In this document: positions 1 through 38,035 of the stretch, one piece after another
Position numbering within the stretch: the first letter of the stretch is position 1
How the letters are laid out: every line of letters starts with the position of its first letter
Source of the DNA: Oligoflexales bacterium
GTDB taxonomy: Bacteria > Bdellovibrionota_B > Oligoflexia > Oligoflexales > RGVZ01
NCBI GenBank assembly: GCA_947476525.1
Contig: CANJQY010000008.1
Coordinates: 1 to 38,035 of the forward strand
DNA length: 38,035 bases
Direction: 5' to 3'
The notes under the pieces: generated by a model
The model's input: the letters and a program-made list of their open reading frames with translations, nothing else
What the model was told of the DNA's origin: nothing
The model's database searches: none
Made by a program: the position numbers and the translations under genes

Positions 1-170
1 AAATGAGCACAAGCTTGGAATTCACTTAGAATTTCGGTAATGCCGCTATTTTTTGTCCCAGATGCGATTTTGTTAGACCTCTAGTCAATCAATTTTTTTG
101 CTCGGACGTAGGTGCATGCGTCAGGTGCCGCCATTACATCTGCGAACTGATTCAATCCGTTGTAGGATTA

Positions 171-197
171 TTGACTATTTTAAACTATAATAGTCAA
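171..197. promoter_or_regulatory. Perfect 9-bp inverted repeat TTGACTATT-N9-AATAGTCAA overlapping a TATAAT -10-like hexamer (186-191), upstream of hicA/hicB
   Basis: Read directly from sequence; lies about 43 nt upstream of the putative hicA GTG start. Operator/promoter role is inferred. Confidence 0.5.
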
Positions 198-239
198 CAA
201 GTGTGACCAGATGATCAAATGTGGTTAGGGTAAGTAGCT

Positions 240-437
240 GTGAAGGTTAAATAAATTTTAGCTTTAATCGAAGCCGATGGCTGGTTTCTTGTTCAGACCA
301 AGGGCAGTCATCGGCAATTTAAGCATGCCTCTAAGACCGGACGAGTCACTATCGCGGGAAAGCTAAGCGACGACCTGCCTCCAGGAACATTGAATAGTAT
401 TTTGAAACAGGCTGCTCTAAAGCAAATGACGAGGTGA
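240..437 (+). pseudogene. hicA: HicA-type mRNA interferase toxin, disrupted by in-frame TAA at codon 5 (252-254)
   Basis: Translation from GTG 240: MKVK*ILALIEADGWFLVQTKGSHRQFKHASKTGRVTIAGKLSDDLPPGTLNSILKQAALKQMTR*. Matches the HicA pattern (EADGW..V.TKGSHRQ.KH....GRVTI.GK..DDL.PGTLNSILKQA). The ORF track lists no HicA ORF. Confidence 0.8.
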
Positions 438-441
438 AAAT

Positions 442-669
442 ATGCTTCGATTTTTAATTGTTTTTGAAAAAGGGAAAAGTAGTTATGGAGCCTATAGCCC
501 CGATTTGCCTGGCTGCGTGGCCACGGGCAAGACTCGCGACGAGGTCGAGAAAAATATGTATGAAGCAATTCAGCTTCATATCGCAGGTATGCGGGAAGAT
601 GGACTGCCAATCCCAAAATCGGAATCATTTGCCGAGTTTTTCGCGATTCCAGAAGCTGTAAATGGCTAG
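442..669 (+). CDS. hicB: HicB family antitoxin (short form, no evident C-terminal DNA-binding domain)
   Basis: Translation MLRFLIVFEKGKSSYGAYSPDLPGCVATGKTRDEVEKNMYEAIQLHIAGMREDGLPIPKS is characteristic of HicB; starts 4 nt after the hicA stop, RBS-like GAGGTGA. Confidence 0.85.
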   Translation: MLRFLIVFEKGKSSYGAYSPDLPGCVATGKTRDEVEKNMYEAIQLHIAGMREDGLPIPKSESFAEFFAIPEAVNG

Positions 670-771
670 TTTTTTGTTTTGAAAGAAGATTACCAGGTTA
701 TGTCACTGACTGCATTTAAAGTTGAAAAGCTATCTGGTTCAGACCTATCTACGCGGGTTCAGCCTGACTAG

Positions 772-1428
772 ATGACCGTTATTATTTCTCCTGGTAATGG
801 TCTAGGTCCTTTGGGAAAAAGCCTTGCCAAGAAAACAGTTTCTGCGTTGGCACGAAAGAATCACTATCTCAATATTCACGGCGGCTTCTTTACCGCGGAC
901 CAAAAAATATGGTTTAGTCCTGATTTCACAAAAACTGGTGCCAATGCACTTGGGGAAAGATGGGTTTTCCATGATTGGGCCAAGACCCTTCATGGAATGA
1001 GGATTGATCCAGAGATTTCTAAAATATTACAAGACACAATGAACAGAGACCCTGAAGCCATCAATCGCATTTGCCAAGAAATGATCTCAAGATTTTCTAT
1101 ACCGCGAGCCCCCATCAAGTCACTTACTGTTTCAGAAGTAGCTGATGCCACGCGGTCGCTTCTAGAAAAACGTCGAAGTGCTTTAGAAGAGTATTTAAAT
1201 CGATTTACGCCTGCTGAAGAACGAGTTTTGATTGCGTTTTCAAAACAAGAAGGACGCGAAATGCAGCCCATGGGTAAAGCATTTTTGGAGAAAAGTAATC
1301 TTACGGCAGGCGGGATGAAAAAAATTATCGACCGCTTGTTAGACAACGCAGTTCTCTATCACGAGAAAAATGAATATTCTGTCGCCGACCCTTTTGTGTG
1401 GCGGCATTTAAAGGAATTTCGGGCTTAG
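772..1428 (+). CDS. Hypothetical protein; C-terminal half resembles the winged-helix C-terminus of prokaryotic AAA/STAND-like ATPases, no P-loop present
   Basis: C-terminus 'FTPAEERVLIAFSKQEGREMQPMGKAFLEKSNLTAGGMKKIIDRLLDNAVLYHEKNEYSVADPFVWRHLKEF' has the wHTH layout ending in DPF..R.LK; no Walker A/B in the N-terminus. Confidence 0.4.
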   Translation: MTVIISPGNGLGPLGKSLAKKTVSALARKNHYLNIHGGFFTADQKIWFSPDFTKTGANALGERWVFHDWAKTLHGMRIDPEISKILQDTMNRDPEAINRICQEMISRFSIPRAPIKSLTVSEVADATRSLLEKRRSALEEYLNRFTPAEERVLIAFSKQEGREMQPMGKAFLEKSNLTAGGMKKIIDRLLDNAVLYHEKNEYSVADPFVWRHLKEFRA

Positions 1429-1693
1429 CTGTTAGCAGCCGCCTCCAAACCTCATGGCAATTCCAAAAACGAACCCAATAGAAAAATCAAGGTATGCACA
1501 AAGTTTGAGAACCAATTTACCGCAGCACTCCGAGTTGCCATTTCTGATGGAACCCCGAGGTGTGAGCGCGCCTTGACAAGCTAATTTCGATATGAAAGAA
1601 TCTCAGCTCGGTATTTGAGCTTGAAGTCGTTTTGCACATGTTTTTGACTTTCTCAAATTTCATTTCCACCCGTTTCCTAAGGAGCGTACTGCG

Positions 1694-2127
1694 ATGCGGC
1701 GTACTATTGGTTTCATTTTTATCACACTTATAACGACATCTTGCGCCACCACTTTTGTGGAAAGGGAAAAGACTTGGAAGCCCAAGGGGGAAGTACCAGC
1801 GCTTATGGTCCACTACTCGGTTGTCGATCAGTATTAATTGTCACAAGGCCAAACTGTAATGCATGTTCGTCGAACCGACGGCTCAATAGCTGCCGAAGTG
1901 GGCGCTTTTATCGAAATCTGGAAAACCTTACCTGGATATGGACCTCTGGCAAAAATTGCCAGTTTTAAGTTTGTGCTTTTTTTATGAATATCGGTTGTCA
2001 ATTCTTTGTAAGAATTAGACCATATCTTCCTCGACGAAGTGCCGATGTTTATGCCTGTGCTGATAGTCCTTTTTGTGAAATCTCGCCGCCCAAGAAAACG
2101 AAAGATGATAACAATAAAACGACTTAG
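1694..2127 (+). pseudogene. Degraded lipoprotein gene (in-frame stop plus a frameshift)
   Basis: MRRTIGFIFITLITTSCATTFVEREKTWKPKGEVPALMVHYSVVDQY* (TAA 1835-1837) then same-frame LSQGQTVMHVRRTDGSIAAEVGAFIEIWKTLPGYGPLAKIASFKF, then in another frame MNIGCQFFVRIRPYLPRRSADVYACADSPFCEISPPKKTKDDNNKTT* ending at 2127. Confidence 0.5.
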
Positions 2128-3220
2128 ATTTTTAATTTGGACAGTATTGGGATCTGCTACCGCGATAACCGCGGCAGAGACTAATACGGCTCCCGAGTAC
2201 ATCATTTTACCTGGTTTATTTCGCGCTCCTGAAACCGGATTTGGCGGAGGTCTAGGACTCTTTATTCTAAGTCCACCTGCCGATGGGCAACAGGGTTCTA
2301 AGGGGAACGCAATAAAAATAGGATCCATTTACACGGAAAAAAAACAATTCGTAATCCGTGGGCTATCTGAGAGCTTCGTTAATGCTCATCGCGATCATTT
2401 GAGTGTATCCGGTAACGCGCAGAAGTACCCCAATTCGTTTTTTGGTATTGGTAACAACACCCGGGTCGCAGACGAGGAAAAATACACGTCTTACGAATGG
2501 GATATTCAACTAAGATATCTGCATGAGTTTTCCTCTGCATTTTATTTTGGTGGGCAAGGAGCTATTTCAAATGAACGAATCACTCATTTGAAGGCCCAAG
2601 GACAACTGGAGCAAAAAATAGATCAAAATGGTCGGGCCATTAATGGCACAGAACCGGTTAACCTCGCAGGACTTGGATTTATAGGTCGTTGGGATACCAG
2701 AGATGATCTCCAGGATCCTGACCGCGGGATGTTTGTGGAGAGCGGATTTTTATCCAGAACAAAGGAGTTTGGCAGCAATTACGATTTCAGTTCAATGAAT
2801 TTGGATGCCAGAGGTTTTGTGCCGCTATCTATTAGTAAAAGACCGATTCGTATTGCCTGGCAGGCAGTTGCCACCTCCCATGACGGGCAACCCCCTTTTC
2901 AAGCCCTTGCAAGCCTTGGTGGTAGAGACCTCCTGAGAGGTTATTTTCTAGGCCGTTTCCGGGACCGCAAGCTTTTTGTGCTGCAGACAGAGCTTCGCAT
3001 GCCGATTAGCGAGAAATGGGGTGTGGTCGCCTATGGCGGAGCGGGTAATGTTGCGCGTGATTGGCAAAATCTTACCGCTAGAACAATTAAGCCCGCATGG
3101 GGTTTCGGGGGGAGGTACCGCATCTCAAACGCTCAGAAAGTGAATCTTCGCCTCGATTTAGCCTGGGGGCGTGAAACACCAAATCCCAGCGTATACTTAA
3201 GTCTCGCTGAGGCGTTCTAA
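2105..3220 (+). CDS. Omp85/BamA-type surface antigen (D15) beta-barrel protein without POTRA domains
   Basis: Start chosen at ATG 2105 (MITIKRLRFLIWTVLGSATAITAAE, signal peptide-like) instead of the ORF-track start 2039. 'GRWDTRDDLQDPDRGMFVESGF', 'ASLGGRDLLRGYFLGRFRDRKLFVLQTELRMPI', 'AYGGAGNVA' are Omp85 barrel patterns. Confidence 0.75.
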   Translation: MITIKRLRFLIWTVLGSATAITAAETNTAPEYIILPGLFRAPETGFGGGLGLFILSPPADGQQGSKGNAIKIGSIYTEKKQFVIRGLSESFVNAHRDHLSVSGNAQKYPNSFFGIGNNTRVADEEKYTSYEWDIQLRYLHEFSSAFYFGGQGAISNERITHLKAQGQLEQKIDQNGRAINGTEPVNLAGLGFIGRWDTRDDLQDPDRGMFVESGFLSRTKEFGSNYDFSSMNLDARGFVPLSISKRPIRIAWQAVATSHDGQPPFQALASLGGRDLLRGYFLGRFRDRKLFVLQTELRMPISEKWGVVAYGGAGNVARDWQNLTARTIKPAWGFGGRYRISNAQKVNLRLDLAWGRETPNPSVYLSLAEAF

Positions 3221-3321
3221 TTTTGTGGCATCCGTACCGCTCAACAATTCGTAACGTCTAACAATTGTATGTGCCAGTCGTCGGTTTTCATTTACAAATG
3301 TCGGGGTCGAATTTAAATCAC

Positions 3322-4722
3322 CTATAGATTCGGCCCCCAGCACGGTGTTTGAGCCTCAAATAGCCCCGTCAAAAGTTGGCGTTGATTGCCGCCATCACGA
3401 TTCATCATAAAAAGTTGATGAACACTTTTAACGTTTGTTCCGTTCGTGCGATTAGACATGAAAACAATATTTTGGCCATTTGGTGAGAACCATGGCCGCT
3501 CATTGTCGCCGGTTCGCAGAGTCAACCGCTCGAGCTTGCTGCCGTCAGCATTCATCATAAATAAGTCAAAACGATCAATCTCCTTATCGTAACCGGCAAA
3601 CGCAATTCGGTCACCCTCGGGTGCCCAGCCAGGAGTTGCGTTATACCAGCCTGCGTACGTGAGCCGCTTATCACCGGTAACGCGAGGCTCGGTTGGACTA
3701 GACCAGTCTAAGGAGGCCACAAAAATATGAGGATTACCAAAACGCCCACTGACAAACGCAATCTTCTTGCCATCCGGCGAAAACGACGGGTCAACATCTA
3801 ACCCGGAACCACTAATAAACATTTTTCTGGCGCCGCCCCCTGGCAGGGCGGTGTAGATATCGGCATCACCATTAACCGAGCCTGTAAAGGCTATGACTTT
3901 TCCTGATGGGGAAAAATTTCCACCACTATTGATTCCTTTATAACCCGAAATTTTGCGCGACGTGTGCGCGGCGATGTCATACATAAAAAGATCGGGATTT
4001 CCATCTTCATAGGATGTATAGACTACGAATTTTCCGTCCGCACTAAAGCTTGGGGAAAGATGTGGATAATTTCCCTTGGTGATTTGAATTGGTTTTGAGC
4101 CGTCAAAATCTGATATATACACTTGTTTTGCAGATCGTTCGGAGGTTTTTCCGATGAACACCAGTTTAGAATTAAAAATTCCAGATTTACCGGTATAGGC
4201 CTTAAGCACATCGTCGCCGTAGCGTCGGATCACGGTAATGAGCTGGTTTCGTGCAATTTGCGTGTATTTTTTCCCGACAAGCACTTCTCGTCGTCCAATA
4301 TCAATCGTGCGAATCGCCAGACTCCATGTGTTGGTTCCCTCTCGTGAAACTTCCGCAAGTGTCAGTGATTCAACACCAATCGTTTTCCATTCCAATGTAC
4401 TGGTTGCACCAATGCCAGACTCACTAAATATTTGCGGCGGAACTTTTTGTATGATGTCCTTAAACGCCGATTCTGACATTAATTTAAAGACTCCTGTGAA
4501 TTCCAGCAGTCGATGGAGCTCGGCATTGGCCTCCAAGGCAACGGCCTTCGTATCGCTATCAGCGGTCGCGATATTCACCGCAAAGGCAGGAATTGCTGCG
4601 ACTACTTCACGAAATTGCGGACTATCAATGTTGACCACAATCTCACTTGCTACGGCAGGAATTCCGCCAATAAGAGTTAATAGCGATAGGGCTACGCGAA
4701 AAAGTTCTGCTTTCATGATCAC
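3322..4722 (-). CDS. tolB: Tol-Pal system protein TolB
   Basis: N-terminal TolB domain plus repeated beta-propeller blades (PHLSPSFSADGKFVVYTS, DPSFSPDGKKIAFVSGRFGNPHIF, RPWFSPNGQNIVFMSNR). Confidence 0.93.
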   Translation of the reverse strand: MIMKAELFRVALSLLTLIGGIPAVASEIVVNIDSPQFREVVAAIPAFAVNIATADSDTKAVALEANAELHRLLEFTGVFKLMSESAFKDIIQKVPPQIFSESGIGATSTLEWKTIGVESLTLAEVSREGTNTWSLAIRTIDIGRREVLVGKKYTQIARNQLITVIRRYGDDVLKAYTGKSGIFNSKLVFIGKTSERSAKQVYISDFDGSKPIQITKGNYPHLSPSFSADGKFVVYTSYEDGNPDLFMYDIAAHTSRKISGYKGINSGGNFSPSGKVIAFTGSVNGDADIYTALPGGGARKMFISGSGLDVDPSFSPDGKKIAFVSGRFGNPHIFVASLDWSSPTEPRVTGDKRLTYAGWYNATPGWAPEGDRIAFAGYDKEIDRFDLFMMNADGSKLERLTLRTGDNERPWFSPNGQNIVFMSNRTNGTNVKSVHQLFMMNRDGGNQRQLLTGLFEAQTPCWGPNL

Positions 4723-4739
4723 TTCCTTGCTAAATATTT

Positions 4740-5654
4740 TTATTTTGAAAAATTAAAGGTAATTTTTTTTCCGGCATATTCCTCAGGTGGCTTTGGCAAC
4801 GGAACAGAATTTTGAACGGCTAAGATCACGGCTTGATCATAAGCCCCGTTGCCACTACTTCGCGCCAAAGAAACGTCCATAAGCTCGCCCTTCGCATTGA
4901 TGACCACACTGAGTTGAGACATCAAGACTGCTTGGTCAAATTCAAAGGTCTTTGGCAAAAATAAATTACGCTTCACTGCTGCCTTCAGCAACCCCTCGTA
5001 CCGTCTGACCTGAAGGCCGGCGCCAGGCGTACCTGCGCCTGAGTTTGTTTTCGTATCGGCCGTAACCATGTCTTCTTTTAACTTGGCAATTGCGTCCTTT
5101 TGAGCTTTCATTTTTAAATCTACTTTGTTATCCCGCTTGAGCTTTTCTACGGCTAGACGTTTTAATAAATCGTCTCGAGTGACCTTGTTTGGATCTTCTT
5201 TCATTTTTGGAACTTCTTGGTCCGGCGGCGCCACAGGTGTTTTAGCGACGGCATCTTCTGCCTTCGGATCCTTTTCCTCGGCAACGGCCTCTTCTTCAGA
5301 TTTTTTTTCCTCTTGAACCTCAAATTTCTTTGGGAGTTGTGGCAATAGATTTGCCGGCACGGCTAACTCGTCAGATTTAACCGCATTAGGCAGTGAGTTT
5401 TCTTGTGGCACTTCCATTTTTAGATCTGCCATAAAATCCATGTCGACCGAAATACTTTCCTCCATATCAATTCTTGGTGGCGAAAAAAACCATTTTGGAT
5501 TCAAACATAAAACCAGCAAGTGAGCAAAGAAACAGGCCACGGCCACTTTTGTGAAATGGCGACGATTAATTGGCGAGCCCATCGGCTCCGCTCTCTTAAG
5601 AAGAGCTGGACCAAAGTCATATCGAAAAGCAGGCTTTAGCGTTCCAGAAGCCAT
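4740..5654 (-). CDS. tolA: TolA/TonB-like energy-transducing protein
   Basis: N-terminal TM segment, long charged K/E/P-rich linker, TonB/TolA C-terminal domain (LSVVINAKGELMDVSLARSSGNGAYDQAVILAVQNSVPLPKPP); position in tol operon. Confidence 0.8.
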   Translation of the reverse strand: MASGTLKPAFRYDFGPALLKRAEPMGSPINRRHFTKVAVACFFAHLLVLCLNPKWFFSPPRIDMEESISVDMDFMADLKMEVPQENSLPNAVKSDELAVPANLLPQLPKKFEVQEEKKSEEEAVAEEKDPKAEDAVAKTPVAPPDQEVPKMKEDPNKVTRDDLLKRLAVEKLKRDNKVDLKMKAQKDAIAKLKEDMVTADTKTNSGAGTPGAGLQVRRYEGLLKAAVKRNLFLPKTFEFDQAVLMSQLSVVINAKGELMDVSLARSSGNGAYDQAVILAVQNSVPLPKPPEEYAGKKITFNFSK

Positions 5655-5657
5655 TCA

Positions 5658-6089
5658 CTATCCTGCTTTTGGGGGTTGAGTAAGCATTGAAATTTTGGTG
5701 ACGCCCGCCACTTTTGCCGCACTCATGGCCTCAATCACTGCACCATAAATTACGGCCTGATCCGCGCGAATGAATATTTCTTTTCTTTCTCGGTGTTGGT
5801 ATATCCCCTTAAGCTTTTCCGGCAATGCACTATTGGGAATTTTAGCTTTTTCCATCCAAAATTCGCCCCCCTTCGTCACCGTGATTACAACCCTGCTCTC
5901 GTCTGACAGGGTTCCACGAGCTTTGCTGATGGGCAAATCAATGTTTATTCCACCGATACTCATCGGTGCTGCCACCATAAAAATGATAAGAAGGACTAGC
6001 AGCACGTCGACCAACGGAATCATGTTTATTTCCGCAATATCTCCGCCGTAGTCGTCACCTTGATTAAAATGTGAATTTCCTAGTCCCAT
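5658..6089 (-). CDS. tolR: Biopolymer transport protein ExbD/TolR
   Basis: 'DIAEINMIPLVDVLLVLLIIFMVAAPM' is the ExbD/TolR TM signature; between tolQ-like and tolA-like genes. Confidence 0.92.
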   Translation of the reverse strand: MGLGNSHFNQGDDYGGDIAEINMIPLVDVLLVLLIIFMVAAPMSIGGINIDLPISKARGTLSDESRVVITVTKGGEFWMEKAKIPNSALPEKLKGIYQHRERKEIFIRADQAVIYGAVIEAMSAAKVAGVTKISMLTQPPKAG

Positions 6090-6119
6090 GTAAATTTCCT
6101 CCTCGAAAAAAAACTATGC

Positions 6120-7067
6120 TTACACCTTTTCGGCAGTCTTAGATTTCTCGGTGACAAGGTAGCGCTCAACAATATTCAAAAAATCTGAACAAAATCCGTC
6201 TAACGTCATCATTTGAAGTCGGAGCTTTCCGTTAAAATAATTATAACCTACAACCGCGGGAATCGCTGCCGCAAGGCCAAACGCTGTCGAAATGAGAGCC
6301 TCCGCAATACCAGGCGCAACCGCTGCGAGACTGGCACTCCCAGAGCGAGCAATGCCTTCGAAGGAATTCATGATGCCCCACACAGTGCCAAAAAGGCCTA
6401 CGAATGGCGCCACTGACGCAATATTCGCAAGCCAATGAATATTAATCTCCAAACGTTTTCTTTCATTCAACTTTGCCTTGTGTAGTGTTCTATTCAAATT
6501 ATCCATAGCCGCGCCAATGGCAATTTCACTCGACGTCGTCTGATCGCGCATCTGATTGCTTCGAGCCAGTTCTGCGTAACCACTACGAAACACCTCTCGC
6601 GCCGGACTATATTGGTAGTCAGGAAGTCGACCATTTAAATCATTTAGCGAGCGCGACTCCCAAAAAGACTTTACGAAGGCTTCATTCGAACTATTAATCT
6701 TTCCGATATCCTTCCACTTCGTCACAATGATCACCCATGAAGCTATGGACGAAAATATCAAAAGCAACAGCGTCATAAACACAACAAAGCCCGCATCCCA
6801 GGCTCGTGAAAAAACCCCAGGGGTTCCGGTATCCTCGGTTTTGACAGAGATCGACGACTCCTGAGGAGAGGTTTCTGCTGAAACACCTTTTTCGCTCGTA
6901 GTCGACGCTTGGGCATAATTTTTCGAACCGGTCGCAAAATTCAATGGACCAAAGCCAACAGTGCTCAGGATAAAGAAAGCCAATAGAATGCGCTTGAGTG
7001 CTGCGGACCGAGGAAGCCTGATTCCGCCATTCGTTCTGCGATTGTTTCCAATAGTCATCTGGCTCAC
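6120..7067 (-). CDS. tolQ: MotA/TolQ/ExbB proton channel family protein with an N-terminal extension
   Basis: 'LANIASVAPFVGLFGTVWGIMNSFEGIARSGSASLAAVAPGIAEALISTAFGLAAAIPAVVGYNYF' is the TolQ/ExbB signature. Confidence 0.92.
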   Translation of the reverse strand: MSQMTIGNNRRTNGGIRLPRSAALKRILLAFFILSTVGFGPLNFATGSKNYAQASTTSEKGVSAETSPQESSISVKTEDTGTPGVFSRAWDAGFVVFMTLLLLIFSSIASWVIIVTKWKDIGKINSSNEAFVKSFWESRSLNDLNGRLPDYQYSPAREVFRSGYAELARSNQMRDQTTSSEIAIGAAMDNLNRTLHKAKLNERKRLEINIHWLANIASVAPFVGLFGTVWGIMNSFEGIARSGSASLAAVAPGIAEALISTAFGLAAAIPAVVGYNYFNGKLRLQMMTLDGFCSDFLNIVERYLVTEKSKTAEKV

Positions 7068-7401
7068 CCCAACCTTGATGTTAAAAAATGGACAAAGGTA
7101 CCGAAGTCCTGCAATAATATATCAGCCAATAGCCCTTGAGGTCAAAAATTTTACTGGAAACTCAGGGCTAGGATGCCTCGGAGTTTTTTAGGGGAACCAA
7201 TTCTCGAAGCCTAGGAGGTGTATAAAGAAAGATCGGTGTCCAAAAAAACGACACTGCCCCGGCCCTTGACTTTAATTATATCCCTATAATAACATATAGT
7301 TAAATATACGTGCTGAGTTGGTCTAAGTCTTGCTAATACCGCTAATGAGTAAAAATTTATGATTAAAGCCATGTGTACTAATTTTCTATGAGGAGAGTCT
7401 G

Positions 7402-8304
7402 ATGAAAACCATTTTAGTATCTGTATCAGTAGCAACCGCAGCTTTAACTGTAGTGTCTTGCAGAACTACGTTTGACGGAGAATCAGGCATCAACCGCTCA
7501 AAAGTGACAAGCGTTACCATGAAAGTACCTGAAAAAGATTCTAAGGGCACGGCGTTCTCGGTCGAAGGTTTTTCGATTCAAGTCAAAAAAGATGCCGGTG
7601 ACTGCTCGTTTACAGATATTGACAGCACCAACAAAATTGCAGCACAAGGCGGAAATATTAGCGAGTCTTTAAAACAAGACTGTGATTACTCAATTAAACT
7701 TAGCTTTGGTAAATTATCGGACGACGGAAAATCTATGAAAGATGTTTATTTGACAAACGCTGAGCATGACGGGAAGCCGGCTCAACTTGTACTAATCAAG
7801 AAAGCAGATCTAAAAGGCCAATCTAAGATCACTGTAAAAGCCTGTGTAAGCGTTACCGCTTTAGCCGTCACTGAATTGAAGATTGCTGCCGGCGAGTGTC
7901 TCGCTATAACGGATCAAACGGCAGATGTCAGCATTGACGTTTCCATCGGAGGTGGACCAGTCGCTACGAATAAAATCGAAGCCCCAAAGTTTGAAGTCCT
8001 CCCAACGACTCTTCCTGATGCAGTAAAAAAACCATTAGAAGATACCCAAACCGCACTGCTCGCTGGTGTTGAAGGTTGGAATAAAGAAAGTGATGCTACG
8101 AAACGTCATGATGCAGCCTGTCTAAAATTGACTGACGCCAGTTCGAAATTTAAATCTGCAATTGCCAGCGAAACCCTTGACAGTGCTAAGACTCCAGCCC
8201 CAGAATATACCAAGACGTTTGCTCCTATCAAAGAGTCTTACCGAAATGCGCTGAATAGCTTGAATGAACAATTCGCTTGTGGTGAAACCCCAATCGGCCC
8301 TTAA
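7402..8304 (+). CDS. Putative secreted lipoprotein, unknown function
   Basis: MKTILVSVSVATAALTVVSC lipobox-like signal; RBS-like GAGGAG upstream. Confidence 0.65.
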   Translation: MKTILVSVSVATAALTVVSCRTTFDGESGINRSKVTSVTMKVPEKDSKGTAFSVEGFSIQVKKDAGDCSFTDIDSTNKIAAQGGNISESLKQDCDYSIKLSFGKLSDDGKSMKDVYLTNAEHDGKPAQLVLIKKADLKGQSKITVKACVSVTALAVTELKIAAGECLAITDQTADVSIDVSIGGGPVATNKIEAPKFEVLPTTLPDAVKKPLEDTQTALLAGVEGWNKESDATKRHDAACLKLTDASSKFKSAIASETLDSAKTPAPEYTKTFAPIKESYRNALNSLNEQFACGETPIGP

Positions 8305-8311
8305 TTTTAGC

Positions 8312-8659
8312 TTAGTATTCATCGTATTTTTTGGCAGAACCACGAGATTTATCCACGGGATACTTCTCGTGGTTTTTTTTAATTTTTTGCGCCGCCGCGG
8401 CCAATGGATCGATGCCCACGCTGGCTGCGAAATTTACCAAGCAAATGAGCACATCTCCAACCTCATCTTCGATTTTTTCGCGAAGCTCAGGAGAAGCTTG
8501 AGTGCTTTGTTCGGCCGTGAGCCACATGAATAGTTCTTGCAACTCTGCAGCCTCCACCGCAACGGCCGTCGATAGATTTTTTGGGGTATGAAACGGCTCC
8601 CATTCACGATCTTTCGCAAATTTCAGGACCGCACCTTTTAGCTCTTCAAGGCTTTTCAC
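8312..8659 (-). CDS. MazG-like nucleotide pyrophosphohydrolase
   Basis: 'REWEPFHTPKNLSTAVAVEAAELQELFMWLT...KIEDEVGDVLICLVNFAASVGIDPLAAAAQKIKKNHEKYPVDKSRGSAKKYDEY' has the EExxE and ExxD helices of the MazG/dCTPP1-like family. GTG start. Confidence 0.88.
   Translation of the reverse strand: MKSLEELKGAVLKFAKDREWEPFHTPKNLSTAVAVEAAELQELFMWLTAEQSTQASPELREKIEDEVGDVLICLVNFAASVGIDPLAAAAQKIKKNHEKYPVDKSRGSAKKYDEY
8338..8380 (+). terminator. Rho-independent terminator candidate for the upstream lipoprotein gene
   Basis: AACCACGAG (8338-8346) / CTCGTGGTT (8366-8374) 9-bp perfect stem followed by T run to 8380; lies inside the 3' end of the convergent MazG-like ORF. Confidence 0.7.
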
Positions 8660-9711
8660 TTACGGTGATCCTTCTTTATCGGACGAGTTGAAAACGACTC
8701 TTTCTTATTTGGCGCGCCGTCTCGGCGAAAGTCTTGATTTGCCGATTTCAACGCTTCTTTAAAGGCCTTCTTACCGTCTTTGCGAACCATTTTTTTATCC
8801 AGTGTTTCACGGTCTTCTTCAATCGCCTGAGCTAATACATCAGGAGTAACGACCTCGCCCGGCTTAGATTTTGCTACCTGCTGGAAATAAAATGACAGGG
8901 CCCCCGAATTTTCATGTTTGAGTTTTGCCGCGTCATTTTTAGCGTTCTTACGGAGAATAAATAGGTAGTTAAATCCGCGAAGATAATAATTGCCTTCGAT
9001 CGCCGATGTGTGCCAATGGTTACGCTTCAGCTTTTTATTGTGCCTCGTCACGCAAACTATATCCACGGGCTCAAACAATGTCGACAGCCGCAAAAATAAT
9101 TCAAATCCAAGAGGTGCCAGTGGCTTACCCTTGGCAAACGAATCTTGGATGTATAAAGCGATATAGCCACCGTCTTTGGTCACTCGGTAGAGTTCGGCAA
9201 TCACCTTTTCCATGGCCTCATAGTAGCCGCCGCCGCGCGCTTCGAGTTCGCCGATGCAAGCCTCTGAACCGCTATATTTGATGTGCGTGCTGTAGGGGGG
9301 GTCTACAAACACAAAATCGACCGCCCCGTTTTGAAGCGGCAACTTTCTAGCGTCTGCCTTTTTAACGCCAGCGTGTGCGGGGGCAAGGTCAAAGCCTAGC
9401 CCAATTCGACCAAGGTCCTTGCAAACGTCGAGAGTCGTACCGCTGCCGCACATCGGGTCGAGAACGGTTGCGCCTGGTTTTGTATAACGCTGCAAAAGAT
9501 TCCAAATGACGTAACTTGGCGTAACACCCGCATACTCGCCGTCACCTTGCTCCGATTCGCGACCATAGTGTTGACTAGGAAAATCCCACAGAGTCGTGGT
9601 TTGCACAAGGGGCTTAGGCTGCTTGAATTTTTTAGATTCGTCGTCCCTAAATGACGACCCGCTTTTTGATGGTCCGCTATGAGATTGAGGAGGTCTATTT
9701 TTTGTGTTCAT
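8656..9711 (-). CDS. DNA methyltransferase (N4-cytosine/N6-adenine type)
   Basis: Motif I 'VLDPMCGSGTT', motif IV 'FVFVDPPYSTHIKYSG', N-terminal 'TTLWDFPSQHYG'. Motif order I then IV. Confidence 0.8.
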   Translation of the reverse strand: MNTKNRPPQSHSGPSKSGSSFRDDESKKFKQPKPLVQTTTLWDFPSQHYGRESEQGDGEYAGVTPSYVIWNLLQRYTKPGATVLDPMCGSGTTLDVCKDLGRIGLGFDLAPAHAGVKKADARKLPLQNGAVDFVFVDPPYSTHIKYSGSEACIGELEARGGGYYEAMEKVIAELYRVTKDGGYIALYIQDSFAKGKPLAPLGFELFLRLSTLFEPVDIVCVTRHNKKLKRNHWHTSAIEGNYYLRGFNYLFILRKNAKNDAAKLKHENSGALSFYFQQVAKSKPGEVVTPDVLAQAIEEDRETLDKKMVRKDGKKAFKEALKSANQDFRRDGAPNKKESFSTRPIKKDHRK

Positions 9712-9789
9712 TTTTCGATTCCAATGGTGATTTTTATGGTCAGATTTACGAGCAAAGATCTTTGTCTTGGATATTCTACGGGAGCGTCG

Positions 9790-10494
9790 TCACGGAAAAA
9801 TTATATCCTGAGTTTGAGGAAATGCCGATGCCCAAATCTCCCGCCAGTATCCCGGAATGGGCGCCAGCAACTTCATTGGTTCAAGACCTACTGGGTGCAA
9901 AAACTCCAGCCTTGCGGCGTGGAGCGCCACACGGCCGTCCCAGCGGGCTTTGGCGCCATACTTAGTATCACCAACTAGGGGACAGCCTATGGCCGCCATT
10001 TGAGCCCTAATTTGGTGGCTTCGCCCGGTCACAGGCTTCACCTCGACAATGGCGTTGACGCCAGACTGAGCGAGGACTCGGTAGGATAGTACGCACCGTT
10101 TCCCGTCCTTGGAATTGGCCTTTACGATGAAAGCTCTGTTTTCGCCTTTATCTTTAGCCAGCCAGTGCTCAAGGGTTCCCTCGGGCTGCTGAGGAATCGA
10201 TGTCGTGAGCGCAACGTAGGTTTTATTCATCTCGCGGTCCCTAAACAGCTCGTTTAGCCTCGCTGCAGCTTTGCTACTCACTGCAAATAGGATCACCCCA
10301 GATACTGGCCGGTCCAAAAAGTGAATGGGCACACAGTAGCCTTTTTTGCCGTCGACTTGTTTTTCGGCATTCCAGCGGCGCACCTGGTCAAGCAACGTCT
10401 CGTCTCCGCTACTTTCACTGGCCACAGGCAGCCGTGCAGGCTTCACTAGTGCCACCAGATGGCGATCTTCATAAATAATATTAAGTATTTGCAT
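9790..10494 (-). CDS. RluA-family pseudouridine synthase
   Basis: 'IHFLDRPVSGVILFAVSSKAAARLNELFRDREMNKTYVALT' with catalytic Asp; 'VEVKPVTGRSHQIRAQMAAIGCPLVGDTKYG'. Start moved to MQILNIIYEDRHLVAL (10494). Confidence 0.9.
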   Translation of the reverse strand: MQILNIIYEDRHLVALVKPARLPVASESSGDETLLDQVRRWNAEKQVDGKKGYCVPIHFLDRPVSGVILFAVSSKAAARLNELFRDREMNKTYVALTTSIPQQPEGTLEHWLAKDKGENRAFIVKANSKDGKRCVLSYRVLAQSGVNAIVEVKPVTGRSHQIRAQMAAIGCPLVGDTKYGAKARWDGRVALHAARLEFLHPVGLEPMKLLAPIPGYWREIWASAFPQTQDIIFP

Positions 10495-10692
10495 AGGAAT
10501 TCTGACTCTTCTAAGGCCCCTTAAGTGGCGCAACCTATCTCTGACAGTCCTGCTCTGTCAAGGCGCTATTGATGCTTACAATATTAGGTGATAAGTAGAT
10601 CTCGCTTCAAACGCTGATTGGCGACGCGGCTCGTTGCTCTAAACGGCTCGCTACCCCGACTACAGTCCTTTCATTTAACAGGAATCACCATT

Positions 10693-11415
10693 TTGAAATT
10701 AAGTCTATTTGGAACTTTATTATTAGCAACCTCCGCTGTTTCATCTCCATGCCTAAGTGCTGAAACCGTCGCCTTTACCCATCCATCAAGCAACAATGGC
10801 CGCGATCAGTTTCAGCTAGCACTCACCTGTTATTTAGTGGATCAGGTCCGAGGCAATTTCTCTGAAAGATGCTTAACGAGTCCCGGTGGTTTTTTTGAGA
10901 CGAATAATCTCCCGGAGCAAGCCATCGAAAACCTACGGGCGTCGATGATAGCCAACACCAATGTTTTTGATTTCGAAAAAATTCTAAATTGGTCTAATAC
11001 CTGGTCTTACGCACTACGAAACCGCCGACCTCAGGTTGCGCTCATAAGTGATACGCTCGCGCAATTTAGCAAAAGCACGCGTTACAAATCCTGGCCAAAA
11101 GAAATTATCATGCGCAGTACTGCCAAACAAAAAACAAGAGTCATTTACCGCTCCCCGGGGCCCAATCCGATTGGACTTTCCGTGGCTGAGACCTACGAGA
11201 GTGTGATCGGCGATTTGACTGCCCCCCTCATAGAAACTGAGGTCGCCATGGACCGCAGCGACGGATCTGGAAATGCTGATTTTTATTCATATAACTCCAA
11301 AGGTCAACTTTCTACCACATCATTGTTTCCCAGTGGGCCGAGGCAAGTTCCTGGATTTTGCATGGGATGCCACTATTCAATAGAAACGAAGACGTTTGAC
11401 CGAGCTATTCCCTAA
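10693..11415 (+). CDS. Secreted protein with a single C-terminal CxxCH haem-binding motif (possible monohaem cytochrome)
   Basis: TTG start giving signal peptide LKLSLFGTLLLATSAVSSPCLSA; 'VPGFCMGCHYS' near the C-terminus. Confidence 0.5.
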   Translation: MKLSLFGTLLLATSAVSSPCLSAETVAFTHPSSNNGRDQFQLALTCYLVDQVRGNFSERCLTSPGGFFETNNLPEQAIENLRASMIANTNVFDFEKILNWSNTWSYALRNRRPQVALISDTLAQFSKSTRYKSWPKEIIMRSTAKQKTRVIYRSPGPNPIGLSVAETYESVIGDLTAPLIETEVAMDRSDGSGNADFYSYNSKGQLSTTSLFPSGPRQVPGFCMGCHYSIETKTFDRAIP

Positions 11416-11429
11416 CCGAAAACATCCAT

Positions 11430-13916
11430 TCAATCCTCGATTTCTTCCCCCAAATCATCATCTGCCAGCACACATGGGGCAGGTGTCCACTTGCCATTTT
11501 CGCCACTTACGTCGCACTGCATACCAGTAGCAAGGGCGTCCGAGGGACACATCTCCTGAGTGCGATAGGTGACTTCGACAATTCCGGCGGTGCGATCAAC
11601 AAACGGCGTAACATCCAAAGCACGCAACGCCCCTCCACACTTCTCTGGCTTAAACTCTAAGTCACCAGCATCATCAATTTTCTGCACCAGCTCTTTTAGC
11701 GAAGGAAATTTAATTCTTTTCTCGCCATGAATAAGCACACACGACTCGACCGCCCACTCTTTTGACATACATTTCAATACGGCTTTATTCGAGCCTCCGT
11801 AATAGTCAATTTCTGCTACACCGCTGTCAAAAGCCGTGACTTTCCCTAAGTACCGTAGCTTAGAACTTGGATCAAATGACTTCCACTCTTCCAGGTGCCC
11901 GTCCTTAAATTTACATTGTGCAGCCGGTAAACTTGAAGAATAGCTTGTTTCGGTAACTCCGTGAGCCTGCCCATCCAGCCAGTCAGACTTCACACGTATA
12001 GCACCACCTGCGTCTCGCAATATAACAGTGCCGTTCAATAGCCCTCCTCTATAAGGAATCTCCGCGACCAAAATGCCACGTGCGTTGCGAAGTCTTACTG
12101 CGCCCTCAACCGCCCCCGCCTCAAAGCGAGCCTCGGCAATCTGCCGCTCCCCGTAGCGGATATCTAATGCGCCATTCGCCTTGCCGCCTGTAAACCCCAG
12201 ACTAAACAACGGATTTCCTGAGGGATCTCTCCACATCAATCGACCATGAGGTGCATCCTCGGAATAATCTGCACGAAATCCTTCGCCTCCGTTTTCATAG
12301 TACAGACGGCCACTGCCAAAGCGCTTTCCTGAAACGAAATCCAGCACGCCGGCCATTTTTCCCGAAGGGTGCCACCATGTGAATTTACCGTCGGCACGAC
12401 CCGCACGAATCGGGAGCCAATACTTGGCTAGCCCGTTTTTATGGAAGCCGACCATCACCGCCGAAGCTCCGCGCACAGGTTCATATACGAAAGATTTCAC
12501 AGCACCATCGTCGTACCATGACCTATTTTTCAGAGCTGTTTCCTCCGCGTTCAATCGCGACCATTTCCCTTGTCCTTTTTCACCGTAAACGATTGCCGCC
12601 GACATCGTTCCAGAATGATCCTCTGTCGCCAAAACATTGCCAGTACTGGAAAACCAGACATCAGTGCCCACTGCCTTGTCGTCAACTAGCATCGTTGTTG
12701 CCATGCCAGTGCGGCCTCCACCAACCGACGCTGTAATTTTTACTCGACCACTGACGGCCAAAAATTCCATTTGCCCATATTTAAAATTCCCATCTTCTAT
12801 GCGAAATGACGGACCAACGTTTTTTCCGGCAATATTGCGACATGAGAAAAATTCCAGCCAATGGTCTTTCGTCCAAAAAATCTCTCGCCATTGACCTCCG
12901 CTTGAGTCACAAATCTTCTTAAAACCTGGAGCCCCAATCGCCGTTGCAAGAACAAGTCTACGAACGCGTTGTTCGACACCCAGATCACGGCGTATTTTTG
13001 TCGCAAGTTGGGCTATAGACAACGTACCTGCATTAATTTGTGATTCTAACTGATTTAAGACTTCATCCCATCCACCTGCATCACTTTGATCAAGCATCCG
13101 CAAATTTACAGATTGATCGTCGCCAGAATCTTCTTCGCCGTCAGCGTTACTCACTTCCTCATCGTCATCATCCAAATCTTCGTCGTCATTTGTCAAAATT
13201 TTCAAGCCGTCAGGTTGCAACACAAGCTCAAGCAACGACACCTCAAGGCGCGATGACGCGGCCAGTTTTGATGCGAAATCCCACGGTGAAAAACGGATAG
13301 AGAAATTATAGGGGATTCTTTTTCCGGGACTACGTTCACAAAAATCTGCGACTGGCACAGAGGCCATAAGATCGCGGCCTGAAGCTGGAACAATCTCTTC
13401 AGAGGATTGCATTTTTGAAAAACCTGCTCCGCTCAAAAAAACTGTCGTCACATCCGGATTTATTTTCGAATCATTTGTCTCAAATATTTGCCCTAGATTG
13501 TCTTCTGCCTCATAAGAAACCCAATCGCTAGATTGAAAATCGGAGTCGGCTAAATTACTTTGCCGGGCCATGCCGACAATTGAAGTCAGTAAAGCCGACT
13601 TCCAAAAAGTTTCGGCGGTAATTGCAGCCTTTTTGTAGGAATCAGGCGGCAATGTTGCGTGCAATTTGGACGACTGATCCTCTGTCAATCCACTGCGACG
13701 ATCTAAGGAAACTTGAATATTTTTAGGCGGCAATCCAACTTTTAGTTTCCATTGTTGCATTTTTTTTTCAATCGATAATGAGCCATCAGCTGGCAAAGAC
13801 CTTGGCAAAGACAAAGCGTTATCTCGCGTTTCAACTTCCGCCTTAGAAAAATCGGCACCGAGCATTGTCGAGATGAAACCCACCAGAATTAGCGGTGAAA
13901 GCCTTAAATACGCCAT
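11430..13916 (-). CDS. Large secreted protein with MORN-like / YwqK-type repeats and an acidic linker
   Basis: Repeated motifs 'GKFTWWHPSGKMAGVLDFVSGKRFGSGRLYYENGGEGFRADYSEDAPHGRLMWRDPSGNPLF...NGTVILRDAGGAIRVKSDWLDGQAHGVTE'; acidic tract DDEDLDDDDEEVSNADGEEDSGDD. Confidence 0.7.
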   Translation of the reverse strand: MAYLRLSPLILVGFISTMLGADFSKAEVETRDNALSLPRSLPADGSLSIEKKMQQWKLKVGLPPKNIQVSLDRRSGLTEDQSSKLHATLPPDSYKKAAITAETFWKSALLTSIVGMARQSNLADSDFQSSDWVSYEAEDNLGQIFETNDSKINPDVTTVFLSGAGFSKMQSSEEIVPASGRDLMASVPVADFCERSPGKRIPYNFSIRFSPWDFASKLAASSRLEVSLLELVLQPDGLKILTNDDEDLDDDDEEVSNADGEEDSGDDQSVNLRMLDQSDAGGWDEVLNQLESQINAGTLSIAQLATKIRRDLGVEQRVRRLVLATAIGAPGFKKICDSSGGQWREIFWTKDHWLEFFSCRNIAGKNVGPSFRIEDGNFKYGQMEFLAVSGRVKITASVGGGRTGMATTMLVDDKAVGTDVWFSSTGNVLATEDHSGTMSAAIVYGEKGQGKWSRLNAEETALKNRSWYDDGAVKSFVYEPVRGASAVMVGFHKNGLAKYWLPIRAGRADGKFTWWHPSGKMAGVLDFVSGKRFGSGRLYYENGGEGFRADYSEDAPHGRLMWRDPSGNPLFSLGFTGGKANGALDIRYGERQIAEARFEAGAVEGAVRLRNARGILVAEIPYRGGLLNGTVILRDAGGAIRVKSDWLDGQAHGVTETSYSSSLPAAQCKFKDGHLEEWKSFDPSSKLRYLGKVTAFDSGVAEIDYYGGSNKAVLKCMSKEWAVESCVLIHGEKRIKFPSLKELVQKIDDAGDLEFKPEKCGGALRALDVTPFVDRTAGIVEVTYRTQEMCPSDALATGMQCDVSGENGKWTPAPCVLADDDLGEEIED

Positions 13917-15893
13917 CTAAAAGACCCCGCGCTCTGTTACCACGATGGGAATTCTTACCATTGGATGCCCGGGTCCAGGTTGATACATTTGATAACTCAC
14001 GCCCGCCGGGGCCCGACCAATTCCGTCTGCAGATCCCAAGTTTTGCTTGATCCAAGCTGCAAGCATGGAATCCATGGCTAGATCTGCACCTCGCAAAGAC
14101 TCAACCGATTTTGGCGCTTGGGCATCAGATCCAATCCAAGCCGCGATGACGACGTCATTTCTAGGAATAATCCACCACGCATTCCATCCCTTAAGCGCTT
14201 TCAGAAGTGGCTGATTTGCGAGCAATGGCGCGTCTCCTTTTGCACCCAAGGCCATCCACTTTCGCACAACCCAAGACACCGCAGGGTCTCCATGAAGAGA
14301 TGTACCCAGGACTTCACTATCACCTTTTATTTTATTTGCCGATCGGTCCGAGGATGCATATATCGTCTCGCCATTAGCCATCACACTTGAAATCAGCCCG
14401 TGCACCGATGTCGAACCCGCACCTGCAATACCCAGATAGGCCCGAGCAATGGTCAACGGATTTCCCGACAGCTCATCTATAGCGACGGCATCTTTAACCA
14501 CAAAACCAAGTCCCATCAATTTATCTCGGATGAGCCCATATCCTATCGCGGTGGCCAGTTGCTCAGCCTCATTGAATCGGCTGCCGACGGCCGCCTCGGC
14601 AATTGAATTATACCTATCAACGCTGACGTGCCCACGTTCGACAGCCCAGCCGAATATCATCGGGTAAATAACGGAACCAACCGGACGATAGAGATCAATG
14701 GCTCGATTAAATTGGCTGAGAGAAAAATCACTTCCACCAACAATACTGCGAATTTCTCCAGTATGCGTATCCAATACCACCGCCGACATTTCAAGGCCTT
14801 GCGTCCGCAATTTTCCAAACGATTTCGAAACAAGTTTTTGAAGGGACTGCTGCCACGCCCGGTCTATTGTCGTATTTATAACCAAACCGGATTTTGGCAG
14901 TTCTTTTTGCTCGAGGCGACGCCACAATTCAAGGCGAACGGCCTCTGTAACCCACCGCCCTTGATCAACTAATTCCGACTTTGGGGGTATGATTCGAATA
15001 ACATCCCTCTTGGCCACCGCCCATTTTTCTTTGGTGATCCATTTCAAACTTTTCAATTGATTCAAAACATACAATTGGCGAATTCTTGCCGAAGCTGGCC
15101 TTAAATGTGGGGCGAAACGAGATGGTGCTTGCGGTAAGCCTGCTAAAAGTGCCGCCTCACCAAGAGAAATCTGATCGATATTTTTATTGAAATAATGCCG
15201 CGCTGCCGTCTCAACACCCCAGGCATTATTCCCCAAATAGACACTGTTGAGCCAAATTTCTAAAATCTCTGACTTTGACATTTGACACTCCAGTGTCAGT
15301 GCCATCACGATTTCCCGCATTTTTCGTGCTAATGTTTTTTCCTTTGGCAAAAGTAGTTGCCGAACAACCTGTTGCGTAATAGTACTCGCTCCTTGAGCAA
15401 ATTTTTCACGCCTGATATTGGCTGCGGCCGCACGAACGATGGCCTTGAGGCTGACCCCATAGTGAGAATAAAAACCGTTATCTTCCGCCGCTAAAAATGC
15501 TTCCTGCACCATTTTTGGAATTTTTTTAAGCGAGACTGTATACCGCGCCTCATCACTAAAAACCCCTACGTCCTCGCCGCGAATGTCACGAATTTGCGAT
15601 GATAACTGCATGGTGCGAGATTTACCGCGAATCTCTGTCGCGACGCTGCCCGACAAATCTTGCAACGCCCACTTCCACGTAAACACCGAAATGCCGCAAA
15701 TAATTCCGACGCCAGTCAGAAATATGGCGAGCCTAGCGGCGGTTGATGGTGAACGATATGGATGAGCAAATTGGCTATCGAATTGGCTCTCGAATTGGCT
15801 ATGATTTTCAACAAGTGTGGGCCCGGCGACTACCGACTTGGATCGACCACTTATTGGGTCTTTGTGCATGGATTTTTTTGATTTTTGAATCAT
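13917..15893 (-). CDS. Class A penicillin-binding protein-like: GT51 glycosyltransferase with degenerate transpeptidase domain
   Basis: GT51 motifs EDNGFYSHYG, GASTITQQ, RKMREIVMALTLE, KSEILEIWLNSVYLG; TP region lacks SxxK (GSVIYP) and KTG. Confidence 0.88.
   Translation of the reverse strand: MIQKSKKSMHKDPISGRSKSVVAGPTLVENHSQFESQFDSQFAHPYRSPSTAARLAIFLTGVGIICGISVFTWKWALQDLSGSVATEIRGKSRTMQLSSQIRDIRGEDVGVFSDEARYTVSLKKIPKMVQEAFLAAEDNGFYSHYGVSLKAIVRAAAANIRREKFAQGASTITQQVVRQLLLPKEKTLARKMREIVMALTLECQMSKSEILEIWLNSVYLGNNAWGVETAARHYFNKNIDQISLGEAALLAGLPQAPSRFAPHLRPASARIRQLYVLNQLKSLKWITKEKWAVAKRDVIRIIPPKSELVDQGRWVTEAVRLELWRRLEQKELPKSGLVINTTIDRAWQQSLQKLVSKSFGKLRTQGLEMSAVVLDTHTGEIRSIVGGSDFSLSQFNRAIDLYRPVGSVIYPMIFGWAVERGHVSVDRYNSIAEAAVGSRFNEAEQLATAIGYGLIRDKLMGLGFVVKDAVAIDELSGNPLTIARAYLGIAGAGSTSVHGLISSVMANGETIYASSDRSANKIKGDSEVLGTSLHGDPAVSWVVRKWMALGAKGDAPLLANQPLLKALKGWNAWWIIPRNDVVIAAWIGSDAQAPKSVESLRGADLAMDSMLAAWIKQNLGSADGIGRAPAGVSYQMYQPGPGHPMVRIPIVVTERGVF
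15768..15803. repeat. About three tandem 12-bp units (aattggctNtcg) coding SQFESQFDSQF in the PBP N-terminus
   Basis: aattggctatcg-aattggctctcg-aattggctatga read directly. Confidence 0.7.
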
Positions 15894-15919
15894 CTCTACC
15901 CACGATAGCCTATTTTAAG

Positions 15920-16768
15920 TTATCCCTTCAATATTCTTCTCAAATTGACGGCCTTCTCGCGAATTTGCGCAGCCGTCATCGACCTATGATATAAATTTTT
16001 GTCGCTTGCAGGGTCCTTTTCCTTAGCATCAGCCACATGCTCCAAGGCCGTCGAAGCCATTTCTAAGGCCTCGTTCGCCATATCCTTCATGTCAGCGTAT
16101 TTGTCTAAGAGCTCTTGATAGCGATAGGCACAAGAATGCCAAATTTCACGTTTGCAGTAGAACTGCGCCACGAATTGGATGCTTTCTGCGAGCCTACGAC
16201 GACCTTTTCTAATCATTTCCTGAGACTTGGCCGCATACTCTGATTTCGGAGAATTTTTAACGATCTCCTCCCACTTGTTGACTGCCATCTCGGTGTATTC
16301 CTGTTCTCGAGTGACGACGTCTGGTGAGTCCTCCCAGTAGCTTTCTGCGCTGCGGAACTTCGCATAGTCGGCTTTAGGATGCTTTGGATGGAGCTTTACA
16401 AAGGTGTCGAAATCAGTGGCCGCCTCTTGAAATCGGTCAAGATGGAATTGACACTCTGCGATCATTAGTTCGGCTTCGGCCGCAAACTGGCTGTAGGGAA
16501 ACCGAGCTTTAAATTCACCCAATCGCTTGGAGGCGTCTTCGAAGTGACCTGCATCATACGGCTCTTTTGCAATGCCAAAAGATTTCTGCGCGTCGTTTGG
16601 ATCAAACTCCTTTTCGGAGCACGATGCACCGGCAAGCGCCACCGCCAGAATGAGCAGAGGCCCCTTACGTCCGACAAAACTTCGACAAAAAAGACGACGA
16701 AAAAAAACTAATGCCATACGCAAATCTCCTGCAGTTGCGAGCCATTCACTCGATGATAGTAGAGTCAC
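15920..16768 (-). CDS. bamD: Outer membrane assembly lipoprotein BamD (YfiO/ComL family)
   Basis: Lipobox LAGASC, TPRs 'EPYDAGHFEDASKRLGEFKARFPYSQFAAEAELMIAECQFHLDRFQEAATDFDTFVKLHPKHPKADYAKFRSAESYW'. Confidence 0.85.
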   Translation of the reverse strand: MTLLSSSEWLATAGDLRMALVFFRRLFCRSFVGRKGPLLILAVALAGASCSEKEFDPNDAQKSFGIAKEPYDAGHFEDASKRLGEFKARFPYSQFAAEAELMIAECQFHLDRFQEAATDFDTFVKLHPKHPKADYAKFRSAESYWEDSPDVVTREQEYTEMAVNKWEEIVKNSPKSEYAAKSQEMIRKGRRRLAESIQFVAQFYCKREIWHSCAYRYQELLDKYADMKDMANEALEMASTALEHVADAKEKDPASDKNLYHRSMTAAQIREKAVNLRRILKG

Positions 16769-16987
16769 ACAGGGGCAATCAACATGTCAACTGCCAGAAT
16801 ATGGATTGGCGGGATAGACTCCTTGAAATTGGCTCCAAGGCTAGTGATTATAACGTGTTAACAGTTCTTCGAGAATTTTAGCATTCCCAACAGAGAAGTT
16901 CCAATATAACATCGTCTGGGCTTGAGCACAATTTATGCCATCTGACGCGTCACATCCATAGTTTTTAGATTTAATCGGGCGTAATCG

Positions 16988-18787
16988 ATGTCTATTTCTG
17001 AAAAATTTTATGCTGGTCTTTATTCCGATATAGTTGCGGAGTATGTAGATTCATCGGCTCAAAAAAAGACTTCCTCAAATGACGCAGTCTTTATAACGGG
17101 AGCGCTTTGTTTTTTAGCGCGCTCTAGTGAGGCTGATGCTGTTTTTGATTCATATTCGGCAAATATGACATTCCTGGAATCCATGGAAGCTCGCCTTTAC
17201 CTTGTTTTTGCTCACCGCAGATTGCGAAAAAAGCTGTCTCGGGCCCATGCCAGCAAAATACTTTTGACAATGGCCATAGAGCTCCGCCGAGACAAATCGG
17301 CAGGCGACCTCGCGAAATTTTTTTTCTTTTGCGGTTTGGCATTTTTTCGTTATACCGATGCGCGGCTAGTTTTGACTCAAAAATGGGCCCGACGGGCCTA
17401 CGACCATGCGTTTCGTGCGAAATTTCCGTTCGGACGCCTACTTAGTTATGATTTGTTGGGGCATAGCCAGCTCAATGTCGGGGACATTCGCGCGGGCATG
17501 AAAAACCTACTGAACTCCGCTTCAATAGCTGAAAGTCTGGGCCGAGGTGCGATAGTCCAAGCCACACAGGCCACACTGCGTCTATACAGATCGACGTTCG
17601 GATTGGATACTGCGGCCAATTTGGAGGAGGAACTTCGCGGCGCGATTCGCGCCTGCTCGTTTGAAAACAGCTACACGTTAGCTACCTTGTATCTAGAACA
17701 ATCTCGACTTCAAATTTTGATTGGCCACGGACAATTGGCAGAGCAAAGCCTTAGGGATGCTGGAGAATGGATTTACAAGCTTGACTTGCCATTTTTAGAT
17801 GCGAACTTAAGCTTTCGATATGCTTATTTATCGGTACTGCAGGGTGACAACCAAAAAGCTCTCGATTTGCTGCGGTCTGCACGCCTTCGATTACTCGAAG
17901 CAAACGATGCCAGCATGGAGGTGAGAATTCTTGGGCTTGAGGCCAGAGTTTTAAATGCTCAAGGTAAGACCTTAGAAGCAGACCGGTTGACACTAGATAT
18001 TCAACGTCTTGAGTCGAGATCTGGGCTGCTGATAGCACACAGGATTAACGGAAGGCTAGGCGTCTCCGCAGTGACACCCCTGAAGCGTGGTGAAGATTTT
18101 TTAGGAGATCTCATGGATGATCTTGCCAATCAGACAACTGATATCAGGGAGCGAGTGCTGCAGTCAGGTTTTCTAGGGCTGATTCCTAAGTCGGTTGGCG
18201 TCGGGCAATTTAGTCAAGCAATTCTATTCGGATTTGTAGGTGCCTCCGTTACAATTTTAGCAAAAGGATTTGTTCGGCATGACCGTGATGGGTGGCCAGA
18301 ACTTGTGAGAAAACTCTTTCTAGCCATGTCAGCCCATAAGGAATTAACAAAGGAAGAAATTACCGAGCGCGTTTGGCAACAAGGTTACAACCCTCTTCGT
18401 CATGATCCATTAATTTACGCACTGGTTGCCCGGGCACGAAAAATGATCGAACCGTATGATTCATGGCTTACGATTAGTGACGGGAAATATTCCCTGGTTC
18501 CCGAAGTTCAAATCCATGATGTGTCTCAGGTCAATTCGGCATCTGATTTTGCCATGCGAATATCACATGATATTATTTCAAAAAATCCTAATCTTCCCGT
18601 ACGGCAATCGCGACTTCTCGATTTATGCGAAAAAATGGGGGCTATTACTAATAAGGATGTTTGCGAGGCCTTAAAAGTCTCTGAAGTCACTGCTGGGCGT
18701 GATTTAGCTGCTCTCGTTGCATTGGGGCTTTTACGCCGAATAGGTAAAGGTCGAGCCACTTCCTACACAACCCTAACAAATCTATGA
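16988..18787 (+). CDS. Putative transcriptional regulator: TPR-like helical repeats plus C-terminal winged-helix segments
   Basis: Helical repeat middle region; C-terminus 'HKELTKEEITERVWQQGYNPLRHDPLIYALVARARKMIEPYDSWLTISDGKYSLVPE' (OmpR-like wHTH) and 'ITNKDVCEALKVSEVTAGRDLAALVALGLLRRIGKGRATSYT' (DeoR/MarR-like HTH). Confidence 0.6.
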   Translation: MSISEKFYAGLYSDIVAEYVDSSAQKKTSSNDAVFITGALCFLARSSEADAVFDSYSANMTFLESMEARLYLVFAHRRLRKKLSRAHASKILLTMAIELRRDKSAGDLAKFFFFCGLAFFRYTDARLVLTQKWARRAYDHAFRAKFPFGRLLSYDLLGHSQLNVGDIRAGMKNLLNSASIAESLGRGAIVQATQATLRLYRSTFGLDTAANLEEELRGAIRACSFENSYTLATLYLEQSRLQILIGHGQLAEQSLRDAGEWIYKLDLPFLDANLSFRYAYLSVLQGDNQKALDLLRSARLRLLEANDASMEVRILGLEARVLNAQGKTLEADRLTLDIQRLESRSGLLIAHRINGRLGVSAVTPLKRGEDFLGDLMDDLANQTTDIRERVLQSGFLGLIPKSVGVGQFSQAILFGFVGASVTILAKGFVRHDRDGWPELVRKLFLAMSAHKELTKEEITERVWQQGYNPLRHDPLIYALVARARKMIEPYDSWLTISDGKYSLVPEVQIHDVSQVNSASDFAMRISHDIISKNPNLPVRQSRLLDLCEKMGAITNKDVCEALKVSEVTAGRDLAALVALGLLRRIGKGRATSYTTLTNL

Positions 18788-19309
18788 CTAATGCTTTTTA
18801 GACTTTACGATGCCAATGGCCTCGTGCGACAACACGCGTTGAGCGTCTTGAAAAAAAGAGATTTGTTCCAAATTTAAATCAGTTCTCGTCTCTAGATAAG
18901 CATTTGCTGATGCGACATCCAATAAAAACAGTCCATCCGAATTCTGCTCATAAACCATTCGGCAAGAAAAGTCTCGTGCATCGCCTTCGCAATCTGCTCT
19001 GACACTGCCATCAGCTGAGGACATTCTCCAAACCGAACCCTGAAACTCTCCTGTAAGGATGAACCGGTGAGGAGTGGTGCCGTCAAGCTCAAAGGGAAGT
19101 GCGTAATCTAGTTTTGCCAGATTGCCTGTGATTCTAAATTTTGCTCGAACAAGTTCAACGACAGCGTCGACTGCCATGGATTCGCCCTTAGGAACGGTGT
19201 AGGTCATAATTGCGCGAGCTGCGGCAGCTGTCGAAATTACACTTAAGCTAGTGATTACTAGAATAGCCGCTAGCAAATTTTGCATCACCTTAGTTTTGGA
19301 ATGTTTCAT
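18788..19309 (-). CDS. Small secreted protein, unknown function
   Basis: Signal peptide-like N-terminus MKHSKTKVMQNLLAAILVITSLSVISTAAAA; no family recognised. Convergent with the upstream regulator ORF. Confidence 0.55.
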   Translation of the reverse strand: MKHSKTKVMQNLLAAILVITSLSVISTAAAARAIMTYTVPKGESMAVDAVVELVRAKFRITGNLAKLDYALPFELDGTTPHRFILTGEFQGSVWRMSSADGSVRADCEGDARDFSCRMVYEQNSDGLFLLDVASANAYLETRTDLNLEQISFFQDAQRVLSHEAIGIVKSKKH

Positions 19310-19452
19310 AAGAACTCCTTTTAAAATCCGCTTTTTTTTATCATAATAGACATATTAAATCAATATTTCTTTACAATTTGTACCTCGTATTTATAATCGG
19401 AACTTTCACCTTTGCCCGATAGTTGGAAAAACAGACGGAAAAATAATTTGCG

Positions 19453-20430
19453 TCACCATGGCATAGTTGCCTTTGACTCCGTCGTGGATATCTTTTGAGT
19501 TTCTTCCGCGAGTTTTCCTCCCCACACAACTAAGACATACCCAAAAGATAAAGAAAAAAGACCGAAGACCTTCATGACGTGAATTGAAATCAATTCAATC
19601 GGTCCACTGACAGCAATCAATACAAGCATTTGCCTTAGCCTAGGTGAAATCGTGTTTGCCTTAAAGGCAGCCCAAATTAGTATTCCTGCAAACGAGCAAA
19701 GACCTGAATCAACTGCCCAATGAGGTCCAACTACAAGGCGTGACAATATGGCTGAACCAATTGGAATTGAAAGTAGTGACCCGAAGGATAATGAAGAAAA
19801 AAGGCTCAATACAGTCAATATCGCAAATGATAACGGTAAGTTATCTTGAAAAAAAATCTGGCCATACCCTTTAATCGCACCAAGGACAGAATTCATCATT
19901 GGAAAAAATTCGGTACCGTTTGGCGTGAATGGGTCCATCGCGAATGATAGCTCGGGATTTAATTGGCTTATGGCTTGAAGGCACCACATAGCCGATACAT
20001 AGGGCATTACCATTAGTGGCAAATTCCAAACACGAAGGCAACGATCAAATATCACCACAAACAAGCCGCAGACTAATGCTAGTCCCACGATAGCAACAAA
20101 TGCAATGCCATTGGTTGGGAAAAAACTCGAACAGGCGAATCCCAAAAATATACCATTTAGTGCGAACAAACCGTCTCTTCGCAATTTTTCATTTCCAGAA
20201 AAAAAACCACTTGACCATTCAACGGCCAACAGTCCAATAATTCCAAATGCGGCCACTCTTGGCGCAAAAATTCCTACTACCAGAAGAAGCATTCTCCCAA
20301 GCAATTGATTACTTGAAAAAAATATTTGAGCCATCGTCGTGGATACTAGTCTTTCAATTTTGAATAGGCTCGCGCCCCACGCTTTTGATATATCTCTGTA
20401 GCACGCCACCACACCGTAAATCGCTGTCAT
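19453..20430 (-). CDS. Urea transporter (UT/SLC14-like) family membrane protein
   Basis: Multiple TM segments and 'IKGYGQIFFQDNLPLSFAILTVLSLFSSLSFG' matching the UT signature. Start ATG 20430 overlaps the upstream stop (ATGA). Confidence 0.7.
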   Translation of the reverse strand: MTAIYGVVACYRDISKAWGASLFKIERLVSTTMAQIFFSSNQLLGRMLLLVVGIFAPRVAAFGIIGLLAVEWSSGFFSGNEKLRRDGLFALNGIFLGFACSSFFPTNGIAFVAIVGLALVCGLFVVIFDRCLRVWNLPLMVMPYVSAMWCLQAISQLNPELSFAMDPFTPNGTEFFPMMNSVLGAIKGYGQIFFQDNLPLSFAILTVLSLFSSLSFGSLLSIPIGSAILSRLVVGPHWAVDSGLCSFAGILIWAAFKANTISPRLRQMLVLIAVSGPIELISIHVMKVFGLFSLSFGYVLVVWGGKLAEETQKISTTESKATMPW

Positions 20431-21035
20431 ATCAGCGCCCACTTTCCCTGCCCCACCGTCAAGGTGCCCCAATTTAGAGGAACTGGCGAATTGACATTCA
20501 ACCCCACGACACCGTTGATTCCACGAGAAAATTCTGAGTCTAGCCACACGCTCTCCGTTGGGTCATATATCCGAATCCTAGAGTCACCAGCCTCGGCAAC
20601 TGCGCAAACTTCGTGGTAGACATATTCCTGCCCGATCCATGGAATTGTCTGAAAAATATTCGCCCATTTCAAATTCCAATGTTGAACGTAGGTCTTTGGC
20701 TGATTTAAAATTACTTGGGCAGGGTATACGTCTACGCCTTGCTGTGCGAAAATTTCTCGAGAAAGCGCGGCAAAAACGCCGCAGTCAATCTGTGATTTTC
20801 GAACCGTTTCACACCAACTTAGAGGCCATTGTACCGGTCCCCATTTAAAGCGTTGTCGCAACCAAGTTGGTGCGTGTAGCCGATGTTCCTCTGAACGGTT
20901 AAAGCTCAAAGATCGATGCATGTCGACTAACCAGCGCCGCGCTAGCTGGCAGCACTCCCCGTGATGGACCAACTCTGAGTGGCGGGCTCCAATAAACTCA
21001 AAATGATTGACTAACGCGACCGTATCCAAATTCAT
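20427..21035 (-). CDS. Transglutaminase-like (Cys-His-Asp) protein
   Basis: 'KSQIDCGVFAALSREIFA', 'YVYHEVCAVAEAGDSRIRIYDPTESVWLDSEF' give a Cys / His / Asp arrangement; AAAGGAG RBS before ATG 21035. Confidence 0.6.
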   Translation of the reverse strand: MNLDTVALVNHFEFIGARHSELVHHGECCQLARRWLVDMHRSLSFNRSEEHRLHAPTWLRQRFKWGPVQWPLSWCETVRKSQIDCGVFAALSREIFAQQGVDVYPAQVILNQPKTYVQHWNLKWANIFQTIPWIGQEYVYHEVCAVAEAGDSRIRIYDPTESVWLDSEFSRGINGVVGLNVNSPVPLNWGTLTVGQGKWALI

Positions 21036-23253
21036 AACTCATGCTCCTTTCGTAAGCTCCTGCATCAGCAATAATAATCCGATCACCAATTTTGGTAGAT
21101 TTTGGAAAGCTAACTCCATCGGCTAATATGTCATCTTCCATACATATTCTCCCAAGTATGCGAGCCCTTCCTGCACCAATGACTTCCATTTTTAGCTCGT
21201 TCAATACAAACATACGGTGGGGATACACTCTCGCCAATGGAAGCTCTGAAATGCAAGTGTCGACCACCACTTCACTGACTTCGCCTCCACGTCGACGAAT
21301 ATCCTGTATTGACGTAACCATGAGCATGGTATCTTGCGATAGTGCTCGGCCAGGCTCAATGGTGACCGATTCCAAACTAGGTATTCGTGCTTTTGCGAAC
21401 GACATAAGTTCTGACCAAGGAACATGACTAAAATCTCTGGGATGATAGCCTCCCCCAAAATCAATCATGGCGATATCACGTCCGGCGTGAGCTGAAATGG
21501 TCGTTGCCCACCCAATCGCCGATTCGACGGCATCCTGCCAGTGCCCCTTTCCAATTAGATTTGACGCCATGTGGACGTGAAATCCAAGCTTTATACCCGC
21601 AGGGACTCGTTGTATAAGGGAGGTTGCACGGGCAAGGTCATCATATGAATCCAGTTCTGCGCCGAATCGTGACCCGAATCCGGGTATTTTGAGGCGAAGT
21701 CCCCAAACTTTATCTTGCCGATCCGATCTAATTAGCCGCTCAAATTCATCTAAGGAATCACAAAATACAGCTGCCAATCCTTGGTTGTCGTCGATAGTTC
21801 GCGGCCACCATTTTGCTGGCCCATTTAAAATGATTTGATGACGTTCCCAGCCAAAGGTTAATGCATGTTCAACTTCAGCCAAACTGATGGCTTCGGCCAT
21901 AAGTCCGCAATTAAAAGCTTCTGTCATATATAATTTGTCAGGACAGGTTTTAATGCTATAGGCAACGTTCAATTTGCATCCACCACCTAGCACAGAATTG
22001 ATAACTTTTGCGGATGCGAAACGACTTGCTACCTTACTTTCAAGGCAGATTCTAACTGGCGTTGAATTTTGTTCGGTCGCGATCTTCGCCCAATTAGCCT
22101 CCTCAAGTGAGGCGGTTGGACCATTTTCAGCTGGCGCCAGAACGTCTGCTCTGGTGTTCCCCTGTGTATTTTGAGATTCAAGTATGTCAGATTCGAGCTG
22201 ACCAAATGAAGCTCCATACTTACCCAATGCTGTTACCTGCCCGTGCTCAGGCTGTGTCGCCTGCGGCAGCGAAATATAGCTTAATACTGGAATCTCGGTT
22301 ACGATTCGCGTGAATTCATCCGTAGTAGGATTTTTGTTCGCAACCATGCTAATCCCGCTAGCTTCAGCCACAAGCAATGCAGGGAGATTGATGCCAGCAA
22401 TAGTCGATCCGTAAATCCATGCTGGGAATCTAGGGTTAAACTCCATCAACCAAAAGGTCTCAGATTCATCTCGAATTAGCTCAAACTCACCACCACCTGT
22501 CCACTTAATTTGAAGCACCGCATCACTCACAATATCCAATTGCCGCTTAGACAAAGGCCTGATTTTTCCTGACCAAGTTTTCCCGTCGACTGTGGTGACA
22601 CGCTTTTGCATGTGGACCGCTCCACATAGCTTTCCGTCAATCGCTGAGAAGCAAATGGACTCTTCCAAGCCACGAACATGTGCTTGATAAAAAACGTGTG
22701 CGTAAGATCCTGCATTCGCCAATTTCAATCGGGCATTGTCGAGGTCACGCCAGCAACTGACAAATTGAGCTCCATGATATGGCCCTTTGACCCAAATGCG
22801 CCAAGAATGCTCCCTACAAAAGTCATACAGTGCTTGATCGTCTCCGTTTTCAATATAAATATCAGGCGTTTTAAACGGCAAAAAACCTGCAATTCGGACA
22901 AACGGTTTATATGCAAAGTGTAGAGATGATTTGGTTGGAATGAGCAGGTGTGGGTTAGGCAATACATTCTGGCTTAGCCACGCTACCTCAATGTCAAGGG
23001 CGGACAAAATAAAATGCGTATCACTAAAATCTCGAATCGTTTGGGCATGGAGCGAATGATCGAGCAAATCCCATGATGGAAACACCAAACGTTCAGTAAG
23101 CGACGCATCATGAAGGCCCGATGCGCCGTTCCAATAGTCCATCCCAATAATGGTAGCCTCTGGCCATGCATCTCTGAGAGACTTAGCTATTCCCAAGCCC
23201 GCCGACGGGCTCGGGCCACAGTAGAAACCTGAAATGAGAATTTTTGGCGACAT
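20998..23253 (-). CDS. Fusion: N-terminal ATP-grasp ligase domain and C-terminal fold-III PLP-dependent (Orn/DAP/Arg-type) decarboxylase domain
   Basis: ATP-grasp: 'GGGEFELIRDESETFWLMEFNPRFPAWIYGSTIAGINLPALLVAEA'. Decarboxylase: 'LNVAYSIKT' (PLP Lys), 'FHVHMASN', 'MIDFGGGY', 'VTIEPGRALSQDT', 'GRICMEDDILADG', 'DAGAYERSMSYEFGYGR'. Confidence 0.85.
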   Translation of the reverse strand: MSPKILISGFYCGPSPSAGLGIAKSLRDAWPEATIIGMDYWNGASGLHDASLTERLVFPSWDLLDHSLHAQTIRDFSDTHFILSALDIEVAWLSQNVLPNPHLLIPTKSSLHFAYKPFVRIAGFLPFKTPDIYIENGDDQALYDFCREHSWRIWVKGPYHGAQFVSCWRDLDNARLKLANAGSYAHVFYQAHVRGLEESICFSAIDGKLCGAVHMQKRVTTVDGKTWSGKIRPLSKRQLDIVSDAVLQIKWTGGGEFELIRDESETFWLMEFNPRFPAWIYGSTIAGINLPALLVAEASGISMVANKNPTTDEFTRIVTEIPVLSYISLPQATQPEHGQVTALGKYGASFGQLESDILESQNTQGNTRADVLAPAENGPTASLEEANWAKIATEQNSTPVRICLESKVASRFASAKVINSVLGGGCKLNVAYSIKTCPDKLYMTEAFNCGLMAEAISLAEVEHALTFGWERHQIILNGPAKWWPRTIDDNQGLAAVFCDSLDEFERLIRSDRQDKVWGLRLKIPGFGSRFGAELDSYDDLARATSLIQRVPAGIKLGFHVHMASNLIGKGHWQDAVESAIGWATTISAHAGRDIAMIDFGGGYHPRDFSHVPWSELMSFAKARIPSLESVTIEPGRALSQDTMLMVTSIQDIRRRGGEVSEVVVDTCISELPLARVYPHRMFVLNELKMEVIGAGRARILGRICMEDDILADGVSFPKSTKIGDRIIIADAGAYERSMSYEFGYGRVSQSF

Positions 23254-23293
23254 AATATGGATTCCTGCACTTCAATCGGTGATGGCTGTCTGC

Positions 23294-23704
23294 TCAATTG
23301 GCCTCTAAAACGCGGATCGTTCCACCCATGGAACCACCAGTTTGTATGTCGCCATGGCGAGTACAAAAATATCCGTAGTATCCAGTCTCGGTTAAAATTC
23401 GAAACTGATCTTCAAAAAATCCATCGGCAGGAGAACGAAACACATTAACAACACCTCCAAAATCCTTGGCCGCCTGCAATGGATGACGCTCCATGGCGGC
23501 AATAGTCACCTTGGTTCCCGGCCGCACCGTAACGCACGCGGGATCATAACGTGAGCCTTGAGTTTGAATCACGACCTCTGGTGCGTCAATCGTGACAAAA
23601 TCCTGTTCTTGGCAGCCGGCATACTCAACAAATGCTGGCGTGATGGCAAAGGCCATAGTCGAGGAAGTAAGCAAACTCAAACAAAGTGCGGCGGATCTTA
23701 ACAT
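23294..23704 (-). CDS. Secreted cupredoxin (plastocyanin/azurin-like copper protein)
   Basis: Signal peptide; 'YDPACVTVRPGTKVTIAAMERHPLQ' and 'GYYGYFCTRHGDIQTGGSMGGTIRVLE' supply His, Cys, His, Met ligands. Confidence 0.8.
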   Translation of the reverse strand: MLRSAALCLSLLTSSTMAFAITPAFVEYAGCQEQDFVTIDAPEVVIQTQGSRYDPACVTVRPGTKVTIAAMERHPLQAAKDFGGVVNVFRSPADGFFEDQFRILTETGYYGYFCTRHGDIQTGGSMGGTIRVLEAN

Positions 23705-23838
23705 AGAAATTTCTCCTTAAATGGATCGTTATAATGGCGAACTCACTCGAGTCGGCCTTGGTTGAATCATATAAAACACAACTAAAAATTTGAACTCACA
23801 CCTCCTAAAATAGATGAGGTGATTTGAATCGATTGAGA

Positions 23839-24717
23839 TCACTCCCATTTTGGACCCAGGAGCCACTGATATACTAACTTCCCTGCGGCAGTGTCCTTCC
23901 AAGTCGGATTATTCCGAGGCATGTAGGCTGTTTTAATTGCAGACGTAGCCGCGGCCTTTACAGCCAAAAGGTCTTCTCGAGTCTTTAGGGAAAAATTGCG
24001 CCCCCCGTCATGGCACCCCGCACAAGCGGTTGTGACAATCTGAGCGATGTCTGCGTACTTAACCGCTGTGCCCACCGGCGGAACAATGTCGGGCTGGCTA
24101 CATGGATCAATTGAATTTGATACAGGGACTTCACCTGCACCAACCTGGCCGCTACGTCCGTGTTGCCTATTATGGTCGTCGTCATTATCGTCGTCATTAT
24201 CGTCGTCATTATCATCGTCATTATCATCTTCAGCGCGGTTAGAATTTTTGAGAATTGACGAGGCCTTGATACAGTCATTTGGCGGCGGAGCCACGCTCAG
24301 TTCACCGTCTTCGACCATTTTTAGAAAACTCAAGACAACGGCCTTCTCATCATCATAAAGAGGTGTCGCAAAGCGCGGTGGCATCACTGTATCAGAAGTT
24401 TCTGATTCGATACGCGTTCGCATAGCTCTAGCGAGTCCACGATTCTCCTCCTTTTTAAAGAATTCGATGGTGGCAATTCCGTTGAGAATTGTCGGGGTAT
24501 TCGACGGCACAAAATCAGAGCGCTCAGCCGAATGACAATTGGCACATTTCGTAGCGAGGACAGCGCCAGCGCCAGAATCCCAACCTGTAATGCCAGTGTT
24601 AACGGAAACATGATCAGGCCTTTTTGCTCCAAGGTCGCCACTTCGACAACTTTGATTCAAAATTGCGAGCAACAAAAGAAAAGCCGAGTTCAATGGCAAG
24701 TTATTTTTTTTGTTCAC
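23839..24717 (-). CDS. Di-haem c-type cytochrome-like lipoprotein
   Basis: Two CxxCH motifs (CANCHSAE, CAGCHDGG), lipobox LNQSC, Asp/Asn-rich linker. Confidence 0.75.
   Translation of the reverse strand: MNKKNNLPLNSAFLLLLAILNQSCRSGDLGAKRPDHVSVNTGITGWDSGAGAVLATKCANCHSAERSDFVPSNTPTILNGIATIEFFKKEENRGLARAMRTRIESETSDTVMPPRFATPLYDDEKAVVLSFLKMVEDGELSVAPPPNDCIKASSILKNSNRAEDDNDDDNDDDNDDDNDDDHNRQHGRSGQVGAGEVPVSNSIDPCSQPDIVPPVGTAVKYADIAQIVTTACAGCHDGGRNFSLKTREDLLAVKAAATSAIKTAYMPRNNPTWKDTAAGKLVYQWLLGPKWE
24176..24231. repeat. 12-bp tandem repeat (tcgtcgtcatta) encoding a DDDN linker in the cytochrome
   Basis: tcgtcgtcattatcgtcgtcattatcgtcgtcattatcatcgtcattatcatc read directly; in frame with ORF 23839-24717. 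Confidence 0.85.
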
Positions 24718-24758
24718 GAGTTGGCACCCCTTGATTTGAATTGTGAATGAAAATTTTC

Positions 24759-25691
24759 TTAATAATTTTTTGACGCCAATTGGTGACTCACGCCACCAAT
24801 CACCATGCTGTAGCTAAGTAATATTCTAGGCATCGTAACTCTGTGAGGAACATTTAATGCCGCAAGCGCCACCTGAATTCCACTTCCAAAAATGTATCCA
24901 CTTGCAAATTGTGATGATGCAGTTCCGTCGCCTAAAGTCGAATGATCATTTAAATTGAAGGTTGTTCCGTCAGCTGGTATTTCAAAATGCACGGAGACAT
25001 CACGCTCCACAACCTGCGCCTGAAACCATAAGGAGTAGAACGCGTGCGGCACCAAAGTGACCGAATAGAATCGCAGTTTGGATGCTACCGAAAATTCGTC
25101 GTTTGAAGTTAGCTCGGTAATTCCCCCTTTGACCTTCGCTGCACTCCATTGTTGTCCTGCCTCAAAAATTCCGTCGAGATGCCCTAATGCATCAACGCGG
25201 AGCCCTAGTGACAATCCTTTTATGTTTTGACCGCAAGAGGCCGTCATGCCCGTCGCTTTTGCCGCCTGTTCTGGCAGCGCGCCGGCCCAAGCTCTCAGTA
25301 AAGCATGACCTGCCCGCGTTGTGGGAGATAGGTACCACACCTCCAAGGTAGGAACCGCATGCGCGGGAGGCTGAGGTGGTTGCTCGGTTTTCGCTCCGAC
25401 AGTTGCGTTCAATTTTGGCAGAACTGATGCAATGGCCTTAGCTTCGATACGAAATTCGCCGTCGGTATTACTTTCGAGTGATGGTGATAATAGTGGTTGG
25501 GCGTCAAGGAATGACGCGGAGACCAATTGCAAACGCTCTGCCTGGTTTTCCCAGGTAACGGCGTTTGCCTCGTTCATGAAGATGCTACATCCCATAACTA
25601 GAGCCATTTTTATTGTGATCTTAGCAACTGAAGTGAGTTGATTATTCTTGTTCATAGGCAAGTACTCCTTTTTTGGGCCGTGACGATCCAC
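24759..25691 (-). CDS. Secreted protein, unknown function
   Basis: Signal peptide after MNKNNQLTSVAKITIKMALVMGCSIFMNEANA; likely start internal to the ORF-track start. Confidence 0.5.
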   Translation of the reverse strand: MDRHGPKKEYLPMNKNNQLTSVAKITIKMALVMGCSIFMNEANAVTWENQAERLQLVSASFLDAQPLLSPSLESNTDGEFRIEAKAIASVLPKLNATVGAKTEQPPQPPAHAVPTLEVWYLSPTTRAGHALLRAWAGALPEQAAKATGMTASCGQNIKGLSLGLRVDALGHLDGIFEAGQQWSAAKVKGGITELTSNDEFSVASKLRFYSVTLVPHAFYSLWFQAQVVERDVSVHFEIPADGTTFNLNDHSTLGDGTASSQFASGYIFGSGIQVALAALNVPHRVTMPRILLSYSMVIGGVSHQLASKNY

Positions 25692-25745
25692 TGCGACGAG
25701 GCATTCGTCGAAAATCAGAAAAAATGTGTTGTGCTTTCGCTTTGT

Positions 25746-26483
25746 TTAAGGCTCGGTCGCCACTATGCGCGCGGCAAAGAAAAATTCGTCTTTGACCGCA
25801 ATCGCCCCAAACATCGCCGAATACGGCTTGATTCCGAATTCTTTGAATCGATACGGAATAGAAAATTCAGCGACAATATTTGCGCCCTCGCGCTTGAGCT
25901 CAATAGGCACCTCTTTGACAACCTGTAGCCCGCGAATTTTAAGAGTCAGATGGAGTGAGCACTTCAGTGACAATTCAGAAACTTTTTCACAATTCGAAAA
26001 TTTACCGATGCCGTCGATACTCGGAAATTTGTCTGCATTTAGCTGCGAAGCGTCTAACATGTTTTGTCTCACTTCAACCGCATTACCTGGCTCAAGCTTG
26101 TCTGTTTTAACGTCCCAGCGCTTCGACGCCTCAAACACGCCAATAATACCTAGAGCGGCTTCTGGAGAATCCACCAAAAGGTCCTTGACCTGAATGCTGA
26201 TGGTCGCCTGCCCTGAAGTGGCAGACGGCAGAAGTCCAGTATGCAACTTGCCATCTTTACTAAGCAAAAGCTCTCCGCCCCACTTCGAAGCGACAATAAT
26301 GTGCCGATGGGCTAGGCGTGCTGCTAACCCTTCCTTATCTGTAAGTATTGCAAGAGTTGACTGGCCGGTTTGAATGGTCGCGGCCCTGGCAGAATAACCA
26401 AGCGTGACCACCAGTGATAGAGGAGCAAGTGCTCCAAACAGAGCAAGATTCGGGAATCTTGACGGTATTTTTCTACTTCTCAT
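25746..26483 (-). CDS. YceI-like secreted protein
   Basis: 'DKEGLAARLAHRHIIVASKW', 'VRQNMLDASQLNADKFPSI', 'LTLKIRGLQVVKEVPIEL', 'FKEFGIKPYSAMFGAIAVKDEFFF' follow the YceI layout. Confidence 0.65.
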   Translation of the reverse strand: MRSRKIPSRFPNLALFGALAPLSLVVTLGYSARAATIQTGQSTLAILTDKEGLAARLAHRHIIVASKWGGELLLSKDGKLHTGLLPSATSGQATISIQVKDLLVDSPEAALGIIGVFEASKRWDVKTDKLEPGNAVEVRQNMLDASQLNADKFPSIDGIGKFSNCEKVSELSLKCSLHLTLKIRGLQVVKEVPIELKREGANIVAEFSIPYRFKEFGIKPYSAMFGAIAVKDEFFFAARIVATEP

Positions 26484-26693
26484 TTTATTCTATCCTCAAT
26501 GTTTATTGTGATCCGACTTGCGTCTCGGCATGTCCATCAAGTGGATAACTACCTATTCTTGTTATATCTGAGCGGGGGCCTGATTACAAAACAACCAACA
26601 TTAAATCATTGACGGGATTTGATTGGATTTTGGCTTTGAAAAGTCTGGGATTGATTTAAAGGTCATTAGTCGCTGCCGCTTTGGCACCAGCGA

Positions 26694-27815
26694 CTAACCA
26701 GATTTTGTTGAAATCGACCGCTTTGCGACGGATTTCACGGCCACATAGACCGTGATTTCTTTTCGGTCGTGATAAAGCTGTTTAGCCTTAACTTCGATCA
26801 TTTTTCCGGACTCTCGGCACCTATCCTTAAGGTGATTAAGGCAGGCTGTCGTCTCCTCAAATCTTTTTTTCATGGGCAGCTTCAAATTGAAAATTGTATT
26901 GCGACAATGACCACGCACAATCCATTCCACCATCAATGACGTTATCTTAGCTGGCTGCTCCACGACATCACAAACCATCCAGTCGACGGTATCGTAAGGC
27001 CGATAAGCAAACGCATCTTCTCGCAAATGGGTGACGAGTCCTGAGTCCATGATCTTTTCATCAAGGGCTCCATTATCGATTGCCGTCACTTGCATTCGAT
27101 GTTTCACAAGCTGAAAAGTCCATCCGCCTGGACAAGCACCCAGGTCAACAGCCGTCATCCCAGCCTGTAATTTTTCTCCCATGGCCTCCTGCCCTAAGAA
27201 CACATGAAACGCCTCCTCCAGTTTGAGCGTGCTCCGGCTTGGGGCACTCGGCGGAAAACGTAGCCGCGGAATTCCCATGGTCCAAGGACTTGAATTATGC
27301 ACATCAGCCAGGGTCACGAGCACCTGGTGGTTTGACGTCATGACAAGGTGCACTCTAGGTAAGTGGGAGGCGCCTTTGCCTTTTGGCATTAGTTTTATTT
27401 TATTTAGAGCGTTTTCCACATGCCGCGTCAAAGATTTGCAAAAACCAGTAAGTTCTTTCGATGAATCGGTGTCGGGAGTTTCAAAAAAGAAACCCGAAAA
27501 AGCATTCGACCCAGAAATTTCGAGCAGTGGACCCTTAATCTCATCTACTAGTGAACTGACACGGTCTCCCTCGGCAGGAAGATTGACAAAGGAAGAAAGC
27601 CACAGCAATTGCCTTGAGAATATCAGGTCTGCCAATTTCAATTTAGACCGAGCAAGATTCATGTCCTCGCGTGAAAGCGTCACAACCACGATCGCCGAAT
27701 CAGCTATGGCTTGCATGGACCGCGACGTAACGCCACAGTCGTTGAGTTGATGGGACAACTCTTTTGCTGCATCATCTTCGAAGCCTTGCCTTACATGGAC
27801 GACAATTCCGCTCAC
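26694..27815 (-). CDS. rlmM: 23S rRNA (cytidine 2'-O)-methyltransferase RlmM-like
   Basis: 'AGMTAVDLGACPGGWTFQLVKHRMQVTAIDNG', 'VDWMVCDVVEQPAKITSLMVEWI', 'NLKLPMKKRFEE'. Confidence 0.85.
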   Translation of the reverse strand: MSGIVVHVRQGFEDDAAKELSHQLNDCGVTSRSMQAIADSAIVVVTLSREDMNLARSKLKLADLIFSRQLLWLSSFVNLPAEGDRVSSLVDEIKGPLLEISGSNAFSGFFFETPDTDSSKELTGFCKSLTRHVENALNKIKLMPKGKGASHLPRVHLVMTSNHQVLVTLADVHNSSPWTMGIPRLRFPPSAPSRSTLKLEEAFHVFLGQEAMGEKLQAGMTAVDLGACPGGWTFQLVKHRMQVTAIDNGALDEKIMDSGLVTHLREDAFAYRPYDTVDWMVCDVVEQPAKITSLMVEWIVRGHCRNTIFNLKLPMKKRFEETTACLNHLKDRCRESGKMIEVKAKQLYHDRKEITVYVAVKSVAKRSISTKSG

Positions 27816-29443
27816 GATTCCGCCATAAAAGGATATCGGTGATCAACGATCGGCAAGAAATTCTCTTTAATCGTTCGGTGATTTACCCACCGAAGCAAAT
27901 TATACATTGAACCTGCTTTATCATTGGTTCCAGACGCCCTAGCCCCGCCAAAGGGCTGCTGACCAACCACCGCCCCTGTAGGCTTATCGTTGACGTAGAA
28001 ATTTCCGGCCGCGTTCTCTAGGGCGGACGTCATCTCGTTTATGGTATGCCGATTCTTTGCAAAAATGGCCCCAGTCAAAGCATACGGTGTCGACTCGTCG
28101 CAAATTTTCATGGTCGCCTCGAAAGCGAGATCTTCATATGGATACACCGTCAACACGGGACCAAAAATTTCTTCGACCATAGTTTTTGCTTTGGAATCGG
28201 TGGTTTCAATAATTGTCGGACGAATAAAAAAACCTTTGGATCCATCACACTGTCCACCAGCAATGACGTTACAGCTATTGCTAGAATTTGCGTGGTCGAT
28301 AAAGCCCTTAATTTTGGTAAATGATTTCTCATCAATGACCGCGTTTACAAAATTTGTAAAATCCTCGGGACCGCCCATTTTAAGGCTATCTGTCATCGCC
28401 ACCAATTTTTCTTTGACCTGTGGCCAGATGCTTTTTGGAATATATGCCCGCGACGCAGCCGAGCATTTCTGTCCTTGATATTCGAAAGCTCCGCGCACTA
28501 AGGCAACCACCAGCATGTCAATGTCAGCCGACGAATGCGCGAATACGAAATTCTTACCCCCCGTTTCACCAACCATTCGCGGATAAGCTCGGTAACTAGC
28601 AAGGGACTGCCCCACAGTCTGCCACAACATGTGAAAGGTATTGGTGGAGCCTGTGAAGTGAATGCCTGCTAAATCTGGATGCTTCAGTGCAACGCTAGAA
28701 ATTTCACTTGAGTTTCCCGGCAGAAAATTAATGATCCCGGGCGGCAGTCCAGCTTCCTCCAAAATTTGCATTCCAATCCAGGATGACAAAGCACCTGTTG
28801 CTGGTGGCTTCCAAAGCACCGCACATCCCATAAGTGCCGGCGCGGCGGCAAGGTTGATCGAGATCGACGTGAAGTTAAAAGGCGCAATCGCGTAAACGAA
28901 ACCCTCGAGCCCCCGTGCCGAAAGGCGATTCCACTGGCCTGCGGGAGAAAACGGCTGTGTACGGTATATTTGCTCCGCAAAATGCACGTTGAACCGAAAG
29001 AAATCAATGAGCTCTACCGCCGCGTCAATTTCCGCCTGAAAAATATTTTTACTTTGCCCAAGCATCGTCGCCGCGTTCATTAGGGGGCGATATTTTGTTG
29101 CGAGTAAGTCGGCGGCCTTCAAAAATACCGCAGCCCTATCCTCCCACGGCAAGTTCGCCCATTGTTTGCGTGATTTACCACAGGCATCAATCGCCTGTTT
29201 CGCCTCTTTCGCACCGGCGATCGAACACTGGGCTATAATTTTAGATTTGTTGTGGGGACAAATAACGGGATTCGTCGCTGACGTGTAAAGATGCTCGCCA
29301 CCGATAACCAGCGGGATTTTTGTAATCGTGGCAGTTAGGGCCGTAAGCTCGCGTTTGACGTCGCTTTTTTCTGGCGATCCGGGCGCGTAAGACTTGATGG
29401 GCTCATTGATCGGGACAGGTGACGTATAGATTCCATTAGACAT
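27812..29443 (-). CDS. L-glutamate gamma-semialdehyde (1-pyrroline-5-carboxylate) dehydrogenase
   Basis: ALDH4A1-like: 'INEPIKSYAPGSPEK', 'APFNFTSISINLAAAPALMGCAVLWKPP', 'HFTGSTNTFHMLWQTVGQ', 'GETGGKNFVFAHSSAD', 'GAFEYQGQKCSAASRAY'. Start moved to ATG 29443. Confidence 0.9.
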   Translation of the reverse strand: MSNGIYTSPVPINEPIKSYAPGSPEKSDVKRELTALTATITKIPLVIGGEHLYTSATNPVICPHNKSKIIAQCSIAGAKEAKQAIDACGKSRKQWANLPWEDRAAVFLKAADLLATKYRPLMNAATMLGQSKNIFQAEIDAAVELIDFFRFNVHFAEQIYRTQPFSPAGQWNRLSARGLEGFVYAIAPFNFTSISINLAAAPALMGCAVLWKPPATGALSSWIGMQILEEAGLPPGIINFLPGNSSEISSVALKHPDLAGIHFTGSTNTFHMLWQTVGQSLASYRAYPRMVGETGGKNFVFAHSSADIDMLVVALVRGAFEYQGQKCSAASRAYIPKSIWPQVKEKLVAMTDSLKMGGPEDFTNFVNAVIDEKSFTKIKGFIDHANSSNSCNVIAGGQCDGSKGFFIRPTIIETTDSKAKTMVEEIFGPVLTVYPYEDLAFEATMKICDESTPYALTGAIFAKNRHTINEMTSALENAAGNFYVNDKPTGAVVGQQPFGGARASGTNDKAGSMYNLLRWVNHRTIKENFLPIVDHRYPFMAES

Positions 29444-29610
29444 ATTGCAATCCTTTGAGGCGAGAAAAATAGATTGCCGCAACATTGCCCTATTTAGATA
29501 TCTGTTGCAAGACTCCACTACTAAATGCCGCCACCGCGACCTATTATTTTTTATGCACGCAGGCTGGGGGCAAGCTTTCTAAAGCCTAAATCCGCCGGGA
29601 TGATATTTTT

Positions 29611-30501
29611 TTAAGCACGCGCCACAAGACTCACACGTTTAATAAATTCCACAGACAGGACGGGACACTTTTTACTGATCATGCTTGAGAAGTGCGTCTC
29701 ACCAGTTAAAGTTACGTATTGTATGGGCCAGTTGGTGACACCCTGTGACGCCTCTTTTGGATTGGCAATGAAATCGAGGGACCCTACCATTTCAAGCGTT
29801 GGAAACAACACCTTCGGCAGCAACGCTTCTGGGTTAAGATTCGCGATTATTTTCGCAGCCACCCTTAAATAATCGCCCTCACCAGTGTTGCGTAGGCGTA
29901 CAGGAAACCGTGTCCGATTGAACTGCCCGACGGCAGGCGTTATTCCAAATATTCCATAAACAGCTAGGGCGTCTCGAAACGATTTGAATAGTGGGGTCAA
30001 TAATTCAGTTGCCATTAGTATTCGTGAGGAAAGATCCTTAGGCATTCCAATCAGAGTCAACGATTGAACGCGCTTCGCGTGCGAAACTGCATAATTCAAC
30101 TGCAACACCGCACCAAAACTATATCCACAAAAATGATACTTGGGTGTTCCTAAGTTAAATTGATCAAGCTGACCAACAAGATCTTCCACTAAGGTACCGG
30201 CATCCTCAATTGAAAATACCGTCGTTCCACCAATTCCATGCCCGTCCAAGTCACAAGTTGCAATATTAAAACCATTGGCCAAAATATGGCGAAAAAAATC
30301 AATGTTTGGGAAAAATACGTCGTTACCCAGACCATGCAAAAAAATAACCGTCGGGCGATTCGTATCCATTGGCAACCCAAACAAGAAAATTTTACTTTCT
30401 CCATTAGCCCGGTTCAATGGCAACGTGCGATGTTCAAATTTATTTACGGTGAGCCATAACTGAAATGATTTTGAGTAGGGATGTCGTTCAAGCGCTGACA
30501 T
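29611..30501 (-). CDS. Alpha/beta hydrolase fold protein
   Basis: 'VIFLHGLGND', nucleophile elbow 'FCGYSFGAVLQL', C-terminal 'TGETHFSSMIS'. Confidence 0.8.
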   Translation of the reverse strand: MSALERHPYSKSFQLWLTVNKFEHRTLPLNRANGESKIFLFGLPMDTNRPTVIFLHGLGNDVFFPNIDFFRHILANGFNIATCDLDGHGIGGTTVFSIEDAGTLVEDLVGQLDQFNLGTPKYHFCGYSFGAVLQLNYAVSHAKRVQSLTLIGMPKDLSSRILMATELLTPLFKSFRDALAVYGIFGITPAVGQFNRTRFPVRLRNTGEGDYLRVAAKIIANLNPEALLPKVLFPTLEMVGSLDFIANPKEASQGVTNWPIQYVTLTGETHFSSMISKKCPVLSVEFIKRVSLVARA

Positions 30502-30543
30502 GCGGCTATTTCCGAACTAGGAGTAAGGCTCCAAAAAAAAAAC

Positions 30544-30619
<76 letters not shown>

Positions 30620-30842
30620 ACTAACATTGCGGTCATTGCGGTCATTTCGCACGTTTATGCCCACCCATTCTGCCCAACCCTCCCTCATAGTCAAGATAAT
30701 AACGACCGTAGCTAGAGGTATCAACCATTCCATGCAGAATATTTAAGCGTTCAACACCCCGAAACGACTGTTATTTCGTCACATTTTTCAGAAACCTTGA
30801 ATTGAATCGACTGAAGTCAGGCGAATTTCTACCGATAGAGGA

Positions 30843-31823
30843 ATGAACACCTTGTTAAACAACCCTCGGAGCAGTATGGCCGTCGACCATCGAATAAATT
30901 CAACACCCGCACCGACACATCTCGGTCCCTATCGACTTATCGAGGAGGTAGGTGCAGGTGGCGTGGGCCGAGTATTTAAGGCCCTTGACGAACGCAACGG
31001 TAGGACCGTGGCCGTTAAAATTTTACATGATGCTTTGCTAAAGGATCCCAAGCGACTTGGGCATTTTCATCGTGAGCTTCTCATCATGTCGAGTTTCAGC
31101 CATAAACATATCGTCAGCTATCTGGATGCGTATTTTAACCCACCAGATTGTTATATTGTCACGGAATTTATTGAGGGTTGGTCTGGTTATTCACTCTATA
31201 AAAAAACCGGACGAATGCCGCCGTTAGTTTCCCTGTGCATTTTAATCGACATTTTGAAGGGTGTCGACTACCTCCATTTGCATAACACCATTCACTCTGA
31301 TCTCTCTGCGGCCAATTATCTGGTCGATAAAAGCGGCCGCGTCGCTTTGACCGATTTCGGTTTATCCATCAAAGTCGAGATTGAAGACTACAAAAATTAT
31401 TCGTTGGGAACTCCTGGCTACTATGCCCCGGAGCACATCACAGGCTCTGGAATTTCACCGGTCACAGATCTATATTGTGCTGGACTCGTCTTGTATGAGC
31501 TGCTTGTCGGTCAAAAGGCGGTTGCCGCAACTAAATCTACAGCCACCAATTTTGCAAACATGAAAAAAATTCGCTTTGATTTAATTCAAACCAGCGATCC
31601 GAAAATGACCAAAATGATTCGCGCCCTCCTCCAAAAATCCTTGGCATTCAGCCCCTCACGCCGGTACAGCGCCGCAGATGAAATGATGTGGGCAGCTTAC
31701 GAAATCGTCCGAAAATATAATATCCGATTTGCTCGCTATGCGGTCAACCAATACCTCGTCGACAAAGGACTTTCTGATGAAATAGTTCTCGACAAAAAAC
31801 AGGATATCTACGTCGGGTTTTAA
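30843..31823 (+). CDS. Ser/Thr protein kinase (Hanks-type) with variant catalytic loop
   Basis: 'VGAGGVGRVFK', 'VAVKIL', 'HSDLSAANYLVD', 'LTDFGLSIK', 'GTPGYYAPEH'. Confidence 0.85.
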   Translation: MNTLLNNPRSSMAVDHRINSTPAPTHLGPYRLIEEVGAGGVGRVFKALDERNGRTVAVKILHDALLKDPKRLGHFHRELLIMSSFSHKHIVSYLDAYFNPPDCYIVTEFIEGWSGYSLYKKTGRMPPLVSLCILIDILKGVDYLHLHNTIHSDLSAANYLVDKSGRVALTDFGLSIKVEIEDYKNYSLGTPGYYAPEHITGSGISPVTDLYCAGLVLYELLVGQKAVAATKSTATNFANMKKIRFDLIQTSDPKMTKMIRALLQKSLAFSPSRRYSAADEMMWAAYEIVRKYNIRFARYAVNQYLVDKGLSDEIVLDKKQDIYVGF

Positions 31824-31835
31824 TCACTAGCAAGG

Positions 31836-31991
31836 GCTATCGTGCCGATTTGTACTCGGTAATCGACCACTCTCGAAGTCCGAATTCACACGGCAACATT
31901 CGCTCACCCAAGCACCGAGTTGCCGGTAACCCTTGGCCTCGAGAAGCATGCATCGCTGGCCAATTGGTCTCTACTTTTGTACATGGACTAA
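31836..31991 (-). pseudogene. Internally deleted remnant of the 3' portion of the neighbouring GT39-like gene
   Basis: Three blocks match 33047-33104, 33405-33456 and 33606-33649 (58 nt/3 mismatches; 52/4; 44/3 by eye), same order and orientation, with the intervening DNA missing. Confidence 0.85.
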
Positions 31992-32053
31992 AATTGGCGT
32001 GCGCGTTCGGCGAAATTTGAGGTGAAGGATTCTTCTCTGGACACCTAAATAAA

Positions 32054-32866
32054 TTATTTTTGAGCAGCAACAACTGCAGGACACGCTTTTATATCGAAAT
32101 TATCAAATGCAAATCCAAAGTACCCGTGCTTTTTACTGCCGATTACTCTCAAACCGCCAATTTCAGCTTTATCCCGAGCAAATGTAATACGCATTGGCTT
32201 GCCGTTTCCAGTTTTTGAAACTCTGTAGCCTTTGAATGCTGCTAGCTTCTTAGTCTCTAAAATTGCGCCTTTATCGTCGAACATAACAACCGACCAAGAT
32301 TCAGATCCGTCTTCATCAATCATGTCAAAAGAGCCACTGGCAATTGGCGACGTGAACGATATTTCTAATGTTTGAATATCTGCACCAGGCGACACGGAGG
32401 CTAAGACACGGCGGCCAACAATCGCTTCAGAGGCTGCATCTGCCAATCTATTTCGACTAGGGGCACCCACACACAAACTACATAACCAAGCTTGATCGCC
32501 CTTTGCTAATTCTTGCTCGCGCTGACGAGTAGTTGAAACAACCCGCATTGGACTAGTAAACTTGAGACCGTTACTAATCAAAAAAGCATTGCCATCAAAT
32601 GCCCCGGGAGCGGTTGCTTCAAAGTCTATATTTGTTTTCACTACTTCCGTACATCCAGGAGGAGTATCATCCTTTTTTAGTGGCTCCTGTTCGATTACGG
32701 AAGTATCCATACCTTGAGCCTCCATAACTCCTTCATTCGGGGACTGATTAAACGAGCCTTTTTCATCTCGTTTAACAGCAGTGTTCGATTTAAATTTGCT
32801 CTCTGAGCAATTTGAGAGAACCAAAGTTAATGCAATTGTGAATACTATTTTTGCCGTTGTGGTCAT
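32054..32866 (-). CDS. Putative lipoprotein, unknown function
   Basis: MTTTAKIVFTIALTLVLSNC lipobox; no family recognised with confidence. Confidence 0.6.
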   Translation of the reverse strand: MTTTAKIVFTIALTLVLSNCSESKFKSNTAVKRDEKGSFNQSPNEGVMEAQGMDTSVIEQEPLKKDDTPPGCTEVVKTNIDFEATAPGAFDGNAFLISNGLKFTSPMRVVSTTRQREQELAKGDQAWLCSLCVGAPSRNRLADAASEAIVGRRVLASVSPGADIQTLEISFTSPIASGSFDMIDEDGSESWSVVMFDDKGAILETKKLAAFKGYRVSKTGNGKPMRITFARDKAEIGGLRVIGSKKHGYFGFAFDNFDIKACPAVVAAQK

Positions 32867-33047
32867 GAATGCCTCCCGTTTGTTATAAAATCTATCGGCA
32901 AACTAGAACTTTTCTTGAGGGAAACTTATAAAGCTTGGTAATTGCAGCGATAATAAACAAACATTGCAGGCGTCGGGTAGTTGAACTTGTAAATGCCAAG
33001 TGATTATGCGAAGTGCGTCATCCAGTGTCGAACCGGAATTAATGACG

Positions 33048-34709
33048 CTATAGTGCCGATTTGTACTCCGTAATCCACCACTCTCGAAGTCCGAATTCAC
33101 ACGGTAAAATGGGATGCTCAACGCGAAATTCGCCAATCTCGCCATCAGGACAAATGCGAAGCCCCGCAAACGAAGTCGCCTCAAATCCACGTAGGATCGG
33201 CGGCGTCGAACTCATGGAAATTAGAACCATGGTTGACTGTTTCAATAATTTTGCTTCCACGTTGCGGTCATCGATCAATCCCCGCAAAAATTCTGAACCC
33301 CGTGTGATACCAGGCCACTGGGCCACTTCGATCTCAGGCGAGTAATAAAGAATGGCCGATTTAAGTTGATAGCTGTCCACAGCAAGGGCTCGGTTTGGAT
33401 AGTGTTCGCTCACCCATGCTCCGAGTTGGCGGTAACCCTTGGCCTCCAGAAGCATGCGATTGTGTCGAGCGCCAGGTACGAAATCCGGAAATATTAGGAC
33501 CATACCAAGAACGGCAATTGCGGCTGCATGCACTCCAAGCACCGCAACAATCATACGCGGTGGAACGGCAAATCGCCAGGTCAACCAAATTGCCAACGAG
33601 CCCATATGCATCGCTGGCCAATTGGCCTCTATTTTTGTAAATGGACTAAGGATTCCAAAGAATATTAAAGGCAAAAAAGCACTGGCCTCGATCATACCTA
33701 GGCCCGCCGTACGCTCAAGCTTGGGCTGAGCCACAGGCTGCAATACAAGTCTGGACCGGCGAAAGTGACGGATCGCAAAATAAAGTCCCGCTATGGCATA
33801 GGCACCCCATAGTCCTGCCACTCCCCCCAAATAATCTCCCAAGTACTGCGTCGATCTTTCCCATGCCGATTTATCCAGCTTCGGTTTTGGTGTGGCTTCG
33901 GCGAAGCCTCGAGTTTTTGACAGTGAGGCCATTAAGTGATCTCGAAGCGCCATGGTCTGAGAATTCTCTTCGGGCATTTCGGCTTTTGGAAGAGTCGACG
34001 CAAAATTAAGTGACTGTTTGAGGGAAAATCCATGCCCAAACTGAAACTTCATTGTGATCCAATCATTTTGGCTCTGCCACCACAAATGGGGAGCGAAAAT
34101 CAACAAGCAAAAAACTCCGCCAAGGTACGGCCATGGAGTAAAAAGTTGCTTTTTTGCATCTCGAATGAGACCAATTAAAAAAATTGGGCCGATCAACACC
34201 ATCGTGTATTTACTTAACAACCCCAGCCCCGTGGCCATACCTGCCGTGATCCAACGCCGCGGATCCTTGCGCACAGCCGTCACGGCCTCGTGAAGGGCAA
34301 TGGTCCACATGACGGTCAGCCCCGTATCAGGTGTCAACAAAAAACCATTAGCGATGCCTCCAATGGTGCTTGCGAGAAGTGCCACGGCGATGAGATGGCG
34401 GTCTGGGGTGACTAATTTCGCTGTTTTCCACACGAAATAAATAGTGACGAGGGATGTAAGCCAAACCGTCAGCCTAGCAATCATGAGGTCATGCCATATA
34501 CGAACCCCCGACGCAATCCAGCTAACCATTGGCGGATGATCGAAAAATCCCAGTGACGGCCAGCTTGAGCGCCTAGTCCATGCCACATAATAGGACTCGT
34601 CGGTGACCATTGGAAAAAATATGGCCAACCCAAAAGTCAAGAGAAGTGACACACAAATGATAATTTTAAGCGATCTATCTGACTCTATATTTTGAGGCGA
34701 TCGGTTCAT
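33048..34709 (-). CDS. GT39/ArnT/PMT-like membrane glycosyltransferase
   Basis: 'VTDESYYVAWTRRSSWPSLGFFDHPPMVSWIASGVRIW' (acidic loop DE.YY), many TM helices, 'KIEANWPAMHMGSLAIWLTWRF'. Start moved to ATG 34709. Confidence 0.85.
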   Translation of the reverse strand: MNRSPQNIESDRSLKIIICVSLLLTFGLAIFFPMVTDESYYVAWTRRSSWPSLGFFDHPPMVSWIASGVRIWHDLMIARLTVWLTSLVTIYFVWKTAKLVTPDRHLIAVALLASTIGGIANGFLLTPDTGLTVMWTIALHEAVTAVRKDPRRWITAGMATGLGLLSKYTMVLIGPIFLIGLIRDAKKQLFTPWPYLGGVFCLLIFAPHLWWQSQNDWITMKFQFGHGFSLKQSLNFASTLPKAEMPEENSQTMALRDHLMASLSKTRGFAEATPKPKLDKSAWERSTQYLGDYLGGVAGLWGAYAIAGLYFAIRHFRRSRLVLQPVAQPKLERTAGLGMIEASAFLPLIFFGILSPFTKIEANWPAMHMGSLAIWLTWRFAVPPRMIVAVLGVHAAAIAVLGMVLIFPDFVPGARHNRMLLEAKGYRQLGAWVSEHYPNRALAVDSYQLKSAILYYSPEIEVAQWPGITRGSEFLRGLIDDRNVEAKLLKQSTMVLISMSSTPPILRGFEATSFAGLRICPDGEIGEFRVEHPILPCEFGLREWWITEYKSAL

Positions 34710-34713
34710 GGCT

Positions 34714-37023
34714 CTAACTAACGTCCTGTTGAATCCGGTAGGCAAGGTGGGTTTGCCGAGATGTGCTGCTGTTATTTTTAACGGCGTGAGCAACGGCTTT
34801 TTTAGCCCCAATAAAAATCGCCAATTTACGAGCGCGAGTCAAACCTGTGTAAATTAAATTTCTTTGCAACATAACGTAATGCTGCATGGACGTTGGCAAG
34901 ATCACCACGGGAAATTCACTGCCTTGCGCTTTGTGAATGGTGATAGCATACGCAAGCCTAAGACTATCCGCTTGTTCACGGTCGTAGGTGACCATTCGCC
35001 CGTCGGCAAAAATGACTTTAGTTTTACCGCCCTCAACATTCGACGCGTTGACAAAGCCAATATCGCCGTTAAACACCTGTAGATCATAGTTGTTGACGGT
35101 CTGAATGACTTTGTCTCCAGCCCGAAATTCTCCCTTCCGCACCTGCGCCCCCTCCTCGCGAAGGTGGGCCTTTGGATCGGGATTTAACAGCTCTTGAAGC
35201 TCTTGATTTAGGGACTGAGTGCCGAGGTCACCACGGTTCATGGGGGTGAGAATTTGGACATCACGGATGGGATCAAATTTATATTTAGTTGGAAGAACGT
35301 CTGTGAGGAGGGTCCGAACCACTGCAAGTATTTCGTCACTGGTATCGACCTCAATAAACTGACAATCAGTGGGTACGTCTATGACGAAATTGGGCACTTG
35401 GCCTTCATTGATTTCGTGAGCGTGGCGAATGATAGAGCTCGTAGCCGCTTGCCTAAAAATTTCTCGCAACTTGGTACATGGTACGCGCTCAGAGTTGATC
35501 ATATCGCGCAAGACGTTGCCGGGGCCTACGGAGGGAAGCTGATCGACGTCTCCAATAAAAACAACTTGTGCATGATCTGGCGCGGCAGAAAGCAGAGCAT
35601 CGGCGAGCCGAACATCGAGCATCGATGATTCGTCACAAATAATCACATCCGCCTTAAGTTGGTTGGATTCATTGCGGGCAAATCCAGCCCCTGCTGGCTG
35701 CCATTCAAGCAGACGATGTATGGTGCAAGCCTTTTCAGAGGAAATCTCGCCCAGTCGCTGGGCCGCCCTGCCAGTTGGTGCCGTCAATAAAACGGTTTTA
35801 CCCATGGCTTTAAAAAGACGAATAATCGCATTGGCGGTCGTTGTTTTTCCGACACCGGGACCGCCAGTTAAAATATATACCCGACTGCCAGCCGCGCAAC
35901 GCACGGCCTCAGCTTGCGCTTCAGACAATGGTGACGCCGCAGCTTCATTGTAACGCAGTATCCATTGGTCTACTCGCAGTGAGTCTGGATCTATGGGCCG
36001 CTTGAGGAGGCGTGCGATGGCACCAGAAATATTATATTCCGCCGCCATCAACTCTGGGCGCCAATGGGCCACTACTTTTTGCTCGTCGACACACATTGAT
36101 TCAGTCAGCAGGGAGCCCGAGCCAGCTAGGATGGCCAGCTGAGCGGGGACTAGGCTTTCAAGCGTCGAAGCGGATAAACCGAGAGTGGACTGTAGGAGTT
36201 CAGTGATTTGATGGGTTGTTTGAAAGCAATGCCCACGATCCTCCGCCTGAATCATTTGATGATTAATCGCTGCGCGAATTCGTTCCGGCGAATCAGGCGC
36301 AATGCCGATGCTTTTTGCTATGGTGTCAGCTTTGATGAATCCAATGCCTGTTATTTCCATTGCGAGTTGGTAGGGATTGGCAGAAATAATCTCGATGGCC
36401 TTTTCCCCATACTTCTTAATAATTCTCATTCCATAATTCAACGTTATGCCATGATTGCTGAGAAACATCATGACGTCGGCAATTGATTTTTGCGATTTCC
36501 AAGATTCAATGATTTCTGACGACTTCTTTTTTCCAAGCTTCGGGATTTGTAACAGGCACCCCGGATTCTCATCGAGAATTTTGAATGTATTTAAACCAAA
36601 ATGACTGACGATTTTCTCCGCCGTTTTATCGCCAATGCCTTTGATAATGCCTGAGCAGAGGTAACGCAAGATTGCTGCGCGAGTTGTTGGCCGCACCGGA
36701 ACAGCCCTATCGGCCTTGAATTGCCGTCCATACGTCGAGTGACTAGACCAATGACCCACGAGCTGAAGGTGCTCGCCGTCTTGCATCAGTGGCAAAGCCC
36801 CGGTAACGGTCACCAGAGTTTGATCTTCCATATTACGGACCTTGAGCACAGTCCAGCCATTTTCGTCGTTGCGGTATGTGACACGCTCGACTTCCACGTG
36901 CACCTGTTCTTTGCCATCCATAACAAATTGAGAGTTGGCATCTGCACTGTGACGATAATCGTGACGATTCTCGCGACCAACATCGCCACTATTTTCATTA
37001 TAATTTTCGTTATCAAATTTCAT
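34714..37023 (-). CDS. recD2: RecD2/TraA-like ATP-dependent DNA helicase
   Basis: N-terminal 'VERVTYRNDENGWTVLKV', 'GGPGVGKTTTANAIIRLF', 'DESSMLDVRLADALL', 'VFIGDVDQLPSVGPG', 'AYAITIHKAQGSEFPVVILPTS', 'YTGLTRARKL'. Confidence 0.92.
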   Translation of the reverse strand: MKFDNENYNENSGDVGRENRHDYRHSADANSQFVMDGKEQVHVEVERVTYRNDENGWTVLKVRNMEDQTLVTVTGALPLMQDGEHLQLVGHWSSHSTYGRQFKADRAVPVRPTTRAAILRYLCSGIIKGIGDKTAEKIVSHFGLNTFKILDENPGCLLQIPKLGKKKSSEIIESWKSQKSIADVMMFLSNHGITLNYGMRIIKKYGEKAIEIISANPYQLAMEITGIGFIKADTIAKSIGIAPDSPERIRAAINHQMIQAEDRGHCFQTTHQITELLQSTLGLSASTLESLVPAQLAILAGSGSLLTESMCVDEQKVVAHWRPELMAAEYNISGAIARLLKRPIDPDSLRVDQWILRYNEAAASPLSEAQAEAVRCAAGSRVYILTGGPGVGKTTTANAIIRLFKAMGKTVLLTAPTGRAAQRLGEISSEKACTIHRLLEWQPAGAGFARNESNQLKADVIICDESSMLDVRLADALLSAAPDHAQVVFIGDVDQLPSVGPGNVLRDMINSERVPCTKLREIFRQAATSSIIRHAHEINEGQVPNFVIDVPTDCQFIEVDTSDEILAVVRTLLTDVLPTKYKFDPIRDVQILTPMNRGDLGTQSLNQELQELLNPDPKAHLREEGAQVRKGEFRAGDKVIQTVNNYDLQVFNGDIGFVNASNVEGGKTKVIFADGRMVTYDREQADSLRLAYAITIHKAQGSEFPVVILPTSMQHYVMLQRNLIYTGLTRARKLAIFIGAKKAVAHAVKNNSSTSRQTHLAYRIQQDVS

Positions 37024-37263
37024 ATTGGTTTGAAGTCTAACATGGCTTTCGGCCCACCTCTAGGACGTTTCCTGAAGATGAATAAATATTAAAATACATG
37101 CAATTACGGGTAGTTATGATTTTTACAACTTCTTTTTTTTAAAGTGCTTCAAAATCCTGCCGAAGGTATCCGTGAAAGAAACGACCAGTTAGCTACCTAA
37201 GACAAACCGTTTTTCAAGCAGCAATGCAACAAGAGACTGTCCCCGACAGCAGAAGGAGTGCTC

Positions 37264-37674
37264 ATGAAATTCAAGTTCTCGTTCAGACATATGGAAACGT
37301 CGGAAGCGTTAAAAACCTATGCAGAGCAAAAAATTAATCAGGAGATTCAAAAATTCTCTTCTAAACCTGTTGATTGCCATATCACTTTTTCCGTCGATCG
37401 TCACAACCACTCAGCCCACGTAGCCTTCAATGGTGGCGACGGATTTTCGTTTCAAGCCGAGCACACATGTACGGATATGTACGGAAGCGTCGATCACATG
37501 GTGACGAAAGTCGAAACAAATCTGAGAAAACAAAAAGAGAAAGTGAAAAATCACAAAGGGAATAGCTCCCGAAAAAGCATCAACTTTGCCGAGCGCTCCT
37601 ATGAGACCGCGGAAATCGATGCCGCTGACATTTTATTGTACGAAGCCGCTCGCCGAAAAGTTTCTGGAACGTGA
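37264..37674 (+). CDS. hpf: Ribosome hibernation promoting factor (HPF/YfiA family)
   Basis: 'MKFKFSFRHMETSEALKTYAEQKINQEIQKFSSKPVDCHITFSVDRHNHSAHVAFNGGDGFSFQAEHTCTDMYGSVDHMVTKVETNLRKQKEK'; AAGGAG RBS before ATG 37264. Confidence 0.9.
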   Translation: MKFKFSFRHMETSEALKTYAEQKINQEIQKFSSKPVDCHITFSVDRHNHSAHVAFNGGDGFSFQAEHTCTDMYGSVDHMVTKVETNLRKQKEKVKNHKGNSSRKSINFAERSYETAEIDAADILLYEAARRKVSGT

Positions 37675-37747
37675 GCCTAGCACTAGAGTAACATGCTAAT
37701 ATTAATAGAGTATTTTTTATTTTGCAAAAATCCATTAAGTTTTGGCC

Positions 37748-37764
37748 GGTTATCTCCGATAACC
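37748..37764. promoter_or_regulatory. Perfect inverted repeat GGTTATC-TCC-GATAACC upstream of the partial lipoprotein
   Basis: Read directly; 17 nt before ATG 37782. Confidence 0.4.
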
Positions 37765-37781
37765 CTATGGTAGGGGAAGTC

Positions 37782-38035
37782 ATGGATATTCGCTCGCGAA
37801 AAAATTTGGTGATAGATGGTCAAAGTTACGGCCTAAAGCTAGCAGTGTTTTTTGCGCTGCTAGCTTTAAATTCTTGTGGAAATATTGCTTTGCAGGTGTT
37901 TGGAGGTAGTGGAACTAAGGTCGTAGGCCTCTCCGGTGCAGGTGGTGGTGCAGAATCGTTTTCAAGTCGCTGCGGCGCGAAAGCTTCTGATCTCTCCGAC
38001 CCAAGCTACAAAGTTGTTGATCAGGTGATGAAATC
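37782..38035 (+). CDS. Partial putative lipoprotein, truncated by the window end
   Basis: MDIRSRKNLVIDGQSYGLKLAVFFALLALNSCGNIALQVFGGSG...; lipobox LNSC; GGGGAAG upstream of ATG. Confidence 0.6.
   Translation, partial: MDIRSRKNLVIDGQSYGLKLAVFFALLALNSCGNIALQVFGGSGTKVVGLSGAGGGAESFSSRCGAKASDLSDPSYKVVDQVMK
37834..37868. repeat. 12-bp perfect inverted repeat TAAAGCTAGCAG-N11-CTGCTAGCTTTA within the signal-peptide codons of the partial lipoprotein
   Basis: Read directly from sequence. Confidence 0.75.

Follow-up and report, generated by a model that had tools for sequence, protein, structure and literature searches.

Three overlapping genes in the window (the whole analyzed stretch of 38,035 nt from an Oligoflexales bacterium) look like an undescribed small-molecule pathway. 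All three lie on the minus strand and encode a fusion of an ATP-grasp ligase with a PLP-dependent decarboxylase, a transglutaminase (TG)-like protein, and a urea transporter (UT)-family protein (Table 1). The fusion probably couples an amino acid with a second molecule, after which it strips the carboxyl group of the amino acid. We give even chances to a natural-product-like pathway comprising ligation, decarboxylation of the conjugate, a cysteine-enzyme step, and UT-like transport. ORF analysis of the window bore out the gene layout described in the initial annotation: all three ORFs are present, the fusion and TG-like ORFs overlap by 38 nt, and an ATGA junction links the TG-like and UT genes. 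The possibility that the unit belongs to an already characterized pathway had also been raised. The combination was not described in the open-access papers searched, with most of the subscription literature lying outside the search. ATP-grasp amidoligase neighborhoods were reportedly treated by Iyer et al. in 2009.

Table 1. Features of the three-gene unit and its neighbors in the window
Feature	Position	Strand	Details
Fusion ORF	20998-23253	(-)	751 aa
ATP-grasp ligase domain, fusion residues 1-310	22324..23253	(-)	Conserved residues; nearest families sub-threshold
Fusion linker, residues 311-390	22084..22323	(-)	GKYGAS motif; low pLDDT
Fold-III (alanine-racemase-fold) PLP decarboxylase domain, FigC/FslC-like, residues 391-751	20998..22083	(-)	PF02784/PF00278
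TG-like Cys-His-Asp protein	20427-21035	(-)	202 aa; alignment of 11 homologues; weak model
UT-family ORF, full extent	19453-20547	(-)	364 aa
UT-family membrane protein from its start, ATG at 20430	19453..20430	(-)	PF03253
173-aa protein, possible associated gene	18788..19309	(-)	Signal-peptide-like N-terminus
599-aa protein, possible regulator of the unit	16988..18787	(+)	C-terminal DeoR-type HTH

Units of the window type, in which the ATP-grasp and decarboxylase parts are fused in one chain, are referred to as type A. Type A units with the same gene order and overlaps were found in two bacterial phyla, and thus the three-gene arrangement is more than chance; co-localization of the families across genomes, as the initial annotation required, was thereby supported. 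The TG-like family occurs in 10 genomes, a patchy distribution (10 of 358), and the fusion is encoded on the same contig in 10/10. In the home phylum, 6/6 UT genes have ATP-grasp/PLP genes as neighbors. The three genes can also be separated, because the fusion and TG-like genes of a Streptomyces zaomyceticus plasmid (which overlap by 4 nt) and of locus L052 have no adjacent UT gene, and a sister arrangement described below has a UT gene without a TG-like gene. The absence of UT from L052 and from the Streptomyces locus also indicates that the core does not include transport. Active-site conservation in orthologues had been named as a point on which the reading would stand or fall; in the alignment, the catalytic residues of both fusion halves are intact across homologues and are kept down to about 33% identity. 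A viral origin was rejected, as searches of viral_contigs and of the phage collection gave no relative.

The C-terminal half of the fusion matches the Pfam models Orn_Arg_deC_N (4.9e-11) and Orn_DAP_Arg_deC (2.3e-6). Judged by sequence, its closest solved relative is FigC/FslC, the N-citrylornithine decarboxylase: the best PDB profile match was 7kh2 FigC (E 1.8e-35), well ahead of BtrK (E 1.1e-13). The NCBIfam FslC model scored 69.8 bits, below its 500-bit cut-off. In a tree that included LysA/DAPDC sequences and left out ODC and BtrK, type A, FigC, and the related decarboxylases of the sister arrangement (type B) formed one clade (UFBoot 100) apart from LysA/DAPDC. Lys435, HxH, GGG, EPGR, Cys704-Met705, and GAY are conserved in the alignment, with Lys435 and Cys704 being the catalytic Lys and Cys expected of an alanine-racemase-fold PLP decarboxylase. 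The NGPxK motif is shared with FigC, as is the Cys-Met pair (C354-M355 in FigC), which was detected in all type A and type B homologues except L052, where it is not aligned. Its Met stands beside the catalytic Cys, where ODC and DAPDC have an acidic residue, and has been linked to the larger substrate of FigC (PMC7857480). Of the residues through which FigC contacts citrate, H357 corresponds to D707 and R387 to M738 in the window fusion, and therefore a citryl conjugate is not expected.

In the N-terminal half, Lys156, Glu256, Glu258, Glu271, Asn273, and an ExNPRFPAW motif are conserved in an alignment of 10 type A homologues with the catalytic ones of type B. The nearest families are PRK12767/ATPgrasp_Ter, all sub-threshold; the best Pfam match was ATPgrasp_Ter (1.1e-4, 22.4 bits against a cut-off of 29.1).

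Because the decarboxylase half falls into the FigC clade, away from DAPDC/LysA, and shares the Cys-Met mark, sequence comparison favors ligation as the first step and decarboxylation of the conjugate as the second. The ATP-grasp half would convert a carboxylic acid to an acyl phosphate and couple it to an amino acid through the amino group of the latter. Decarboxylation of the conjugate by the PLP half would follow, as in the FigC reaction with N-citrylornithine, and give an N-acylated amine, so that both reactions would take place within one polypeptide. The TG-like Cys-His-Asp enzyme, together with a C39-like enzyme in most relatives, may trim or transfer the acyl group, and the UT-like protein may carry a small product or precursor across the inner membrane. 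The reaction order, the amide chemistry, and the roles of the cysteine enzymes and of transport are what we infer here. The same order operates in rhizoferrin synthesis by FigA/FigC (FslA/FslC), in which a ligase acts first and an alanine-racemase-fold decarboxylase then acts on the conjugated amino acid. In contrast to the window unit, the rhizoferrin ligase is an NIS synthetase and not an ATP-grasp enzyme; the window enzymes are fused in one chain and lack the citrate-binding residues, and the unit has UT-like and TG-like partners and no recognized siderophore genes.

The two steps could also run in the opposite order, with the PLP half making a free amine that the ATP-grasp half couples to a carboxylate. 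Both fusion domains are present and intact for such a route, and MfnA/MfnD of methanofuran synthesis, where decarboxylation precedes ligation, are a real precedent. However, the decarboxylase half groups with FigC and not with LysA/DAPDC (in the tree without ODC and BtrK), and the Cys-Met mark is linked to larger conjugated substrates; we consider this order unlikely.

The sister arrangement, type B, was found at 16 loci, where a ligase and a decarboxylase of the type A kind are encoded as separate proteins. These loci keep the ligase, decarboxylase, and UT genes together, lack the TG-like gene, and usually encode a PqqD-like peptide-binding protein, whose best NCBIfam match is lasso_PqqD_Strm (below the cut-off). 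Every type B decarboxylase carries a YxxP tail resembling a lasso-peptide leader. In a control for this motif, 3/14 rows matched, all at the YGTP of the catalytic domain, and there were 0 matches in the extension ahead of the domain. Within type B loci YxxP was restricted to the decarboxylases, if matches in short ORFs that look like chance are set aside. No PqqD gene was detected in type A loci by a profile scan. In the window fusion, the linker motif GKYGAS aligns with the KHG motif that type B decarboxylases have after their YxKP tail, a correspondence that is suggestive only.

Since type B keeps the ligase, decarboxylase, and UT genes together with the PqqD-like protein and the YxxP tail, we suggest that the ligase and decarboxylase work as a pair. 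Type B may dock the two enzymes via the PqqD-like/YxxP pair, which adjoin each other as in the RRE/leader systems of lasso peptides, whereas type A fuses them. Unlike in lasso-peptide pathways, the type B tail is part of an enzyme, no precursor peptide or lasso cyclase was seen in the type B loci, and type A has no PqqD gene. Tentatively, type A and type B could form one pathway family whose ligase and decarboxylase have to act as a single machine, held together by fusion in type A and by a RiPP-type recognition pair in type B; leader recognition would then have been repurposed for enzyme-enzyme docking in small-molecule synthesis, and a UT-derived membrane protein would handle a non-urea product.

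The initial annotation also described a Cys-His-Asp protein, and the alignment agrees with this: Cys85, His141, and Asp158 occur in this order and are invariant in 11/11 TG-like sequences, as are His24, Cys28, Cys29, and Cys75. Neither Pfam nor NCBIfam gave a match for the TG-like ORF, and a search of PDB sequences yielded no relative of the family up to E 5. In a low-confidence model (pLDDT 63), the Cys lies at a helix start and the His and Asp on strands; its fold matches were PeiP, VASH, TGase, and NAT, all weak, with E of at least 0.0098; the best match (E 0.0098) had a TMq of 0.36. In most relatives, a gene for a C39-like cysteine enzyme lies near the fusion. The Pfam C39 match of this family was only E 0.0075, in one member, and PDB sequences gave nothing. 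The best C39-like candidate in the window's own genome, which is about 88% complete, had an E of 0.027 and was not credible.

The combination of ATP-grasp enzyme, fold-III decarboxylase, and cysteine acyltransferase recalls BtrJ/BtrK/BtrH of butirosin synthesis. Of the BtrJ/BtrK-like logic proposed earlier, the ligate-and-decarboxylate part is supported, and the closer relative proved to be FigC/FslC and not BtrK. In contrast to the butirosin pathway, no acyl carrier protein was found near the window unit, as had been noted at the outset, and type A loci contained neither a conserved small ORF nor a carrier motif of note. A carrier or precursor peptide was rejected, with no candidate in type A loci and the type B motif essentially confined to the decarboxylase itself. 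In a carrier-based variant, a protein or peptide encoded outside the unit would be loaded with the amino acid, decarboxylation would take place on this carrier, and the cysteine enzymes would release the product as BtrH-like acyltransferases. The BtrJ/BtrK precedent, the papain- or transglutaminase-featured cysteine enzymes adjoining the fusion, and the peptide-recognition theme of the type B PqqD-like protein and tail would suit such a route, but these results on carriers and the poorer match of BtrK speak against it and make it improbable.

The UT ORF matches PF03253 (E 2.2e-26, 93.2 bits against a cut-off of 25) and aligns over its full length with solved urea transporters; the NCBIfam urea-transporter model scored 55.4 bits, below its cut-off of 274.6. 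The urea slot is defined by two Thr and two Gln/Glu. In the window protein, both Gln are kept, the repeat-1 Thr is changed to Val, and the repeat-2 Thr is changed to Ser. The repeat-1 threonine is lost in 9/9 type A UT proteins, whereas stand-alone UTs of the sister phylum keep both slot threonines (7/7). Because the pathway-linked type A proteins lack slot residues present in stand-alone UTs, they are unlikely to carry urea, and the urea-type channel envisaged earlier was not supported. A further departure from PF03253 urea transporters is that in most type B loci the UT is joined to an M23 peptidase in a fusion. Small polar molecules pass through UT-family proteins passively, and such a channel would fit an N-acyl amine poorly unless the amine is small. 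The clear fold family would also agree with a genuine urea or amide channel serving nitrogen handling (urea-type uptake, amide hydrolysis, and amine recycling), but the loss of the slot threonine and the patchy distribution make this very improbable.

If the proposed ligation and decarboxylation of a conjugate is correct, a two-step single chain that forms and decarboxylates an amide would mark a small-molecule class that has gone undescribed, in bacteria of the Bdellovibrionota type and on at least one Streptomyces plasmid, and would provide a sequence handle for finding further cases. Comparing type A with type B leads to a claim open to direct testing, namely that two enzymes of a non-peptide pathway can be docked by a RiPP-style recognition element. 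For some UT-family genes, the annotation "urea transporter" would be unsuitable.

Two neighboring genes may be associated with the unit. Homologues of the 599-aa protein, which matches Pfam HTH_DeoR (2.8e-8), adjoin the unit in loci L022 (55%) and L023 (33%). The 173-aa protein has no Pfam match, and its homologues adjoin the unit in the same two loci. In several Bdellovibrionota-side loci, the next gene after the unit possibly encodes an outer-membrane barrel.

The three minus-strand genes of the window overlap one another (see table) and form a genuine unit, which recurs in relatives. For the urea-transporter-family (UT) ORF, the ATG at 20430 is the start consistent with the relatives and yields a 325-aa protein. 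Pfam profiles matched both decarboxylase halves and the UT; the ATP-grasp half was sub-threshold, and the 202-aa transglutaminase-like (TG-like) protein had no match. Among named records, the nearest relatives come from metagenome-assembled genomes that carry the labels Pseudobacteriovorax, Oligoflexia, and Bdellovibrionales, which puts the window on that side of the tree. Two loci, L022 (identities 69/66/42%) and L023 (47/38/25%), show the identical three-gene order, as do L024, L025, and four further loci from the phylum of L024 (L048, L049, L050, and L051, the last, at a contig end, retaining just the final 104 fusion residues). In all nine three-gene loci, the fusion gene shares 20-38 nt with the TG-like gene, and an ATGA start is possible for the UT gene in eight. 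In locus L052, no UT adjoins the fusion and TG-like genes. A Streptomyces zaomyceticus plasmid carries a full-length fusion (33.6% identity), overlapped by 4 nt by a TG-like gene (28%); a desaturase-like gene directly follows this pair at the expected UT place.

In-depth searches covered the home phylum and one other, the latter as a sample, together with plasmids, phages, and viral contigs; many searched genomes were incomplete. The TG-like family was found in 3/65 home-phylum and 7/293 other-phylum genomes, always sharing its contig with the fusion. Six of the 65 home-phylum genomes had UT-family genes, each next to ATP-grasp/PLP genes, and 26 of the 293 others had one above the cut-off. Reading of the search-result tables split these 26 into seven stand-alone UTs with high scores (at least 230 bits) and 19 others, 16 with a matching ATP-grasp gene no more than a few kb away on the same contig and three at contig ends. 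None of the seven stand-alone-UT genomes had an ATP-grasp match, and the two stand-alone loci inspected (L124, L125) showed no other family member within ~5 kb.

Sixteen loci (L026-L030, L111-L121), named type B, carry ligase and decarboxylase as separate, adjacent genes; loci with the fusion are type A. A PqqD-like gene precedes the pair in 14/16; the two loci where none was seen, L118 and L121, are truncated by contig ends. Downstream of the pair lies a UT or UT-M23 gene in 14/16. The type B UT is usually fused to an M23 peptidase with conserved zinc-site residues; in L029 and L030, the M23 part is present and no UT was recognised. All 16 decarboxylases carry an N-terminal Y-x-x-P tail in front of the catalytic domain, that of L121 following a probably over-long start. 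LysA-like controls had the motif solely as YGTP within the catalytic domain. YxxP is a published lasso-leader recognition motif for RiPP recognition elements (PMC12710340). We infer that the PqqD-like protein and the tail dock ligase and decarboxylase in type B, and that the fusion replaces this docking in type A; the tail could instead have another role.

When the decarboxylase-half profile was compared with solved structures, the N-citrylornithine decarboxylase FigC/FslC (7kh2) was best (1.8e-35), followed by relatives at ~1e-21 and BtrK at 1e-13. In a tree whose comparison set was M. jannaschii DAPDC plus the relatives' LysA-like sequences, with no ODC, BtrK, or SbnH, types A and B and FigC formed one clade (UFBoot 100). 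Type A (97) and type B (99) were each monophyletic, and FigC was placed with type B (100). FigC has Met355 in place of the acidic residue next to its catalytic cysteine, a change that its structure paper ties to the larger substrate (PMC7857480). Since every type A and B sequence aligning there (L052 does not) keeps this Met, the substrate is likely a conjugate. Citrate is an unlikely part of it, because the citrate-contacting H357 and R387 of FigC are D707 and M738 in the window fusion.

Most likely, the unit follows a ligate-then-decarboxylate route with cysteine enzymes and the UT-like protein downstream. The ATP-grasp half would ligate first, the conjugate would then be decarboxylated, the cysteine enzymes would afterwards trim or transfer, and the UT-like protein would perform the movement step. 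We propose this order because the decarboxylase resembles FigC, and the rival order, decarboxylation before ligation, has to be weighed against that same likeness. Another rival invokes a hidden carrier.

The ATP-grasp proteins of types A and B are, by sequence, one subfamily, since both have Lys156, Glu256, Glu258, Glu271, and Asn273 in the alignment and the motif ExNPRFPAW. L120 has a tandem pair of ATP-grasp genes, the second with some loss of catalytic residues. In 11 TG-like sequences, Cys85, His141, and Asp158 were invariant, as were His24, Cys28, Cys29, and Cys75. The middling-confidence model (pLDDT 63) best matched PeiP, VASH, a TGase, and arylamine N-acetyltransferases, with no E below 0.0098; a natural guess at its activity would be amidase or acyltransferase.

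The window UT-like protein matches solved urea transporters along its length. Positions that we take to line the urea slot were compared in one alignment with urea transporter 2 (8xd7). Stand-alone UTs kept both threonines and the repeat-1 Gln (7/7), with Gln (6) or Glu (1) in repeat 2. In type A (n=9), the repeat-1 Thr was always Val or Ile and the repeat-2 Thr always Ser; the repeat-1 Gln position held Gln in six, and the repeat-2 position Gln (3), Glu (1), Arg (4), or Leu (1). In type B, the repeat-1 Thr was Ser and the repeat-2 Gln was lost in 13/13, the latter alignment being uncertain in L120 and L121. These altered residues suggest that the cargo of the linked UTs is probably not urea, and the last rival, in which the unit would handle nitrogen and truly transport amides, has to be read against them.

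A C39-like gene (~145-180 aa) adjoins the unit in most relatives, mostly divergent and upstream, with none found in the genome that the window belongs to (2.7 Mb, 87.75% complete, the window being one entire contig). Its cysteine protein has the motifs QEHPMGCAVACV, then GH and MNPW further on. In several second-phylum loci, the UT gene is followed by a possible outer-membrane barrel gene, assigned from a weak match to Gcw_chp, and by a BPL_N-domain gene. Upstream of the unit, the window encodes a cytochrome c-type protein whose linker is a DDNDDD repeat.

Features of the window and of related loci
Feature	Coordinates	Strand	Remark
ATP-grasp/PLP-decarboxylase fusion, 751 aa	window 20998-23253	-	Pfam on decarboxylase half
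TG-like, 202 aa	window 20427-21035	-	no Pfam match
UT-family membrane protein	window 19453-20547	-	Pfam UT match
Cytochrome c-type protein	window 23839-24717		
Type B example loci	L026:5253-10114; L029:5720-10496		
C39-like genes	L022:4966-5409; L023:7435-7881; L024:7439-7885; L048:13354-13863		beside unit
Desaturase-like, Streptomyces plasmid	L042:22905-24422		
Possible barrel gene and BPL_N-domain gene	L024:11885-13515; L048:5942-7611		
Tandem ATP-grasp pair	L120:2832-4968
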